In this document: piece after piece, positions 1 to 64,000 of the stretch
Position numbering within the stretch: position 1 is the first letter of the stretch
Layout of the letters: every line of letters begins with the position of its first letter
Source of the DNA: Fibrobacter sp. UWB5
GTDB taxonomy: Bacteria; Fibrobacterota; Fibrobacteria; Fibrobacterales; Fibrobacteraceae
NCBI RefSeq assembly: GCF_002210295.1
Contig: NZ_MWQH01000003.1
Coordinates: 1-64,000 of the forward strand
DNA: 64,000 bases
Direction: 5' to 3'
The notes under the pieces: model-generated
What the model saw: only the letters and a program-made list of their open reading frames with translations
What the model was told of the DNA's origin: nothing
Databases searched by the model: none
Program-made: the position numbers and the translations under genes

Positions 1-106
1 CGTCAACGCGTGCAACGCGTTGCTAGTATCCTAGGGCTATGCCCGTATATGAAGAACCGCCGGCTATGCCGGCGGGTCACTTTTTTCTCTCTCTATTGTC
101 TAAATC
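1..106. other. Non-coding window edge with two palindromes
   Basis: No gene is supported here. There is a perfect 12-base palindrome at 12-23 (GCAACGCGTTGC) and an inverted repeat at 57-75 with 8-base arms around TAT, annotated separately. The region lies just beyond the 3' end of the minus-strand RND pump gene. Confidence 0.6.
57..86 (+). terminator. Probable rho-independent terminator (plus strand)
   Basis: Perfect 8-bp GC-rich arms (CCGCCGGC at 57-64, GCCGGCGG at 68-75) with a TAT loop are followed five bases later by six T. The orientation suits a plus-strand gene that ends left of the window. Read on the minus strand there is no T run, so it is a poor terminator for the pump gene. Confidence 0.45.
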
Positions 107-3100
107 TTATGCCTTATGGCGTTGGAAATTCTTCTTGATATTTCCGGCTTTCTTTTTCGCCTTGTGGAAGATGGCGTTCGGGAGCCAGAAGAAGGTTGGC
201 ACCAAGTACATGGTAAGGATTGCAGACACAATCAAGCCGCCCACAGAAGCAATACCCATCGGCTGTGTCATGGCAGCCACGTTACCACCGAGGGCGAATG
301 CCAGCGGAAGCTGAGCCACCACAGAGGCAAACGTAGCAAGCACAATCGGCTGGAACTTGTTTTCGCCTGCAGTCATAATGGCAGAACGTCTGCCCATCGC
401 GCCACTTCGTAGCAGTCGGTTTGCTTCGTCAAGCAATAGAATAGCGTTGTTCACCACCACACCGATAAGCATCACGATAGCCATGAGGGCAATCATCGAA
501 AGTGCCTTGCCGGTAACGATAAGGGAAAGAATCACGCCGATAGCACCCATCGGGATTGTCGTCATAATGATGAACGGCTGGGCAAAGCTTTCAAGGAGTG
601 CAATCAACAGAATGTAGGTGAGGATGATAGCCATCAAGATAGCCGTCTTGAATTCGTCCACCATGTCATTCTGCATGTCTGCGTTACCGCCAAAGCCAAA
701 CGAAATTCCTTCGGGAACTTGATCCTTCATTTCTGCGGCGAGCGCTCCGACCTTGCCCATGATTTCACCGGTGGTGTGGCCGGGGAGCAGGTTCATCGAA
801 ACGTCAACGCGTCTCATCTTGCGCTTGCGGTCAATACGGGTCGGGCCTGCACCGTCTTCGATAAAGAAGAGCTCGTTAGCGTTCACATAACCCTTGGGCG
901 TCAAGATGGGAAGGTTTTCGATATCTGCGTGGCTTTGACGGTCTTTTTCCATCATACGCACGTACACGTCATATTCTTCACCGTCATCGGTATACTGGCC
1001 TGCTTCGTAACCGCTAACAGCAATGTAGTTGTAGGTGGCGACGGTCTTTAAGGTCACGCCGTAATCGGCGAGAGCCTGACGGTTCGGGAGAAGTCGAATT
1101 TCGGGCTTACCCGCTTCGTAGCTCATCTTCACGTCGACGACACCTTCGATGGTTTCCTTGATTTTATCCATCACGATTTCGGAAGCCTTCACCACGGAGT
1201 CTGCATGCAGACCGCTCACTTCGAGCACCACGTCGCCGGCAGAGTTGTTCTGCATTTCGGAGGCGGAGGTGGACTTGATGGAAATGAAGGCGTCAGGAAT
1301 GTTTGCAAGGTAAGGACGCAAGGAGTCGACGATTTGGTCGGTACTGCGAGTACGGCCTTCCCAGTCCTTCAGGAGCTTTACGCGCATGGTAGCCTGGTTT
1401 ACGGTCGTAAAACCGTTAGAACCACCCACGTTCATGCTGTAGTGCACAATTTCGGGAACACCCTTGACTCGCTCTTCGATAATACGTGCAACGCTGTCGG
1501 TGGTTTCGATGTTAGTACCCACAGGCATTTCGAGCTTCACCGAGATCATGCCCTGGTCCTGTTTCGGCATCACTTCGACGGTCAAGAAGTTCTTCGCGAG
1601 AACACCCACAAAGAAAATTCCAGCGCCAAGTGCAACGATCTGGAACAAGACGCCCGGAACAGAAAGGCAGAACGAAAGGGTCTTGAGGTACACAAAGCGA
1701 ATTCCATTCAAGGCCTTGGGGAAGAGGGACAAAATTCGGTCGAGAATCGAGGGTTTTTCTTCGATAATGTTTCCGTTTTCGTCTTTCTTCTTGCCCTTGA
1801 ACAAGTAGGCTGCCATGAGCGGTGTCAAGGTGAAAGTCACCAAGAGCGACACGAAGGTTGCAAACACCATGGTCAGACCGAACGTTCTAAAGAAGATACC
1901 GGCAATGGACTTCATGAAGGCAATCGGCACGAACACGCAAACGTTGGTGAGTGTCGAAGCCATGATGGCGACCATGATTTCACTGGTGCCTCGGTAGGCG
2001 GCTTCTTTCGGGTCAAGTCCAAGTTTTAATTTTTCGTTAATGTTTTCAAGCACCACGATAGAGTTTGTCACCAACAGGCCTACGGAACTCGACAGAGCCA
2101 TGAGCGACATCATGTTGATGCCAAAGCCCGCAAAATACATAAGGGTAAATGCACCAATCACGGAAATCGGCATCGTAAGGGCCGCAATGAACATGGTCGA
2201 GAACTTGCCGAGGAACAAGAGCAAAAGTCCAGCCGTAAGGCCGATTGCGATAATGATATTCTGAATCACGTTATCGATAGCTTCGTTCACTGCTTCGGAC
2301 TTGTCGTAAACCAGGTGAAGTTCGAATCCTTCGGGGAGTGTTTGCTGAATCTGGGCCATGCGCTTGAGCACACCTCTCGAAACTTCAACCACGTTAGCGT
2401 CGGAACGCTTCTTGATATCGAGTGAAACAGAGTTCGTTCCGTTGAAGCGAGAAGCAGAAGTAATCGATTCAATCGTGTCCTTGACGTCGGCGATTTCAGA
2501 AAGTTTGATCACGCCTGTTTGGGTCGGAATATCCAGGTCGCGCATTTCGTCGAGGCTGGTGAACTTACCTGCGGTACGCACGGTCGTGTTCTTGTGCTTG
2601 CCGATGACTTCACCGACCGGGTTGTTGACGTTAGCTTGTCCGAAAACTCCCATGATGGTCGCAATGTCTACATTGCGGTCAATCATTTTGTCCTTGTCAA
2701 GTTCAATGGAAATCTGGCGAGTGGTACCACCGAAAAGGTCAACGCTTGCCACGCCCGGAACAGAGGTGAACAGCGGTTCGATTTCGTCTTCCACCTTCTG
2801 GCGGAGTTCCGTGGAGTTCAGCGGACCGGTAAACGAAATGGACATGATGGCGGCACCGTTAATGTCCACCTTCGAAATAATCGGGGCCTGCACGGCATCC
2901 GGGAAGTCGGCTGCGGCAAGTTCAATCTTGGAACGCACGTCGTTTGCAGCCACGTCCACGTTGATACCCATGTTGAACATGGCAACCACGATACCGTAGT
3001 TTTCAAGGCATATCGACTGCACGTAGTCGATACCGTCCACCAGTTCCACCTGTTCTTCGATAGGCTTGATGATGGTCGTTTCGATTTCTTCGGGGTTTGC

Positions 3101-3253
3101 ACCCGGATAGATGATGGTACCGGTGACCACGGGGACGTCGAATTTCGGCATCAGGTCCACCACCATCATGCTGTAGGTGTAGAGACCGAAAACCACCACG
3201 GTCAAAATGACCATGAGCATGGTTATCGGTTTATAGATACTGGCCTTAATCAT
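107..3253 (-). CDS. RND-family efflux pump inner-membrane permease
   Basis: 1048 residues, the usual length of AcrB-type (HAE1) RND pumps. An N-terminal membrane helix is followed by the first periplasmic porter domain, a helix bundle around residues 330-480, a second periplasmic domain and a second helix bundle near 870-1030. It would be the trimeric inner-membrane pump of a tripartite system with the adaptor and TolC-like protein encoded just upstream. The adaptor stop codon (TAG) overlaps an AGGAG ribosome binding site for this gene, so the two are probably translationally coupled. Oddity: transmembrane helix 4 reads GLLVTNSIVVLEN. Threonine 396 and asparagine 397 occupy the sites of the AcrB proton-relay Asp407/Asp408, and helix 10 has Asn935 where AcrB has Lys940. 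The substrate cannot be told from sequence. Confidence 0.93.
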   Translation of the reverse strand: MIKASIYKPITMLMVILTVVVFGLYTYSMMVVDLMPKFDVPVVTGTIIYPGANPEEIETTIIKPIEEQVELVDGIDYVQSICLENYGIVVAMFNMGINVDVAANDVRSKIELAAADFPDAVQAPIISKVDINGAAIMSISFTGPLNSTELRQKVEDEIEPLFTSVPGVASVDLFGGTTRQISIELDKDKMIDRNVDIATIMGVFGQANVNNPVGEVIGKHKNTTVRTAGKFTSLDEMRDLDIPTQTGVIKLSEIADVKDTIESITSASRFNGTNSVSLDIKKRSDANVVEVSRGVLKRMAQIQQTLPEGFELHLVYDKSEAVNEAIDNVIQNIIIAIGLTAGLLLLFLGKFSTMFIAALTMPISVIGAFTLMYFAGFGINMMSLMALSSSVGLLVTNSIVVLENINEKLKLGLDPKEAAYRGTSEIMVAIMASTLTNVCVFVPIAFMKSIAGIFFRTFGLTMVFATFVSLLVTFTLTPLMAAYLFKGKKKDENGNIIEEKPSILDRILSLFPKALNGIRFVYLKTLSFCLSVPGVLFQIVALGAGIFFVGVLAKNFLTVEVMPKQDQGMISVKLEMPVGTNIETTDSVARIIEERVKGVPEIVHYSMNVGGSNGFTTVNQATMRVKLLKDWEGRTRSTDQIVDSLRPYLANIPDAFISIKSTSASEMQNNSAGDVVLEVSGLHADSVVKASEIVMDKIKETIEGVVDVKMSYEAGKPEIRLLPNRQALADYGVTLKTVATYNYIAVSGYEAGQYTDDGEEYDVYVRMMEKDRQSHADIENLPILTPKGYVNANELFFIEDGAGPTRIDRKRKMRRVDVSMNLLPGHTTGEIMGKVGALAAEMKDQVPEGISFGFGGNADMQNDMVDEFKTAILMAIILTYILLIALLESFAQPFIIMTTIPMGAIGVILSLIVTGKALSMIALMAIVMLIGVVVNNAILLLDEANRLLRSGAMGRRSAIMTAGENKFQPIVLATFASVVAQLPLAFALGGNVAAMTQPMGIASVGGLIVSAILTMYLVPTFFWLPNAIFHKAKKKAGNIKKNFQRHKA

Positions 3254-3266
3254 TCAGAATCATCTC

Positions 3267-4310
3267 CTATTCAACGATCAGCACTTTGTCGCCGTCGTTC
3301 ATCTTGGACTGGCCTTCGACAATCACGGTTTCGCCACCTTCAAGGCCTTCTGTAATCTGTACTTCGTTCTTGGTCTGCACGCCAAGCTTCACGATCTTGC
3401 GGAGGGCCTTGCCTTCGGCATCGACAGTCCAGATGACGTTAATGCCGTTGCGGTAAACGATTGCTTCGGCAGGAACCACGATGCCTTCTACCTGGCGGGC
3501 GTCGAGTTCTGCGGTCACGTACATGCCGGGCAGGAGCTTCTTGGCCTTGTTGTCGAACGTAATTTCAACCGGGAAGAAGTGGGTTGTCGGGTTTGCTGCG
3601 AGCGGAATCAGAGTCACCTTACCCGTGAACGTTTCGTCGGCGACAGTGACTTTGGCAGATGCTCCCTTCTTGAAGAATCCGATGTCCTTGCTGGTGATGT
3701 TCAACTTCAAGATAACCTTGTTGAGCTTGGCAATGGTTGCAAACTGAGCGCCCTGTCCCGGAGTCTGGCCAACCTTGAACTTGATTTCGGTCACCACGCC
3801 TGCTTCAGGAGCAAGAATCAAGGTAGCGCGGCGGGCGGTTTCAAGTCCCATCTTTGCGACCTTGAGTTGCATTTCCTGACTATCCATGTCCTGCTGGCTA
3901 ATGCCGCCCTTGGCATGGAGTTCACGCATGCGTTCTGTTGCTTTTTCAAGAACGGCAATCTTTTCTTGTGCTTCCTGGTACTGGGTGTTGTCGCCTGTAA
4001 AGAGGTATTCGGCAATCACCTGATCTTTTTGCACCGTGGATCCCACCTGCACGTTGATCTTTGCAATCGGGTCGCCCATCTTGCAGATGGCGCTGTTCTG
4101 GTTGATACCTTCGATTGTACCGCTGAACTTACGCACGTCGGTAAGTTTCGAGGTGGCAGCCTTGACTACGCGGGCGGGCTTGCCTTTTTCTTTCTGGATT
4201 TCTTCGATAGTCGATGCCTTCTTTTCGGCATTTTCTTCTTTCTTGTCGCAGGCGACAAGCATCAGCGATGCGACAGCGATTGTCAGGAGGGTTTTAACTG
4301 TCTTGTTCAT
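3267..4310 (-). CDS. RND efflux periplasmic adaptor (membrane fusion) lipoprotein
   Basis: 347 residues. The signal peptide ends in a lipobox (LVAC, cysteine at about 21), so the protein is probably a lipoprotein. It then shows the hairpin layout of RND adaptors: a short biotinyl-lipoyl-like half, a coiled-coil hairpin around residues 95-150 (lysine/glutamate rich), a second lipoyl half with the AGVVTEIKFKVGQ pattern, a beta-barrel and a membrane-proximal domain. It bridges the inner-membrane pump and the TolC-like channel. The start has a good ribosome binding site (GAGGAAAG). It is the middle gene of the operon, between the TolC-like gene (20-base gap) and the pump (13-base gap). Confidence 0.92.
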   Translation of the reverse strand: MNKTVKTLLTIAVASLMLVACDKKEENAEKKASTIEEIQKEKGKPARVVKAATSKLTDVRKFSGTIEGINQNSAICKMGDPIAKINVQVGSTVQKDQVIAEYLFTGDNTQYQEAQEKIAVLEKATERMRELHAKGGISQQDMDSQEMQLKVAKMGLETARRATLILAPEAGVVTEIKFKVGQTPGQGAQFATIAKLNKVILKLNITSKDIGFFKKGASAKVTVADETFTGKVTLIPLAANPTTHFFPVEITFDNKAKKLLPGMYVTAELDARQVEGIVVPAEAIVYRNGINVIWTVDAEGKALRKIVKLGVQTKNEVQITEGLEGGETVIVEGQSKMNDGDKVLIVE

Positions 4311-4330
4311 TTCTTTCCTCGTCTCTCTTA

Positions 4331-5746
4331 TTAATATTCACCGGTGGCCTGAAGGAGGGCGTTGTAAGCCTGGTTCCAATTCACGATAGCTTGCATGTAG
4401 CCGATCTTCGCTGTACGAAGGTCGTTTTCTGCAGTGAGAAGGTTCAGCTGGGTTTCTCTTCCGAGCTTGTAGCTGTCGTTTGTCAGGTCATAATTCTTTT
4501 GAGCCAGATCGATTTGGCGCTTGGCAATTTCAAGTTGGGAATTTGCATCTTCGAGCGTGTTGGCGCAAGATTCAATCTGCATGCGGAAGCCGCGTTCGGC
4601 GGTTTCTTTCTTGATTTGGGTGCTACGCAAGTCGGATTTTGCTTGAACGACCGCTTCCTTGGTTTTCATGCCATTGAAGAGGTTCAGCTTGAGGTTCAAG
4701 GCGATGTACTTGCTGATGTTTTCGTCCCAATCCGGGGCGTCCCACTGGTAAAAGTGGTTCTTGTTGTTGCTGTACTTGAGGCCTCCCACGAGTACGACCG
4801 TCGGCTTGTAGCCACCTTCTTCGATAGAAACGTTCTTCTGGAGCATTTCTTCGCTTGCTTCGAGCATCACCAGTTCCTTGCGGCGTTTTTTTACGTTGGC
4901 CATGGTGGTATCGGGGTAGGTGTAGCCCTGCAATGGATCACGGAGGTCCCCCTGGAACTTGACTTCGGAATCCCATTCAAGGCCCATGGTGTTAAGCAGG
5001 GCATTGCGGGCAAGCACGCGCTTCTTTTCGGTGCTGTTGATTTGGGAGGTCAGTTGGTCCATTTTGAGCTGTATGCGGATCAAGTCGAGTTCGGTCAGCA
5101 TGCCGCTCTTGAGGCCCTGTTCCACGAAATTCAGGTTTTCCTGAAGCATGTCCTTGGACTGGTACAGGATAGCGATCGATGAATCCAGGAAAATGAGCTG
5201 GTCAAAGGCGTTTTCCACGTCGTAGCGGACGTTTGCCTTGGTGTTTTCAAGGTTGACTTCCTTGACGTGCTTGTAGGCCTTGGCAATTTCGATACCGGTA
5301 CCCACCTTACCCTGGGCGTAAAGGATCTGGGTGGCGGTAAGGCCCACGCTGGACTGCCAGCGATAACCTTGCTGGGACATGCCGTAAATCAGGCCGTCAA
5401 TGGCGCCTGCGTTCACGTAGTCGTAGGCAGAAGGCTCAGAGCCGTCATTCAACTGAGACTGGGTCTGGTTCAGCGTGTTGAATATGGGCTTTTTGTTGTT
5501 TACATCGTCCAAACCGAAAATACGGGTGACGGTGGCATCAAGATCGATTGAAGGTAATGCGTTGCCGTAACCGGCATCAACCTGGGAATTTGCCGAAATG
5601 ACTTCTTCTTCGGCAGTTTTGACGTCCGAGGACTTTTCAAGGGCGATTTTGACGGCTTCCTCGCGCGTGTAAGTCGTGGCCCAAACCATCTGGGGGACCG
5701 CAATGCACAGCGCCATAGCCGATAATGCTGCTAATTGCCTTGACAT
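4331..5746 (-). CDS. TolC-family outer-membrane efflux protein
   Basis: 471 residues from the ATG at 5744-5746, chosen because it follows ATAGGAG and begins a normal signal peptide (MSRQLAALSAMALCIAVPQM, cleaved near VWA-TT). An upstream in-frame ATG at 5839 would add 31 residues without signal-peptide character. The mature protein has the duplicated long-helix pattern of OEP/TolC proteins, rich in coiled-coil heptads near residues 190-260 and 380-450. It forms the outer-membrane exit duct. It is the first gene of the tolC-adaptor-pump operon, with a TACATTTG promoter-like box 28 bases upstream. Confidence 0.92.
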   Translation of the reverse strand: MSRQLAALSAMALCIAVPQMVWATTYTREEAVKIALEKSSDVKTAEEEVISANSQVDAGYGNALPSIDLDATVTRIFGLDDVNNKKPIFNTLNQTQSQLNDGSEPSAYDYVNAGAIDGLIYGMSQQGYRWQSSVGLTATQILYAQGKVGTGIEIAKAYKHVKEVNLENTKANVRYDVENAFDQLIFLDSSIAILYQSKDMLQENLNFVEQGLKSGMLTELDLIRIQLKMDQLTSQINSTEKKRVLARNALLNTMGLEWDSEVKFQGDLRDPLQGYTYPDTTMANVKKRRKELVMLEASEEMLQKNVSIEEGGYKPTVVLVGGLKYSNNKNHFYQWDAPDWDENISKYIALNLKLNLFNGMKTKEAVVQAKSDLRSTQIKKETAERGFRMQIESCANTLEDANSQLEIAKRQIDLAQKNYDLTNDSYKLGRETQLNLLTAENDLRTAKIGYMQAIVNWNQAYNALLQATGEY

Positions 5747-5773
5747 TCCATCTCCTATATACATTTTGCGGTG

Positions 5774-5781
5774 CAAATGTA
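5774..5781 (-). promoter_or_regulatory. TAnnTTTG-type -7 box for the efflux operon
   Basis: Read on the minus strand this is TACATTTG, 27 bases before the tolC-like start codon. It matches the TA-nn-TTTG box seen before many genes in this window. Farther upstream (5821-5856) the sequence TTAGGGATGAAA occurs twice as a direct repeat and could be an operator. Confidence 0.45.
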
Positions 5782-5854
5782 AAAAATTGTTGTTCCATAT
5801 ATAAGGGCTCAAACGCGAATTTAGGGATGAAATGACCAATTTTAGGGATGAAAA

Positions 5855-5879
5855 ACAGCCCGCCGGAGGGGCGGGCTGT
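5855..5879 (-). terminator. Rho-independent terminator after ybaB
   Basis: Perfect 10-bp arms (ACAGCCCGCC / GGCGGGCTGT) with a 5-base loop. On the minus strand the stem is followed by TTTTT, 26 bases past the ybaB stop. Confidence 0.8.
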
Positions 5880-5905
5880 AATAGTGAACTTTTGTGTAGT
5901 TTTGA

Positions 5906-6214
5906 TTACATCAGGCCGGGGATTTTCATGCCGCCGGTAATGCCGCTGATGCTTTCCTGGGTAGCGTCGTCTTTTTTCTTGACGGCTGCGTTAATGGCTG
6001 CCATGAGCAGGTCTTCGAGGGCTTCCACGTCGTCTTTGTCGACTGCATCGGGGTTGATCTTGATCATGGTCAGGACTCCCTTACCGTTCATGGCGACTTT
6101 TACCATTCCGCCACCGGCTTCGGCTTCAAAACTCTGTGCCTTAAGGTCGCTTTGTGCTTTCATCATCTTGCTCTGCATCTTCTGGAGATCGCGAAGCATT
6201 TTGCTCATGTCCAT
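5906..6214 (-). CDS. ybaB: YbaB/EbfC family nucleoid-associated protein
   Basis: 102 residues, the standard length. It has the family layout: an N-terminal helix rich in Met, Gln and Lys (MLRDLQKMQSKMMKAQ), then a beta sheet with the conserved GGGMVKVAMNGKG segment, then the D-x-D-x-x-x-L-E-D-L-L-M-A-A-x-N helix. Proteins of this family are small dimers that bind DNA and are thought to organise the nucleoid. It sits directly behind dnaX (41-base gap), the conserved bacterial dnaX-ybaB order. The usual third partner, recR, is not here: a terminator and then the efflux operon follow. Confidence 0.95.
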   Translation of the reverse strand: MDMSKMLRDLQKMQSKMMKAQSDLKAQSFEAEAGGGMVKVAMNGKGVLTMIKINPDAVDKDDVEALEDLLMAAINAAVKKKDDATQESISGITGGMKIPGLM

Positions 6215-6255
6215 AGTGTTTTCCTCGTTAAATGTTTTTAGGGTAATATAGAAAA

Positions 6256-8016
6256 CTATTCGTCACTTTCCGTGGTGTCGCAACCTTCGGCTTGCTGGGG
6301 GGCTGCCACGGGGCGAGTGCTCTTGATGCTGTAAATCAGTTCGGCGGCGAAAAGTTCCTTGAGCTTTCGAAGCCCGGGTTCTTTTTCCATGTCCAGCTCG
6401 AATGGCGTCATTTGAGCCTGCTTGCGAATCTGGAGCTCCGATTCGTTGAAGGCTCTGGTCTTGAGGGTCAAATCCACCTGCGTCTGGAGCATTTCTTCGA
6501 GCATTTGCTTGATGCGCTCCATGTATTCGGGATGGTCTTCCATTTGTTTTACGCCCCAGGCGTCGCTTGCGTTGTCGCCCAAGTAGGTGAGCGCGATGGG
6601 GAAGGGGGTTGCCTTCAAGTCGCCTGTTTCGAGCACGGTGTCGTTCAGGGCCACCGAGAACGCGAAATCGCCGGAATCGGCAATGCGTGTCTTGATAGAA
6701 CCCCAGGCGGCAGAAATCTCGTAACGGCTGTAAACGTCGCCATTGTATCCGCTGGCAATACCGTTTTGGAGGGCTGCGAAGGGATTTTCGTCCTGTTGCT
6801 GTAACGCCTTGGCTTCTTCCTCGGCTTCCAGCATGTTTTGGACATCAGTTACTTTTTTTTTTAACGCCTCGTCGGAGGCGCTTTTCGGGTCGTTGATGGC
6901 GGCAAGCGCACGCCTCAAGTCCGTAAGCCTGTCAAGCCATGCCATGCGGGCAAATGTGGTTTCTACCAGCAGGCGCGGGTTTGTGCTGTAACGGAGCGTT
7001 CCCTGCAAGTCAATCAAAAGCTTGCTGATGCGCAGAATATCGCCGTTCTTGAGTTCGGGCACCACGCTCTTGTACTTGGTGAACATTTCTTCGGAAATGT
7101 TCAATGCGTCGGGCGTAAAGGCGTCGAGGCGGGCGTAAAGCAGGTTGCGCAGGAACTTGCCGAATCCGTCAAGCAAGGGCGTGAATTCGATGCCGCGCTT
7201 ACAGGCATCGTCCACCATTTTAAAGCAACCCTTGAGGTCGTGGCTTTCGATAGACGAAATCAGCGAGAAAAAGAGTTCTACAGGCGGAATGCCGAGGACG
7301 CCACGGACGGCGTCGGCGTTCATTTCGTTGCCGGTAAAGGCGTAAGCCTGATCGAAGTAGGTGAGGCCATCGCGCATGGAACCGTCGGCTTTTTCGGCGA
7401 AAATGTCGAGGGCTTCGTCGGTCGCGTTGATGCCTTCCTGTTCGCAAATGTAACGCAGGCGGCTGCGGATCTGTTCAATCGACAAGCGCTTGAAATCGAA
7501 ACGCTGCACGCGGCTGAGAATGGTCTGCGGAACCTTGTTGACTTCGGTCGTCGCGAAGATGAAAATCACGTGTTCAGGCGGTTCTTCGAGCGTCTTGAGG
7601 AGCGCATTGAAGGCGCCCGTCGAAAGCATGTGGACTTCGTCGATAATGAAAATCTTGTATTTGCCGATGACTGGCGGGTACTGCACGCGTTCAATCACGT
7701 CGCGGATGTTGTCGACGCCGGTATTGGAAGCGGCATCTATTTCGAACACGTCCATCGGGTTCCCGCCGGCAATGTCCTTACAACTTTCGCATTCTCCACA
7801 GGGGTGCAACGGATCTCCGCCTTTGCAGTTCAGCGTGCGGGCGAGGATACGGGCACTGGTGGTCTTACCGACACCGCGGGTTCCGGTAAACAGGAATGCA
7901 TGGTGCAAGCGACCTCCTTCAATTGCGTTTTGAAGAGTCTTTGCGATATGTTCCTGACCGACCATGTCGGAAAAAGATTGCGGACGCCACTTTCGGGCCA
8001 TTGCTACGTATGCCAT
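6256..8016 (-). CDS. dnaX: DNA polymerase III subunits gamma and tau
   Basis: 586 residues from the ATG at 8014-8016. This start gives the typical DnaX beginning MAYVAMARKWRPQSF; an upstream ATG at 8052 would add 12 untypical residues. It has a Walker A motif GTRGVGKTT (residues 45-53), the zinc-binding cysteines C64, C73, C76 and C79, the DEVH box with the sensor segment near residue 130, and domain III to about residue 370. The charged C-terminal part is shorter than in E. coli tau (643 residues). It is the clamp-loader ATPase that links the replicase to the helicase. I see no obvious slippery A-run with an early stop, so production of a separate gamma form cannot be shown. Confidence 0.96.
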   Translation of the reverse strand: MAYVAMARKWRPQSFSDMVGQEHIAKTLQNAIEGGRLHHAFLFTGTRGVGKTTSARILARTLNCKGGDPLHPCGECESCKDIAGGNPMDVFEIDAASNTGVDNIRDVIERVQYPPVIGKYKIFIIDEVHMLSTGAFNALLKTLEEPPEHVIFIFATTEVNKVPQTILSRVQRFDFKRLSIEQIRSRLRYICEQEGINATDEALDIFAEKADGSMRDGLTYFDQAYAFTGNEMNADAVRGVLGIPPVELFFSLISSIESHDLKGCFKMVDDACKRGIEFTPLLDGFGKFLRNLLYARLDAFTPDALNISEEMFTKYKSVVPELKNGDILRISKLLIDLQGTLRYSTNPRLLVETTFARMAWLDRLTDLRRALAAINDPKSASDEALKKKVTDVQNMLEAEEEAKALQQQDENPFAALQNGIASGYNGDVYSRYEISAAWGSIKTRIADSGDFAFSVALNDTVLETGDLKATPFPIALTYLGDNASDAWGVKQMEDHPEYMERIKQMLEEMLQTQVDLTLKTRAFNESELQIRKQAQMTPFELDMEKEPGLRKLKELFAAELIYSIKSTRPVAAPQQAEGCDTTESDE

Positions 8017-8050
8017 GTGCGGGAATATAGTAAAAGGCGAGAGCAGCGGC

Positions 8051-8117
8051 AAAATAACTTGTTATTTTGACATTGCCGAGCCGTACTATATGCGTTCTGA
8101 AAGAACGCCATATAGTA
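8051..8117. repeat. Two adjacent inverted repeats upstream of dnaX
   Basis: The first is perfect: AAAATAAC at 8051-8058 and GTTATTTT at 8061-8068. The second is near-perfect, with arms of about 15 bases at 8084-8098 and 8102-8117 (one extra C) around a 3-base loop. A third imperfect inverted repeat (TGTGAATTGG / CCAATTCCACA) follows near 8149-8169. After it comes a run of CACATT-like repeats (8160-8193). They lie between the divergent genes dnaX and the 8235 gene and may hold regulatory or structural-RNA elements. Confidence 0.5.
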
Positions 8118-8234
8118 AAAAAGTGTGAGATGTGTAATGACTGATGTGAATTGGCCAATTCCACATTCCTCATTTCACATTTCACATTCAACATTTTTTG
8201 TATTATTTGTCCGAGATAACTAGCGAGGTTTACG

Positions 8235-8612
8235 ATGAATCCTAATTTGGCTCTTTTGATTCTTTCTTGGCAGGTGGCTTGCCTTTTCCATGAAAACGAA
8301 ACCGACAAACTCTTGGAAGGCTCCACTTCGGCAACAGAAGCCGAAAGCGATACGCTCGATGCGATTCATGACGAACTGACCCCGGATGTTTCGTGGGACG
8401 ATTTCAACAATACCTACGCCAAGTTCAAGTCCGCCAAGGACCGCGCCGCTGCCTGTATTGAAGCCCTGAAGAATGAACCGGGTGAATTCAAGTGCAAGGT
8501 GCTGGAATCGATGCTCCGTGTAGCGAACGCCTCTAAGGAAGACGACAACGAAAGCAACGTTAGCCCCGAAGAAATGGACTTTATCCAGCAGATTCGCGAA
8601 GCACTGGAATAG
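8235..8612 (+). CDS. Conserved-looking acidic protein of unknown function
   Basis: 125 residues, acidic, with no signal peptide or membrane helix beyond a short hydrophobic N-terminus (LALLILSWQVACLF). It appears all-helical and ends in a PEEMDFIQQIREAL segment. The hydrophobic N-terminal helix, a central acidic segment and a terminal EExxFIxxIREAL helix faintly recall TerB-like helical bundles, but I cannot assign it. The start follows GCGAGG. It is a single-gene unit: a terminator follows, and it is divergent from dnaX and convergent with pheT. Confidence 0.7.
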   Translation: MNPNLALLILSWQVACLFHENETDKLLEGSTSATEAESDTLDAIHDELTPDVSWDDFNNTYAKFKSAKDRAAACIEALKNEPGEFKCKVLESMLRVANASKEDDNESNVSPEEMDFIQQIREALE

Positions 8613-8648
8613 CGATGAGTTCGTGCCTTACGGCACTTTGGACGATAT

Positions 8649-8679
8649 AAAAAAGCCCCTTTGCGGGGGCCTTTTTTGT
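8649..8679 (+). terminator. Rho-independent terminator after the 8235 gene
   Basis: An A-rich left arm (AAAAAGCCCC), loop TTTGC, and right arm GGGGGCC followed by TTTTTT. It lies about 36 bases past the stop codon. It can also act on the minus strand for pheT. Confidence 0.8.
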
Positions 8680-8690
8680 TTACGGTTAAC

Positions 8691-8730
8691 GCATACGCTT
8701 CGCGTATGCCGGAGGCAATCAAAGATTGCC
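8691..8730. repeat. Two perfect small palindromes behind pheT
   Basis: GCATACGC-TTC-GCGTATGC at 8691-8709 and GGCAATC-AAA-GATTGCC at 8714-8730. They lie directly past the pheT stop on the minus strand and resemble other sequence-variable palindromes in this window, for example 29396-29416 and 58117-58336. Confidence 0.6.
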
Positions 8731-8733
8731 GAC

Positions 8734-11169
8734 CTATCTCAGTATAATATCACCGTTTGCGACGAGCTTGTCACGCAGCTTGTTGTGGGCCTTGTTGACT
8801 TCGTCGTCGGTAAGGGTGCGGTCCATGGCCTGATAGGTGAGGCTGTAGACCAGGTTCTTCTTGCCGGCTTCGATTTTGTCGCCTTCGTAGATACTCTTGA
8901 GCGTAATCTTCGCGAGGTTCTTCGGGTTCAGGCCCTTGATGCGTGCGAGAATCTGCTCGTGAGTCATGGTCTTGTCGACTTCGATAGAAATGTCACGGCT
9001 AGACGGTACCTGGCGGCTGAACGGTTCGAACACGATCTTCTTGTGGGTGGCGTGTTCCATCTTGTCCATGTCTAGTTCCATCACGTAGGTGGTGTAGCCG
9101 ATATCGAAGGCGGCCATGGCGGTCGGGTGGAGTTCGCCCATGGTGCCAAGCACCACGCCGTCGGCGAGGACTTCGACCTGCTTGCCCGGGTGCAGGAAGA
9201 GTTCTGCCTTAGCCGGAACGCGGAATTCCACCACGAGGCCCACGCGCTTGAGGAAGCTCTGCACCAGGCCCTTGAAGGCGGCAAAGTCAATCTGGGCGGG
9301 CTTGTCGTTGAGCGGGTTCACGTCGAAGGCACCTGCAACGGCGAGGGCAACGAGGTTCGATTCGTCGAAGCCCGGATCGCGCACGTCCTTGCGGTCGCGC
9401 TTGAACTGGCCCTTGGCGACTTCGAACAGACGAACGGAACCGGGGCGGTTCTTTTCGTTTTCGGCAACGCTCTTGAGAAGGTTCGGAAGGAGACTGGTCG
9501 GAACCACGCCGAGTTCGTCGGAAAGCGGGTTCAGCAGAGCTGCGGGCTTGCTGCGGCGGTCGTCATTTTCGGCGCCGAACAGAGCTTCGGTGCGGGCCTT
9601 GCTGGTAAAGCGAAGGCTCAAGCATTCATGCAGGCCCATTGCAGACAAGGTCTTGCGGATCTTGCGGTTCAGGACTTCGATTGGCGGCAGTTCGTTCGGC
9701 TGCATCTTGAAGCTCGGCAGCGTGTACGGGATGTTGTCGAAACCGATGAGTCGGGCGACTTCTTCGATGAGGTCCACTTCGCGTTCGAGGTCGGGGCGGT
9801 AGCCCGGAATCTTGAAGGTGATGGATTCGGCATCCTTCTTCACGACTTCGAGGGCGATACCCGTGAGGTACTTTTCGATGTCAGCTGCGGCAATCTTCAT
9901 GCCGATGACCTTTTCGGCGCGGGCAGTGCGGAGCGTGACTTCGTTCAAATTTTTCTTGTGGTCGTCGCCGGTGTATTCGACGGTGCCCTTGAGAATGCGG
10001 CCACCCGCGACTTCCTGAATCATGGCGCAGGCGTAGCGGCTGTATTCGTCCTGGGTAGTAAAGTCAATTTCGCGTTCGAAGCGGTAGCTGGAATCCGTCG
10101 AGATGCAGAGGCGCTTGGCCTGCTTGCGGACGATGGTCGGGTTGAACCAGGCGCTTTCGAGGAACACGTTCTTGGTGGTGTCAACAATTTCGGATTCAAC
10201 GCCGCCCATCACGCCGGCTACGCAAGCTGGACGGTCGCCATCGCAGATGACGAGGTCGTTTTCAACGAGTTCATGGGCGGTGTGGTCGATGGTCTCGATC
10301 TTTTCGCCCTTCACGGCGCGGCGGACCTTAATTTTGTTGCCGTGCAGCTGGTCCATGTCGAAGCTGTGGAGCGGCTGGCCCACGTCCATCAGAATGAAGT
10401 TCGTGATGTCGACGACGTTGTTGATGCTGTTCATGCCCACGGCATGCAAGAGCTTGGCGAGCCAAGCCGGAGACTTTTCAACCTTCACGTCCTTGATGAC
10501 GCGGCCCACATAGCGGGAGCAGCCGCAACCGGGAACCACTTCGAGGCTGATGGCAGAGCTGGCAGCTTCGGAATCTTCCTTGAGTTCGTAGGCGAGCGGC
10601 TTGAGCGGGCGGTTGAACTTGGCGGCGAGTTCGCGGGCCACGCCACGGTGGCTGAGGGCGTCCGGGCGGTTCGGGGTCACGTTCAGTTCAAAGCAGACGT
10701 CGTAGAGGCCGAGGCTTACGAACGGGGTGCCAGCGGGAATAGAGTCGTCGAGAACCATGATGCCGGCGTGGTCGTCGCTGAGGCCGATTTCGTCTTCGGC
10801 GCAAATCATGCCGAAGCTTTCGACGCCGCGGATCTTGGATTTCTTCATCTTGAGGGTGCCGCCATCGGGGAGCGGAAGTTCTGCACCGATCGGGGCGAGT
10901 ACCACGGTCTGGCCGGCGGCCACGTTCGGGGCGCCGCAAACCACTTGAATGACTTCCTTGCCGTCGTTCACCGTCGTGATGTGCAGGTGGTCGCTGTCCG
11001 GGTGGGCTTCGCAGGTGAGTACCTTTGCCACAACGAGCTTTTCATAAACCTTGCCCGGTTCTTCCATGCCTTCGACTTCGAGGCCTACAGCGGTGAGTGC
11101 CTTTGCAACTTCTTCCGCAGATTCCGGAAGATCAACGTGACGTCTGAGCCAATTCAAAGAAACTTTCAT
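8734..11169 (-). CDS. pheT: Phenylalanine--tRNA ligase beta subunit
   Basis: 811 residues (E. coli 795). Domains in order: an EMAP-like tRNA-binding domain (about 40-150, with AHPDSDHL), B3/B4 editing domain (about 210-390), B5 domain (about 410-480), catalytic-like core, and the C-terminal ferredoxin-like anticodon-binding domain (about 715-811, with FSRQVPSSRDIS). With PheS it charges tRNA-Phe. PheS is normally encoded next to it, but here the upstream neighbour on the same strand is the unrelated gene at 11271-14066, so pheS must lie elsewhere. The start follows AAAGGAATAAAG. Confidence 0.97.
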   Translation of the reverse strand: MKVSLNWLRRHVDLPESAEEVAKALTAVGLEVEGMEEPGKVYEKLVVAKVLTCEAHPDSDHLHITTVNDGKEVIQVVCGAPNVAAGQTVVLAPIGAELPLPDGGTLKMKKSKIRGVESFGMICAEDEIGLSDDHAGIMVLDDSIPAGTPFVSLGLYDVCFELNVTPNRPDALSHRGVARELAAKFNRPLKPLAYELKEDSEAASSAISLEVVPGCGCSRYVGRVIKDVKVEKSPAWLAKLLHAVGMNSINNVVDITNFILMDVGQPLHSFDMDQLHGNKIKVRRAVKGEKIETIDHTAHELVENDLVICDGDRPACVAGVMGGVESEIVDTTKNVFLESAWFNPTIVRKQAKRLCISTDSSYRFEREIDFTTQDEYSRYACAMIQEVAGGRILKGTVEYTGDDHKKNLNEVTLRTARAEKVIGMKIAAADIEKYLTGIALEVVKKDAESITFKIPGYRPDLEREVDLIEEVARLIGFDNIPYTLPSFKMQPNELPPIEVLNRKIRKTLSAMGLHECLSLRFTSKARTEALFGAENDDRRSKPAALLNPLSDELGVVPTSLLPNLLKSVAENEKNRPGSVRLFEVAKGQFKRDRKDVRDPGFDESNLVALAVAGAFDVNPLNDKPAQIDFAAFKGLVQSFLKRVGLVVEFRVPAKAELFLHPGKQVEVLADGVVLGTMGELHPTAMAAFDIGYTTYVMELDMDKMEHATHKKIVFEPFSRQVPSSRDISIEVDKTMTHEQILARIKGLNPKNLAKITLKSIYEGDKIEAGKKNLVYSLTYQAMDRTLTDDEVNKAHNKLRDKLVANGDIILR

Positions 11170-11270
11170 CTTTATTCCTTTTTTGCGCGGATTTTGCCGG
11201 GTGCTTCAAAACGACCCGCGTGCAAAACACGTGCCTGCTTAAATTTCGGTGGTAAATTTAGAAAATATGG

Positions 11271-14066
11271 TTATTCTGTAAAATTGATATCTAGCGTTTT
11301 TATCAAAGAATCAAGACGATGGGTCAGTTTCTCAGCGCCAAGTGCTGATAAGTGGTCCGTATCGAAGGCCATATCATCGGTGTAGTCGTGATTTCCCATT
11401 TTGTTTTCGTCCATCAGGATAAAGTTGGGATATGTTTTACTGATGTTGTCTATTTCCTGGATTAGTGCTGGTGTTTCACTGCGCAATAATCCATGAAAAC
11501 CAAAGGCTCCAGTTTCTTTGTATCGTGGATTTTGAGGAGTGATAACTCCGATGAGAATGATGTTTTTCTCATAACATTTCTTGGCTATATCTTTTAGCAT
11601 TTCAAAATTTTTGTAGTAATGTGAGGATTTTTCTTCTTTCCAGTTGCTATCTAGTTTGACTTTGGGCTCACCCCAAGAACTCGCATTTTTTCCTGAAAAT
11701 CCCCGTGTGGTTCTAAGCTTTTGTCCCTTAAGAGTGCCTGGTGAGTTGTAAGTAAGCTCTGCGAGTCCATTTGGATATCCGTCTTTCCAGAAATTATGGT
11801 TGATGTCGTAAACATAGCCAGGAAACGATTTGAATGTTGTTTCAAAGAATGGATAGCCACTCGTGTACCATATATCTATATCAACAGAGATTACAATAAC
11901 TTTCAATTTGTTCATATGAATGTGTACATAGTTGTTGAAAAAGAAATAGGTTCCTGCTAGAGTGTTTGCGGATACCGCAAGGTTGACTGCAAAAATTGAT
12001 TTGTCAAAAAATAGAGGATTTATCCCGAAATAGGTGTGAGAGGAACCAAGAACGGCTAAAGTTGCACTATCTCTATAGTTCCACAGCATTTCCATCTTGT
12101 ACCGCCATTGATTAGCATACGTGTCTCCGCCAGAAGTGTAGTAAACACCTGCGCTGTCGGGGTCGAGATGGAATGTCGTGTCGACTTCGGCAGAATCTTC
12201 TGTTGACGGAATAATCTTTTGTACTTTCTTTATCCACAAATTCGGATGCCAAAGTTCTTCGCTCCCGACAATTTCGGTAGTGGAGCTGTCTTCTGGATTG
12301 ACGATGGCAATCTTTGTGTGGGCTCCGTTAGAATTGGTGAGCGTTGCTATGATAACGGATTTATCGCCGTCGGAGGCCCATTCTGTATGGTCAAAGGTGT
12401 AGCCAGATGGCGCCTTGATGGACTGAATCAGCTTTCCATTGCTGTCAGCGATAAAGATCCGTTCGTGGGTGGTGTAGCTTTCGCCCACAAATTCCTTGCC
12501 CGGTTTTCCGGCAAAGTCGAGGAATGCGGTGCGCTTGGTCCCGTCCTGGGAAAGCGATACGTTGCAGGCTTGGGCTGAATCGTACCAGACGATATCTTTC
12601 TTGGCGACGCGGGCGCGCAGGATTCTTGCTCCAGATACGGCAAGGGACTGGTCTTCGCTGATGCCACCGTGGTATGCTCCGTCAAAGATTTTTTGTGGAG
12701 TACCAAATTTGCCGTTCGCAAATTTTACCTGCCAAGTCGAATTGCTCTTGAACGTTGCTTCGTCCTTGTTGTTCCCGGCGTCGTTTACGTAGACGATGAC
12801 TGTGTCGCCGTTTCCAAGGACTCGCCAGCGGGGGATTGCGGCACTTTTAACATTTAACTTTATCGGTTCTGACGGAATTTCTGAGTCGAGGCTCTGTACG
12901 TAAACGGAAGAAGTCCCACTGATTCCCTCGTAGCCGGTGCTGAAGACGACCCATTCTCCGTCAGGAGAAATTTCGGGGTGGTAGGCGTTGATGTCGTTAG
13001 AAAGTTCCGTGACGGAAAGCGTGCCATCGCAGTAATCGATGTAGTTGATTTTCCCGCTGACATCGTTACGGAATGCGAGTTTTGTATTGTATGATTTCGT
13101 GAAATTCTTGACGGTTTCGGAATTCGCGATGGGCGTGACGATGCTTGCCGTAGAACGTCCGTCGTTGCTCATCCACAAGGCGTTGGGAATTGCTCCGAGA
13201 GCAAGGCGGAACCCGACATATTCTGCTCGTGTCGATGAGGTGACTGTGTAGACATCTCCGCGGCTGTAAGGGTTGAGTTCTGCAACGCTAGAATTGTAAC
13301 CGCCACCTTTGACGATTCTTTCGCCCATGTCGCCACCATCGGGAGCGCCGACGTAGTTTGAAACGGTTGTGTCGCGGAATAGTCCGAGCCAGTCGTTTAC
13401 CCATTCCATCGCGTTGCCGGCCATGTCGCAAAAGCCAGCGGAGTTGAAATCTTTACTGCAGACTGGGTGAAGTTTGTATTCAGAGTTGCTGCTGTTCCAG
13501 CTGTTCTTGGTGTCCCATGCGAGAGTCGTTGCGTAGACCCATTCCGCTTCGGTCGGGAGTCGGTAGCCTTCGACATCGGCATGAAATGCGAATCCTTCTA
13601 GATTGGTGCAGTGCTTTTCGTCGTCGAAGATGGCGCTACGATAGGTGTATACGGTGTCGCGCTCTTCGAGTTTACTTTTGGCGTTTGCAAAAAGGATGGC
13701 GTCGTAGTAGGTGATGTCGGTGAGGGGGAGACTGTCGTTTTCACATTTGCCGAAGGTCTTGAGTTCTGCTTTTTTGGCAATGCTTGCGTATTCGCCACAA
13801 GTGACTTCATGAATGTCCATGTAAAAGTCGTAATCAAGAGAGACTTTCATGGCGGGGCGTTCGTTGGCTTTAAAAGATTTGTCATTGGTTCCCAGCATGA
13901 CTTTGTCGCCGGAGAGACGAAGCATTCCTTCGATTTCTTGAGTAGAATCCTCGGTTGTGTCAACGATGGGCAAAACGGCCGTCTCGTCTACGGGAGGCGT
14001 AAACGATTCGCTGTTGCTACAAGCAACAAAATAGAGGGACACTATGAGTGCCAAAAGAAACTTCAT
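11271..14066 (-). CDS. Three-module lipoprotein of the Fibrobacter TIGR02171 paralogous type (FGE-like, beta-propeller, SGNH-like)
   Basis: 931 residues. The signal peptide has lipobox FVAC (cysteine 16). Residues about 45-295 are a formylglycine-generating-enzyme/SUMF1-like fold: YRLPTEAEWVYA, CDMAGNAMEWVNDW, IVKGGGYNSS and YVGFRLA are its typical strings. Residues about 320-620 carry repeats such as HPEISPDGEWVVFST, typical of a WD40/PD40-like propeller. The C-terminal third, about 675-931, has GSSHTYFGINP and an ending DTDHLSALGAEKL, which match block I and the catalytic D-x-x-H block of SGNH/GDSL-like hydrolases. The order and length fit a paralogous family described only from Fibrobacter succinogenes (TIGR02171). 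Its function is unknown; an outer-surface role is inferred. The start follows AGGAG. Confidence 0.8.
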   Translation of the reverse strand: MKFLLALIVSLYFVACSNSESFTPPVDETAVLPIVDTTEDSTQEIEGMLRLSGDKVMLGTNDKSFKANERPAMKVSLDYDFYMDIHEVTCGEYASIAKKAELKTFGKCENDSLPLTDITYYDAILFANAKSKLEERDTVYTYRSAIFDDEKHCTNLEGFAFHADVEGYRLPTEAEWVYATTLAWDTKNSWNSSNSEYKLHPVCSKDFNSAGFCDMAGNAMEWVNDWLGLFRDTTVSNYVGAPDGGDMGERIVKGGGYNSSVAELNPYSRGDVYTVTSSTRAEYVGFRLALGAIPNALWMSNDGRSTASIVTPIANSETVKNFTKSYNTKLAFRNDVSGKINYIDYCDGTLSVTELSNDINAYHPEISPDGEWVVFSTGYEGISGTSSVYVQSLDSEIPSEPIKLNVKSAAIPRWRVLGNGDTVIVYVNDAGNNKDEATFKSNSTWQVKFANGKFGTPQKIFDGAYHGGISEDQSLAVSGARILRARVAKKDIVWYDSAQACNVSLSQDGTKRTAFLDFAGKPGKEFVGESYTTHERIFIADSNGKLIQSIKAPSGYTFDHTEWASDGDKSVIIATLTNSNGAHTKIAIVNPEDSSTTEIVGSEELWHPNLWIKKVQKIIPSTEDSAEVDTTFHLDPDSAGVYYTSGGDTYANQWRYKMEMLWNYRDSATLAVLGSSHTYFGINPLFFDKSIFAVNLAVSANTLAGTYFFFNNYVHIHMNKLKVIVISVDIDIWYTSGYPFFETTFKSFPGYVYDINHNFWKDGYPNGLAELTYNSPGTLKGQKLRTTRGFSGKNASSWGEPKVKLDSNWKEEKSSHYYKNFEMLKDIAKKCYEKNIILIGVITPQNPRYKETGAFGFHGLLRSETPALIQEIDNISKTYPNFILMDENKMGNHDYTDDMAFDTDHLSALGAEKLTHRLDSLIKTLDINFTE

Positions 14067-14142
14067 ATTTTCTCCTTAGACCTCCCGATCCCTTTGTAAA
14101 AGTACAAAAAAATTTTGGAGGTGGAGAAAAGTCTAGAAGTTC

Positions 14143-15207
14143 TTATCGGTGTTCGTGGCGGATTGGCTTTAGCTGGTTGATGACCGATTGCAGTTCCTTG
14201 GGCAGCGGGCAATCAAAAACTTTCTTGTCGCCTTGCCATGTGAATTCCAGTCGGCAACTGTGCAGGAACAATCGGTTGAGCCCGAGCATTTTTTTGACTT
14301 CGCGGTTGAGGGCAAAGTCACCGTAGCGTGTGTCGCCGAGGAGCGGATGCCCGATGCTTGCAAAATGCGCGCGGATTTGGTGCATGCGGCCTGTTTCGAG
14401 CTTGATTTTTACTAGGTCGTAGCCTTCGTAATGCTGCTTGACGCGGTAGTGGGTGATTGCCTTTTGTGCGTCCTTGCCGGTTTCGCCGACCTTCATTTTA
14501 GAGCCCTTGGCGGCGTCGGTGCGGGTGAGCGTCTCGTTGATGGTCCCCTTGTCTTTTTTGAGATTCCCCTTGACGAGGGCAAAATAGAATTTGTCAACTT
14601 CGTGTTCGCGAATCATGCGCGTGAGTTCACGGAGCGTGTCGCCGTGGAGGGCGGCAATGATCATGCCCGAGGTTTCTTGGTCGAGGCGGTGGGCGATAGT
14701 GGGCTTGAAGTCGAGCCCTTCGCGGCGGCCCCATTCCCACAGGTATTCTACGAGGCTCTCGCCGGGGCGAGTGCCGGAGCCCGGTTGGCTTGCGAGTCCC
14801 GAGGGCTTGTTGACGATAACGTAGTCTTCGGTTTGTATAATGAGGTCGAGTTCCTTGGCGCCCCAGCCAGACTGCTTCTCGGCGGGGGAGGTGGCCTTGC
14901 CCCAGGTGGATTTTGCTTTTGCAAAACCGGTGCTGGGCTTATCGCCTTCGTTTTGGCTGGCGGGAAACTGGATGACATTGGTTGCGCCCTGGGAATCCGC
15001 ATCGACGCTTTTGAAGTTTTCGTAGATGCAGACGGTGTCGCCTTCCTGCAACATTTGATTTGCCTTGCCTACGACGCCATTCACACGGACTTTCTTTTTG
15101 CGGATGACGGCGAAAAAGACCGACAGCGATTCGTCGGGAAATGCCTTGCGCAAAAAACGGTCGAGGCGCATGTTGGCAAAATTGCGGTCAATGACTCGGG
15201 TAATCAT
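14143..15207 (-). CDS. RluC/RluD-family RNA pseudouridine synthase
   Basis: 354 residues. It has an N-terminal S4 RNA-binding domain (about 14-65, MRLDRFLRKAF...KKKVRVNGV). A low-complexity linker (70-118) follows, then the RsuA/RluA catalytic domain with AHRLDQETSG, in which Asp176 is the expected catalytic residue. It converts uridine to pseudouridine in RNA, most likely 23S rRNA as RluC does, but the exact target cannot be read from sequence. Its ATG overlaps the TGA of the upstream FAD-protein gene (ATGA at 15204-15207), so the two are coupled. Confidence 0.93.
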   Translation of the reverse strand: MITRVIDRNFANMRLDRFLRKAFPDESLSVFFAVIRKKKVRVNGVVGKANQMLQEGDTVCIYENFKSVDADSQGATNVIQFPASQNEGDKPSTGFAKAKSTWGKATSPAEKQSGWGAKELDLIIQTEDYVIVNKPSGLASQPGSGTRPGESLVEYLWEWGRREGLDFKPTIAHRLDQETSGMIIAALHGDTLRELTRMIREHEVDKFYFALVKGNLKKDKGTINETLTRTDAAKGSKMKVGETGKDAQKAITHYRVKQHYEGYDLVKIKLETGRMHQIRAHFASIGHPLLGDTRYGDFALNREVKKMLGLNRLFLHSCRLEFTWQGDKKVFDCPLPKELQSVINQLKPIRHEHR

Positions 15208-16808
15208 AAGCTTTCCTTTTTCGCGTAGTGGGCGAGTCGCACGCCGTCGGCGGCGCTAGTGACGATTCCGCCGGAATATCCGGCGCCTTCGCCGAGCACA
15301 AACAGGCCTTTGGTATTCACGCTTTCAAGCGTCTCGTTGTTGCGACTCATGCGCAGTGGGCTGCTGGTGCGGGTTTCGGGGGCGACAATCAGGCCTTCTT
15401 CGATGAATCCGGGAATCTTCTTGTCAAAATTCTGGAATCCTTCGGCGAGGCTCTTGCAAATGGTTTTGTCCATCCAGTCCCAGAGATTGCTTTGTACAAG
15501 CCCGCAGGGGTAGGTGGATTTCGGGAGCGATTTGTCTTCGCGGTGGGCGAGGAACGCCTTGATGGTTTGGGCCGGAGCGGCGTAACTCTTGCCGCCGACC
15601 GCGTAGGCGTCGCTTTCGATTTTGCGCTGGAATTCAAGACCGCCAAAGAGCTTGTCGCTTGCGGCAATGGGCACGGCGATGGCGCCGTTGGCAAAGGGAC
15701 CGTTGCGGCGGCTGTAACTCATGCCGTTGGTGGCAAGGGTCCCGGGCTCCGAGGCGCAAGGTACCAGAACGCCACCCGGGCACATGCAGAAACTGTAGGC
15801 GCTGCTCGATTTGTTCAGTGTCGGGGTGGCGAGGAAATATTCGGCGGAACCCGTGAGCTTGGTGTCTACATTCAGGCCCAGCTGGCGCATGTTGATGAGC
15901 GCTTGTGGGTGTTCGACGCGCACGCCCATGGCAAAAGCCTTGCTTTCGAGCGTGACGCCACGGGCGTGGAGCATTTCGTAAATGCTCCGGGCGGAATGCC
16001 CGACGGCGAGCACCAAGGCTTCGCAGGGTTTCCAATTTGCCTGAGAATTGGGCGTTGAAACGTCTCGCAGCTGGATCGCCGCAATGCGACCATCCTTAAT
16101 CTCGATGTCTTCAAGGGCGGTGCTAAAATGAATCTTGCCGCCAAGCTTTGCAATTTCGGCGCGCAGCTCACGCAGCAATAAAACCAGACGGTCCGTGCCG
16201 ATATGCGGCTTGGCGAAGGTCACGACCGATTCGTCGACTCCAAAGTCGACCATGTCGTGTAGAACCTGTTCCACGAACAGGTTCCGGGTGCGGGTGTTAA
16301 GCTTTCCGTCACTGAATGCCCCCGCACCGCCTTCGCCATAAAGCACGTTGCTGTAGGCGTTAAAATTCCGGTCAACAAAGAATCGGCGAATATCGCGGAA
16401 ACGCTCTTCCACGCATTTGCCCTGTTCGTACAAATCGACGGCAAAACCTTTCCGCAACAAATGCAAGGTTGCCCAAAGTCCACTCGGGCCTGCGCCAATG
16501 ACATCCACATGGCCGGGCATCGCGACGCTGCTTTTCTGCGGGTCGGTCTCTAAACTTTCTTTGTCACGTGTCGCCGCTACAAGCCCCTTGGCGTGATTTC
16601 CGGTGGCACGGACTTCACGTTTTAAGTCAAAAATCACGTTGTAAGACCACTTGGGGTCTCCTTTGCGACGGCTATCCAACGAAAATCGCTCCACCTGCAA
16701 ATTGAAGATTTCTTCGGGGTGCAGGCGGAGTTCCTTGGCCAAAGCCTCGCGGTACTTGCCTTTCTTGGCAAGCGCAACGCTTAGTTCTCTGTAACGGTAG
16801 GTGAACAT
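15204..16808 (-). CDS. FAD-dependent oxidoreductase of the COG2509 type
   Basis: 534 residues. An N-terminal domain of about 95 residues precedes a Rossmann FAD-binding motif GAGPSG (105-110). The signature YGEGGAGAFSDGKLNTRTR follows, typical of the uncharacterised FAD-dependent dehydrogenases in COG2509. A C-terminal segment with GLFVLGEGAGYSGGI completes the FAD site. Substrate and role are unknown in this family. There is no ribosome binding site before the ATG; a TAAATTTG box ends only 5 bases upstream, so the message may be leaderless. It is coupled to the pseudouridine synthase gene by an ATGA overlap. Confidence 0.9.
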   Translation of the reverse strand: MFTYRYRELSVALAKKGKYREALAKELRLHPEEIFNLQVERFSLDSRRKGDPKWSYNVIFDLKREVRATGNHAKGLVAATRDKESLETDPQKSSVAMPGHVDVIGAGPSGLWATLHLLRKGFAVDLYEQGKCVEERFRDIRRFFVDRNFNAYSNVLYGEGGAGAFSDGKLNTRTRNLFVEQVLHDMVDFGVDESVVTFAKPHIGTDRLVLLLRELRAEIAKLGGKIHFSTALEDIEIKDGRIAAIQLRDVSTPNSQANWKPCEALVLAVGHSARSIYEMLHARGVTLESKAFAMGVRVEHPQALINMRQLGLNVDTKLTGSAEYFLATPTLNKSSSAYSFCMCPGGVLVPCASEPGTLATNGMSYSRRNGPFANGAIAVPIAASDKLFGGLEFQRKIESDAYAVGGKSYAAPAQTIKAFLAHREDKSLPKSTYPCGLVQSNLWDWMDKTICKSLAEGFQNFDKKIPGFIEEGLIVAPETRTSSPLRMSRNNETLESVNTKGLFVLGEGAGYSGGIVTSAADGVRLAHYAKKESL

Positions 16809-16813
16809 TATTC

Positions 16814-16821
16814 CAAATTTA
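16814..16821 (-). promoter_or_regulatory. TAAATTTG -7-like box abutting the start codon
   Basis: Minus-strand TAAATTTG ends 5 bases before the ATG at 16806-16808, with no Shine-Dalgarno sequence between. It is a member of the putative leaderless promoter class. Confidence 0.45.
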
Positions 16822-16829
16822 AAAAATAA

Positions 16830-16856
16830 AGAGCCGCTTTTTGTAAAAGCGGCTCT
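16830..16856 (-). terminator. Rho-independent terminator after the beta-helix/barrel gene
   Basis: Perfect 12-bp arms AGAGCCGCTTTT / AAAAGCGGCTCT with a 3-base loop, T-rich on the minus-strand side. It lies 22 bases past the stop of the 16879-19995 gene and separates it from the FAD-protein unit. Confidence 0.85.
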
Positions 16857-16878
16857 CTTTAAACAATGTTAGATGTTT

Positions 16879-19800
16879 TTAGAATACGTAGTTCACGCGG
16901 ATGCCGGCGTAAATATCCTTGTATTCGTCGCTCAAATTGTCCGGACGATAGTAAAGGGCCGTGCCCGTGTACCAATCGGTGCTCAGACGCTTGGTGTGGT
17001 TCACGCGCAGATTCACGTTGCCCAACACATCCGTTTCGGTTTCGTCTTCGCTAATGCCGTCTTCTTCCCAGTCAATGGTCATATAACGAAGTTCTCCAGA
17101 AAGGCCCAGAACCAAGAAACGCTTCAGGAACGAAATTTCAAGTTCGTCGTTGACCGTAAATTCGCGTTCGGTCATGTCGTTGCGTTCGTAGTTCTTGAAA
17201 CGCGGCGTAAATCCGAAGCGGTTCTGCACGCGCTTCAGAGTCGTCGTTGCGGAGAGCGGATAGGCGTGTTCAAAGTAGTCTGCACCGCCAAAGTAGTAAC
17301 CCAGCTTGGCCCAAGTGGTGTTGGAAAGATCCATGCCGCTAATCAAGGCGTCCTTGTAGAACTTGGAATCGTCGCTACGGAGAATCCAACGGCCGCCAGC
17401 CTTGAAGATGGTGCTGAAGCCGCGAACCGTCAAGTCCAAAGCCCAAGTGTTCTTGTAGATTCTTTCCTGGAATTTAGAGGCGAGATAGTCTTCGTCGGAC
17501 AGATTCATGTATTCGGCCCAGCGAGCGGAATCCAACACGGCGGTTATTTCGCCGTCAACGATTTCGGTCGTAGTTCTGCCCTGGCGAGGTGCAAACCATC
17601 CGTCTTTATAAATTCCGTCTTTCAGAATGGGGTCGACGTGGATTTGGTTGGGGCGGTATTGCGTGCGGTATTCCAGATTGTAACCGACACTCACGTCTAC
17701 GTTCTTGCCAATCTTGAAGTCGTTGCCCAAAGACCAGTTCTGAATGTACTTGGTTCTGCCGTAATCCAGTTCGTGTTCTTCGAACCACTTGGAATCGCTG
17801 TCGTTGAAGAGACCCCAGCGGGTTCCTTCGCCAAGGCCAAGCAGGTTTGTCTTGTCTCCATTGGCGGCGTTTTCGATATTGAGCAAGTAGCCAAAGTTGA
17901 GAGTCCAGAACTTGGTGATGATTTGTTCGATGTTGCCGCCGAATTCACGCGTGTCGGAGAGCTGGTCCGGAGATCCGGCGCTGTAGTAGTCTTCGCCCAC
18001 GTATTTCAAGTGGCCCGAAATCGTGGTCTTGTAAATGTTCCAGAAGAGCGAGGCTCCGATGGCGAAATTCTGGCTGCCCCAGTTGAGGCCGAGAACGCGG
18101 TCATCATCGCGGTCGCTGTCGTATTCCTTTTTCAGGCTCTTGGCTTCGCGAATGAGGGTGCGCAAGGAATCGCGCATTTCGCTGCGGTTAAGCGTCGTGT
18201 TGCCTCCGAAGATTTCTTCGAGTTGGGCAGACGAAAGCGAATTGATCTTGTTTTCGTTGGCCATGAGCTGGCGGAGCATTGTCATCGATGCTGTGTTGAT
18301 TCCGGCTTCGGTAAACACCTTGTTGATGGCGCGTTCCCTGTAAACGTCTGCGGTGTCGGCGCGGCCGACGGCAATCTGACCGTTCAGTTCGATGTCGCCG
18401 GGGTAGAACAACCAGTTTCCATCGGCGAATACGGTAAAGGACTTTTGCAAGGGTTCGCTTGTAATGGAACTGCTGCTTCCGCCATCGCGTAACAGCGGGT
18501 CGTGAATTTCGTCGTCGGCATAAATGGCGCCAATAGTTGCATCAAAACGGCGCAGCGGAGACCACTTGATAGATCCGCCGTAAGCAAGGCGCTGTGCCTG
18601 TGCTTCGCCCTCGTCAATGTAATTCTTGTAGATGTAGGGGTGGCGTTCGCCAATCAAGTAGGGCTTGCGGTTTTCGCCGAAGAATCCGCTCAATTCCAGC
18701 AAAGGCTGGTTCACGTTGTTCCTGAGGAGCGAAAGCGTGTAGCCCGCACCGAAGAGGGGGAGGCTTGCCATGTAGGTTTCGCCGGCGGTCTTGGTAAAGT
18801 CGCCCAAGATAAGCTTGTTGTAGCTGTCGGTGTAAGTCAAGGTAACCGGGGTCGGAGAGAATTGGTTCCACTGGTCGCCGGTATAGTCGCCATTGAATTC
18901 AATGGACTTGCCGTCCGGAGACTGCATCAACAAGTAAACGCTTGCTTCGGTACCGAATCCGGGAACCTGGAAAATGTTCTGGTAGCGATCTCCGTTATGG
19001 TCTTTGCGCATAAGGACTTTGTGGTAGTAGTTGTTTACCATCACGCTACCCATGACGCTCCAGGCCTTCGGGGCTTTGGCGTCTTCCTCTTCTTCTTTTT
19101 GGGCGAGCAGGTCGCCAATTTTATCGTTTGCGTTGACGGCGCGGCTTTCGACGCCCGGAATTTCAGGGCTTGCGGGCAGGGCCTGTGCAACGCCGTCGTA
19201 ATCCTTGTTAAAGTCGGTCTCGTTTCCGTTAATGCTTTCGATAACGTCCTTTTCAAGAACGTCACCGGCGCTTGCGCCCACGGCGTTCTTGCTGACTTGG
19301 GTGTTGTCAAAGGTCAATTGGCTGTTGCCCATGTCCAAAACGGCGTAGGAGTTGTTTTCGAAGTTGGAAGATTGAACGTTCGTAATGGCGAGCTGAGCGT
19401 TGTAAAGGGCGACCTTGTTGCCGTCGAACTTCACGTCGCTGATATTCATGTCGCTGTAGCTGTCGGTATGGACTGCAGCACCGTCATTCTTTTCGAAAAG
19501 GCATCCGCTGATAGAAACTTTCGAGTTTTTGGCGTAGACGCCACGGCTCGAAGTGTTCGCAATCTTGCTGGATTGAATGGTCGCGGAACTATTTTCGACT
19601 GCGATACCATTTTCTGCGCCGCTAATATTGGCGTTTCTGATTTCGGACTGTTCTTTACCGGTAATAAAGATGCCTTTCCAGCTGCCGTTCTTGGAATCGC
19701 TTGCTGCCGAGACGAATTCGACCTCGCTTTCGCTTGTACCGGCGACGACAAACTGTCCCTTGACATAAAGGCCGGTGCCTGGAGCAAACTGCAACTTGAC

Positions 19801-19995
19801 TCCCGGTTCAATCACGAGCACTTGGTTTTCTTCGACAGTCAGGTTTTCTGTTACCAGATACGGGGACTGTTCTACCCTGATAAATCCGTGAACGTTGCCG
19901 CTGAGCGGGGTGCCTTGAACTGGGGTTGCCGGTTCTTGGGCGTAAGCCAGAGCGGTGGTCAGGGCGATAATCGAAAAAAGAGAAATGTTTTTCAT
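16879..19995 (-). CDS. Exported right-handed beta-helix protein with C-terminal outer-membrane barrel
   Basis: 1038 residues. Signal peptide MKNISLFSIIALTTALAYAQ. Residues about 30-260 look like a parallel beta-helix: short Asn/Ser/Gly-rich repeats such as IAVENSSATIQSSKI, VYAKNSKVSISGCLF and LYNAQLAITNVQSSNF. A charged linker (QKEEEEDAKAPK) leads into about 720 residues of alternating aromatic/polar strands typical of a large outer-membrane barrel. The protein ends in YAGIRVNYVF; a terminal phenylalanine is the usual signal for barrel insertion. It overlaps the upstream FecR-domain gene by one base (TAATG), so the two are made together. I do not recognise a named family. It may be a surface-exposed barrel with a passenger-like helix at its N-terminus. 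Confidence 0.8.
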   Translation of the reverse strand: MKNISLFSIIALTTALAYAQEPATPVQGTPLSGNVHGFIRVEQSPYLVTENLTVEENQVLVIEPGVKLQFAPGTGLYVKGQFVVAGTSESEVEFVSAASDSKNGSWKGIFITGKEQSEIRNANISGAENGIAVENSSATIQSSKIANTSSRGVYAKNSKVSISGCLFEKNDGAAVHTDSYSDMNISDVKFDGNKVALYNAQLAITNVQSSNFENNSYAVLDMGNSQLTFDNTQVSKNAVGASAGDVLEKDVIESINGNETDFNKDYDGVAQALPASPEIPGVESRAVNANDKIGDLLAQKEEEEDAKAPKAWSVMGSVMVNNYYHKVLMRKDHNGDRYQNIFQVPGFGTEASVYLLMQSPDGKSIEFNGDYTGDQWNQFSPTPVTLTYTDSYNKLILGDFTKTAGETYMASLPLFGAGYTLSLLRNNVNQPLLELSGFFGENRKPYLIGERHPYIYKNYIDEGEAQAQRLAYGGSIKWSPLRRFDATIGAIYADDEIHDPLLRDGGSSSSITSEPLQKSFTVFADGNWLFYPGDIELNGQIAVGRADTADVYRERAINKVFTEAGINTASMTMLRQLMANENKINSLSSAQLEEIFGGNTTLNRSEMRDSLRTLIREAKSLKKEYDSDRDDDRVLGLNWGSQNFAIGASLFWNIYKTTISGHLKYVGEDYYSAGSPDQLSDTREFGGNIEQIITKFWTLNFGYLLNIENAANGDKTNLLGLGEGTRWGLFNDSDSKWFEEHELDYGRTKYIQNWSLGNDFKIGKNVDVSVGYNLEYRTQYRPNQIHVDPILKDGIYKDGWFAPRQGRTTTEIVDGEITAVLDSARWAEYMNLSDEDYLASKFQERIYKNTWALDLTVRGFSTIFKAGGRWILRSDDSKFYKDALISGMDLSNTTWAKLGYYFGGADYFEHAYPLSATTTLKRVQNRFGFTPRFKNYERNDMTEREFTVNDELEISFLKRFLVLGLSGELRYMTIDWEEDGISEDETETDVLGNVNLRVNHTKRLSTDWYTGTALYYRPDNLSDEYKDIYAGIRVNYVF

Positions 19996-21890
19996 TATTT
20001 GACCTTGTATGGCTTAGATTCAGTAAGAATTTCACCGCTCTTCAGGGTGACGGTAATTTTGACTGTGGTTGTAGTTCCGTACGGTAGTGCAATCTGCTGG
20101 TCAATCCGGTTCGACTGTAAGTCTGTGCCACGGAGCTGGATGTTTTGGTCGGGCAGGGTAATGTCAATCTGCTTGATGTATGTCGGATCGTTTTGGGGAA
20201 GGTTCTTGACCGAGAACGAAAGCTGTTTATGGATCTTGCTGTTGACACTTTTGGGTGGGGGTGGCACGAACAAACGTTCCTCTTCTTTGCCACCGTCAAT
20301 GACAATCTTTGCTTTTCTGATGGGCGGGTAACAATCCAGTTTCTGGGTCAAATCAACTTTGTTGCCTGCGAGATCTTCGACATGGAACTTGTACACGTGG
20401 GTGCCGCTAGTCAGGTTTTCGTAGAACTTGCGGTCGCTGTCAAAGTAGATTTCTTTTTGGGCGACGTTATCGATGTACAGCGTGTAAATCGCCTTGTCTC
20501 CGTTGGTCTGGCCTAACGCGAGAGCGGCCTTGCACTGGTTGGGGTAAAGTGCGAGCGTTGGCGGAATCAGGTTCACGGTCTTGCATGACTTAACTACCCT
20601 GATGGGAACATTTATGTCCTTGTAGCCTTTTTGAGATTCGAAATTCAGGTGGAGCGTATTTTCGTTCCAGTTGCCGTTCTTGTCGGATACGGCGATGGAG
20701 TGCGTAAAGCGGCCGTTTGCGCTGAGGGGGACGAGGTTTTTCGAGGTGTGTTTGCCGAGCGAAACGGTAAGGACTGCGTTCTGGTCGGTGGTGTCGAATA
20801 CGCCTTCAATGGTAACCATGGCAGGGTCACATACTTCGATCGGCATGCTGGTTGTAACGGTTAATAGGGCCTGGTCGTCTGCAACGGTAGTGTCGCTTGT
20901 GCCTGCGAAATAGGTGGTTACGAGACCGCACTGAATTGTGTTGGTGGAGTCGCCATCATAGAAGCAGGTGAAAGGAATTTTCTTTTGACCGATAGTGCTG
21001 GGCGCCCATTCGACGGCCAACTGGATGGCGCTACCATCGGAGCGCTCCGGTTCGCCGAAAATACGGATGTGGGTGCCTTCGGAGCAGGTGGCCGTGATGG
21101 TCTGCTTGGCAGAATAAACGATATCGGGGAGGGGGTCGATATGGCAATCGATTTTAGACCTTAATTCCTTCTGCTTTTCGGAAATTTCCTTGTTAGCCTT
21201 TTCCGCGGCCTTGCGGATAGCGTCTGCAGAAAGGGTGGTGTCGGTTAAAACGGAGTCAAGAGCCTTGAAGAGTTCGTTGTTTCCGGAAGATTCCAGGTCG
21301 ATGATGATAGGATTGTCTTTGCAGAGAATAATTGTCTGGCCGCCGGTGATGGCTTGGGTCGTTTTTGTCGTACTGATTTCAAAGCTCAGGTTACCTGTTG
21401 AAAGAGAGGCGATTTCGCATTTACTGACTTTGCCGACAAATCCGTCTGTACCGCGGATAGCAGCGGTGGCGATACCGGTCTTGAACTTGAATTTGCTCTT
21501 GCCGTTTGCCTGCTTCTGCACATCGAACTTCATGCTGCCGCGCTTGACTTCGGTAATGAAGTTGTTTTCGCCGTCTTCAAACGAGAGTTCCGTAATCGCG
21601 ACAACGGTGTTTTCTTGAACGTTGAACGAACTTCCGTCGGGGAGCGCGATAATCACTTCGGATTCCAGAAGGGTCTCGATATCGTCGCCTTTTTTGACGG
21701 TTTTAGCTTTTTTGAGCTTATTCTTTTCTGGATCGGAACTTTTGATGACCTGTACGTTGCCACTGCGGTGCAGGAATACTTCACCTACGGCGTAGTGGAC
21801 CTTGCCGGATTGAGCCTTTGCGGCGAAAGAAACCCCGACAAGGAGTACTAGAAGGGTAGCTAAAAGCCTAAAAGAGCGATAAAAAGACAT
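19995..21890 (-). CDS. Exported FecR-domain protein with Ig-like repeats
   Basis: 631 residues. The signal peptide is cleaved near AKAQ (27). A FecR-type domain follows (about 30-170): GDDIETLLESEVIIALPDG, SSFNVQENTVVAI and RGSMKFDVQ, then KFKTGIATAAIRGTD. The rest (about 250-520) resembles repeated bacterial Ig-like sheets ending in a proline-rich segment (FVPPPPKSV, about 550) and a last beta domain. There is no cytoplasmic anti-sigma part or membrane anchor other than the signal peptide, so it is not a FecR sigma regulator. FecR domains of this exported type occur in surface proteins. It is the first gene of a two-gene unit with the beta-helix/barrel protein. A TATATTTA box lies about 30 bases upstream. 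Confidence 0.8.
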   Translation of the reverse strand: MSFYRSFRLLATLLVLLVGVSFAAKAQSGKVHYAVGEVFLHRSGNVQVIKSSDPEKNKLKKAKTVKKGDDIETLLESEVIIALPDGSSFNVQENTVVAITELSFEDGENNFITEVKRGSMKFDVQKQANGKSKFKFKTGIATAAIRGTDGFVGKVSKCEIASLSTGNLSFEISTTKTTQAITGGQTIILCKDNPIIIDLESSGNNELFKALDSVLTDTTLSADAIRKAAEKANKEISEKQKELRSKIDCHIDPLPDIVYSAKQTITATCSEGTHIRIFGEPERSDGSAIQLAVEWAPSTIGQKKIPFTCFYDGDSTNTIQCGLVTTYFAGTSDTTVADDQALLTVTTSMPIEVCDPAMVTIEGVFDTTDQNAVLTVSLGKHTSKNLVPLSANGRFTHSIAVSDKNGNWNENTLHLNFESQKGYKDINVPIRVVKSCKTVNLIPPTLALYPNQCKAALALGQTNGDKAIYTLYIDNVAQKEIYFDSDRKFYENLTSGTHVYKFHVEDLAGNKVDLTQKLDCYPPIRKAKIVIDGGKEEERLFVPPPPKSVNSKIHKQLSFSVKNLPQNDPTYIKQIDITLPDQNIQLRGTDLQSNRIDQQIALPYGTTTTVKITVTLKSGEILTESKPYKVK

Positions 21891-22037
21891 AAAGCCTCGC
21901 TTTATAGTTACATTCGTTCGTAAATATATGTATTTTTTTACAGTCCCGATCAGAAATGTATACTCGGGGTAACAAAACTGTGACTTTTTTCAAAGTTTTT
22001 TGGAAGAAGGTCAAAACCTATAACTACAGGACTAAAT

Positions 22038-22322
22038 ATGGAAGTTGAAGAACTGACCGTTGCCTATAGCGATGAAGATACCGGTGAAGAAGTCATCAAG
22101 GAAATCGGCAAGGAAATCCTCTCGAAGGGGGCATGGCCGACCGTGATGTTCTTTTACCAGGAACGTGACCCGAAGTCCGGTGAATTTACCGAACCCAAGG
22201 TGTCGTTGCGCCGCTACCGCAAGATGGCGGGCAATTTCAAGCCCCAGGGCAAGTTCAAGATTACGGGCAAGGCCCAGGCTGAAGCTATCATTGACGTCCT
22301 CAAGAAGTGGTATAACATTTAA
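22038..22322 (+). CDS. Small protein with PC4-like ssDNA-binding pattern
   Basis: 94 residues. I do not know a named family with certainty. Residues about 34-92 read WPTVMFFYQERD, then KVSLRRYRKMAGNFKPQGKF, then a helix KAQAEAIIDVLKKWY. This strand-strand-strand-helix order, with R-x-Y and a K-x-x-G-K-F-x-I-T turn, resembles the PC4/YdbC single-stranded DNA-binding fold. The stop TAA overlaps the ybeY ATG (TAATG at 22320-22324), so it is the first gene of a coupled trio with ybeY and a CorC-like gene. The gene is well supported. The PC4 assignment is inference. Confidence 0.8.
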   Translation: MEVEELTVAYSDEDTGEEVIKEIGKEILSKGAWPTVMFFYQERDPKSGEFTEPKVSLRRYRKMAGNFKPQGKFKITGKAQAEAIIDVLKKWYNI

Positions 22323-22804
22323 TGCCTGACCCTGCTAGTCGAAAGAAGAAGTATAATATCGAGTTCCTTTGCGAGGGGGACATCGAGGCTTTTCCGTATA
22401 AGGACAAGTTCGAAAAGATGGCTCGCAAGCTCCTTGCCGAAGAAGGCAAGGAAAAAGACGTGAATATCGTGCTCTGCACCGACGAGTTCGTGCGCACCAT
22501 GAACCGCGACTACCGCGGTCTCGACAAGGTGACGGACGTTCTTTCCTTTGAATGGAAGAACGAGCTCGGTGTCGAAATTCCTGAAGACGAGGCCATGCTC
22601 GGCGAAATCTATATCGCCCGCGAGCAGGTGCGCCGCCAGGCTCCCGAATACGGCAACACGTTCTACGCCGAAATGAAACGCGTGATTGTACACGGGCTGT
22701 TGCACCTTTCGGGCTACGACCACATCAAGGCCGCCGACCGCAAGGTCATGCGCAAGCGCGAATGCGAATTCCTGGGACTTGACCCGTACAAGGAAGGTGC
22801 CTAA
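22322..22804 (+). CDS. ybeY: Endoribonuclease YbeY (16S rRNA maturation)
   Basis: 160 residues, the family length. It contains the metal site HGLLHLSGYDH with His124, His128 and His134, and the preceding conserved TDVLSFEW segment. YbeY is a zinc-dependent endoribonuclease involved in 16S rRNA 3'-end maturation and ribosome quality control. It starts by TAATG overlap with the PC4-like gene and ends by TAATG overlap with the CorC-like gene. Confidence 0.97.
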   Translation: MPDPASRKKKYNIEFLCEGDIEAFPYKDKFEKMARKLLAEEGKEKDVNIVLCTDEFVRTMNRDYRGLDKVTDVLSFEWKNELGVEIPEDEAMLGEIYIAREQVRRQAPEYGNTFYAEMKRVIVHGLLHLSGYDHIKAADRKVMRKRECEFLGLDPYKEGA

Positions 22805-24153
22805 TGGAATCTTCTGAAAGTTACGCTGTCGCGTTCCTGGTCGTTTTTGTTCTGACATCGTTCTCGTTTTCGCTGATCAAGGCCGCTTTTAGCGCCATTT
22901 ATGCCAAGCGCGATGCCCGTGACCGTGAAGGCCGCGAAGAGGTAGTTGCCTCGTTGGTGGAACTGCCGGGCTTTAACGAAACGATTTCGATCGGTCGCAT
23001 CTTCTGTAACGTGGGTGCGGGCGTTTTGGGCTTTTACCTGTTCCAGATGATTCCTTGGAACTGGGTGCAAGATTACTGGTTCCTGGCTTTTGCCGCTTAC
23101 CTGGTGGTCGCATGCATCGGCATTTACACGATTACGGTGTTCTTGGCAAACCTGCTCGGGAACTTGAAGCCGGACACTTTCGCTGTCGTGCTGATTCCGC
23201 TGTTCAAGTTCATTCGACTCCCGTTTGCACTGCCGGCAAAGATTTGCCACTTGCTGTTCGTCAAGATTCTGAAGGGCTTGGGCTACGATTCCAAGCTGAG
23301 CTTCTTGCCCGAAGAACGCCGCGACGCCGTGCAGGCGCAGGCCGACTTGAACGACGAAGAAGATTCCGATGGTGAAGGCCTGGAACAAGAAGAACGCCAG
23401 ATGATTCTGAACATCTTCGACTTCGTGGAAACCCCGGTGCGTGAAATCATGACGCCGCGTGTGGATATGTGCGCGGTCGAAGTCGGCACTCCCCTCGAAG
23501 AACTGGTGAAGGTCTTGAATACCGAACGCCATTCCCGTTTGCCGGTGTACAAGGAAACTGTCGATAACATCGTGGGTATCCTTTCGAATCGCGACTTCTT
23601 GGAATGGTATACTGAACACCGCGACGAACCCTTTGATATCATGAAGCTCGTGATGCCACCGGTATTCGTGCCGTATCACAAGAAGATTGACGACATGCTC
23701 ACCGAACTTCGCAAGACGGGTAACCAGCTCGCTATCGTAGTCGATGAATATGGCGGAACCGCTGGCCTTGTCACGCTTGAAGATATTCTCGAAGAAATCG
23801 TGGGCGAAATCAAGGACGAAGACGACGTGGACGAAGATGAAGATGTGCAGCGCCTCAAGGACGGGCGATTCATCCTCGATCCGGTTATTACGCTTTCCGA
23901 TTTGGAATACAAGCTTGGCGTAGAACTCGAAGCTCCCGAAAATTCCCACGTGGAAACGCTTTCGGGCCTGATTCAGGCGACGCTTGGCATTATTCCGTCA
24001 CCGGGTGCAGAAGTCACCATCAAGGGCTACACCTTCCGCGTGCTCAAGATGGACGGTACCCGTATGGAAAAGGTGCTCATGATCCAGCCTGGCAAGGGCA
24101 AGACCAAGAACGTCAAGGCCGTGCCCCGTACACAGGCGTTCAAGGTGGTTTAG
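22804..24153 (+). CDS. CNNM/CBS-domain membrane protein (CorC/HlyC family)
   Basis: 449 residues. Residues about 8-190 form the CNNM transmembrane domain with three or four helices. Two CBS domains follow (about 205-325; REIMTPRVDMCAVE, then VEYGG-like VVDEYGGTAGLVTLEDILEEIVGEI), then a C-terminal CorC_HlyC domain (about 350-430). Members are linked to Mg2+/Co2+ efflux or resistance; the older name haemolysin is historical. In many bacteria a CorC-like gene follows ybeY, as here, with a one-base TAATG overlap. A terminator follows. Confidence 0.93.
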   Translation: MESSESYAVAFLVVFVLTSFSFSLIKAAFSAIYAKRDARDREGREEVVASLVELPGFNETISIGRIFCNVGAGVLGFYLFQMIPWNWVQDYWFLAFAAYLVVACIGIYTITVFLANLLGNLKPDTFAVVLIPLFKFIRLPFALPAKICHLLFVKILKGLGYDSKLSFLPEERRDAVQAQADLNDEEDSDGEGLEQEERQMILNIFDFVETPVREIMTPRVDMCAVEVGTPLEELVKVLNTERHSRLPVYKETVDNIVGILSNRDFLEWYTEHRDEPFDIMKLVMPPVFVPYHKKIDDMLTELRKTGNQLAIVVDEYGGTAGLVTLEDILEEIVGEIKDEDDVDEDEDVQRLKDGRFILDPVITLSDLEYKLGVELEAPENSHVETLSGLIQATLGIIPSPGAEVTIKGYTFRVLKMDGTRMEKVLMIQPGKGKTKNVKAVPRTQAFKVV

Positions 24154-24190
24154 TACTGAGTCATGGGTTCGGGGCAAACCCGTTAGAGAT

Positions 24191-24225
24191 TAAAAAGGCG
24201 AATCTGTAAAAGATCCGCCTTTTCT
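24191..24225 (+). terminator. Rho-independent terminator after the CorC-like gene
   Basis: Arms AAAAGGCGAATCT and AGATCCGCCTTTT pair with one mismatch around a short loop, and T-rich sequence follows. A further perfect palindrome GAAATGCC-TAAC-GGCATTTC lies at 24250-24269, near the 3' end of parE. Confidence 0.75.
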
Positions 24226-24331
24226 GTTGTCATGTTGTCACACTGATTCGAAATGCCTAACGGCATTTCTGATAAAAATCCAATCCGTGTGGTAGTCAAG
24301 TATGATTGTCCCGTTGTCGGGGAAGGCTGCT

Positions 24332-26176
24332 TTACAGCTCCTCAACTGCTTCGGCGCGGAGGTTCTGCACGATGTGGTCTTGACGCTGCGGCGTGTTGTT
24401 GCCCATGTAGTAGGCGAGCATCTTGCCGAAGGAGGCATCGGGCGGAAGCACCACCGTTTCAAGGCGCATGTCTTCGCCGATGAACTGGCCGAATTCTTCC
24501 GGGGAAATTTCGCCGAGACCTTTGAATCGAGTGATTTCGAGACCGGTCTTGCCGATTTCCTTGGCGGCTCTGTCGCGTTCCGTTTCGTCGTAGCAGTACT
24601 TGGTCACCTGCTTGTTACGCACGCGGAAAAGCGGCGTCTGCAGAATGAACAGGTGCTTTTGTTCCACGAGTTCGGGGAAGAATTGCAAGAAGAAGGTCAT
24701 CAAAAGCAGACGAATGTGCATGCCGTCCACATCAGCATCGGTCGCGATAATCACCTTGTCGTAGCGGAGGTTCTCGAGACCGTTTTCGATATCGAGAGCG
24801 TGCTGCAGCAGGTTGAATTCTTCGTTTTCGTACACGACCTTCTTGGTCATGCCGAAGCTGTTGAGCGGTTTACCGCGCAAGCTGAATACGGCCTGCGTCT
24901 GCACGTTACGAGCCTTGGTAATAGAACCCGATGCAGAGTCACCTTCGGTAATGAAGATCATAGTTTCGCGGTTCAGCTGGTTCTTGACGTCGGTCAGGTG
25001 AATCTTGCAGTCGCGGAGTTTGCGGTTGTGCAGGTTCGCCTTTTTGGCGCGGTCGTTCGCAAGCTTCTTGATGCCGGCGATTTCCTTGCGTTCGCGTTCG
25101 TTCTGCGTAATGCGGTTTAAAAGAGCCTTTTCAGTTTCCGGATTCTTGTGCAGGTAGTTGTCGAGCTGCGAGGCAACGTAATCCACAATCCAGGTACGCA
25201 GCTGGGCGCCACCCGGAGCGACCGTCGTCGAGCCGAGCTTGGTCTTGGTCTGCGATTCGAAAACCGGTTCCTGAATGCGTACGGAAATGGCGCCGATAAT
25301 GCAGTTGCGCACGTCGGCCGGATCCAAGTCCTTCTTGAAGTGGTCGCGGGCGCCCTTCACAATACCTTCGCGGAAGGCCTGCTGGTGCGTACCGCCCTGC
25401 GTGGTGTGCTGACCGTTCACAAAGCTGTAGTAGTGTTCGCCGTACTGGTTGCCGTGCGTAAAGGCCACTTCGATATCGTTTGCCTTAAAATGGGCCACCG
25501 GGTAGCGGATAGAATCGTCCACGTGGTTCTGCAACAGGTCCAAAAGGCCGTTCGGGCTGTTGTAGGTCTTGCCGTTCATCACGAGCGAAAGACCGTTGTT
25601 CAGGTAGGCGTAGTTCCATACCTTTTCTTCCATGTAGCCCGGCAAGAAACGGAAGTTCTTGAAAATGCTGGCATCCGGTTCGAAGTAGATTTCGGTACCG
25701 TTCTTTTCGGTCGTATTCTTTTCGCGTTCTTCGCGGACAAGCTTGCCCTTGCTGAATTCGGCTTCCTTCACGCGGCCGTCGCGGAAACTCCTGACGATAA
25801 ACTTGGTCGAAAGGGCGTTCACCGCCTTGGTACCCACACCGTTCAAGCCCACGGACTTCTGGAAGGCTTCGGAGTCGTACTTACCACCGGTGTTAATCTT
25901 CGATACGCAGTCGATGACCTTGCCCAGCGGAATGCCGCGGCCGTAGTCGCGCACGCGGGCGCTATGGTCTTCAATGTCGATGATAATCTGCTTGCCGGCA
26001 CCCATCACGAATTCGTCGATGGAATTGTCGATAATTTCTTTCACCAGCACGTAAATGCCGTCGTCGGGGCTGTTGCCGTCGCCGAGCTTGCCGATGTACA
26101 TACCCGGACGTTCGCGGATATGTTCGTTCCATTCTAGTGTTCTAATGCTGTCTTCGGTATACTTTGCTGCTGCCAT
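24332..26176 (-). CDS. parE: DNA topoisomerase IV subunit B
   Basis: 614 residues. GHKL ATPase domain (about 25-220, with EIIDNSIDE and GRGIP), transducer domain, then the TOPRIM region with [24 protein letters not shown] and the closing RFKGLGE segment. The sequence around the TOPRIM domain ([32 protein letters not shown]) is of the Bacteroidetes ParE kind rather than GyrB. With ParC it would decatenate chromosomes. The gene stands alone; no parC is adjacent. A TATCTTTG box lies at 26213-26220. The assignment ParE over GyrB is likely but should be confirmed by phylogeny. Confidence 0.88.
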
Positions 26177-26212
26177 AGTAATTAGAAACTCTCGTTAAAA
26201 TTTTTGTCGGTA

Positions 26213-26220
26213 CAAAGATA
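26213..26220 (-). promoter_or_regulatory. TATCTTTG -7-like box for parE
   Basis: Minus-strand TATCTTTG, 36 bases before the parE start codon, preceded by A/T-rich sequence with TTGACA farther up. Confidence 0.45.
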
Positions 26221-26386
26221 AACATTTTTTTTGACAGCTGAGTGTCAAAATCGCTCCAGACACAATATAGCAAAAAATAATGGTAGTGCGCAAGCGTGCA
26301 GTAAAAAGTCTTTTTTACATATGCTCAATTGTAGCGATGCGAGCATGGGTCTAGGTGGTGGATTCGGGAATATCAGGTTAAATTTC

Positions 26387-26394
26387 TATCTTTG
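26387..26394 (+). promoter_or_regulatory. TATCTTTG box abutting the psd start codon
   Basis: TATCTTTG ends 5 bases before the psd ATG (26400) with no Shine-Dalgarno sequence. If it is a -7 element, transcription would begin at or next to the start codon. Confidence 0.5.
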
Positions 26395-26399
26395 GCCAT

Positions 26400-27251
26400 A
26401 TGAATACCGCTTTTTACGTCTTTATGAAGTTGTTGCCGAAGAATGCCGCTAGCCGTGCCTTCGGTGCTTTGACTCGCCTCAAGTTGCCCGTGATTTCGAA
26501 GGCGATGCGCAATGCTTTTGCGAGTTACTACAAACTGAATATGGAAGAATCGGAATTCCCGATTGATCATTACGCTAACATCGGCGAACTTTTTATCCGT
26601 AGACTCAAGCCGGGAATGCGCCCGATTGCTGATTCCGAAATCGTGTCGCCGGTGGATGGCGTGCTTTCGCAGACGGCAACTTTTGACGAAAAGCAAGAAC
26701 TGATTCAGGCCAAGGGCAAGACCTATACGCTCAAGGACCTGCTCCGCGACGAAGAAATGGCTGCCCGCTTTGAAGGTGGCGCCTTCGCAACGATTTACCT
26801 TGCTCCGTTCAACTACCATCGCATTCATAGCCCGGCAAAGGCCGAAGTGATTGAGGCCAGCTACTGCCCGGGTACGCTCTGGCCGGTGAATGTGGGTAGC
26901 GTGGAACGCGTAGAAGGCCTGTTCTGCATTAACGAACGCCTTACGAGCCACTTGCGCTTGGACGACGGTTCCGAAATGCTGGTGGTCAAGGTCGGAGCCA
27001 CGAACGTGGGGCGTATCGGGGTTGCCTACACGGACGAACTCTTGGTGAATGCGGGCAAGCTTCCGCGCAACTGCAAGCGTTACGACTGGAAACCCGCCCA
27101 GAAAATCACCGTGGAAAAGGGCGGCGAACTGGGTCGCTTCGAAATGGGCAGCACCGTAATTCTCGTGGTCGACAAGAAGATTCGCGAAAGAAATCCGGGA
27201 CTCTTCCAGAGCCGCGTAGGAACTGCCGTGAAGGTGGGCGAGGCCCTCTAA
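26400..27251 (+). CDS. psd: Phosphatidylserine decarboxylase proenzyme
   Basis: 283 residues. The pyruvoyl-forming self-cleavage site is MGST (Gly250-Ser251), equivalent to LGST in E. coli. The triad partners are visible: Asp86 in SPVDG and His143 in NYHRIHSP. It makes phosphatidylethanolamine from phosphatidylserine at the inner membrane, after cleavage into a large beta and a small pyruvoyl-bearing alpha subunit. The N-terminus starts MNTAFYVFMKLLPK, a typical membrane-binding beginning, which supports the ATG at 26400 despite the missing ribosome binding site. Confidence 0.95.
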   Translation: MNTAFYVFMKLLPKNAASRAFGALTRLKLPVISKAMRNAFASYYKLNMEESEFPIDHYANIGELFIRRLKPGMRPIADSEIVSPVDGVLSQTATFDEKQELIQAKGKTYTLKDLLRDEEMAARFEGGAFATIYLAPFNYHRIHSPAKAEVIEASYCPGTLWPVNVGSVERVEGLFCINERLTSHLRLDDGSEMLVVKVGATNVGRIGVAYTDELLVNAGKLPRNCKRYDWKPAQKITVEKGGELGRFEMGSTVILVVDKKIRERNPGLFQSRVGTAVKVGEAL

Positions 27252-27268
27252 TATTTTAGGTTTTGCCG

Positions 27269-28135
27269 ATGGTTTCGGTCGAGCGATTTATTCACGATGA
27301 GCCCGCGTTGTTCAAGGCGACGGCGGAATTCGTGCGATTGTTTGCTCGAATCGACGACCCGGTTCTTACGGTTGCAAAGCAAGAAAAGGGCGCAAACGAA
27401 CGCATCGCGTGGACGCTTTTAGGAACGGCGCTTTTTCAAGATGTCAGTTACCCGGAATTTGTGGGGCTTTTGCGGGCGCTCAACGAAAAATTCCCTGGAG
27501 AAAAGCTCTGGACGTTGCCGGTGCCGAAGGCACAGGATATTGAATCATGCGTAGAATCAGCATTCGGTTGTCGCACCTGGAGTTTGTTTGAAAATGTGGC
27601 GGGGATTTTCTGGAGTGTCGGGCTGTTTATTCGCCGGCACGGGAATTTGCAGGAATGGCTTAAGTCCCGCACGCCCGAAGAAATCTGGCGCGATTTAGGC
27701 GAGATTTATTTTATGGGCAAGGGAAACCCGCGCCCGAAAGTTTGCGCCGCGATTTACCGCTTGCTCGCGCCCGCTCCGGTAGGGCTTTCGCTGGACTGTG
27801 CGCCTTCGCCTAAGTGGCCGCCCCTGCCGCTGACCATGGGCGCTCGCCGCTACCTCTCGATTCTAGGGCCTGCAAGCGACGGCTTTGCGGACTTGGAGCC
27901 CGCTCAAAAGCAAAAGCTTGCGACCGACATGTATGTGGCGCTTGTGCAGCATTTGATGGAACAGTCCGAAAATGCCGAGGTGAAAAAGTCGAAGGTCGAC
28001 GCCTTGACCGCCTACGTGGCCGCGCACAGCCTGCAGTTCTACTTGGAAGACGGAACCGACGGCTTTATTTGCCGGCTTTCTACGGACCATTGCCGCAAAT
28101 GCCCCCTGCGGGAATATTGCAGTTTTGCAGAGTAG
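27269..28135 (+). CDS. Endonuclease III-like protein with iron-sulfur loop but no visible helix-hairpin-helix
   Basis: 288 residues from the ATG at 27269, 8 bases after TTAGG; a TTG at 27263 is possible. The C-terminus carries Cys268-x6-Cys275-x2-Cys278-x5-Cys284, exactly the [4Fe-4S] cluster loop spacing of endonuclease III/MutY glycosylases. The N-terminal half (IAWTLLGTALFQDVSYPEFVG) resembles the first helices of that fold. I see no LPGVGxxTA hairpin. The place where the family has V-D-T-H reads PLTMGARRYLSILG, so the catalytic Asp appears to be missing. It is probably a diverged HhH-GPD-like protein. Activity is unknown. It lies 17 bases after psd. Confidence 0.75.
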   Translation: MVSVERFIHDEPALFKATAEFVRLFARIDDPVLTVAKQEKGANERIAWTLLGTALFQDVSYPEFVGLLRALNEKFPGEKLWTLPVPKAQDIESCVESAFGCRTWSLFENVAGIFWSVGLFIRRHGNLQEWLKSRTPEEIWRDLGEIYFMGKGNPRPKVCAAIYRLLAPAPVGLSLDCAPSPKWPPLPLTMGARRYLSILGPASDGFADLEPAQKQKLATDMYVALVQHLMEQSENAEVKKSKVDALTAYVAAHSLQFYLEDGTDGFICRLSTDHCRKCPLREYCSFAE

Positions 28136-28177
28136 AAATTTCTAAGCTCTACCAACTAAGTTCTACCAACTATTAAC

Positions 28178-28185
28178 TAAATTTA
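28178..28185 (+). promoter_or_regulatory. TAAATTTA box abutting the 28190 start codon
   Basis: TAAATTTA ends 4 bases before the ATG. It is a variant of the same box seen before psd and purN, and there is no clear ribosome binding site. Confidence 0.35.
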
Positions 28186-28189
28186 GGCT

Positions 28190-29029
28190 ATGCGTTTTTC
28201 TTCTCGATTCTTTAAGATGGCTCTGGTTGCAAGCGTTGTCGCGCTTGTGGCGGGCTGTCAAAAGAAAGTGGAAAAACCGATCGATTATTCCTCAATCCAG
28301 TATAAATATTTGAGGCCTGCGTCGTTCAAGGCTGATTCTTCGAAGAATGCCGAAATTCCTTCGCTGGAACGCCGTTACGATTACCGCTATGCTATCATGC
28401 TCGGTGACACGCTCGGCGTGACTGTGCTTGAATTCGAAAGCGACGTGTACGCCCTCGATTATTACATGAACAGCGGACACTTCCAGGGGAGCATCCCGAT
28501 TTTGAGGGGTAACTTCTTGGAACAGAGCTTTCGCGCCGACAAGCGCATCTTTATCTTTAGGCACGACTGCTACCGCCGTTACGAGCGTGCCGACCTTGAA
28601 AATTACGTGCGCAAGTTCCCGGGCTACCATGGCGGATTCCCGCAGGCCTTCTTGAGCTTGCCTTTTGAACACCGCGAACAAGGCCGAGCCTCGATTGAGA
28701 CGCGATTCTTCTTGGGCGTCAAGTCGACCTTCCCGGTGCTGGTGCAAAGCTACCGCGACGGCAACTTGCGCTGGAATGTGGCCCGCAGCTGGGACCAGGT
28801 GGAATCCGATGCGTTTAAGACTTGGACTTTGGGCCTTAAGCATGTGACTCCGAGTGAAATTGTTCCGGCTAATGACTGCGTTTACTTTGAAGCGGGCGAG
28901 GGCTCTAACGGAATTGCGAGCCGCTTGTCCGGTGGGCGAGTCGCCGTTGTCTGGGGCTATATGTCTTGGCCGGACTTGGAACGCACGTTCTTTACCGCCA
29001 GCGACCGCATTTTTGAGGCGCGCTTTTAA
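28190..29029 (+). CDS. Lipoprotein of unknown function
   Basis: 279 residues. Signal peptide with lipobox VAGC (cysteine 23). The mature part is a mixed alpha/beta globular domain with many Tyr, Phe and Arg. Segments such as LGVTVLEFESDVYALDYYMNSGHFQG and FFLGVKSTFPVLVQSY are notable. I do not recognise the family; the pattern of a small alpha/beta repeat (V-x-x-x-E-F-x-S-D-x-Y-A-x-x-Y) resembles lipoproteins that track Ala/Tyr-rich subunits, but that is not evidence of function. It is followed 23 bases later by the GerW-like gene. Confidence 0.75.
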   Translation: MRFSSRFFKMALVASVVALVAGCQKKVEKPIDYSSIQYKYLRPASFKADSSKNAEIPSLERRYDYRYAIMLGDTLGVTVLEFESDVYALDYYMNSGHFQGSIPILRGNFLEQSFRADKRIFIFRHDCYRRYERADLENYVRKFPGYHGGFPQAFLSLPFEHREQGRASIETRFFLGVKSTFPVLVQSYRDGNLRWNVARSWDQVESDAFKTWTLGLKHVTPSEIVPANDCVYFEAGEGSNGIASRLSGGRVAVVWGYMSWPDLERTFFTASDRIFEARF

Positions 29030-29052
29030 CTTTTATTTGTTATATTAAAGCC

Positions 29053-29382
29053 ATGGCTATTGAAAAACTTGCAGAAACTCTTTTGGAAAAGCTCCGTTTC
29101 ATCACTAAGGCAGAAACGGTTATCGGTAACCCCATTCAGGCCGGTGAATCTACCGTTGTTCCCGTGAGCCGCGTGTCGGTGGGCTTCGGTTTTGGCGGTC
29201 ACCAGTCCAAGGGTGATACTTCTGCCTCTGGCGGTGGCGCCTCGGTGGAACCGGTCGCCTTCCTCGTGATCAAGGGCGACGACGTGCGCGTGATGCCCAT
29301 TAGCAAGGACAGTTCGCTTGTTTCCAAGGTCATGGACATCGTGCCCGACGTGGTGAACAAGTTCAAGAAGAGCGAAGACTAA
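29053..29382 (+). CDS. GerW/YtfJ-family protein
   Basis: 109 residues. It matches the GerW (YtfJ) family layout: an N-terminal helix with ETLLEKLRFITKAETVIGNPI, then VVPVSRVSVGFGFGG, a glycine-rich loop, then EPVAFLVIKGDDVRVMPI. In Bacillus the founding member is a spore protein, but the family is common in non-spore-formers. Nothing else in this window points to sporulation, so the role here is unknown. Confidence 0.88.
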   Translation: MAIEKLAETLLEKLRFITKAETVIGNPIQAGESTVVPVSRVSVGFGFGGHQSKGDTSASGGGASVEPVAFLVIKGDDVRVMPISKDSSLVSKVMDIVPDVVNKFKKSED

Positions 29383-29395
29383 ATGAAATTATTTT

Positions 29396-29416
29396 GCATA
29401 CGCCAACGGCGTATGC
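29396..29416. repeat. Perfect 21-base palindrome
   Basis: GCATACGCC-AAC-GGCGTATGC. Its arm begins with the same GCATACG as the palindrome at 8691-8709. Confidence 0.6.
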
Positions 29417-29421
29417 CCACA

Positions 29422-29460
29422 AAAATAACCCGCTAGCTGAAAAGCAAAGCGGGTTATTTT
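29422..29460. terminator. Bidirectional rho-independent terminator between the GerW-like gene and serC
   Basis: Perfect 13-bp arms AAAATAACCCGCT / AGCGGGTTATTTT with a 13-base loop. It serves the plus-strand GerW-like gene and the convergent minus-strand serC. Confidence 0.85.
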
Positions 29461-29503
29461 GTGTCGGGAGGGTATTAGGGAGGGCTGTGCCCTCCCTTGT
29501 CTT

Positions 29504-30610
29504 TTAACCCAACACCTTCTTTTCGAAGTCGCCGAGGCAGTCAACGAGAGCCTGCACGCCTTCGACCGGCATAGCGTTGTAAATGGAAGCACGGAAGCCA
29601 CCCACAGAGCGGTGACCCTTGAGCTGCTGCAGACCGCGAGCCTTTGCGAATTCGAGGAATTCCTTAGCGAGATCGTCAGCCTTGTCAGCGGCAACCACGT
29701 CCTTGTTGAACACGAACGGAACGTTCATGATGGAGCGGTCTTCCTTGGCAGCGGTACCGACGAACACCTTGGAATTGTCGAGGGCGCTGTAAAGGAGAGC
29801 GGCCTTGGAGCGGTTCACCTTTTCGATTGCGTCCACGCCACCGAATTCCTTGAGCCACTTGAGGGTGCGGTTCATCACGTACACGGCGAATACCGGAGGA
29901 GTGTTGAACATGTTGGCAGCGTCAATGTGGGTCTGGAAGTTGAGCATGGTCGGGATGGTGCGGTTCACCTTGCCGAGGAGGCCCTTCTTGATGATGGTAA
30001 CAGTCACGCCTGCGCAGCTGATGTTCTTCTGGGCGCCGCCGTACACAACGCCGAAGTCGGACACGTTGATCTTGCGGGCGAGGAAGTCGGAGCTCACGTC
30101 AGCCATGAGGAAGCCAGACTTCGGCTTCGGGAAGTTGTGCCATTCGGTACCGTAGATGGTGTTGTTGGCAGTCACGTGGAGGTACGTGGCGTTGTCGGAA
30201 AGCTTCAGGTTCTTGTCGATGCGGCTGTAAGTTTCGGACTTGGTGTCGCAAGCGGCGAGAGCGTTACCGAACTGCTTAGCTTCCTTGTAGGCCTTGTTTG
30301 CCCAAACGCCAGTCAGAGCGTAGTCTGCCGTAGCGTCCTGGTCAAGGAAGTTCATCGGGAGCATGCAGAACAGAAGGGAGCAACCACCACCGAGGAAAAC
30401 GATGTCGTAGTCTTCAGGGATGCCCATCAATTCACGGAGGTACTGTTCCGTCTGGGCGAACATGTTTTCAATCGGCTTCGAACGGTGACTCATGGAGAGA
30501 ATGCTGATGCCGCTGTTTTCGAAGTCGATGCATGCAGCAGATGCTTCCTTGAGTGCCTGTTCGGGCAGGACAGACGGTCCTGCGCTAAAGTTATAGACTT
30601 TATTTGCCAT
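29504..30610 (-). CDS. serC: Phosphoserine aminotransferase
   Basis: 368 residues from the ATG at 30608-30610. This start gives the family N-terminus MANKVYNFSAGPSVLPEQAL and follows AAGGA; an upstream ATG at 30640 is disfavoured. The pyridoxal-phosphate lysine is in the GGAQKN segment (YGGAQKNISCAG). It converts 3-phosphohydroxypyruvate and glutamate to phosphoserine in serine biosynthesis and can act in pyridoxal 5'-phosphate synthesis. It is a single-gene unit. Confidence 0.96.
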   Translation of the reverse strand: MANKVYNFSAGPSVLPEQALKEASAACIDFENSGISILSMSHRSKPIENMFAQTEQYLRELMGIPEDYDIVFLGGGCSLLFCMLPMNFLDQDATADYALTGVWANKAYKEAKQFGNALAACDTKSETYSRIDKNLKLSDNATYLHVTANNTIYGTEWHNFPKPKSGFLMADVSSDFLARKINVSDFGVVYGGAQKNISCAGVTVTIIKKGLLGKVNRTIPTMLNFQTHIDAANMFNTPPVFAVYVMNRTLKWLKEFGGVDAIEKVNRSKAALLYSALDNSKVFVGTAAKEDRSIMNVPFVFNKDVVAADKADDLAKEFLEFAKARGLQQLKGHRSVGGFRASIYNAMPVEGVQALVDCLGDFEKKVLG

Positions 30611-30772
30611 GGTTGTGTTCCTTTTGGTTTTGCCCCGCATGGTTTACGGGAACTCTTAAATTACGCGCGTAAAAATAGCAAAATACGGCTTTTTCGGCTA
30701 GTGTTTTTTGATGTGAGGTAAAGCTCTTATGACGAACTGCAAAGGGAGTGCGATAGAACGCAAAAAGAAAAA

Positions 30773-30790
30773 GGCAGACTTTCGTCTGCC
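30773..30790 (-). terminator. Rho-independent terminator after the HD-like gene
   Basis: Perfect 7-bp arms GGCAGAC / GTCTGCC with a 4-base loop. On the minus strand a run TTTTTCTTTTT follows. Confidence 0.8.
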
Positions 30791-30820
30791 ATAAAAATTG
30801 TCTCAGAATTCTGAATAGAA

Positions 30821-31345
30821 CTACACGCCGAGCGCTTCGATTGCTGCCTGGTACTTCTTGAGGCGGAATTTGGTCTTGAGTTCGCGGCGTTCCTGACGCT
30901 TGATGTACTTGTCTTCCAAAAGCACGTTCAGAATGGCGCTCTTGGCCTTGGCCATCAGCGGATCGTCCTTGAGGGTGCCCATGAACTTCACGAATTCCTT
31001 TTCGCGGGCTTCGTAGTTCGCTTCTTCGGCGGGGACACCTTCGGCCATCAGCTTGCAGCTGTATTCGTCGATCCAGCCCTGGTTCTTGTGGTAAGTCATC
31101 TTCTGGATCTTTTCGACCATGTCGGCCGGAACGCCCATAGCGATCACTTCTTCAGGGGTTTTCTTGGTGGTATCGGTAATCAAGTCCTGCAAAATGGCGA
31201 GCGTTTGAACCTCTTCGGATTCACCCTTGTTCTTGAGGTAGTCTGCGACGTTCTGCAGAAAATCAATGTAGGGGCCGCCGGCCTTGTCCATCTGGTTCTT
31301 GTGGACGTCGGCTGCAATTTTGTAGGCTTCAGCGTAAGAAAGCAT
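30821..31345 (-). CDS. Degenerate RelA/SpoT-like HD-domain protein
   Basis: 174 residues. The first 90 residues follow the HD hydrolase domain of RelA/SpoT enzymes: A-x-x-V-H-x-x-Q-x-x-K-A-G-G-P-Y-I, then a helix, then AILQDLITDT followed by TPEEVIAMGVPADMVEKIQKMTY. The expected HP after PYI reads FL (residues 29-30). The expected HD reads Gln53-Asp54 (CAG instead of a His codon). The expected E-D-T reads T-D-T. So the metal ligands are largely lost, while His15 remains. The C-terminal 80 residues are helical and charged. It is likely a non-catalytic relative. The start has an AAGGAT ribosome binding site. Confidence 0.75.
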   Translation of the reverse strand: MLSYAEAYKIAADVHKNQMDKAGGPYIDFLQNVADYLKNKGESEEVQTLAILQDLITDTTKKTPEEVIAMGVPADMVEKIQKMTYHKNQGWIDEYSCKLMAEGVPAEEANYEAREKEFVKFMGTLKDDPLMAKAKSAILNVLLEDKYIKRQERRELKTKFRLKKYQAAIEALGV

Positions 31346-31500
31346 AATTATCCTTTTAATAAATAAAATCTTTTGGCACCCGACGGTGCTATACCCTCAA
31401 TATATATAATCAAAAGCGAAAAAAGTGTCACGTTTTTGTCTTATTTTCAAAAAATGAACAGATTTTCCGCTTTTGTGGGTAGCTCCGCCAGGTTTGGACC

Positions 31501-33774
31501 TTACTTGTTGTTCGCGCGGATCAAGTTGAGGGCGGAGCCAGCCTTGAACCATGCCCACTGCTGTTCGTTGTAGGTGTGGCTGAGGGCGATATTATCGACC
31601 GAGCCATCCTTGTGGTGGGCGACGAGCGTGAACTCGGAACCCGGAGCGAACTTGGTGAGACCGACGATGTCGAATACGTCCTGTTCCTGGATCTTGTCGT
31701 AGTCGGCGGCGTTCTTGAAGGTGAGGGCGAGCATGCCCTGCTTCTTGAGGTTCGTCTCGTGAATGCGGGCGAAGCTCTTCACGATCACGGCCTTCACGCC
31801 GAGGAAGCGCGGTTCCATGGCGGCGTGTTCGCGGCTAGAGCCTTCGCCGTAGTTTTCGTCACCGATCACGATGGAGCCCGTGCCCTTGGCCTTGTAAATC
31901 TTGGCGAGTTCCGGGACTTCCTTGTATTCACCGCACTGGCAGAGGACCTTGTTCGTTTCGCCGTTGAAGGCGTTCACGGCGCCGATGAGCATGTTGTTCG
32001 AAATGTTTTCGAGGTGACCGCGGTAGTTGAGCCACGGACCGGCCATGGAGATATGGTCGGTGGTGCACTTGCCCTTGGCCTTGATGAGGAGCGGGGCCCC
32101 GGCGATGTCCTTGCCGTCCCAAGCCGCGAACGGGGCGAGAGCCTGCAAACGCTTGCTTTCAGGGTTGATGGAAACGGTAATCTTGGAACCGTCGACCGCA
32201 GGAGCCTGGTAGCCGGCATCCTTGACTTCGAAGCCCTTCGGCGGGAGTTCGCACTGTTCCGGCGGGTCGAGCTTGACTGCTTTACCTTCGTTGTTCACGA
32301 GGGTGTCGGTCATCGGGTTGAAGCGGATGTCGCCGCTGAGGGCTGCAATCACGGCCATGAGCGGGGAGGCGACGAATGCATGCGTGTTCGGGTTGCCGTC
32401 GGCGCGCTTTGCGAAGTTGCGGTTAAAGCTGTGAACGATGGTGTTGAGTTCCTTCTTGTCGGCGCCGGCACGGTCCCAGCGGCCAATGCAAGGACCGCAG
32501 GCGTTCGTCATGATGGTTGCACCGAACTGCTTGAACAGGTCGATGAGACCGTCGCGTTCGGCGGTGTAGCGCACCTGTTCGGAACCCGGGTTGATGAGAA
32601 GCGGGCACTTCGGGGAAAGACCCTTAGCGAGAGCCTGCTTGATCATGTTCGCGGCCATGAAGAGGTCTTCGTAGCTGGAGTTCGTGCAGCTACCGATGAG
32701 GGCGGCGCTTACGATCGGCGTAGATTCCGGCTTGGTTTCGGTGGCCTTGAGGCTTTCGGCCATGTCGGTCACGGCGTAGGCGCGGTCCGGGCTGAACGGG
32801 CCGTTGAAGTGCGGCACGAGCGTGTTCAAGTCGATTTCGACGACGCGGTCAAAGTACTTTTCCGGGTTGGCTTCGACTTCGGGGTCGGCCTTGAGGTGTT
32901 CTGCAATCTTGTCGGCGGCGGCGGCAACGTCGGCGCGGCCGGTCACCTTGAGGTAGCGGCTCATGGAATCGTCGTAGCTGAAGGTGGAGCAGGTAGCGCC
33001 CACTTCGGCACCCATGTTGGCAATCGTTGCCTTGCCGGTGGCGGAGAGGCTGCGTGCGCCTTCGCCGAAGTATTCGATAATGGCGTTGGTGCCACCCTTA
33101 ACGGTGAGGATGCCTGCGAGCTTGAGGATGATGTCCTTGGCGGTAGCGAAGCCCTGGAGCTTGCCGGTGAGCTTCACGCCGATCATCTTCGGGTACTTGA
33201 GTTCCCAGGGGAGGCCGACCATGGCGTCCACGGCGTCTGCACCGCCCACGCCGATCGCGAGCATGCCGAGACCGCCGGCGTTCACCGTGTGGGAGTCGGT
33301 ACCGATCATCATTCCGCCCGGGAAGGCGTAGTTTTCGAGCACCACCTGGTGGATGATGCCTGCACCCGGGAGCCAGCAGTCAATGCCGTACTTGGCAGAC
33401 ACGGACTGGAGGAAATCGTAAACTTCCTTGCTTTCTTCTTTGGCGCGGGGCAAGTCCTTTTCGACACCTTCGCGGGCGATAATCAGGTGGTCGCAGTGCA
33501 CGGAGCTGGGCACTGCCACGCGGGCCTTACCGGCGGTGGTGAACTGCAAAAGGGCCATCTGGGCGGTTGCGTCCTGCATGGCCACGCGGTCAGGGTGAAA
33601 TTCGGCAAAATCCTTGCCGCGTTCGTAAGTCCTGTTCTCGGCGCCATCGATCAGGTGGCTGTAGATAATCTTTTCGGCGAGGGTGAGCGGACGGCCCAGC
33701 TGCTTGCGGGCAGCTTCAACGCGGGCAGGAATGCGGGCATACACGCCCTGGATCATGTCGAAATTGAAAAGCAT
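31501..33774 (-). CDS. acn: Aconitate hydratase
   Basis: 757 residues, of the mitochondrial/Bacteroidetes aconitase type rather than AcnB. It has the [4Fe-4S] ligand segments [13 protein letters not shown] and [11 protein letters not shown]. The mobile swivel domain carries [15 protein letters not shown]. It interconverts citrate and isocitrate in the TCA cycle or its reductive/oxidative branches. It is a single gene, with a TATCTTTA box about 35 bases upstream of the start (33809-33816). Confidence 0.96.
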
Positions 33775-33868
33775 AGTCTCTTGGGGTTATAGGTTGAATT
33801 TTCGGGCGTAAAGATAGAAAATTATTTGGTTGCTTTTTTTTACCCTTAACAAAGGGTGTAAATTTTCC

Positions 33869-33876
33869 TAAATTTG
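33869..33876 (+). promoter_or_regulatory. TAAATTTG -7-like box for the SulP gene
   Basis: TAAATTTG ends 28 bases before the ATG. Here a normal ribosome binding site (TTGGAG) lies between box and start, unlike the leaderless cases. Confidence 0.45.
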
Positions 33877-33904
33877 GCCGCGTTCCTAAGATTGGAGAAC
33901 CCCC

Positions 33905-35812
33905 ATGTCCAATATTCACGCCAAAGATTCCGTCAAGAATTTCCTTGCTGGAGTCAAGACGACCGTTACTCCTGAATTGTTCCGCACGATTCGCAGGGGC
34001 TACGACAAGAAGAACTTCGTAAGCGACCTCATGTCGGGCCTGATTGTGGGCATTCTGGCGCTTCCGCTTGCCATTGCGTTTGCTATCGCTTCGGGCGTGG
34101 GGCCTGAACAAGGTCTTTACACGGCCATTATCGCTGGCTTTACCATTTCGCTGTTGGGCGGTTCCCGCTTCCAGATAGGCGGCCCGACGGGCGCCTTCAT
34201 TGTGATTGTTTACGGCATCGTGAGCCAGTACGGTTACGATGGCCTTGCCTCGGCCACTCTTTTGGCCGGTATCTTGCTGATTATCTTCGGTTTAGCCAAA
34301 TTTGGCGCTATCATCAAGTTTATTCCGTATCCGGTTACTGTGGGCTTTACCGCCGGTATCGCTATTATTATTGCTCTTGGTCAGGTGCCGAACTTCTTCG
34401 GTCTGCGTTTCCTTTCCAAGGACCCGGCCGATGCCGTGGGCAAAATCAAGCTTTACGCTTCTTCTTTGGATACTATTAATATTTATGCTGTGATTGTGGG
34501 CCTTGTGGCTCTGGCCGTTTGCATTCTGTGGCCGAAGATTACCACGAAGGTTCCGGGTTCCCTGATTGCCATTATCGTGGCTACCGTGCTGGTGAAGGTC
34601 TTGGGCTGGGATGATCCGATTACGGGCCACGGCGTGGTGACCATTGGCATGAAAAACCATATTCCGAGCGGTTTCCCGGTTCCGCATTTGCCGAACATTA
34701 GCCTCGAAATGATGCAGAAGGTGTTCCAGCCGGCTTTGACGATTGCCATTCTCGGTGCTATTGAATCCCTTTTGTCTGCCGTGGTGGCCGACGGTATGAC
34801 CTCGACCAAGCACCGTTCCAATACCGAACTTTTCGGTCAGGGCGTTGCCAATGTGCTGTCTCCGATGTTTGGCGGTATTCCGGCTACGGGTGCTATTGCC
34901 CGTACGGCAACGAACATTCGTAATGGTGCCGTGAGCCCGATTTCTGGCTTGGTGCATGCGATTGTCTTGCTCCTCATTATGCTGGTGCTTGGTAAGTATG
35001 CCGAAATGATCCCGATGGCAGCCCTTGCCGCTGTGCTTTTCCAGGTGGCATTCAACATGTGCGGCTACCGCAGCTTTATCAAGATGTTCAAGGCTCCCAA
35101 GAGCGACGTGATTGTGATGCTCGTGGCCTTCTTCCTGACCGTGATTATCGACCTGACGGTCGCTATCGAAGTCGGCGTGCTCCTTGCTGCAGTGCTCTTC
35201 ATCAAGCGCATGAGCGATGTTTCTGAAATGGAAACGGTGACCGAAGCTCTCAAGGAAGATGACGAAGAAGCCGCCCACAACGACCTCAGCCGTCAGGTGC
35301 CGAAGGGTGTGGTGGTTTACGAACTGGCCGGTTCTCTGTTCTTTGGTGCGGTGGACAAGTTCAAGGATACCATGGCTCGCATTTCGGACAAGCCGAAGAT
35401 CCTTATCCTGCGCATGCGTAGCGTGTCTAGCATCGATGCCGCCGGTATCCAGATGATCGAAGACTTGCTCAACCGTTGCAACCGCGAAGGCACTCAGCTG
35501 TTGCTCTCGGGCGTGCATGCCCAGCCGGTGGTGGCCTTGACTCGCGCCGGCGTGCTCAAACAGCTCGGCGAAGAAAACGCCCTCGGTAACATCGATGCCG
35601 CCCTCAACCGTGCCCGCGAACTCTTGGGCCTCCCGATTGTGGATACCTCGCACGAAGCTCAGCCTGCTCCTACGGTGTCTTGGGAAAAGAGCCTCGACAA
35701 GCCTTGGATGCCGGAAGAATCCAACGCCGCTGTGGCTGAAGAAACGCCGGAAGTCATTGCCGAACGCATGCTCGACGAACCGGTCGTGAAAATCGAAGAA
35801 AAAACAAAGTAA
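33905..35812 (+). CDS. SulP-family anion transporter with STAS domain
   Basis: 635 residues. About 12 membrane segments (about 40-440) include the SulP signature region LPLAIAFAIASGVGPEQGLYTAI. A C-terminal STAS domain follows (about 455-570, with VVVYELAGSLFFGAVDKF and LRMRSVSSIDAAGIQMIEDL), then an acidic tail. SulP proteins import sulfate, bicarbonate or dicarboxylates. The GGPTGAFIVIV segment is general to the family, so the ion cannot be decided. A terminator follows. Confidence 0.94.
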   Translation: MSNIHAKDSVKNFLAGVKTTVTPELFRTIRRGYDKKNFVSDLMSGLIVGILALPLAIAFAIASGVGPEQGLYTAIIAGFTISLLGGSRFQIGGPTGAFIVIVYGIVSQYGYDGLASATLLAGILLIIFGLAKFGAIIKFIPYPVTVGFTAGIAIIIALGQVPNFFGLRFLSKDPADAVGKIKLYASSLDTINIYAVIVGLVALAVCILWPKITTKVPGSLIAIIVATVLVKVLGWDDPITGHGVVTIGMKNHIPSGFPVPHLPNISLEMMQKVFQPALTIAILGAIESLLSAVVADGMTSTKHRSNTELFGQGVANVLSPMFGGIPATGAIARTATNIRNGAVSPISGLVHAIVLLLIMLVLGKYAEMIPMAALAAVLFQVAFNMCGYRSFIKMFKAPKSDVIVMLVAFFLTVIIDLTVAIEVGVLLAAVLFIKRMSDVSEMETVTEALKEDDEEAAHNDLSRQVPKGVVVYELAGSLFFGAVDKFKDTMARISDKPKILILRMRSVSSIDAAGIQMIEDLLNRCNREGTQLLLSGVHAQPVVALTRAGVLKQLGEENALGNIDAALNRARELLGLPIVDTSHEAQPAPTVSWEKSLDKPWMPEESNAAVAEETPEVIAERMLDEPVVKIEEKTK

Positions 35813-35838
35813 TCTTTGTAAGGTTTTCTTAAGTTTGT

Positions 35839-35865
35839 GACGGGAATCGCAGTGTGATTCCCGTC
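35839..35865 (+). terminator. Rho-independent terminator after the SulP gene
   Basis: Perfect 10-bp arms GACGGGAATC / GATTCCCGTC with a 7-base loop, followed by TCTTTAATTTT. Confidence 0.85.
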
Positions 35866-35902
35866 TCTTTAATTTTAGTTATGTTATATCTAAATTGGGG
35901 GC

Positions 35903-36019
35903 ATGGTTAAGAGACATGCTATGACGAGTTCTGAAAGGACGCACATCTTTTGGCACTTCATCGTGAACTATCTGCTTGCCTTCTGGGCGGTTGGATTGAT
36001 CCTGATGAATATCTGCTAG
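35903..36019 (+). CDS. Candidate 38-residue small membrane protein
   Basis: The frame from ATG 35903 to TAG 36017-36019 encodes a basic N-terminus (MVKRHAMTSSERTH) and one hydrophobic helix (FIVNYLLAFWAVGLILMN). A TAAATTGG box at 35891-35898 ends 4 bases upstream, matching the leaderless-promoter pattern before psd and purN. An inner ATG at 35921 after AAGAGA is an alternative (32 residues). It fills the gap between SulP and purN. Support is pattern only: hydrophobicity, box and reasonable codon use. Confidence 0.4.
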   Translation: MVKRHAMTSSERTHIFWHFIVNYLLAFWAVGLILMNIC

Positions 36020-36045
36020 CATCAAACAATCCTAGATTATTTTTC

Positions 36046-36053
36046 TATCTTTG
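36046..36053 (+). promoter_or_regulatory. TATCTTTG box abutting the purN start codon
   Basis: Same sequence and spacing as before psd: TATCTTTG ends 5 bases before the ATG at 36059, with no Shine-Dalgarno sequence. Confidence 0.5.
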
Positions 36054-36058
36054 GCGCC

Positions 36059-36649
36059 ATGTTTAAAATAGGCGTGATGGCTTCCGGTGGTGGAAGCAAC
36101 TTTAAAGCAATCATTGACCGCATTGGCGAGGGCGACCTCGAGGCCCAATGCAAGTTCCTGATCACCAACAATGGTGGTTGCGGGGCTGTTTCTCACGCGG
36201 AATCTTACGGGATTCCCGTTTTCCATATTTCGGGCAAAACGCATTCCGATAGGGCTGCTTACGAAGCCGCTCTTTTAGAAGTCATCGATCGCTACGATAT
36301 TGATTTGTTGATTTTGGCGGGCTATATGAAGGCCTTGCCGGCAAGCCTCATCAAAAGGCTTCCGGATCGCATTCTGAACATTCACCCCTCGCTTTTGCCC
36401 AAGTATGGCGGCAAGGGCTTCTGGGGAATTCACGTGCATGAGGCCGTGGTTGCTGCCCACGAAAAGGAATCGGGCCCGACGGTTCACTTGGTCAGCGAAG
36501 AAATCGACCAGGGCCGAATCTTGGCGCAGACGAAGGTTCCGGTGCTCGCAGACGACACTCCCGAGGTCTTGGCAGCCCGCGTGCTGGTGCAGGAACACGC
36601 CCTCTACTGGAAGACGATTAAGGATTACGCCGCTCAATTAGGCTTGTAA
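36059..36649 (+). CDS. purN: Phosphoribosylglycinamide formyltransferase
   Basis: 196 residues. The catalytic residues Asn107, His109 and Asp150 are in ILNIHPSLLPKY and EEIDQGRI, equivalent to E. coli Asn106, His108 and Asp144. The N-terminal loop is GVMASGGGSNFKAI. It transfers a formyl group from 10-formyl-tetrahydrofolate to GAR in purine synthesis. It is followed 3 bases later by rnhB, probably as one transcript. Confidence 0.96.
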   Translation: MFKIGVMASGGGSNFKAIIDRIGEGDLEAQCKFLITNNGGCGAVSHAESYGIPVFHISGKTHSDRAAYEAALLEVIDRYDIDLLILAGYMKALPASLIKRLPDRILNIHPSLLPKYGGKGFWGIHVHEAVVAAHEKESGPTVHLVSEEIDQGRILAQTKVPVLADDTPEVLAARVLVQEHALYWKTIKDYAAQLGL

Positions 36650-36652
36650 CCC

Positions 36653-37411
36653 ATGAAATTCAAGGTTCCGGCATTTCTCGAAGGCATTGAAGCCCCTGTC
36701 GATGGCGAAATCGCCATGCGCAAGTTCGCCGCGCAAGCGGGGGAGAACGCGATCGTGGTCGGTATCGACGAAGTCGGTCGTGGCCCGCTGGCAGGCCCGG
36801 TGGTGGCGTGTGCAGCCGTCCTGAAGGCGCCCGATGCGCTCCTGACGCTCAACGACTCCAAGAAGCTCACTCGCCCCAAGCGCGAAGCCATGTACCAGGA
36901 TGTGCAAGATGCCTGTGCCTGCTTTGCCGTGGCAAGCGCCTCGGTCGAAGAAATTGACCGCATGAACATTCTGGAAGCGGACTTTCTGGCCATGCGCCGC
37001 GCCCTGCAGGCCCTGGGCATGCCCGGCTTGCATGAATCCGCCCCTCAAATCCCGGTATTCCAGAAAGGCTCCTTTGCCGAGGTTCTCGGCTCGCCGCTCA
37101 AGGCCCAGGGCTCGTTGCTCATCGCCGTCGACGGCAATCTCAAAATTCACGGGATTCCCGAAGAAATGCAGATTCCCGTGGTCAAGGGCGATGGCCGCAT
37201 TGCAAGCATCTCGGCAGCCTCGATTTTGGCAAAAGTATTCCGTGACCGCTACATGGACGACCTCGAAAAGAAGTTCCCCGGCTACGGTTTTGACAAGCAT
37301 GCCGGTTACGGAACCAAGGCTCACCTTGACGCAATCCGCCGTCTCGGCATGACTGCGGAACATCGTAAAAGCTTTCACCCCAAGAGTTTACAGACGGAGC
37401 TTGATCTGTAG
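36653..37411 (+). CDS. rnhB: Ribonuclease HII
   Basis: 252 residues. The signature VGIDEVGRGPLAGPVV carries the acidic pair Asp39-Glu40; the third and fourth acidic sites are in the SSKKLT and VDGNLKI regions. An N-terminal extension of about 35 residues precedes the core. It removes RNA from RNA-DNA hybrids and single ribonucleotides from DNA. It starts 3 bases after purN. Confidence 0.96.
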   Translation: MKFKVPAFLEGIEAPVDGEIAMRKFAAQAGENAIVVGIDEVGRGPLAGPVVACAAVLKAPDALLTLNDSKKLTRPKREAMYQDVQDACACFAVASASVEEIDRMNILEADFLAMRRALQALGMPGLHESAPQIPVFQKGSFAEVLGSPLKAQGSLLIAVDGNLKIHGIPEEMQIPVVKGDGRIASISAASILAKVFRDRYMDDLEKKFPGYGFDKHAGYGTKAHLDAIRRLGMTAEHRKSFHPKSLQTELDL

Positions 37412-37550
37412 GCCTGTTTTTGTAAACTTTTGTTTCTTACGATATTGTTGCAAATTTTACCTAGGACCCCGGAATTTTTTCCGTGGTCTTTTGCTATATT
37501 GTTGTCAAACAACAAGATACGAGTCTTTTTCCGGCTAACGGGAGGTGATT

Positions 37551-38243
37551 TTGAACAATTCGGTACCTTTACTCCAAATGCTTTCGCAGTCCGACATCGC
37601 GACAATCGTGATTTTGGGCATCTTGGCGGTCATGTCGCTCGGTTCGTGGGGCATTATCATTGTAAAGTACATCGTGAATCGCAAGAACCAGCGCGCAAAC
37701 GTCGTGTTCTTCCGCGAATTCATTAACGTGCGCCAGTTCGTGGAATTGCAGGGCCTCTGCGAAACCGCCGATGACAGTGCGCTCCGCAGTCTTACCTCCG
37801 AGGTGCTCAAGGAAGCCTCCAAGTTCAGTAACTTCGTGAGTTACGACTCCATCCAGCACCGCGCCTCGCTCCTGGAAGATACCATCCAGCGCTCGATCGA
37901 AGGCTTGCGCCTGACTGAAGACCGCTACCTCGGCTTCTTGGCCACGTGCTCCAACCTCGCCCCGTTCTTCGGACTTTTGGGTACGGTGTGGGGAATCATG
38001 GTCGCCTTCTTCCAGATCGGTCAGCATGGCTCGGCTGACCTTACCGTGGTCGCTCCGGGTATCGCTATGGCTTTGATTACCACGGTTGCAGGCCTTGTGG
38101 TCGCAATTCCCGCCTCTGCCGGATACAACTATTTTACCGCCCGCAACGGTCAGAACGAAATCTCGTACTTCAACTTCGGCTCCCAGGTGCTCAGTCTCTT
38201 TAAGCGCGGAGACTTGCTCGCCCTTGAAGAAGTGGCTGGCTAG
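37551..38243 (+). CDS. tolQ: TolQ/ExbB-type proton channel subunit
   Basis: 230 residues from a TTG at 37551, chosen because GGAGGTGAT, a full match to the 16S rRNA anti-Shine-Dalgarno, sits 5 bases upstream. A GTG at 37545 lies inside that site. Three membrane helices are visible (about 15-40, 135-160, 175-200), with the LAPFFGLLGTVWGIM segment of the MotA/TolQ/ExbB family. With TolR it forms the inner-membrane proton channel that powers the Tol system. It is the first gene of the tol-pal operon. Confidence 0.93.
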   Translation: MNNSVPLLQMLSQSDIATIVILGILAVMSLGSWGIIIVKYIVNRKNQRANVVFFREFINVRQFVELQGLCETADDSALRSLTSEVLKEASKFSNFVSYDSIQHRASLLEDTIQRSIEGLRLTEDRYLGFLATCSNLAPFFGLLGTVWGIMVAFFQIGQHGSADLTVVAPGIAMALITTVAGLVVAIPASAGYNYFTARNGQNEISYFNFGSQVLSLFKRGDLLALEEVAG

Positions 38244-38251
38244 GAGGCTTT

Positions 38252-38659
38252 GTGAAGCGCAGTCGCGGTAAAGAACTTAAGCAGGAAATGAACCTCACGA
38301 ACATGATCGATATCGTGTTCGCGATTCTGATTGTGTTCATTATTTCTGCGCCTCTCATGAGCCAGGGTGTCAAGGTGGACCTGCCTAAGGCAGAAGCCCC
38401 GACCATGGAACAAGAGAAACTCTTGAAGGTTTCAATCACCAAAAACGAGGAACTCTACATTGCCGACATGATGGTCGACTTCGCGAGTTTCAACAACGTG
38501 TTCAAGTCGCTCTGGAACGGCGAGATGGCGGTGGTCATCAATGCCGACGAGTCGGTGAACTATGGCCTTGTGATGAAAGTGGTGACCCAGGTGCAAAAGC
38601 TCGGGGTGACCAAGCTCGGATTCCTGACGATGAATCCCAAGGAAAAACCGGGGAAGTAG
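38252..38659 (+). CDS. tolR: TolR/ExbD-type biopolymer transport protein
   Basis: 135 residues, starting with GTG 38252 after TAGGAGG that overlaps the tolQ stop. The single N-terminal helix carries the essential Asp (NMIDIVFAILIVF), and a periplasmic domain of about 95 residues follows. It partners TolQ in the proton channel and senses the periplasmic protein. Confidence 0.93.
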   Translation: MKRSRGKELKQEMNLTNMIDIVFAILIVFIISAPLMSQGVKVDLPKAEAPTMEQEKLLKVSITKNEELYIADMMVDFASFNNVFKSLWNGEMAVVINADESVNYGLVMKVVTQVQKLGVTKLGFLTMNPKEKPGK

Positions 38660-39409
38660 GTGAGCGAAGAAAGAAACATCCAATACTTCTCGTCGCAAGA
38701 CGATGGAATGACGACGAAGATCATCGTTTGTGCGGTGGTGTTCCATTTGCTGGTGATCGGTATTTGTGTTGCCTTCCATTTTGTGAATTTCAAGCATGAA
38801 CAGGAACCGATTCCGGTGTTTGAAATGGTGCAGGTGCAGCAGGCGGTACAACCGCGTCCGCAGCCGCCGCGCCCCAAGCCGGTAGAACCGAAACCGCCTG
38901 AACCCAAGCCGCTCGAGCCTAAGCCCAAGCCGGAACCTAAACCGAAGGTTGACCCGCAGCTGCCGCCCGAACCCAAGGTCGAAGAAAAACCGCCCGAACC
39001 GGAGCCGGTGGAAGAACCGCAGCCGGAACCTGAACCGGAACCGCAGGATGATTTTGAAGTAGACGACCTGGATCTGCCGACATCGGTGGAGGCCCCGAGC
39101 CTGAACCCGGTCGGGTCTGTAGACATGGACCCGCTGATGCAAGTTTATTTGGAACGTTTAAAACAAATTATCATGAGCAATTTCAATCCGCCCTCGAACC
39201 TGAACGTGCGTCGCGACGTAAAGACCACGGTGCAGTTTACGGTGGACCGCTTTGGTGGCATTACGGCGATTACCCTCAAGCGCAGTTCCGGTAACAAAAC
39301 TTGGGACCACTTGTCGGTGCGTGCTGTGCAGATTTCGAAGGTTCCGGAACTTCCGCCCAATTTTAGAGCCCCCTCGCTGGTGCTTCACTTTAATTTCACA
39401 CCGAATTAA
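38660..39409 (+). CDS. TonB/TolA-like energy transducer with proline-rich spacer
   Basis: 249 residues, GTG start directly after the tolR stop (TAG-GTG). One N-terminal membrane helix (about 17-38). A long Pro/Glu/Lys spacer follows (about 57-125, PKPVEPKPPEPKP and similar), then a C-terminal TonB/TolA-like domain (about 160-249: RRDVKTTVQFTVDRFGGITAI, HLSVRAVQ). In the operon it holds the position of TolA, but the spacer is TonB-like rather than the Ala/Lys/Glu helix of E. coli TolA. It would transmit proton-motive force to TolB/Pal at the outer membrane. Confidence 0.88.
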   Translation: MSEERNIQYFSSQDDGMTTKIIVCAVVFHLLVIGICVAFHFVNFKHEQEPIPVFEMVQVQQAVQPRPQPPRPKPVEPKPPEPKPLEPKPKPEPKPKVDPQLPPEPKVEEKPPEPEPVEEPQPEPEPEPQDDFEVDDLDLPTSVEAPSLNPVGSVDMDPLMQVYLERLKQIIMSNFNPPSNLNVRRDVKTTVQFTVDRFGGITAITLKRSSGNKTWDHLSVRAVQISKVPELPPNFRAPSLVLHFNFTPN

Positions 39410-39469
39410 GGTGATTGTGGTCTGGGGTAGCGAAAAATTGTATTATATTGAACAAACGAGTGGATTAGA

Positions 39470-40768
39470 ATGGAAAAAATGAGATTTCTTGTAAGCGTTG
39501 CAGCCTTTGCACTGGCCATGCTGCCGGTGACATCGCATGCGACCATCGATACGATTGCCGTGGATGTGGGTATTTCTGTCTTCAAGACGATGCCCATTGG
39601 CGTTGTTCCCTTTGCAGAAAAGAAGTCCATTGACTGGATCGAAGAAAAACCACACTTGATCGTGACTCGCGATGCAAACCTTTCTGGCCGCTTCGACGTG
39701 ATTTCTTCGGACAAGTTTGACTTGCCGAAATTCAGTAAGGCCCATGCCAAGCATTACATTACGGGTAAGGTAACGCCTGTCGGCAAGATGCTGAAGGTGG
39801 AATGCTTCTTGTATGCTTCGCAGACCAAGGATGTGATGCTCGGTGAATCTTACACGGTGGAACAGAAGGACATGCGCCGTGCCTTGCACCAGTTCTTTGA
39901 TCAGGTGATTTACCGCCTCTGGGGCGAACGCGGTGTGGCCTCGACCAAGCTTGCCTACGTGTCCAAGATGGACGGCGTCAAGCAGGTGGTGGTGTCCGAC
40001 TATGACGGATTCCATCGCAGCCAGATTACCCGCGACACGACTATTAGCATGATGCCTGTTTGGATGAAGGGCAATGCCGGTCTTTATTATGTGAATTTCA
40101 AGACGCACCGTCCGAAGCTTTATTCCAAGACTTTTGGTGGCGTGGAAAAGTCGGTGTTCCCGCAGTTGGAACAGACTTACAGCCCGGCTGTGAACCCGAA
40201 GACCGGTGAGCTCTTGTTCTCGAGCACGGTGGACGGCAAGACGGATTTGTATATCGGTGATCCTTCTACGGGTAGGGCTAAAAAGTTTGCTTACCTCAAG
40301 TCCAACCAGACGAGTCCGGCCTGGAGCCCGTATGCCTCGGAAGTGCTCTTTACGAGTGACCGTGGCGGTGGCCCGCAGATTTTTGCGATGGGCAAGGATG
40401 GTTCCGATTTGCGCCGCGTGACTTTTATGGGTCGCTATAACGAACGCGCCGCCTGGTCGCCCGAAGGGGACCGCATCGCCTACACCTCGATGGATGCGGG
40501 TCACATGAATATTTACACCTGCGCGCTCGACGGTTCTGACATTGTGCAGCTCACGAGCAATGCCGGTAACAACGAACACCCGACTTGGTCGCCCGATGGC
40601 AAGCTGATTGCCTTCGCTAGCAACCGTAGCGGTTCGTACCAGATTTACATTATGAGAAAAGACGGCTCCAACGTTACGCGAATCACCAATTCCGGTGAAA
40701 ACACTTCGCCCACTTGGTCTTTCTTCTATGACGATTTTAAACAACCAAAAAAGGAAGGTAAAAAATGA
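39470..40768 (+). CDS. tolB: Tol-Pal system protein TolB
   Basis: 432 residues. The signal peptide is cleaved near SHA-T (about 25). An N-terminal alpha/beta domain (about 30-170) is followed by a PD40-type beta-propeller with repeats SPAWSPYASEVLFTSDRGG, RAAWSPEGDRIAYTS and HPTWSPDGKLIAFASNRSG. The propeller binds Pal. The ATG at 39479 is an alternative start giving MRFLVS. The stop overlaps the pal start (ATGA at 40765-40768). Confidence 0.95.
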   Translation: MEKMRFLVSVAAFALAMLPVTSHATIDTIAVDVGISVFKTMPIGVVPFAEKKSIDWIEEKPHLIVTRDANLSGRFDVISSDKFDLPKFSKAHAKHYITGKVTPVGKMLKVECFLYASQTKDVMLGESYTVEQKDMRRALHQFFDQVIYRLWGERGVASTKLAYVSKMDGVKQVVVSDYDGFHRSQITRDTTISMMPVWMKGNAGLYYVNFKTHRPKLYSKTFGGVEKSVFPQLEQTYSPAVNPKTGELLFSSTVDGKTDLYIGDPSTGRAKKFAYLKSNQTSPAWSPYASEVLFTSDRGGGPQIFAMGKDGSDLRRVTFMGRYNERAAWSPEGDRIAYTSMDAGHMNIYTCALDGSDIVQLTSNAGNNEHPTWSPDGKLIAFASNRSGSYQIYIMRKDGSNVTRITNSGENTSPTWSFFYDDFKQPKKEGKK

Positions 40769-41352
40769 AGAACTTCGTTAAACTCGCTGTAGTGGCATCT
40801 GCCGCAGCCCTCTGCCTTGTCGCTTGCGCCAAGAAACAGCAGCCCCAGACCGAACCGGAAGCCGCTCCGGCTCCTGCCGCTGTCGCTCCGGCTGCAGAAC
40901 CTAATGCAGATTCCCTGGCTGCTGAACAGGCTCGCCTCGAAGCTGAACGCCTGGCTGCCGAACGCGCCCGCTTGGAAGCTGAACGCGCCCGTCTCGAAGC
41001 CTTGATCAACCAGATCATGAGCGAAGACGTGTACTTTGACTTTGACCGTTCTGAACTCACCGAAAAGGCTAAGGAACTCTTGGCTCAGGTGGGCGAACTC
41101 CTGATCAAGGAAGAACGCTTCACGATTACGATCGAAGGCCACACCGACGCTCGCGGTACTGAAGACTACAACTTCACTCTCGGTGCAAAGCGTGCCATGA
41201 AGGTGAAGGAATTCCTCGTTGCTTACGGCATTGACGCCAAGCGCATGGAATCGGTCAGCTACGGTAAGGAAGCTCCGAAGGTTGAAGGTGCAACCGAAGA
41301 AGCCTACTCCCAGAACCGTCGCGCCAACTTCCGCGTGAACATCAAGGAATAA
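40765..41352 (+). CDS. pal: Peptidoglycan-associated lipoprotein Pal
   Basis: 195 residues. Lipobox LVAC (cysteine about 20). An Ala/Pro-rich linker leads into a short charged helix repeat (RLEAERLAAERARLEAERAR, about 55-78), then an OmpA-like peptidoglycan-binding domain (about 85-195) with GHTDARGTEDYN and LGAKRAMKVKEFL. It tethers the outer membrane to the cell wall and is dislodged by TolB. It is coupled to tolB. Confidence 0.95.
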   Translation: MKNFVKLAVVASAAALCLVACAKKQQPQTEPEAAPAPAAVAPAAEPNADSLAAEQARLEAERLAAERARLEAERARLEALINQIMSEDVYFDFDRSELTEKAKELLAQVGELLIKEERFTITIEGHTDARGTEDYNFTLGAKRAMKVKEFLVAYGIDAKRMESVSYGKEAPKVEGATEEAYSQNRRANFRVNIKE

Positions 41353-41430
41353 GATTCTTTAAATTTCGTCATCGTCTTGCCTGTTGTTGCAGGCGAGGAA
41401 TTTTGCGGATAATTAAAAAGAACCTGTTAT

Positions 41431-42378
41431 ATGAAAAACAAAAAATTGAACATCGTATTTCCCTTGCTTATGGTCGCAGCCCTGACGGGTTGTAGCCAGA
41501 TGACGGTTCTCCGTACACAGGAAATGAAGGCTGTCGGCGCTGAAGTTCAGGCCAACCTTGATTCTGTGTCGGCTCAGCTTCAGGCTCAAAACGACTCTCT
41601 GCGTGCTGAGCTGGATGCGGCTGCGCTTGCGCAAAAGCGCATGCAGGCCGAAATCACCATGCTTTCGCGTCGCGTGGCCGACGAATCCGAACGTAACGAT
41701 TCTAGGCAAGAAGAAATCATCTACCGCCTGGACATGTTGCTCGGCAAGTCCGACAAGATCTTGGCGAAGAAGGTGGTCGTGAGCGGAGCGCCTGCTGCGC
41801 CCGTGTCTATGGATAGCCTGGAACGCGAAGCCGAAAAGCTCGTGGAAGCCGAAGCGATGTTCAATACGGCCCGCTCCGATTACCACCGCGGTGAATTCAA
41901 GCTGGCCTACAGCGGTTTCAAGCAGGTTTACGAACAAATGAAAGAAGGCGAACTCGCCGAGAATTCGCTTTACTGGATGGCTCTTTGCTTGATTGATGTC
42001 AACCAGATTGACAAGGCGAAAAAGGTCTTTGCCCGCATGTCGGAAGCCTTCCCCGACGGCCAGAAGACCTGCCCCGCATTGTTCAAGCTTTCGGGCCTTT
42101 ATGGCGAAGAATGCGACATCAACATGCAGAAGCAGTACCTGCAGAAGATTCTTTCTACCAAGTCTTGCGAAAAGTCTGCCGAATTTGAACAGGCGGCCGA
42201 AATGTTGCAGGAAATCTTGGAAAAAGAAGACAAGAAATCTGCCGGTGAACCTGTGGAACGTTGCGTACCTGTGGTGCGTGAACCGGTTGCCCCGACTTCT
42301 CGCGTAAAGCCCGCAGAAGACAAGGCCTCGGAACCGACTGCCAGCGCAACGGCTGAATCTACGGAAGCCGCCCTGTAA
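41431..42378 (+). CDS. CpoB/YbgF-like Tol-Pal lipoprotein with TPR repeats
   Basis: 315 residues. Lipobox LTGC (cysteine about 21). A coiled coil (about 30-100, QLQAQNDSLRAELDAAALAQ) is followed by TPR-type repeats (about 140-255: MFNTARSDYHRGEFKLAYSGFKQV, NSLYWMALCLIDVNQIDKAKKVF), then an acidic Pro/Glu tail. The position behind pal and the coiled-coil-plus-TPR layout match CpoB, which links Tol-Pal to peptidoglycan synthesis. The lipid anchor differs from E. coli CpoB, which is soluble. Confidence 0.85.
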   Translation: MKNKKLNIVFPLLMVAALTGCSQMTVLRTQEMKAVGAEVQANLDSVSAQLQAQNDSLRAELDAAALAQKRMQAEITMLSRRVADESERNDSRQEEIIYRLDMLLGKSDKILAKKVVVSGAPAAPVSMDSLEREAEKLVEAEAMFNTARSDYHRGEFKLAYSGFKQVYEQMKEGELAENSLYWMALCLIDVNQIDKAKKVFARMSEAFPDGQKTCPALFKLSGLYGEECDINMQKQYLQKILSTKSCEKSAEFEQAAEMLQEILEKEDKKSAGEPVERCVPVVREPVAPTSRVKPAEDKASEPTASATAESTEAAL

Positions 42379-42401
42379 TAGTTCAAAAATCTTTCAAAAC
42401 G

Positions 42402-42434
42402 AAAACTCCGACGATAGCTTCGCCGGAGTTTTTT
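42402..42434 (+). terminator. Rho-independent terminator of the tol-pal operon
   Basis: Arms AAAACTCCG / CGGAGTTTT with a 13-base loop, followed by TTCTTTAG, 24 bases past the cpoB-like stop. A small palindrome GCCGC-GTA-GCGGC follows at about 42455-42467. Confidence 0.85.
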
Positions 42435-42481
42435 CTTTAGTCTCTCGTCTGTAGCCGCGTAGCGGCGTTCTCTCGTCTAGT

Positions 42482-43759
42482 CTACGGTTCGTCGGCGTCG
42501 ATGATGACGCGCTTGACTTCGGCGCCGAGCTTAGCCATCTTGGCTTCGAAATCTTCGTAACCGCGGTCGAGGTGGTAAATGCGGCTAATCTTGGTTTCGC
42601 CTTCGGCGATTAACGCGGCGAGCACAAGTGCTGCGGAGGCGCGGAGGTCGGAGCCCATCACGTCGGCACCTTCCAGCGGGAGGCCGCCCTTGATGGTGGC
42701 GGTGTTGCCGCTGAGCGTAATGCTTGCGCCCAGGCGTTCCATTTCGGCCACGTGCTTGAATCGGTCGTTATAGACGGTATCTTGAATCACGCTGTTGCCC
42801 GGAACCGAGAGGAGCGTTGCCATAAGCGGTGCCTGCATGTCGGTGGGGTAGCCCGGGAACGGGAGCGTCTGAATCGTAATCGGCTTGAGTTCCACGTTGC
42901 GGGCGTCGACTTCGGCCCAGTCAGGGCCGACGGATACCTTGCAGTTCATGTCGCGGAAGGCATCGAGTGTCGAGGCGATGTGTTCGGGAATAATCTTGGT
43001 GACCTTGACGCGGCCACGCGTAATGGCGGCACCACAAAGGTAGGTGCCTGCTTCGATACGGTCGGGAATGGTGACGCCATTACCCGGGCGTAGAGCTTCT
43101 ACGCCCTGCACCGTAAGGGTGCGCGTGCCGCGCCCTTGAATCTTGGCGCCCATGCCGATGAGGTAATCGACGAGGTTATCGATTTCAGGTTCGAGGGCAG
43201 CATTCTGCAACACGCTGGTGCCCTTGGCAAGCGTTGCGGCCATCAGTACGTTCACCGTGGCGCCCACGCTGGAAATCGGGAAATGGAATGTACCGCCGGG
43301 GAGGCGTCCGTCGCAAGTGGCTTCTACGTAGCCGTGAGTCACGGTAATCTTGGCGCCCAAGGCTTCGAGGCCTTTCAGGTGCAAGTCCACAGGGCGCGGG
43401 CCCCAAGCGCAACCGCCCGGGAGAGACACGCGGCAGCGGCCAAAGCGAGCTACCAGAGGACCGAGCACATAGAAGCTTGCGCGCATGGTCTTCACGAGTT
43501 CGTAAGGGGCTTCCAGATGGTCGGCACCACGGGTGTCGATTCTTAAGGTGTGGGCTTCGCCACCGATGTGGCAACCGATCACGCGCAGCACATCGGACAT
43601 AGTCTTCATGTCTTTGAGGTGCGGAACGTTCGTGATTTCGGAGACGCCGTCGGCCAAGAGGGCTGCTGCCATTACGGCAAGGACTGCGTTCTTGGCGCCG
43701 GAAATTTCAACTTCGCCGTCGAGCGGCTTTTTAACCTGAGGTACAATAAACTGGTACAT
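42482..43759 (-). CDS. murA: UDP-N-acetylglucosamine 1-carboxyvinyltransferase
   Basis: 425 residues (E. coli 419). The catalytic loop is LPGGCAWGPRPVDLH with Cys117, the fosfomycin target equivalent to Cys115. The substrate-binding lysine is in GAKNA (Lys23). It catalyses the first committed step of peptidoglycan synthesis, adding enolpyruvate to UDP-GlcNAc. Because the cysteine is present (not Asp), the enzyme is expected to be fosfomycin-sensitive at target level. Single gene. Confidence 0.96.
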   Translation of the reverse strand: MYQFIVPQVKKPLDGEVEISGAKNAVLAVMAAALLADGVSEITNVPHLKDMKTMSDVLRVIGCHIGGEAHTLRIDTRGADHLEAPYELVKTMRASFYVLGPLVARFGRCRVSLPGGCAWGPRPVDLHLKGLEALGAKITVTHGYVEATCDGRLPGGTFHFPISSVGATVNVLMAATLAKGTSVLQNAALEPEIDNLVDYLIGMGAKIQGRGTRTLTVQGVEALRPGNGVTIPDRIEAGTYLCGAAITRGRVKVTKIIPEHIASTLDAFRDMNCKVSVGPDWAEVDARNVELKPITIQTLPFPGYPTDMQAPLMATLLSVPGNSVIQDTVYNDRFKHVAEMERLGASITLSGNTATIKGGLPLEGADVMGSDLRASAALVLAALIAEGETKISRIYHLDRGYEDFEAKMAKLGAEVKRVIIDADEP

Positions 43760-43814
43760 AGTAAAATTAGACTTAAATTTTTTGCATTTATAAGATAGTA
43801 AAAGTACCGGGTTT

Positions 43815-43830
43815 TAGGGGCGTGCCCCTA
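43815..43830. repeat. Small palindrome in the murA upstream region
   Basis: TAGGGGC-GT-GCCCCTA, perfect 7-bp arms. It lies between the RDD gene terminator and murA, together with another palindrome GGGAGAG-AC-CTCTCCC at 43881-43896. Confidence 0.5.
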
Positions 43831-43850
43831 GGAGAGAGGGTAGAGAAAAA

Positions 43851-43870
43851 CCCGGCTGTGTGCAGCCGGG
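43851..43870 (-). terminator. Rho-independent terminator after the RDD gene
   Basis: Perfect 8-bp arms CCCGGCTG / CAGCCGGG; on the minus strand TTTTT follows directly. Confidence 0.85.
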
Positions 43871-43898
43871 GTTTGAACGAGGGAGAGACCTCTCCCTT

Positions 43899-44672
43899 TT
43901 AATTATTCTTTTTTCTCTCGTCTTTCGTCTCTCGTTTAATCATATCGTGCACAACTCTTGTGCGGGCGATGTGGTCGTGGAGGGCGCGGCGCTTGGGGTC
44001 GATGAATACAATCAGGTAGCCAAGGCCGTAGAACATGAGCGTGCATTGCGTAATCAGGCTTGCAATAAAGCGAAGTGCGGCGCTCACCCAGCTCATGGGC
44101 TCACCGTGGGCGACTTCGACATGGATCTTCACGAGCATTTTGCCGGGAGTCGCCGACTTGATGGCTGTAAATGCGATAAAGTAAATGGCTTGCACGATGC
44201 CCCAGATAATCAGGAACAGGTGCGTGCCGGGAACGTCAATCACCTTGTTCAAAGCCTCTTCGGAGGTGGGATTGCTAATGTAGGCGTTCATGGCATCGCC
44301 AAGGACGTTCAAGTCTATTGCCTGAACGGCGCTCATGATCATCAGAATCAAGACGCCTGTTGCAGACAAAATAACGTTGTCGATAAAGTAGGCGATAGCG
44401 CGGACAAAGAATCCGGCGTAATGCTTGCCCTTGTTGTGTTCGGCGATGATAGCTTCGAGGGCAGCCTTGATCTGTTCTTCTTCGGAAAGCGGGACTTCCT
44501 TGGATTCTTCGGTATCTTTCCAGGCGACCCAGGCTTCCATGCCCGAATGCCACACTAAAGTTTCGTCTTTGATGACGCCATCTTTTACAAAGTCCCTGAT
44601 TTCGTCGATATTAAAGGGACCTTTGCGTCGTTCACCGTCTGTTACGGTTTCATCTATGTAGTACCAAATCAT
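43899..44672 (-). CDS. RDD-family membrane protein with N-terminal GYF-like domain
   Basis: 257 residues from the ATG at 44670-44672, chosen because it begins the GYF_2 motif MIWYYIDET; an upstream ATG at 44726 would overlap the divergent gene. Residues 1-55 form a GYF-type domain (WYYID...GPFNIDEIRDFVKDGVIKDETLVWHSGMEAWV). Membrane helices and the RDD core follow (about 95-240, with FFVRAIAYFIDNVILSATG and RRALHDHIARTRVV). The role of RDD proteins is mostly unknown. It is divergent from the RapA-like gene with 43 bases between the starts. Confidence 0.88.
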   Translation of the reverse strand: MIWYYIDETVTDGERRKGPFNIDEIRDFVKDGVIKDETLVWHSGMEAWVAWKDTEESKEVPLSEEEQIKAALEAIIAEHNKGKHYAGFFVRAIAYFIDNVILSATGVLILMIMSAVQAIDLNVLGDAMNAYISNPTSEEALNKVIDVPGTHLFLIIWGIVQAIYFIAFTAIKSATPGKMLVKIHVEVAHGEPMSWVSAALRFIASLITQCTLMFYGLGYLIVFIDPKRRALHDHIARTRVVHDMIKRETKDERKKNN

Positions 44673-44715
44673 GATGAGCCATAATTTAGAAAAAAAGCTA
44701 CATTTTGGAGGTATG

Positions 44716-47697
44716 ATGAATTTCAAGATTGGCCAACGCTATGTAAGTCAATCGGAACCTACTCTCGGGCTTGGTATAGTCACCGAGGTGCAAGACCGTA
44801 TTGTTAAGATTTCTTTCCCCGCTGTAAGTGATGTCCGTTGCTACCGTTCCATGGGTGCCCCTGTGGATCGCTTTGAACTTTCGGTGGGCGATACCGCCAA
44901 GAGCGAAAAGGGAATGTCTTTTACCGTGGAATCGGTGAAAGAGGTGGACGGCTTGTTGGTTTATACGGGCCGCGCCGGCAGACAGATGAAGGAATCTGAA
45001 CTGAGCGGCAAGATTTCGATTGCGCGTCCTGCGGACTTGTTCAAGGCCCTCATGGAAAATCGCGTGTCGAACAGTGTGCAGTTCGGTCGCCGCGAATCGG
45101 CCATGGAACTTTCTTGCAAGTGGATTTCTTCGCCGGTGCGTGGCATGATTGGCCCGCGTACCTCGATGATTCCGCACCAGTATTATTTGTGCCAGCGCGC
45201 CTGCGACAGTTCGACGCTCCCGCGCCTGATGCTCTCTGACGAAGTGGGCCTCGGTAAGACGATTGAAGCCGGCATGATTTGGCATGCGCTCAAGGCCCGC
45301 GGTCGCTTGACCCGTACTTTGATTATTGTGCCCGAAACGCTGAAGCACCAGTGGCTTGTGGAGATGAAACGCCGCTTTAACCACTTGTTCACGCTGGTGG
45401 ATGAAGGCTACATCAAGGGCCTGTTCGTGAACGACGACGATGACCGCCCGAATCCGTTCACGATTGCAAACGATATTATTTGCTCCATCGACTTCTTGAT
45501 CAAGCAACCCGCGTTGATCGAAGACTTGCTCAAGACGACTTGGGACATGGTGATTATCGACGAAGCGCATCACTTGGTTTGCGAAGACGGATTCACGAGC
45601 CACGAATATTTGTTGGCTAACGCCGTGATTCAGCGCTCGAAGGGCGTGCTCCTTTTGACGGGTACGCCGCTGCAGTTCCACCCGGAATCGCAGTTCAACC
45701 GTTTGAAGATGCTCGACCCCGTGCGCTTTGCGGACTACAACAGCTTTATCAAGGACCAGGATGCCTACCGCAAACTGGTGAACGAACTTTCGAAGTTGCC
45801 GACGGACCCTGGCCAGACCATGAGCTGGGACGACTTGAACGAATGTGTGCCGAAGAAATCGATTATCCGTCCGTGGCTTGAACAGGAAAGCGCAAAGAGC
45901 ATGCCTGCCGACGAATGGATCCGCCGCATTGTGGATGCCGTGGGTACAGGTTCGGTGGTGTTCCGCAATACCCGTAAGGGCGTGGGCGGATTCCCGAAGC
46001 GCGTGCTCGACGAAATCCCGCTGGAACCGAACAAGAATTACCGCGACATGGTGAACGTGGCTGCCGAAAACGATTTGGACATGTCCACCGACATTCAGGA
46101 AAACGGCCTGCTTTGCACGAGCTATTCCGATGCCTGGGCGCTCGACGAACGCTACGTGTGGCTTAAGGGATTCTTGAAGGAACATGCCAACGACAAGGTG
46201 CTCCTGATTTGTGAATCCATCCAGGTGGTTCAGGCTCTTGAAACGCTTTTGAACGAATACATGGGCGAGGGCGCCTTCTCGATGTTCCATGAGAACATGA
46301 CGATTATGGCCCGCGATAAGGCAGCTGCAAACTTCAGCAGAGAAAACGGCGCGAACTTGTTGATTGCATCTGAAATCGGTTCCGAAGGCCGCAACTTCCA
46401 GTTTGCCCACCATTTGATTCTGTTTGACTTGCCCCTCGATGCCGCCTTGGTGGAACAGCGTATTGGCCGCTTGGACCGTATCGGTCAGACCGAAAACATC
46501 ATTATTCACGTGCCGTATGTGAAGGGCTCCGGTCAGGAAGTCATGTTCCGCTGGTACCACAACGGCTTGAACGCCTTCGGTACTCCGATGATGAGCGGTG
46601 GCGAACTGTTCCTCAAGTACACCGACGAACTGATTGCCGCTTTGGCCGAACCGCAGGCATTGCTCCAGAACTTTGTGGATACGGTGATTCCGCAGGTCAA
46701 GAAAGACTGCGACACCATGCGCAAGAATATTGAAAAGGGCCGCGACCGCTTGCTGGAATTCAACTCCCGCAATCCGGCGAAGGCTAAAGAAATTACCGAT
46801 GCCATCTTGAAGATTGACGCTGACAAGGATTTGGAAACGCTGGTGTTCTCGTCGCTGATGGACCGCGGTCTTGAAATCGAAAAGAGCAAGATTAAGGGCT
46901 GCTACATCATTAGCATGGGTACGCAGGTGGAATCGGGTTCGATTCCTGGCATGCCCGAAAGCGTTGGCATGGCTGGCGCCGGTGGCGGTGGCCGCGTGAC
47001 GCAGGCCGTGGGTAATTTTGAAGAAAGCTCGGGCGGTGGCGACGAAGATGCTCGCTTCTGCGATACGTCTAGCTTGACTGTGACCTTTGACCGCAACGTG
47101 GCCATGGTGCACGACGAAGTGGACTTTGTGAGCTTGGAACACCCGCTTTCGCAGGGCGTGATTGACTTTGAAACCTCACTGGACAACGGTGCTGTGGCTT
47201 GCAACATCTGGCAGAATTCCGGAATGCGCGGCCTTGTGATGCAGTACAACTTTGCGGTGGACTTCTCGGTCTCCGAAGAATGGGGCGTGTCTGACCTTGC
47301 GGGCCCGCGCTACATTAGCGTGCTTGTGAACCCGACAGGTGAAGACTTGACCGAAAAGGTTCCGGAACTGAAAGCCGCAAGCTTCAAGGATGTGCCTGTT
47401 CCGCAGGGCAATGCCGCTGTGAACATGACGCTCAAGTATTTCGGTAAAGAAGGCCTCGCCATCGCTCGCCGCATTGTGTCTGCCAAGGCGAAGGAAATTG
47501 CTGAAGTGGCCGCTGCCGCAGTCGAAGCCCGCGCCGAGCAGGAATACCAGCGTATGAACCATTTGCTTAGCATGCGTGGCAAGGCGGGTAACAACACCCA
47601 GCTGCAACAGCTCCGCAAGAATGCCCAGGAATGGAAAAAAGTAATTTCGAACCCGCAACTCCGCCTCGATGCAATCAGGCTTTTGGTGTGTAGGTAA
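44716..47697 (+). CDS. rapA: RapA-like SNF2-family helicase (RNA polymerase recycling type)
   Basis: 993 residues (E. coli RapA 968). The start is ATG 44716, 4 bases after GGAGG; an ATG at 44671 would overlap the RDD start. An N-terminal Tudor-like region (about 1-90) is followed by the SNF2 ATPase with Walker A DEVGLGKTIEAGM (about 180) and DEAHH (about 280). The helicase C lobe ends in QRIGRLDRIGQTENI (about 590-605). A RapA-type C-terminal region (about 720-993) follows. RapA releases stalled RNA polymerase. It is followed 3 bases later by proB. Confidence 0.87.
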   Translation: MNFKIGQRYVSQSEPTLGLGIVTEVQDRIVKISFPAVSDVRCYRSMGAPVDRFELSVGDTAKSEKGMSFTVESVKEVDGLLVYTGRAGRQMKESELSGKISIARPADLFKALMENRVSNSVQFGRRESAMELSCKWISSPVRGMIGPRTSMIPHQYYLCQRACDSSTLPRLMLSDEVGLGKTIEAGMIWHALKARGRLTRTLIIVPETLKHQWLVEMKRRFNHLFTLVDEGYIKGLFVNDDDDRPNPFTIANDIICSIDFLIKQPALIEDLLKTTWDMVIIDEAHHLVCEDGFTSHEYLLANAVIQRSKGVLLLTGTPLQFHPESQFNRLKMLDPVRFADYNSFIKDQDAYRKLVNELSKLPTDPGQTMSWDDLNECVPKKSIIRPWLEQESAKSMPADEWIRRIVDAVGTGSVVFRNTRKGVGGFPKRVLDEIPLEPNKNYRDMVNVAAENDLDMSTDIQENGLLCTSYSDAWALDERYVWLKGFLKEHANDKVLLICESIQVVQALETLLNEYMGEGAFSMFHENMTIMARDKAAANFSRENGANLLIASEIGSEGRNFQFAHHLILFDLPLDAALVEQRIGRLDRIGQTENIIIHVPYVKGSGQEVMFRWYHNGLNAFGTPMMSGGELFLKYTDELIAALAEPQALLQNFVDTVIPQVKKDCDTMRKNIEKGRDRLLEFNSRNPAKAKEITDAILKIDADKDLETLVFSSLMDRGLEIEKSKIKGCYIISMGTQVESGSIPGMPESVGMAGAGGGGRVTQAVGNFEESSGGGDEDARFCDTSSLTVTFDRNVAMVHDEVDFVSLEHPLSQGVIDFETSLDNGAVACNIWQNSGMRGLVMQYNFAVDFSVSEEWGVSDLAGPRYISVLVNPTGEDLTEKVPELKAASFKDVPVPQGNAAVNMTLKYFGKEGLAIARRIVSAKAKEIAEVAAAAVEARAEQEYQRMNHLLSMRGKAGNNTQLQQLRKNAQEWKKVISNPQLRLDAIRLLVCR

Positions 47698-47700
47698 TCT

Positions 47701-48840
47701 ATGAGTGAATTAAGAAAGAATATTCTCGATGAATCCCGTCGCATTGTCGTAAAGATCGGGTCCCGTATTTTGGTCGACTCCGAAAGGGGCGGCGTTCGCA
47801 CCCGTTATATCCAGAAACTCGCCGATTCCGTCGCTCGCCTCATGGAAGCGGGCAAGGAAGTTGTGATTGTCACAAGTGGTGCCGTGGGAACAGGCATGAG
47901 CCAGCTCGGTTACAAGGAAAAGCCGACGGTGCTTGCCGAAAAGCAGGCCTGCGCTGCCGTGGGCCAGATTGACTTGATGTACGCCTACCGCGAAATGTTC
48001 CGCTGGATGCAACTTTCTGTGGGTCAGATTCTTTTGTCTGCCGAAGACTTCCGCGACCGCAACCGCTACAAGAATTTGCAGAACACCATCAAGGCGATGC
48101 TTGCCCGTAAGATTGTCCCGATTATCAACGAAAACGACTCTCTCGCCGTCGCTGAAATCAAGGTGGGCGATAACGACAAGCTTTCGAGCGACGTGGCACT
48201 CTTCCTTGATGCGGACTTGCTTTTGATTTTCACGGACGAAGATGGACTCTTCGATGACAATCCGAAGAAGAACCCGAACGCCCGTTTGCTCCGTTTTGTG
48301 CCGGAAATTACGCCTGCTGTATTGGCCCTTGCGGGTAAGCCCGGTGAAACGGGCTCCGCCGTGAGTACCGGCGGTATGCGCAGCAAGCTGGAAGCCATCC
48401 GTAACGTGACCAAGAGCGGTTGCAATGCGTTCCTCGCCAGTGGCATGAAGGTGTTGCCGCACCAAGTGATTTTTGAAAATGCCGAAGGCACGCTCTTTGT
48501 GGGCTCCAAGAAAAAGCTCAATAGCCGTCAGCGCTGGCTCAGCTTCGTGACGACTCCGCGCGGTGCCGTGGTGGTTGACGAAGGTGGCGTGAAGGCTTTG
48601 CGCGAAAAACATTCTAGCTTGCTCCCCGTGGGCGTGTGCGCCGTTAAGAAACACTTTGACAAGGGCGACTTGATTGAAGTCTTGAGCCCGTCGGGTGATG
48701 CGGTCGCGCGCGGCGTGGCCGGCTTTGACAGCGAAACACTCAAGCTCGTGTTGCGCAAGAAAACTGCTCAGGTTCATGAGATTCTGGGCAAGGATGTTCC
48801 CGACGAACTGATTCATAAGAACGACTTGGTCGTGTTCTAG
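47701..48840 (+). CDS. proB: Glutamate 5-kinase
   Basis: 379 residues (E. coli 367). An amino-acid kinase domain (about 10-265: RRIVVKIGSRILVD, VTSGAVGTGM, NENDSLAV, GTGGMRSKLEA-like STGGMRSKLEAIR) is followed by a C-terminal PUA domain (about 285-370). It is the first step of proline synthesis, phosphorylating glutamate. It lies 3 bases after rapA. proA is not in the window. Confidence 0.96.
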   Translation: MSELRKNILDESRRIVVKIGSRILVDSERGGVRTRYIQKLADSVARLMEAGKEVVIVTSGAVGTGMSQLGYKEKPTVLAEKQACAAVGQIDLMYAYREMFRWMQLSVGQILLSAEDFRDRNRYKNLQNTIKAMLARKIVPIINENDSLAVAEIKVGDNDKLSSDVALFLDADLLLIFTDEDGLFDDNPKKNPNARLLRFVPEITPAVLALAGKPGETGSAVSTGGMRSKLEAIRNVTKSGCNAFLASGMKVLPHQVIFENAEGTLFVGSKKKLNSRQRWLSFVTTPRGAVVVDEGGVKALREKHSSLLPVGVCAVKKHFDKGDLIEVLSPSGDAVARGVAGFDSETLKLVLRKKTAQVHEILGKDVPDELIHKNDLVVF

Positions 48841-48902
48841 CTTAGAATGTCATCCCGGCCCCCGAGCCGGGATCTATTGGTAGATCTTGAACTGAAAATT
48901 TG

Positions 48903-48910
48903 TATCTTGG
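48903..48910 (+). promoter_or_regulatory. TATCTTGG box upstream of scpB
   Basis: A variant of the TATCTTTG box, ending 7 bases before the scpB ATG, with no Shine-Dalgarno sequence. Confidence 0.3.
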
Positions 48911-48917
48911 TAAGCGT

Positions 48918-49625
48918 ATGGAAGAAAATCAGAATTTGGACGATTTGGCCGAAGAATCGGCGGAACTCCCGAAAGTCGAGAGCCAAGAGGATTTGGCCCG
49001 CATTATCCAGGCGCTCGTGTTTGCGTCTCCTGACATTGTGACGCTTAAAAAGCTGCGCGAAATTCTGGGTGATTTTTTGGATGCGCGCTTGGTGTCCGAT
49101 GCGCTGATTGCGGCGAACGATTCGCTGAACAAGATTAATTCCCCGTTCGAAATCGTGGAACAGGCGGGCGGTTACCGCTTTAGAACGCGAGCCAAGTACT
49201 ACCCGTGGGTGCGCAAGCTGTTCCCCGAAGCAAACGCCCGTAGGCTCAGTCAGGCGGCGCTTGAAACTTTGGCGGTGATTGCTTACCAGCAGCCGATAAC
49301 CAAGGCGGCGATTGAACAGGTGCGTGGCGTGTCGTCGGTGGATGGCCCGATTCGTAACTTGCTCGACAAGGGCTTTATTGCATTGGGTAGTCGTGCCGAT
49401 ACGGTGGGAAACCCCTATACCTACGTGACCACGCAGGAATTCATGAAGTATTTTGGCATCAACCGCATCCCGGAAGACTTGCCGAGACTCCGCGAATTCA
49501 GTGAACTTCTGGAAGCGGGCGCCTTGGTGCCGCAGTATGCGAAACCCGAATCGGTGAGCCCCGAAGAACCGGTGCAGCCCGAAGAAAATCCGGACCAGGT
49601 TGAATTGTCGATGGGAGATGCCTAA
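48918..49625 (+). CDS. scpB: Segregation and condensation protein B
   Basis: 235 residues from ATG 48918 (MEENQNLDDL). The winged-helix pair is visible: LARIIQALVFASPDIVT and LSQAALETLAVIAYQQPITKAAIEQVRGVSS with the conserved GPIRNLL and GNPYTYVTTQEFM. ScpB is a SMC-condensin (kleisin partner) subunit for chromosome segregation. The usual partner scpA is not next to it. The stop overlaps the mutS ATG (TAATG at 49623-49627). Confidence 0.95.
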   Translation: MEENQNLDDLAEESAELPKVESQEDLARIIQALVFASPDIVTLKKLREILGDFLDARLVSDALIAANDSLNKINSPFEIVEQAGGYRFRTRAKYYPWVRKLFPEANARRLSQAALETLAVIAYQQPITKAAIEQVRGVSSVDGPIRNLLDKGFIALGSRADTVGNPYTYVTTQEFMKYFGINRIPEDLPRLREFSELLEAGALVPQYAKPESVSPEEPVQPEENPDQVELSMGDA

Positions 49626-52237
49626 TGGCTGTAACCCCGTTAATGCAGCAGTATTACGAGATCAAGAAACAGAATCCCGGCTGCATCTTGTTTTTTAGAA
49701 TGGGCGACTTCTTCGAACTTTTCGAAGACGATGCCGTGGTTGCCTCGAAGATTTTAGGACTCACGCTCACGAGCCGCAACAACGGCGCCTCGGGAGCAAC
49801 GCCCTTGTGCGGGTTCCCGCACCATGCAGCAGACCGTTACGTGCCCAAGATGGTGGCGGCGGGCTACCGCATTGCCATTTGCGAACAGGTAGAAGACCCG
49901 AAGCTTGCAAAGGGAATCGTCAAGCGCGACATTGTAGAAATCATCAGTGCCGGCACTGCGATGGACGAATCGAACCTGAATGCGAAAGAGGCGAATTACC
50001 TTTGCGCGTTTATTCCCGAAAAGGATTCGGTTTCGTTTGCGATTGCCGACGTGACGACGGGCTACTTGGCCGCTTGCAAGAGTTCGGTGCAGGCTTTTGA
50101 ATGTGAATTCTGCCGCCGTATGCCCAAGGAAGTCGTGGTGCCCGAAGGAACTTCGATTCCAAGCGGTGTGATGGACTTGATTCGTTCCGAAAACATTCTG
50201 GTGACGGAACTTCCGGCATTCCTGTTCGGCGAAGATTCCGCGAAGGATGTGCTGTTTACGCACTTTAAGGTCGAGGCTTTGGACGGTCTCGGTCTGGACG
50301 GGCGAGTGGTCGAAACCCAGGTGACGGGAGTGCTTCTCCAGTACCTGATGGACCAGAAGAAGTCCGAACTTTCGCATTTTACGACGCTCGAGATTCTGAA
50401 TCTCGACGACTACATGACGCTCGATCCGAGTACGCTGCGTAACTTGGAACTGGTGCGCCCGCTGAATGCTGACGACATTAGCAGTACGCTTTGCTACGTG
50501 CTCGACTTTACGGTGACTGCCATGGGCGGGCGCAATCTGAAGGAGTGGGTGAGCCACCCGCTGATTTCGGTGGACCGCATTAAGGAACGTGAAGACGCAG
50601 TCGAGGAACTCGTCAATAATCCGGTCGCTCTCGATGAGCTTAAGGAATCGCTGACTTCGATTCTCGATATGGAACGCCTGATGGGCCGTGTGGGGTCCGG
50701 ACGCGCGAATGCCCGCGACTTGGCGGGCATGGGCCGTTCGCTTTCGCAGGCCTCCAAGGTGGCCGATGTGCTTGAAGGATTGAACTCGCCGATTTTTGAA
50801 CCGATGCGAGCGGCCCTCATTGCCGCCCGAGGCCGTGGCGAAGAACTCCTCTCGCAGTTTAACGATGACTTGCCGCTGACCGTTCGCGAGGGCGGCATGA
50901 TTCGCGCGGGTGCAAACGCGGAACTCGATGCCATGAACGAAGACATCAAGGAACGCCGCGAATGGATTGCCTCCTTGGAAGTCCGTGAACGTGAACGCCT
51001 CGGCATCCCGAGCCTTAAGGTCGGCTACAACCGTGTCTTCGGTTACTATATCGAAATTACCAAGGCGCAGATGGCGAAGGCGACTGCCCCGATTCCTGAC
51101 GAATACATTCGCAAGCAGACGACGGTGAACGGCGAACGCTATATTACGCCCGAGATGAAGGAATGCGAATCCATCATTAGCAACGCCGAAGTCAACATTC
51201 ATGCGCTGGAATACAAGATTTTCTGCGAACTCCGCGAACGCGTAAACAGCTGGCGTGCCGAACTCCAGGAAATCGCGAATGCGATTGCCCATGTAGATAC
51301 GCTTTATAGCTTTGCCCGCGCCGCTCGCAAGTACAATTACGTTTGCCCCGAAGTCTTCGAAGGCTCGGGTATCGAAATCAAGGGCGGTTTCCATCCGGTG
51401 ATTGTCGCGGTCAATTCGGACCTTGACTTTATCCCGAACGATGTGAACCTTTCGCCCGAAGCCACGCGCCTCATGCTCATTACGGGCCCTAACATGGCCG
51501 GTAAATCGACTTACCTGCGCCAGACGGGACTCATTGTGCTCATGGCGCAAATCGGCTGCTTCGTGCCGGCAGAAAGTGCCCGCATCGGCGTGGTGGACCG
51601 CATCTTTACGCGCGTGGGTGCAAGCGACCGCTTGAGCCGTGGTCTTTCGACGTTCATGGTCGAAATGATTGAAACCGCGAACATCTTGCGCAATGCAACT
51701 TCGCACAGCTTGGTGCTCCTCGACGAAATCGGTCGCGGAACCAGTACCTTTGACGGCCTCTCGATTGCGTGGGCGATTGTGGAAACTCTGCATGATGAAC
51801 CGGCCCGTGCCGCCATCACGCTGTTTGCAACGCACTACCACGAACTTACTGGCCTTGTGGAAAGCCTTGAACACGCCGGAAACTTCCAGGTGGGTGTCCA
51901 GGAAAAGGGCGACAAGCTCATCTTCTTGCACAAGATTCTTGAAGGTGCTTGCGACTCCAGCTACGGTATTCACGTGGCCGAAATGGCGGGCCTTCCGAAC
52001 AATGTGCTGCGTCGTGCCCGCAAGATTCTTTTGCGCCTCGAAAAGCAGAAGATTGACCCGAGTGATGGTGCTACCCACAAGAAGCTCATGGAAAAGCCGC
52101 AGGTCGATTTGTTCGCCCCTCCCGACGAATCTACGCAGCTCCTTAAGGAAGAAATCCGCCGCTTAAAACCCGAAGAAATGACTCCGATGCAGGCGCTCCA
52201 ATGCCTGATGGACTTGAAGGAACATTACGGGAAATGA
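49625..52237 (+). CDS. mutS: DNA mismatch repair protein MutS
   Basis: 870 residues. The N-terminal mismatch-binding motif is F-F-E in RMGDFFELFEDD (E. coli F-Y-E; the Phe and Glu are kept). A clamp and lever region follows, then the ABC ATPase with Walker A GPNMAGKST (about 620), Walker B LVLLDEIGRGT, and ATHYHELTG. It binds mismatches and starts repair with MutL. It is coupled to scpB upstream (TAATG) and to the HD gene downstream (ATGA at 52234-52237). Confidence 0.97.
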   Translation: MAVTPLMQQYYEIKKQNPGCILFFRMGDFFELFEDDAVVASKILGLTLTSRNNGASGATPLCGFPHHAADRYVPKMVAAGYRIAICEQVEDPKLAKGIVKRDIVEIISAGTAMDESNLNAKEANYLCAFIPEKDSVSFAIADVTTGYLAACKSSVQAFECEFCRRMPKEVVVPEGTSIPSGVMDLIRSENILVTELPAFLFGEDSAKDVLFTHFKVEALDGLGLDGRVVETQVTGVLLQYLMDQKKSELSHFTTLEILNLDDYMTLDPSTLRNLELVRPLNADDISSTLCYVLDFTVTAMGGRNLKEWVSHPLISVDRIKEREDAVEELVNNPVALDELKESLTSILDMERLMGRVGSGRANARDLAGMGRSLSQASKVADVLEGLNSPIFEPMRAALIAARGRGEELLSQFNDDLPLTVREGGMIRAGANAELDAMNEDIKERREWIASLEVRERERLGIPSLKVGYNRVFGYYIEITKAQMAKATAPIPDEYIRKQTTVNGERYITPEMKECESIISNAEVNIHALEYKIFCELRERVNSWRAELQEIANAIAHVDTLYSFARAARKYNYVCPEVFEGSGIEIKGGFHPVIVAVNSDLDFIPNDVNLSPEATRLMLITGPNMAGKSTYLRQTGLIVLMAQIGCFVPAESARIGVVDRIFTRVGASDRLSRGLSTFMVEMIETANILRNATSHSLVLLDEIGRGTSTFDGLSIAWAIVETLHDEPARAAITLFATHYHELTGLVESLEHAGNFQVGVQEKGDKLIFLHKILEGACDSSYGIHVAEMAGLPNNVLRRARKILLRLEKQKIDPSDGATHKKLMEKPQVDLFAPPDESTQLLKEEIRRLKPEEMTPMQALQCLMDLKEHYGK

Positions 52238-52737
52238 TCGATTTTGCCGCCTTACAAGAGTTTGTCTATAGCAATCGAATCGTAGATTCAACGATTCATG
52301 GACTTTCTCATTGGCGGCAGGTGGAATTCAATGGCTTGCTCCTTGCGCCTATTACAGGTGCCGACGTGACAGTCGTGCGACTGTTCGCACTCTTTCACGA
52401 CTGCAAGCGCGAAGATGACGGCTACGATGGCGAACACGGCGAGCGCGGAGCGGCCTTTGCCAAGGAATGCTTCGAAAAGGGCCTTCTCGAAATCACGCAG
52501 GAACAGTTCGACCAACTTTATCACGCCTGCTTTTACCACACCAAGGAACATCAGACTGATGATCCGACCATCAACACCTGCTACGACGCTGACCGCCTAG
52601 ACCTCGGCCGCGTAGGCTTCGAGCTCAATCCAAAAAAAATGGCGACGATGCCGGGTGCAAGAATCGCCCACAAGTCCTTGCAGGCGAAAGTCAATGTTTA
52701 CGAAATGCGTGAATGGCTAAAGACTATCGAAGTCTGA
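52234..52737 (+). CDS. HD-domain phosphohydrolase-like protein
   Basis: 167 residues from ATG 52234, which overlaps the mutS TGA. It has an intact HD signature: HGLSHWRQV (His22, His26), FHDCKRE (His55-Asp56), EHGERGA (His68), and CYDADRLDLGRVG (Asp118, Asp120). This is typical of small stand-alone HD metal phosphohydrolases, but the substrate is unknown. It probably forms the last gene of the scpB-mutS unit. Confidence 0.85.
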   Translation: MIDFAALQEFVYSNRIVDSTIHGLSHWRQVEFNGLLLAPITGADVTVVRLFALFHDCKREDDGYDGEHGERGAAFAKECFEKGLLEITQEQFDQLYHACFYHTKEHQTDDPTINTCYDADRLDLGRVGFELNPKKMATMPGARIAHKSLQAKVNVYEMREWLKTIEV

Positions 52738-52810
52738 CTTTTTTATAGAAAGTTTGTGTAAAATTTTATAAATTTGTATAAAATTTTACTTTTCAAGGAA
52801 AGGAGAAAAA

Positions 52811-53515
52811 ATGAAAAGTCCCCTTTGGGCGGCAGCCCTATTTTTTGCCGTTATAATGGCGGTTTCTGCCTATGCCGGTTCGGCTCGAATACTTCGGGTG
52901 ACCATGAATGATGGTTCGACCAAGCAGTTCTTGGTAAACTACATCTCTAAGATTACGTTTACGGCGACGGACCAGGATATTAGCAGCTCTAGTGCGATTG
53001 TGGAATCTAGTTCTAGCGTGGCGTCTAGCTCCAGCACGATCAAGGAATCCAGCTCTAGCGTGGCGTCCAGTTCCAGCGCGACCGAGAAATCCAGTTCTAG
53101 CGTGGCGTCTAGCTCCAGCGCGACCGAGAAATCCAGTTCTAGCGTGGCGTCTAGCTCCAGCGCGACCAAGACATCCAGCTCTAGCGTGGCATCTAGCTCC
53201 AGTGTAACAGTGGAATCCAGTTCCAGCGAAGAGGAACATTCAACAGGTATTGTTACTGCCGATTTCAAATCGAACGTGATTTGGGATGCCCGTCAGCAGA
53301 CCCTTCTCCTGTATTCTGAAAGAGAGGCGAATGCTCGCGTGACCATTTTCGACATTCATGGAATTCGTCTTGGACGTCTGAATTTTGCGGTCGTTAGCGG
53401 ATTCAACGGGTTCTCTTTGTCGAACATGAATCTTGCAAACGGAAAGTATGTGTTGCATGTTGACTTGGGTGGCAAACGTTCTCAAAATGTCATCGCTATC
53501 GGTAGCGCAAAGTAA
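52811..53515 (+). CDS. Secreted protein with 14-residue serine-rich tandem repeats and T9SS-like C-terminal domain
   Basis: 234 residues. The signal peptide is cleaved near AYAG (about 22). A short beta domain (about 27-55: RVTMNDGSTKQFLVNYISKITF) is of a type common in Bacteroidetes/Fibrobacter surface proteins. Residues 66-135 are five copies of SSSSVASSSS plus four variable residues. The last 75 residues (LYSEREANARVTIFDIHGI and NGKYVLHVDLGGKRSQNV) resemble type IX secretion sorting domains. It may be exported and fixed to the surface. The next gene (53530) is 14 bases downstream, likely co-transcribed. The start has AGGAG. Confidence 0.8.
   Translation: MKSPLWAAALFFAVIMAVSAYAGSARILRVTMNDGSTKQFLVNYISKITFTATDQDISSSSAIVESSSSVASSSSTIKESSSSVASSSSATEKSSSSVASSSSATEKSSSSVASSSSATKTSSSSVASSSSVTVESSSSEEEHSTGIVTADFKSNVIWDARQQTLLLYSEREANARVTIFDIHGIRLGRLNFAVVSGFNGFSLSNMNLANGKYVLHVDLGGKRSQNVIAIGSAK
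53006..53215 (+). repeat. Five in-frame 42-bp tandem repeats
   Basis: Within the 52811 gene, five 42-base units each encode SSSSVASSSS plus four residues (TIKE, ATEK, ATEK, ATKT, VTVE). The second and third units are nearly identical at DNA level (GTGGCGTCTAGCTCCAGCGC blocks). Such arrays can change copy number by recombination or slippage. Confidence 0.8.
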
Positions 53516-53529
53516 GGAGGATTGTTAAA

Positions 53530-55233
53530 ATGTTCAAGAAATTATTTGTATCCCTTGCTTTGGCTAGCTCCGCTTTTGCAGGTCAGATTGCAATTGATGT
53601 TGACTATGGCTCTGCTTCGATATCGCCTAAGGAACACTTGACGAAGTTGGATTCGGTCAAGTTTTTGGTCGGTGCAAGTGGCGACTATAAGGATTCCCTG
53701 CTTTGGGCAATGTACGGCAAAGGCGTTTTTGAAACGTATCCTCTCTTTGTTTTGTCGTGGATCAAGAACATTACGTTTGAGACTGTTCCTGAATACAACG
53801 AATCCCTGACGGTATCGGTAATCAAGAATGCGGTTAATGAGGGGGACAATGTCATTCCCCTGAAAGATGTTAAGTCCATTGATTTTTTTGATATGGACGA
53901 TGAATTGGATTCCGATAACGATGGTTATACTGATGTGGACGAACTTTTCGTTATTGGCTCCGATCCGAACAAGTTCACTCACAAAAGCGTCGCTATCAAG
54001 GAAGTCTCTTTTTATAATGCAAAGAATGAAAAGGTGGGAACCGCTGCTGGAATGAGTTCGTATTCAAGGGATTCGTTGACAGTTGAGGTTGTGACGGAAG
54101 AACCTGTTTATGCCATCGAAGCCTCCTTCAATGGGACTCCGGTTGTCGTGACTCAGGGTGTCGATGCGCAACATTTCACGTTCAAGATACCGCCTCTTAA
54201 GGTTGCAGAAGAAGAAAAGGATGTTTCGGTGTTGGTTGTTTCCGAAGCAAAGAAAAAAATTAACTATACCTATAAACTTCCTTCCGGATTTATCGCTTAT
54301 GATGCCTTAAGTTTGTCTACTTCTGATCATCAGTCGATAGAAGTGAATTTTGCACCGTCGATGAAAGACAGTCGTATTACCGGCTATGTGATTCTAAGGG
54401 CCGAAGCGTCCTCAAGTACGAATAACAGCGCTCTTGAAAATCTTTCCTTATCAAGCGACAAGGCTCTCAAGGATCAGCTTCCGAACGGTGTTACGATTGT
54501 AAAGGAACTGAATGATGTGTCATTAAAGGATTATACGTGGGAAAGTGATGGAACGACGTTGGCGACTTACATAGATAACGTCTCTGTTCCTTCTCCCTAT
54601 TATACATATCGTGTCGTGGCTTACGTCAAGGAAAATATCAACGGCAAAGATGTTTACTCTTACAAGATGACTGTTGCGAAGACGAAGCGCGTTGGGCACA
54701 TCTTGTTCCAGTACAAGGCCGTTGAATTCGGAACGGAGTATTATCTTTCGGGTTGCGTAGCTGATATGAGATTATTTGCGGATTTTGATTCGAATGATCC
54801 AGATAAAGCCCGATACAATTATTTCATTAAATCAGCAGGAAAAACTCTTAGTGGAGATATTATTTGGGAAACCAAAGCGGATAATGATAATTCTGATAAC
54901 GATGCTGTCAGTATAAATACCAAAACCTATTCGAAAGAGGTGAGCAAGGATGGAGTGACTCTTTATCTGGCGAATAATTCAGATTGTTGGGGTGCTGACA
55001 AGGGACGGCCAAGACAGAAAATTTCGTGGTCTTATGCCAACATGGTCAAGGCTCTCAATGGAGAATTGGCTCTTACAGGAAAGGATGGAAACGCACCTAA
55101 GAATGGCTGGGTAGAATCGGTTTATACCTATGGAAAGGGTGGTGTTTCTTATGATGATCATTGTGGGTCCGGTTGTGGCGATGAACCGCGTGCCGGTTGG
55201 AAATTCAAGTTCTACTATGATTGGAATGATTAA
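53530..55233 (+). CDS. Secreted protein with calcium-binding-like Asp repeat, unknown function
   Basis: 567 residues. The signal peptide is cleaved after AFA (17). Residues about 127-147 (DSDNDGYTDVDELFVIGSDP) match a thrombospondin type-3/EF-hand-like calcium loop. The rest is beta-rich; residues about 255-400 resemble a fibronectin-like domain and the tail has Cys pairs (CGSGCGDEP). The N-terminal part has SWIKNITFE and VKSIDFFDMDD, echoing the short ISKITF-type domain of the neighbour. I do not recognise a family. It is likely secreted with the 52811 product. Confidence 0.75.
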   Translation: MFKKLFVSLALASSAFAGQIAIDVDYGSASISPKEHLTKLDSVKFLVGASGDYKDSLLWAMYGKGVFETYPLFVLSWIKNITFETVPEYNESLTVSVIKNAVNEGDNVIPLKDVKSIDFFDMDDELDSDNDGYTDVDELFVIGSDPNKFTHKSVAIKEVSFYNAKNEKVGTAAGMSSYSRDSLTVEVVTEEPVYAIEASFNGTPVVVTQGVDAQHFTFKIPPLKVAEEEKDVSVLVVSEAKKKINYTYKLPSGFIAYDALSLSTSDHQSIEVNFAPSMKDSRITGYVILRAEASSSTNNSALENLSLSSDKALKDQLPNGVTIVKELNDVSLKDYTWESDGTTLATYIDNVSVPSPYYTYRVVAYVKENINGKDVYSYKMTVAKTKRVGHILFQYKAVEFGTEYYLSGCVADMRLFADFDSNDPDKARYNYFIKSAGKTLSGDIIWETKADNDNSDNDAVSINTKTYSKEVSKDGVTLYLANNSDCWGADKGRPRQKISWSYANMVKALNGELALTGKDGNAPKNGWVESVYTYGKGGVSYDDHCGSGCGDEPRAGWKFKFYYDWND

Positions 55234-55245
55234 TTGCTGAAAATT

Positions 55246-55273
55246 AAAGCCCCTGGTTTTTACCAGGGGCTTT
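55246..55273. terminator. Bidirectional rho-independent terminator
   Basis: Perfect 12-bp arms AAAGCCCCTGGT / ACCAGGGGCTTT with a 4-base loop, serving the 53530 gene and convergent metF. Confidence 0.9.
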
Positions 55274-55311
55274 TCTTATAAAAGAATCATTCGTTATAAT
55301 TGACGGAGTTT

Positions 55312-56202
55312 TTAACCAGCGAAATTCTTTCCGAGAATTGCAGTGACGTTCTTGAGAATGCCTTCTGCAACGTCAGGCTTGTTCATGGAATACACGTGAA
55401 CGTTCGTGATGCCGTTGGCGTACAGGTCAATAATCTGGTCGCTTGCGTAAATGATGCCGGCCTGCTTCATGGCTTCGGGATCGCTGCCGAACTTGTCGAC
55501 CAGCGACTTAAAGCGCTGCGGCATGAACGAACCGGAAAGCTTGATGGCGCGTTCCACCTGGTTCGCGTTCGTGATGGGCATAATGCCGGGGAGCACCGGG
55601 CAGTTGACGCCTGCGTCGCGCAGCTTGTAGAGGAAGCTGAAGAACAGGTTGTTGTCGAACACCATCTGCGTGGTCAAAAAGTCTGCGCCGGCATCGACCT
55701 TTTCCTTAAGGTGCTTGATGTCTTCGGCTTGGTTTGCACTTTCGGGGTGCTTTTCAGGGTAGCAGGCGGCACCAATGCAGAAGTCGGCATCAGAGGCCTT
55801 GAGTTCACGGATGAGCTCGACGGCATAGTGGTAGTCGCAATTGTCGCGGCCCTTTTCAATAAGTTCCGGGGTCAAGTCACCGCGGAGTGCCATCACGTTC
55901 TTGATGCCTGCGGCCTTCATGTCTTCGATGCGCTGGTGCACCGTTTCCTTGCTGCTGGAAACGCAGGTAAGGTGGGCGAGCATCGGGATGCCGAACTTTT
56001 GCTTGAGGTTCTTGGCAATATCAAGAGTAAAGTGGCTTACGCCGCCGCCAGCACCGTAAGTCACGCTCATGAAGGCGGGGCCAAGGGCTGCAATCGATTC
56101 GGTGGCGGCCTTTACGCTTTCGAAGCTCGTCTCTTTTTTAGGAGGGAACACTTCGAACGAAAGGCTCATCTTGTCTTGCTTCAGAATGTCAACAATCTTC
56201 AT
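55312..56202 (-). CDS. metF: 5,10-Methylenetetrahydrofolate reductase
   Basis: 296 residues from the ATG at 56200-56202, chosen for GGAGAG 5 bases before it; an ATG at 56265 adds 21 untypical residues. The MetF TIM barrel is visible: LSFEVFPPKKETSFESV, FMSVTYGAGGGVSHFT, LAHLTCVSSSKE, and FLTTQMVFDN. It reduces 5,10-methylene- to 5-methyl-tetrahydrofolate for methionine synthesis, using FAD. Single gene. Confidence 0.96.
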   Translation of the reverse strand: MKIVDILKQDKMSLSFEVFPPKKETSFESVKAATESIAALGPAFMSVTYGAGGGVSHFTLDIAKNLKQKFGIPMLAHLTCVSSSKETVHQRIEDMKAAGIKNVMALRGDLTPELIEKGRDNCDYHYAVELIRELKASDADFCIGAACYPEKHPESANQAEDIKHLKEKVDAGADFLTTQMVFDNNLFFSFLYKLRDAGVNCPVLPGIMPITNANQVERAIKLSGSFMPQRFKSLVDKFGSDPEAMKQAGIIYASDQIIDLYANGITNVHVYSMNKPDVAEGILKNVTAILGKNFAG

Positions 56203-56346
56203 AATCTCTCCGTGGGCGGGTCGAACCGGCACCCTAAGTCTATGCAAATATTTTAATATATGCATAAATATAGATAAAAAAAGATTTTTTGGCTAGAGTA
56301 CATTTTATTTGGTGTGCCCCATATGTAGGTGTTTGTAAATAAATGA

Positions 56347-56354
56347 TATATTTG
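56347..56354 (+). promoter_or_regulatory. TATATTTG -7-like box for the TIGR02145 lipoprotein gene
   Basis: TATATTTG, 15 bases before the ATG; identical to the box before the tRNA-Arg gene. Confidence 0.45.
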
Positions 56355-56369
56355 GCTTACAGGTAAACT

Positions 56370-57941
56370 ATGCATTTCTTTGATAAATATTCATTTAGAG
56401 CTTTCTTTGGATTGCTGATTGTATTTTGTGGGGGCTTGTCTAGTTGCGGAGACAGCGATAACGAACTGACGAGAGGGCCTGTTGCCGAAAAAGAACTTGA
56501 GAGTTCTTCGTCAGAAGGAGGGGTTGTTGAATTCGTTTCCTGCTCTTCGTCAGGAGATTTTTTTGAGGAGGACATTTCTAGTTCTTCGGAAGAGAAAGAG
56601 ATTGTTTTTTCATCTAGTTCCATGGAAGAATGGGTGGCATCATCCAGTTCTTCCGAATCGGCTCCTGCCAGTAGCGATAACAGGGCCCTTTTCGGTGATG
56701 ACTATTTTACGAAAGATGGTATTGATTTCGTGAAGATAGGGGACCAGTCATGGATGGAAAAGAATATCAAGATTACCTCTGGTATCGACAGGGCGTATTT
56801 GAAGTGCTATAACAGCAAAGATGAAATGTGTGACAAGTATGGCACCTTGGCGTCTTGGACGGTTTTCACGAATACCTGGCGCTGGTTCAATGGCTACGAC
56901 GGACCGTTGCTCATAAGCAATCCGGTTAAAGGCGCGTGCCCGAACGGCACCCACCTTCCCACAAAGGCGGAACTCGAGGAACTTATGGCCTTCCTTGAAG
57001 AACATCCCGATGAGGTGCTGAAACTCACGAATCAACTCGGCGGTGTTTACGGTGATGGTTTTCCGGACGACGAGAAATACTACGATGACGATGGCGACGA
57101 CGTCGCCCTTATGGGTTACCATGGTGCAGAGGACAGCTTTGTGCTCATGGGGGGTGAACTTTCAGAGAAGGCGGATCCGAATTCGAAAACGCTGGGTGTG
57201 TGGAGCTTGCATTATGGCAAGAGTACGGGGATGACTCTCATAAAGATGAACGTTGGCAGAACGGCTTATGCGCGTTGCCTCGTGAACGACAGTACGGAAA
57301 CGGTAGATGGTCCGGATACGCTGACGATTGCGCCGGGGTGTGATGAGACCCGCCGGGAAAACTGGAATTACCTGAATCCGGATGTCGAATATGGGTGTAT
57401 CAAGGATGAGCGTGACGGAAGATTCTACAAGACGTTGATTATTGAAGGTAAGATTTGGTTTGCCGAAAACCTGCGCTATGTCCCCACGGAAAGTAGTTGG
57501 TGCTATACGGAAGAGGATGACGGCGAATGCGATATTTACGGTCGCTATTACAGTGGTACCGCAGTAAGGAGTCTTTCCGGGATTTGTCCGGAAAACTTCC
57601 ATGTGGCAAGTGAGGCTGAAATAAGCAGGTTATCGGTAGACAATCAACTGGAACTGCTTTCTGCAGACGGATGGACTCAGTACAACAATACTGCCTTGAG
57701 TACGAACTCCACAGGATTTACGATTCTTCCTGGAGGGTGTCGCGGAGGGAATGAACCCGATTTTGGTTGGACCCTTGGTAAATTCGGTGGAATAGGGAGT
57801 ACAGCCTATTTTTGGACAAGGGATCAAAACGGAATTTCTGAACATTATTATGCAGCCATAAGTAATCGTAAATCAGATAAATTTAGTTCATCGCACAAGT
57901 ACAACGATTTTGCAATGCCTGTCCGTTGCGTTAAGAATTGA
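56370..57941 (+). CDS. Lipoprotein with two Fibrobacter succinogenes major paralogous domains
   Basis: 523 residues. Signal peptide with lipobox LSSC (cysteine about 27). A serine/glutamate linker of about 80 residues follows (SSSSEGG, SSSSEEKE, SSSSSESAP). Two copies of the TIGR02145-type domain are visible: the first from about 115 (FVKIGDQSWMEKNIK, CPNGTHLPTKAEL), the second from about 345 (IEGKIWFAENLRYVP, GICPENFHVASEAEI). This domain is abundant and named from Fibrobacter succinogenes, and its function is unknown. The conserved Trp/Asn/Leu (W-x-x-x-N-L) and Cys-Pro-x-x-x-H strings support the call. Confidence 0.9.
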   Translation: MHFFDKYSFRAFFGLLIVFCGGLSSCGDSDNELTRGPVAEKELESSSSEGGVVEFVSCSSSGDFFEEDISSSSEEKEIVFSSSSMEEWVASSSSSESAPASSDNRALFGDDYFTKDGIDFVKIGDQSWMEKNIKITSGIDRAYLKCYNSKDEMCDKYGTLASWTVFTNTWRWFNGYDGPLLISNPVKGACPNGTHLPTKAELEELMAFLEEHPDEVLKLTNQLGGVYGDGFPDDEKYYDDDGDDVALMGYHGAEDSFVLMGGELSEKADPNSKTLGVWSLHYGKSTGMTLIKMNVGRTAYARCLVNDSTETVDGPDTLTIAPGCDETRRENWNYLNPDVEYGCIKDERDGRFYKTLIIEGKIWFAENLRYVPTESSWCYTEEDDGECDIYGRYYSGTAVRSLSGICPENFHVASEAEISRLSVDNQLELLSADGWTQYNNTALSTNSTGFTILPGGCRGGNEPDFGWTLGKFGGIGSTAYFWTRDQNGISEHYYAAISNRKSDKFSSSHKYNDFAMPVRCVKN

Positions 57942-57952
57942 CCTGCGGAAAA

Positions 57953-57984
57953 TTGACACGAATAAGAAATTTTTTCTATATTTG
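57953..57984 (+). promoter_or_regulatory. Promoter of tRNA-Arg: TTGACA - 18 bp - TATATTTG
   Basis: A consensus -35 TTGACA (57953-57958) is 18 bases from TATATTTG (57977-57984), and the mature tRNA begins 9 bases later. This is the clearest promoter in the window and anchors the meaning of TATATTTG as a -10/-7 element here. Confidence 0.7.
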
Positions 57985-57993
57985 CGCCACAAC

Positions 57994-58067
57994 GCTCGAG
58001 TAGCTCAGTTGGATAGAGCAATTGCCTTCTAAGCAATGGGTCGTGGGTTCGAATCCCGCCTCGAGTA
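57994..58067 (+). tRNA. tRNA-Arg (anticodon TCT)
   Basis: 74 bases. Acceptor GCTCGAG pairs with CTCGAGT, discriminator A. The D-arm is GCTC-AGTTGGATA-GAGC. The anticodon arm ATTGC-CTTCTAA-GCAAT places TCT at 34-36, reading AGA. The T-arm is GTGGG-TTCGAAT-CCCGC. CCA is not encoded. Confidence 0.97.
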
Positions 58068-58068
58068 T

Positions 58069-58100
58069 GAAAAAGGGTCCCCTTGAGGGGACCCTTTTTC
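58069..58100 (+). terminator. Rho-independent terminator of tRNA-Arg
   Basis: Perfect 14-bp arms GAAAAAGGGTCCCC / GGGGACCCTTTTTC with loop TTGA, one base after the tRNA. Confidence 0.9.
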
Positions 58101-58374
58101 ATACTCGTTGGCGGGTGTAGTCGAACCTTGGTTCGACTACGGCGCAAGGCGAAGATGCGACGGCAAGCTAGCTTGCCGGCATATCAGAGCCGAAGCCGGA
58201 GCTTCTCCGCAAAGCGGAGAAGCATCCCGCCGTCATAACACAGAGGCTACAAAGCACGAAGTGCTTTGTGAGTCCCGCCGTGAATTATCTCTTCATTTCC
58301 GAGCCCCAGCCGGAACTGCTCGGCTATGCCGAGCAGACTCCCGCCTTCATAATCCAAATAATTTTATACAAAAA
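58101..58374. repeat. Non-coding array of five sequence-variable palindromes
   Basis: Five perfect palindromes follow each other: GTAGTCGAACC around TT (58117-58140); an 18-base self-complementary block CGGCAAGCTAGCTTGCCG (58161-58178); GCTTCTCCGC around AAA (58201-58223); ACAAAGCAC around GAA (58249-58269); CTGCTCGGC around TAT (58316-58336). The last three are each followed by a related tag, TCCCGCC(G/T) then T(C/G)A and AT-rich bases, and two are preceded by AGCCGGA. Stem sequences differ but flanks are kept. No credible coding frame fills the region, although open frames exist on both strands. Confidence 0.7.
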
Positions 58375-58399
58375 ACGTCCGGTTCAAAGAACCGGACGT
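58375..58399 (-). terminator. Rho-independent terminator of groESL
   Basis: Perfect 11-bp arms ACGTCCGGTTC / GAACCGGACGT with AAA loop; on the minus strand TTTTTTGTATAAAATTATT follows. It lies 28 bases past the groEL stop. Confidence 0.9.
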
Positions 58400-58426
58400 C
58401 CATAAGGAGTAGATTCTAGCGGTCGA

Positions 58427-60076
<1,650 letters not shown>

Positions 60077-60101
60077 TTATTTAAAACCTTTTGTTGCGCT
60101 A

Positions 60102-60383
60102 TTACAGAGTAGCGATGACGTCGGATTCCTTCACGATGAGGTAGTTTTCACCGTCAACGGTGACTTCGGTGCCGCTGTACTTGCCGTAGAGAACCACGTC
60201 GCCGACCTTGACTTCCATAGCGACGACTTCGCCCTTGTCGTTCTTGCGACCCGGGCCCACGGCCACGACCTTACCCTGCATCGGCTTTTCCTTGGCGTTA
60301 TCCGGGATAAAGAGACCCGAAGAGGTCTTCTGTTCGGCTTCTGCCGGCTTGACGACGATTCGATCTGCAAGAGGCTTAATCAT
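60102..60383 (-). CDS. groES: Co-chaperonin GroES (Hsp10)
   Basis: 93 residues from the ATG at 60381-60383, which gives the family start [13 protein letters not shown] and follows AAGGAA; an ATG at 60488 would add 35 unrelated residues. The mobile-loop region is [19 protein letters not shown], and the later [15 protein letters not shown] and [13 protein letters not shown] strings are typical. It caps GroEL. Confidence 0.97.
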
Positions 60384-60891
60384 TTTCACTTTTCCTTTTT
60401 TGCGGGCTTTTGCGCCCTGATTGAACTTTTTAGTCCAAGTTGGACTATTTTTTTTGTTTCGCCCTAGAATAAGCAATTTCTGTGCCAAGTTCTATTGGTG
60501 GGCGATTTGTGTCTGTTTTGGTCTTATTAGGCAATTCGTAGTATCGTTTTGAAACGTTTTTGGCGGCTTTTAAGGCTTTAAGGAGGTTGTGTTTTAATTT
60601 GAAACAATGCGTTTTGCTTGTGATGGGCTTGCGGGCGATTCCGTAATTGTCCACACTTGACGGCATTAATGAAGAAATGTAGACTTTTTATTTTTAAAAT
60701 TATTTCGTAATTGGAATTTAATGTGTAAATTTTTAAAATAATGTGGACTTTTTATAAAAATTTTGATTATATTTAGAAAAGGAATTGCTGTGGAGTCCTG
60801 TTGTCTAAAGACTACAATTAAGAATAATTTGCGTTCTGTTTTGAGCATTTAGAAATAGATTAGCAGTAAGGCCATAATAAATGGAGTTTAT
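60384..60891. other. 508-base AT-rich intergenic region between groES and PL11 gene
   Basis: It holds an inverted repeat TAGTCCAA-G-TTGGACTA (60431-60447) upstream of groES, annotated separately, and a TATATTTA box at 60768-60775 that may serve the PL11 gene, leaving a leader of about 110 bases. Short open frames on the minus strand (60445-60666 and 60666-60848) have no ribosome binding site or family resemblance and are not called. I see no RNA gene. Confidence 0.6.
60431..60447 (-). promoter_or_regulatory. Inverted repeat upstream of groES (possible heat-shock operator)
   Basis: TAGTCCAA-G-TTGGACTA, perfect 8-bp arms, 47 bases before the groES start on the leader side. It does not match the HrcA operator CIRCE (TTAGCACTC-n9-GAGTGCTAA). 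On the plus strand T8 follows the stem, so a terminator role on that strand is an alternative, but no plus-strand gene ends nearby. Confidence 0.4.
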
Positions 60892-63789
60892 ATGGGAATT
60901 GGTTTAAAAACATCGTCGATTTTTGCAGGTGCAGCGTTAGCGTTTGGGCTGGCTTCTCCTGCTTTTTCTGCAGACCGCCAGATGGAAAAGCTCTCGCGCG
61001 GCCTTGCGGTTGCGAACACGGGCAAGGGCATGCTCGTGAGTTGGCGCCTCTTGGGCACCGAGAATCCGGATACGGAATTCAATCTTTACCGTGACGGAAC
61101 AAAAATTGCCTCCATCGGAAAGACTGCTGGCACGAACTACCTGGATGCCGACGGAAAGACGACTTCCAAGTATACGGTTGCCGCCGTGGTGGGCGGCAAG
61201 GAAGGCAAGGCGGAAGGTGCGCTTATCGTGTTGGACCAGAACAGCAAGGGGTTCCCGTACAAGACCGTCAAGGGACTCAATGTGCCCAAGGACCAGACGA
61301 TGCCGGATGGCTCTACATGCAGCTACAGCCCGAACGATATGAGCGTGGGTGACCTGGATGGCGACGGCGAACTGGATTTGGTTCTCAAGTGGGATCCGAA
61401 TAATTCCAAGGACAATTCCCAGTCGGGTTACACGGGATCGGTGTTTATTGACGGCTTGAAGATGGATGGAACCCTCCTGTGGCGTATCGACCTCGGCAAG
61501 AATATCCGTGCCGGCGCCCATTACACCCAGTTCATGGTCTACGACCTGGATGGCGACGGTATTGCCGAAATCGTGATGAAAACCTCCGACGGCACAGTCG
61601 ACGGCAAGGGCAAGGTCATTGGCGACGGTTCCAAGGATTACCGCTCCTCTTCGGGAACGATCATGACCGGTAACGAGTACCTGACGGTGTTCAAGGGAAA
61701 TACCGGCGAGGCTGTTCATACGATTAATTACTGGCCTGCCCGTGGAAAGATTTCGGGTGATAACTATGGAAACCGCGATAACCGTATGCTGGCGGCGATT
61801 GCCTACCTCGACGGGGTTCACCCGAGCGTCATTATGAGCCGCGGCTACTATACCGAATTCTTTGTGGCCGCCTACGATTTTGACGGCAAGGAACTCAAGA
61901 CTCGCTGGCAGCACAGTTCCGACAAGAAGGGACAGGGACTTTACGGCGAAGGCAACCACAACCTTTCCGTTGGCGACTTGGATGGCGACGGCTTTGACGA
62001 AATCGTTATGGGAGCAGCCGCACTCAATCATGACGGAACGCTCCGATACCGTACTGGTTTTGGCCATGGCGATGCCATGCATCTTTCTGATATGGATCCT
62101 GACCATCCGGGTTTGGAAGTCTACGATGTTCACGAAGAAAAGCAGAATGCGTATAGTGAAGAATACCGCGACAAGGATGGCAAGGTCATCTGGGGAACGA
62201 CTCAGACCCAGGCTGGAAATGTGGACAATGGCCGTGGCATGGCTGCCGATGTCGATTCCACGAATCGCGGCTTCGAAATGTGGTCGGGTACCAGTGGTGG
62301 AATGCGTACCGTGAAGGGGACTCTTTTGCATGAGACGAAGCCTTCGGTCAATTTCCGCATTTACTTTGATGGTGACTTACAGGATGAATTGCTGGATGCT
62401 ACAGGCAGTGGCGGCAGCGGAGGAAAGATTGAAAAGTGGAATTCTGGCAAGAAGACGGTCGATCGCTACTTCAGCTTCTATGAAGTGAATAGTTCGACTC
62501 TGAACAACTACACTAAGGCGAATCCCTGCATTGTGGCAGACCTGTTTGGCGACTGGCGCGAAGAATTCATTGCACGTTCCAGCACGGATCCTTCGACAAT
62601 CACGATTTTCCAGACTCCCGTGACGACTCCGCACAGGCTCTACACGCTGATGCACGACCCGCAATATCGCGTGAGTGTCGCTTGGCAGAATGTTGCCTAT
62701 AACCAGCCGCCTCATGCGAGCTATTACCTGCCCGACATGGTGAAGAACTTGAAGAAACCCGACATTTACATGCTTGGTACCGAAGGTGTCGCGGGCCTCG
62801 CTCCTTCTATTTCGAAGGTGGGCGATGGGCTTGAAAACCAGGGAATCCTGCTGGGTAATGCAATCGAGAGCTTCGGCTACAAGTTTATCGGCTGCGACGG
62901 CGTGAAGGTGACTGGACTCCCGAAGGGCGTGACCGCGAAGGTAGAGGGTTCGACCGTGACCATTTCGGGAACTCCGACGGAAGCGGGCGTATTTGCCTAC
63001 ACCGTTGTAACCGAAGGTGGTGAGGGTGATGCCGCGTCTGCGAAGGGTGTGCTCTCTGTTGCTGCTCCGGGAAATGCTGAAGAGGTTGCGACGAAGAAGG
63101 AGGCCTCCAAGGTCGATGCTTCTACGCCGGATGCGGGAATCGGCTGGTCCGAGACGACCAATACGGGCTTTGTCGAGAAGGGATACTTCAACTTCGACAA
63201 TTCCACCGCAAGCTACGGGACATGGAACCTGCATTCCGAACATACTGCTTCTACCACCATCAGCATCCGCTTTGCAAACGGTGGCAGTGCCTCACGCGAT
63301 ATGGAACTTGTGGTGAACGGAGTCAAGGTAGGGACAGTCTCTATGGATGCGACCGGCGGCTGGACGACTTGGCTTACGACCGATGCGAAGATTGATTTGG
63401 CGAAGGGACTCAATACGATTACGCTTAAGTCGACGACCGCCGATGGTGGCGCGAATGTGGATATGTTCTACTTCGATATCGAAGGCGTGAGCGCCTATGC
63501 GGGCCAGGTCGACGAGCAGACCACGATAACGCCTGTTGCAGCTTCTGTGCGTGGAATGGTGTTCAACCCCTCGACGGGTGTGTTGTACACCCCGAAGGCA
63601 GGCCTTGCTGAAATTTACTTCTACGACATGTCCGGTGCGATGCGTATGGGAGTGTCGCGGAATGTGAATGCAGGCTCTACGACGATTTCGCTTGACCGCG
63701 AATTGCTCCCGAAGGGCGTGTATATCGTGAAGGTCAGAATCGATGGTAAAAATCTTGCCGTTTCCAAGTTCTGGAAAGGTGACAAGTAG
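60892..63789 (+). CDS. Rhamnogalacturonan lyase, PL11-type, with CBM35-like and sorting domains
   Basis: 965 residues. The signal peptide is cleaved near AFSA (about 29). Residues about 30-640 match the PL11 rhamnogalacturonan lyase fold: RQMEKLSRGLAV, VGDLDGDGELDLVLKWDPNNSKDNS, DLDGDGIAEIVMKT, MGAAALNHDGTL, and CIVADLFGDWREEFI. Its D-x-D-x-D-G loops bind calcium. An Ig-like putative domain (about 650-720, SGTPTEAGVFAYTV) and a CBM35-like domain (about 747-864) follow, then a C-terminal sorting-like domain (LPKGVYIVKVRIDGKNLAVSKF). It would be exported to cleave rhamnogalacturonan I of pectin. A second PL11 gene follows 68 bases later. Confidence 0.92.
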   Translation: MGIGLKTSSIFAGAALAFGLASPAFSADRQMEKLSRGLAVANTGKGMLVSWRLLGTENPDTEFNLYRDGTKIASIGKTAGTNYLDADGKTTSKYTVAAVVGGKEGKAEGALIVLDQNSKGFPYKTVKGLNVPKDQTMPDGSTCSYSPNDMSVGDLDGDGELDLVLKWDPNNSKDNSQSGYTGSVFIDGLKMDGTLLWRIDLGKNIRAGAHYTQFMVYDLDGDGIAEIVMKTSDGTVDGKGKVIGDGSKDYRSSSGTIMTGNEYLTVFKGNTGEAVHTINYWPARGKISGDNYGNRDNRMLAAIAYLDGVHPSVIMSRGYYTEFFVAAYDFDGKELKTRWQHSSDKKGQGLYGEGNHNLSVGDLDGDGFDEIVMGAAALNHDGTLRYRTGFGHGDAMHLSDMDPDHPGLEVYDVHEEKQNAYSEEYRDKDGKVIWGTTQTQAGNVDNGRGMAADVDSTNRGFEMWSGTSGGMRTVKGTLLHETKPSVNFRIYFDGDLQDELLDATGSGGSGGKIEKWNSGKKTVDRYFSFYEVNSSTLNNYTKANPCIVADLFGDWREEFIARSSTDPSTITIFQTPVTTPHRLYTLMHDPQYRVSVAWQNVAYNQPPHASYYLPDMVKNLKKPDIYMLGTEGVAGLAPSISKVGDGLENQGILLGNAIESFGYKFIGCDGVKVTGLPKGVTAKVEGSTVTISGTPTEAGVFAYTVVTEGGEGDAASAKGVLSVAAPGNAEEVATKKEASKVDASTPDAGIGWSETTNTGFVEKGYFNFDNSTASYGTWNLHSEHTASTTISIRFANGGSASRDMELVVNGVKVGTVSMDATGGWTTWLTTDAKIDLAKGLNTITLKSTTADGGANVDMFYFDIEGVSAYAGQVDEQTTITPVAASVRGMVFNPSTGVLYTPKAGLAEIYFYDMSGAMRMGVSRNVNAGSTTISLDRELLPKGVYIVKVRIDGKNLAVSKFWKGDK

Positions 63790-63857
63790 GGTAAAATAGT
63801 ATATTGTGAACGGATACGGATGTTTTGGCAAATAACCCATCAATGTCAGGAGAAATT

Positions 63858-64000
63858 ATGACAAAACATCCTCGTCACGGTTTTCTTGCGGTTATTGCGG
63901 CGCTAGTCCTAGCGCTCCCGCTCCTTTCCTTTGCGTACCCCCGCCAGATGGAGGCCCTGAATAGGGGACTTCTGGTTTCTAGCTTGGGCAAGTCCGGAGT
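63858..64000 (+). CDS. Second PL11-type rhamnogalacturonan lyase, 5' part only
   Basis: Starts at ATG 63858 after CAGGAG. The first 48 residues give a signal peptide (AVIAALVLALPLLSFAY) followed by RQMEALNRGLLVSSLGKSG. This parallels the mature N-terminus of the gene before it (RQMEKLSRGLAVANTGKG). It runs off the window end. A TATATTG box near 63800 may be its own promoter. Confidence 0.8.
   Translation, partial: MTKHPRHGFLAVIAALVLALPLLSFAYPRQMEALNRGLLVSSLGKSG

Follow-up and report, generated by a model that had tools for sequence, protein, structure and literature searches.

A conserved FecR-Ig protein and large-barrel protein pair in Fibrobacterota as a candidate dedicated outer-membrane complex

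Organization of the locus

The window analyzed here, a stretch of 64,000 nucleotides from Fibrobacter sp. UWB5 (contig NZ_MWQH01000003.1), contains two coupled genes on the minus strand. Gene 1 (19995..21890) encodes P0002, an exported FecR-Ig protein of 631 aa, as defined by its ORF, Pfam matches, an AF2 model and the conservation of the pair. Gene 2 (16879..19995), assigned from its ORF, Pfam and AF2, encodes P0001, a protein of 1038 aa that combines a beta-helix with a predicted outer-membrane barrel. The stop codon of gene 1 and the start codon of gene 2 overlap in the sequence TAATG (19993..19997, minus strand), and a strong intrinsic terminator, a 14-pair hairpin with a T-run, lies 3' of gene 2 on the same strand (16828..16858). 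The initial annotation, made from the sequence alone, had described two exported proteins with this overlap and a single terminator, which agrees with what we found. Its further remark that it knew of no named system with such a pair is also supported: apart from the FecR domain, each named family considered was ruled out by at least one defining feature.

The divergent ybeY and CBS-domain (CorC-like) genes (22322..24153, plus strand) are conserved neighbors of the locus outside the pair. A small conserved gene (22038-22322), also divergent from the FecR/barrel pair, precedes ybeY, and comparable small genes are present upstream of ybeY in relatives. The same TAATG overlap joins this small gene to ybeY, so the overlap itself is nothing special; what goes beyond chance is the conservation of the gene 1/gene 2 coupling, not TAATG as such. 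According to the ORF list and Pfam, the neighbors of the pair in the window are ybeY, CorC, an oxidoreductase and RluA, and an NCBIfam scan found a TIGR02171 protein encoded near the pair. The nearest named relative in a contig scan was Fibrobacter succinogenes isolate RUG10152, with 93% identity.

The FecR-Ig protein

All features of P0002 are encoded on the minus strand. A Sec-type signal peptide lacking a lipobox was read from the sequence at about residues 1-26 (21813..21890). It is followed by the FecR domain (residues 29-200, 21291..21806), for which the PF04773 match covers residues 69-152 and scores 41.9 bits (cut-off 24), the boundaries being taken from the AF2 model. The model, which like that of P0001 was computed from a 67-row alignment, has a mean pLDDT of 86. 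It shows a helix leading from the FecR domain to the Ig chain (residues 205-246, 21153..21278) and four beta-sandwiches: three Ig-like modules (residues 249-332, 341-433 and 440-520; 20331..21146) and a C-terminal Ig-like domain, here called CT (residues 521-631, 19998..20330), which was also delineated by HMM searches. An exported FecR domain with Ig-like modules and no cytoplasmic anti-sigma part, as initially annotated, is therefore what PF04773, the model and the sequence support. Foldseek searches with the protein returned generic Ig chains only.

The number of Ig modules varies between conserved ends. Protein length ranges from 448 to 706 aa in Fibrobacteraceae and reaches 964 aa at locus L047 in a distant family, and an alignment of the paralogues showed that Ig1 is absent from the FecR protein of a second pair in the same genome. 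At E ≤ 1, the only two FecR-domain proteins of this genome are those of the two pairs.

The beta-helix/barrel protein

P0001 also starts with a Sec-type signal lacking a lipobox, as judged from the sequence. A right-handed parallel beta-helix occupies residues 28-243 (19267..19914, minus strand, as are the other features of this protein) and is identified by PF13229 (54 bits against a cut-off of 25.9) and the AF2 model. The model (mean pLDDT 86) continues with a linker (residues 244-312, 19060..19266) that includes a helix at 293-306, and with a barrel (residues 313-1038, 16882..19059) ending in a Phe that is invariant in 25 homologues from across the phylum. The C-terminal region is thus predicted as a barrel and not as something else, and the beta-helix followed by a probable outer-membrane barrel that had been proposed from the sequence is recovered. 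The barrel region has no counterpart among Pfam or NCBIfam families. Strands 11 and 12 are separated on the outer side by a helical insert (residues 549-634, 18094..18351; AF2 and alignment) that is mostly missing in distant families.

We count 26 strands from the DSSP assignment, the Foldseek matches and the loop pattern. This number is our reading of the model rather than tool output: DSSP gives 25 long strands, and 26 is reached if a short strand near 912-919 is taken as membrane-spanning. With 26 strands, the loops alternate between long and short over most of the chain, and the C-terminal Phe falls on the periplasmic end. On the basis of the model, the barrel is predicted to reside in the outer membrane, and because the strand count is even, the beta-helix would lie on the periplasmic side. 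In Foldseek searches against the PDB, the solved structure with the best TM-score was MtrB (6r2q_B, TMt 0.55); SlpA, FimD, BtuB and LptD were also among the matches, all of which are loose and of low identity. The outer loops are as conserved as the strands (58.5% and 58.3% identity, respectively), with almost no indels.

The barrel-domain tree indicates that the beta-helix was lost twice, in one clade at the ybeY locus and in one at the second locus, with the FecR partner retained both times; in a third lineage it is partly eroded. Because the pair outlasts the beta-helix, sequence comparison indicates that the barrel and the FecR protein form the core of the system. These losses also bear on an autotransporter-like arrangement, in which the barrel would display the beta-helix at the surface and the FecR protein would be an accessory. 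The order of signal, beta-helix and barrel ending in Phe resembles such a design, but a classical (type Va) autotransporter was rejected since there is no PF03797 match and the barrel has about 26 strands rather than 12. With a beta-helix that is dispensable and probably periplasmic, and hence not an autotransporter passenger, we consider this arrangement highly improbable. The earlier proposal of a surface attachment or secretion pair is supported in part: the pair is a real and dedicated one with a predicted outer-membrane barrel, which may, as proposed, display or export the FecR protein.

Some related proteins differ in the N-terminal part. The barrels at L047 and L071 carry an additional domain ahead of the beta-helix, which looks TolB/LpoB-like by eye and has no Pfam or PDB sequence match. 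A small, exported, stand-alone beta-helix protein of about 240-260 aa (L003:1474-2202; L068:6035-6751; L069:584-1303) is a relative of the P0001 beta-helix and sits in a conserved gene cluster.

Conservation of the pair

At all 66 Fibrobacteraceae loci with an upstream gene on the contig, the FecR gene is located directly upstream of the barrel gene in the same orientation; when starts are set at the first possible codon, the two are spaced by -17 to 0 nt. Orthologues are thus not separated, in agreement with the conserved co-occurrence and order that would be expected for a coupled pair. The FecR-barrel order recurs at the ybeY/CorC locus in distant families of the phylum, usually within 130 nt, with L071 as an exception in which the barrel gene is not adjacent to a FecR gene. 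In distant families an exported protein of 430-460 aa ending in AEKKEKKT and lacking a Pfam match is encoded downstream of the barrel (L046:3384-4676, also L044, L048, L054 and L074).

Profile searches of 151 genomes of the phylum found both barrel and CT in 89, only the barrel in 5, only CT in 1 and neither in 56 (barrel in 94/151, CT in 90/151), counts that refer to related genomes and not to independent events. The barrel-only genomes include G002 (locus L047), where the adjacent FecR gene encodes a CT too diverged to score, G131 (L041), where the contig starts at the barrel, and G005, which carries the L071 exception. In the CT-only genome, G116, the neighboring endonuclease IV gene is missing too, and an assembly gap is the likely cause of the missing barrel. 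A contig scan with family-level patterns gave matches in Fibrobacterota only, and a plasmid search returned generic beta-helices only. The UWB5 genome itself contains a second, divergent pair (G000:C9, L035) with a barrel that is 40% identical. This pair (L035:12285-15773) adjoins a SUI1-like gene and an MFS-acyltransferase-AMP-ligase fusion gene (LplT-Aas-like). The pair is ancient and has been inherited jointly across much of the phylum. The barrel is absent from the complete single-contig genome G033 of genus g4, and the pair is therefore non-essential for life in that family.

Such a distribution could in principle arise if the two were envelope proteins co-expressed without any contact and their operon were retained for dosage or regulation only. 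Stop/start overlaps are common in the genome, as seen with the small gene and ybeY, the L071 barrel stands apart from a FecR gene, and lone FecR proteins exist. On the other hand, Fibrobacter retains the pairing at two loci, the pairing persists through much of the phylum, and CT and barrel are jointly absent from the 56 genomes mentioned above. An arrangement without contact is thus considered unlikely.

The CT domain

No Pfam or NCBIfam family covers CT. Its profile matches barrel-adjacent FecR proteins throughout the phylum, with the domain detected in all of those fetched except the one at L047, and also matches two unpaired FecR families. Motif comparison identified a PPPP motif typical of barrel-paired CT domains (residues 543-546, 20253..20264, minus strand). 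The PxP/PPPP motif is kept in 62 of 67 Fibrobacteraceae pairs and is absent from all six unpaired FecR proteins examined. Because the motif occurs mostly in paired and not in unpaired proteins, sequence comparison suggests that CT is the part that docks on the barrel. At five ybeY loci of genus g4, the FecR protein stops near residue 520, lacking CT, and there is no barrel downstream; this loss of CT and barrel was probably a single event. Mirror-tree analysis of rate covariation between CT and the barrel gave a moderate partial rank correlation of 0.47 at the second locus and a weak one of 0.09 at the ybeY locus, where Ig2 scored higher and CT did not stand out.

Of the unpaired families, one comprises FecR proteins that are about 510 aa long, have a CT-like domain and lack a barrel gene beside them (L056:5461-6990, L057:6179-7705, L058:6457-8013). 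In several Fibrobacter genomes they are encoded near secA and parA/parB, and they are possible extra clients. The other consists of lipoproteins in which the CT-like domain is followed by a conserved tail (L064:6614-8143, L066:5998-7575, L069:5083-6615).

Proposed function

Little is understood about the cell surface of Fibrobacter, a main cellulose degrader in the herbivore gut. The pairing and co-inheritance across much of the phylum point to one envelope complex, and some physical association of the two proteins is probable. A dedicated complex with CT as the docking part is favored by gene adjacency, the co-distribution of barrel and CT, their joint loss in g4, the PxP motif in paired CT domains and the survival of barrel and FecR partner where the beta-helix was lost. 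Against it stand the weak CT-barrel covariation at the ybeY locus with its higher score for Ig2, the fact that the g4 loss probably counts as one event, the separate L071 barrel and the two FecR families that have CT-like domains without an adjacent barrel.

The reading that we tentatively prefer is a dedicated outer-membrane complex. A 26-strand barrel enclosing a wide lumen, joined in most species to a periplasmic beta-helix, would receive CT on or in it, while the Sec-exported rod, built from the FecR domain, a variable set of Ig modules and CT, would most likely be anchored and displayed or exported. The barrel would thereby hold the rod and let it reach the cell surface, as a display or export pair with one client. 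The computation directly supports the pairing, its coupling, the architecture, the co-distribution and the dispensability of the beta-helix, whereas outer-membrane location, contact and CT docking are inferred and the direction of the rod, to the surface or within the periplasm, only weakly so. The weak similarity of the FecR domain to Lsa33/LipL45 and the LapA retention module also speaks for this reading. Rod length that varies between conserved ends favors a surface stalk over a periplasmic bridge of fixed width, whereas strongly conserved outer loops are unusual for a merely surface-exposed anchor and favor a specific role in transport or binding.

These loops are consistent with a second model that ranks close behind and that we regard as possible: the barrel would serve as a channel or transporter in the outer membrane, with a specific substrate or binding task, and the FecR protein would remain periplasmic as its plug or scaffold, in the way LptE serves LptD, perhaps connecting the barrel with peptidoglycan or other components of the envelope. 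In strand number and in its periplasmic N-terminal domain, the barrel protein resembles LptD and MtrB, barrels that have a partner in the lumen, and the related FecR-CT family of L064, L066 and L069 consists of lipoproteins. However, the long rod of variable length exceeds what a plug needs, and Pfam and NCBIfam scans found no peptidoglycan-binding domain.

Within the preferred complex, a more specific and rather doubtful version is an undescribed form of export in which the barrel recognizes CT of its co-encoded partner and places this single client on the surface. The pair would then be a minimal counterpart of the type IX secretion system (T9SS) or two-partner secretion, related to neither, with the unpaired FecR-CT proteins as additional clients; further clients are predicted if CT is a docking or export signal. 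We found no description of the pair in the open-access literature, where absence is no proof of novelty. A pair that is spread through a phylum, with a barrel outside Pfam and NCBIfam, is a defined target for work on outer-membrane building or surface display.

Comparison with known systems

Several known systems share single features with the pair. A FecR-domain protein encoded beside an outer-membrane barrel recalls FecR/FecA signaling, but a FecR anti-sigma regulator was rejected because the protein has no cytoplasmic anti-sigma part, only an N-terminal cleavable-type signal, and no adjacent sigma factor; a TonB-dependent receptor was rejected since Pfam found neither a plug nor a TonB-dependent barrel. 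The FecR domain is weakly similar to the LapA retention module and to Lsa33/LipL45 of Leptospira, which also have a FecR domain in an envelope protein. The score for the LapA-type module (NF033682) was 25.4 bits against 50, and a distant homologue reached 58.6 bits with Lsa33, the curated cut-offs for Lsa33 and LipL45 being far higher (420 and 350 bits). Lsa33 and LipL45 are lipoproteins and are not known to have a paired barrel.

In two-partner secretion (FhaB/FhaC), too, the gene of a substrate-like protein precedes that of the barrel, which there has 16 strands instead of 26. This system was rejected because Pfam searches with both proteins found no POTRA, no Omp85/ShlB match and no N-terminal TPS domain. 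The link between a C-terminal Ig-like domain and a very large barrel is reminiscent of T9SS cargo and SprA, although here the barrel gene adjoins the partner gene. Scans of the whole FecR protein and of CT alone gave no TIGR04183 or TIGR04131 match, so that T9SS cargo was rejected and the T9SS dependence considered in the initial annotation is not indicated.

The closest structural parallels are two-protein assemblies with 26-strand barrels. LptD carries a beta-rich periplasmic domain at its N-terminus and has LptE as its dedicated partner (PMC4353691), and P0001 is predicted to show the same combination of barrel, periplasmic-side beta domain and partner of its own. In contrast, the partner here is a long Ig rod and the pair is dispensable in relatives. 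An LptD identity was rejected because the barrel protein matches neither PF04453 nor PF19838; PF04453 is absent from the genome, whereas PF19838 (LptD_2) is present elsewhere as a separate protein, and hhalign gave a probability of 1.2% between the barrel and this LptD, i.e., no sequence relation. MtrB, the best solved match of the barrel by TM-score, is made with its partner MtrA seated inside (PMC7198977). An MtrB/PioB identity was rejected since there is no MtrB_PioB Pfam match and the FecR partner lacks a CXXCH heme motif. Although a member of none of these families, the pair would by analogy work most like two-protein outer-membrane assemblies such as LptD/LptE and MtrA/MtrB, or like a one-client secretion pair.
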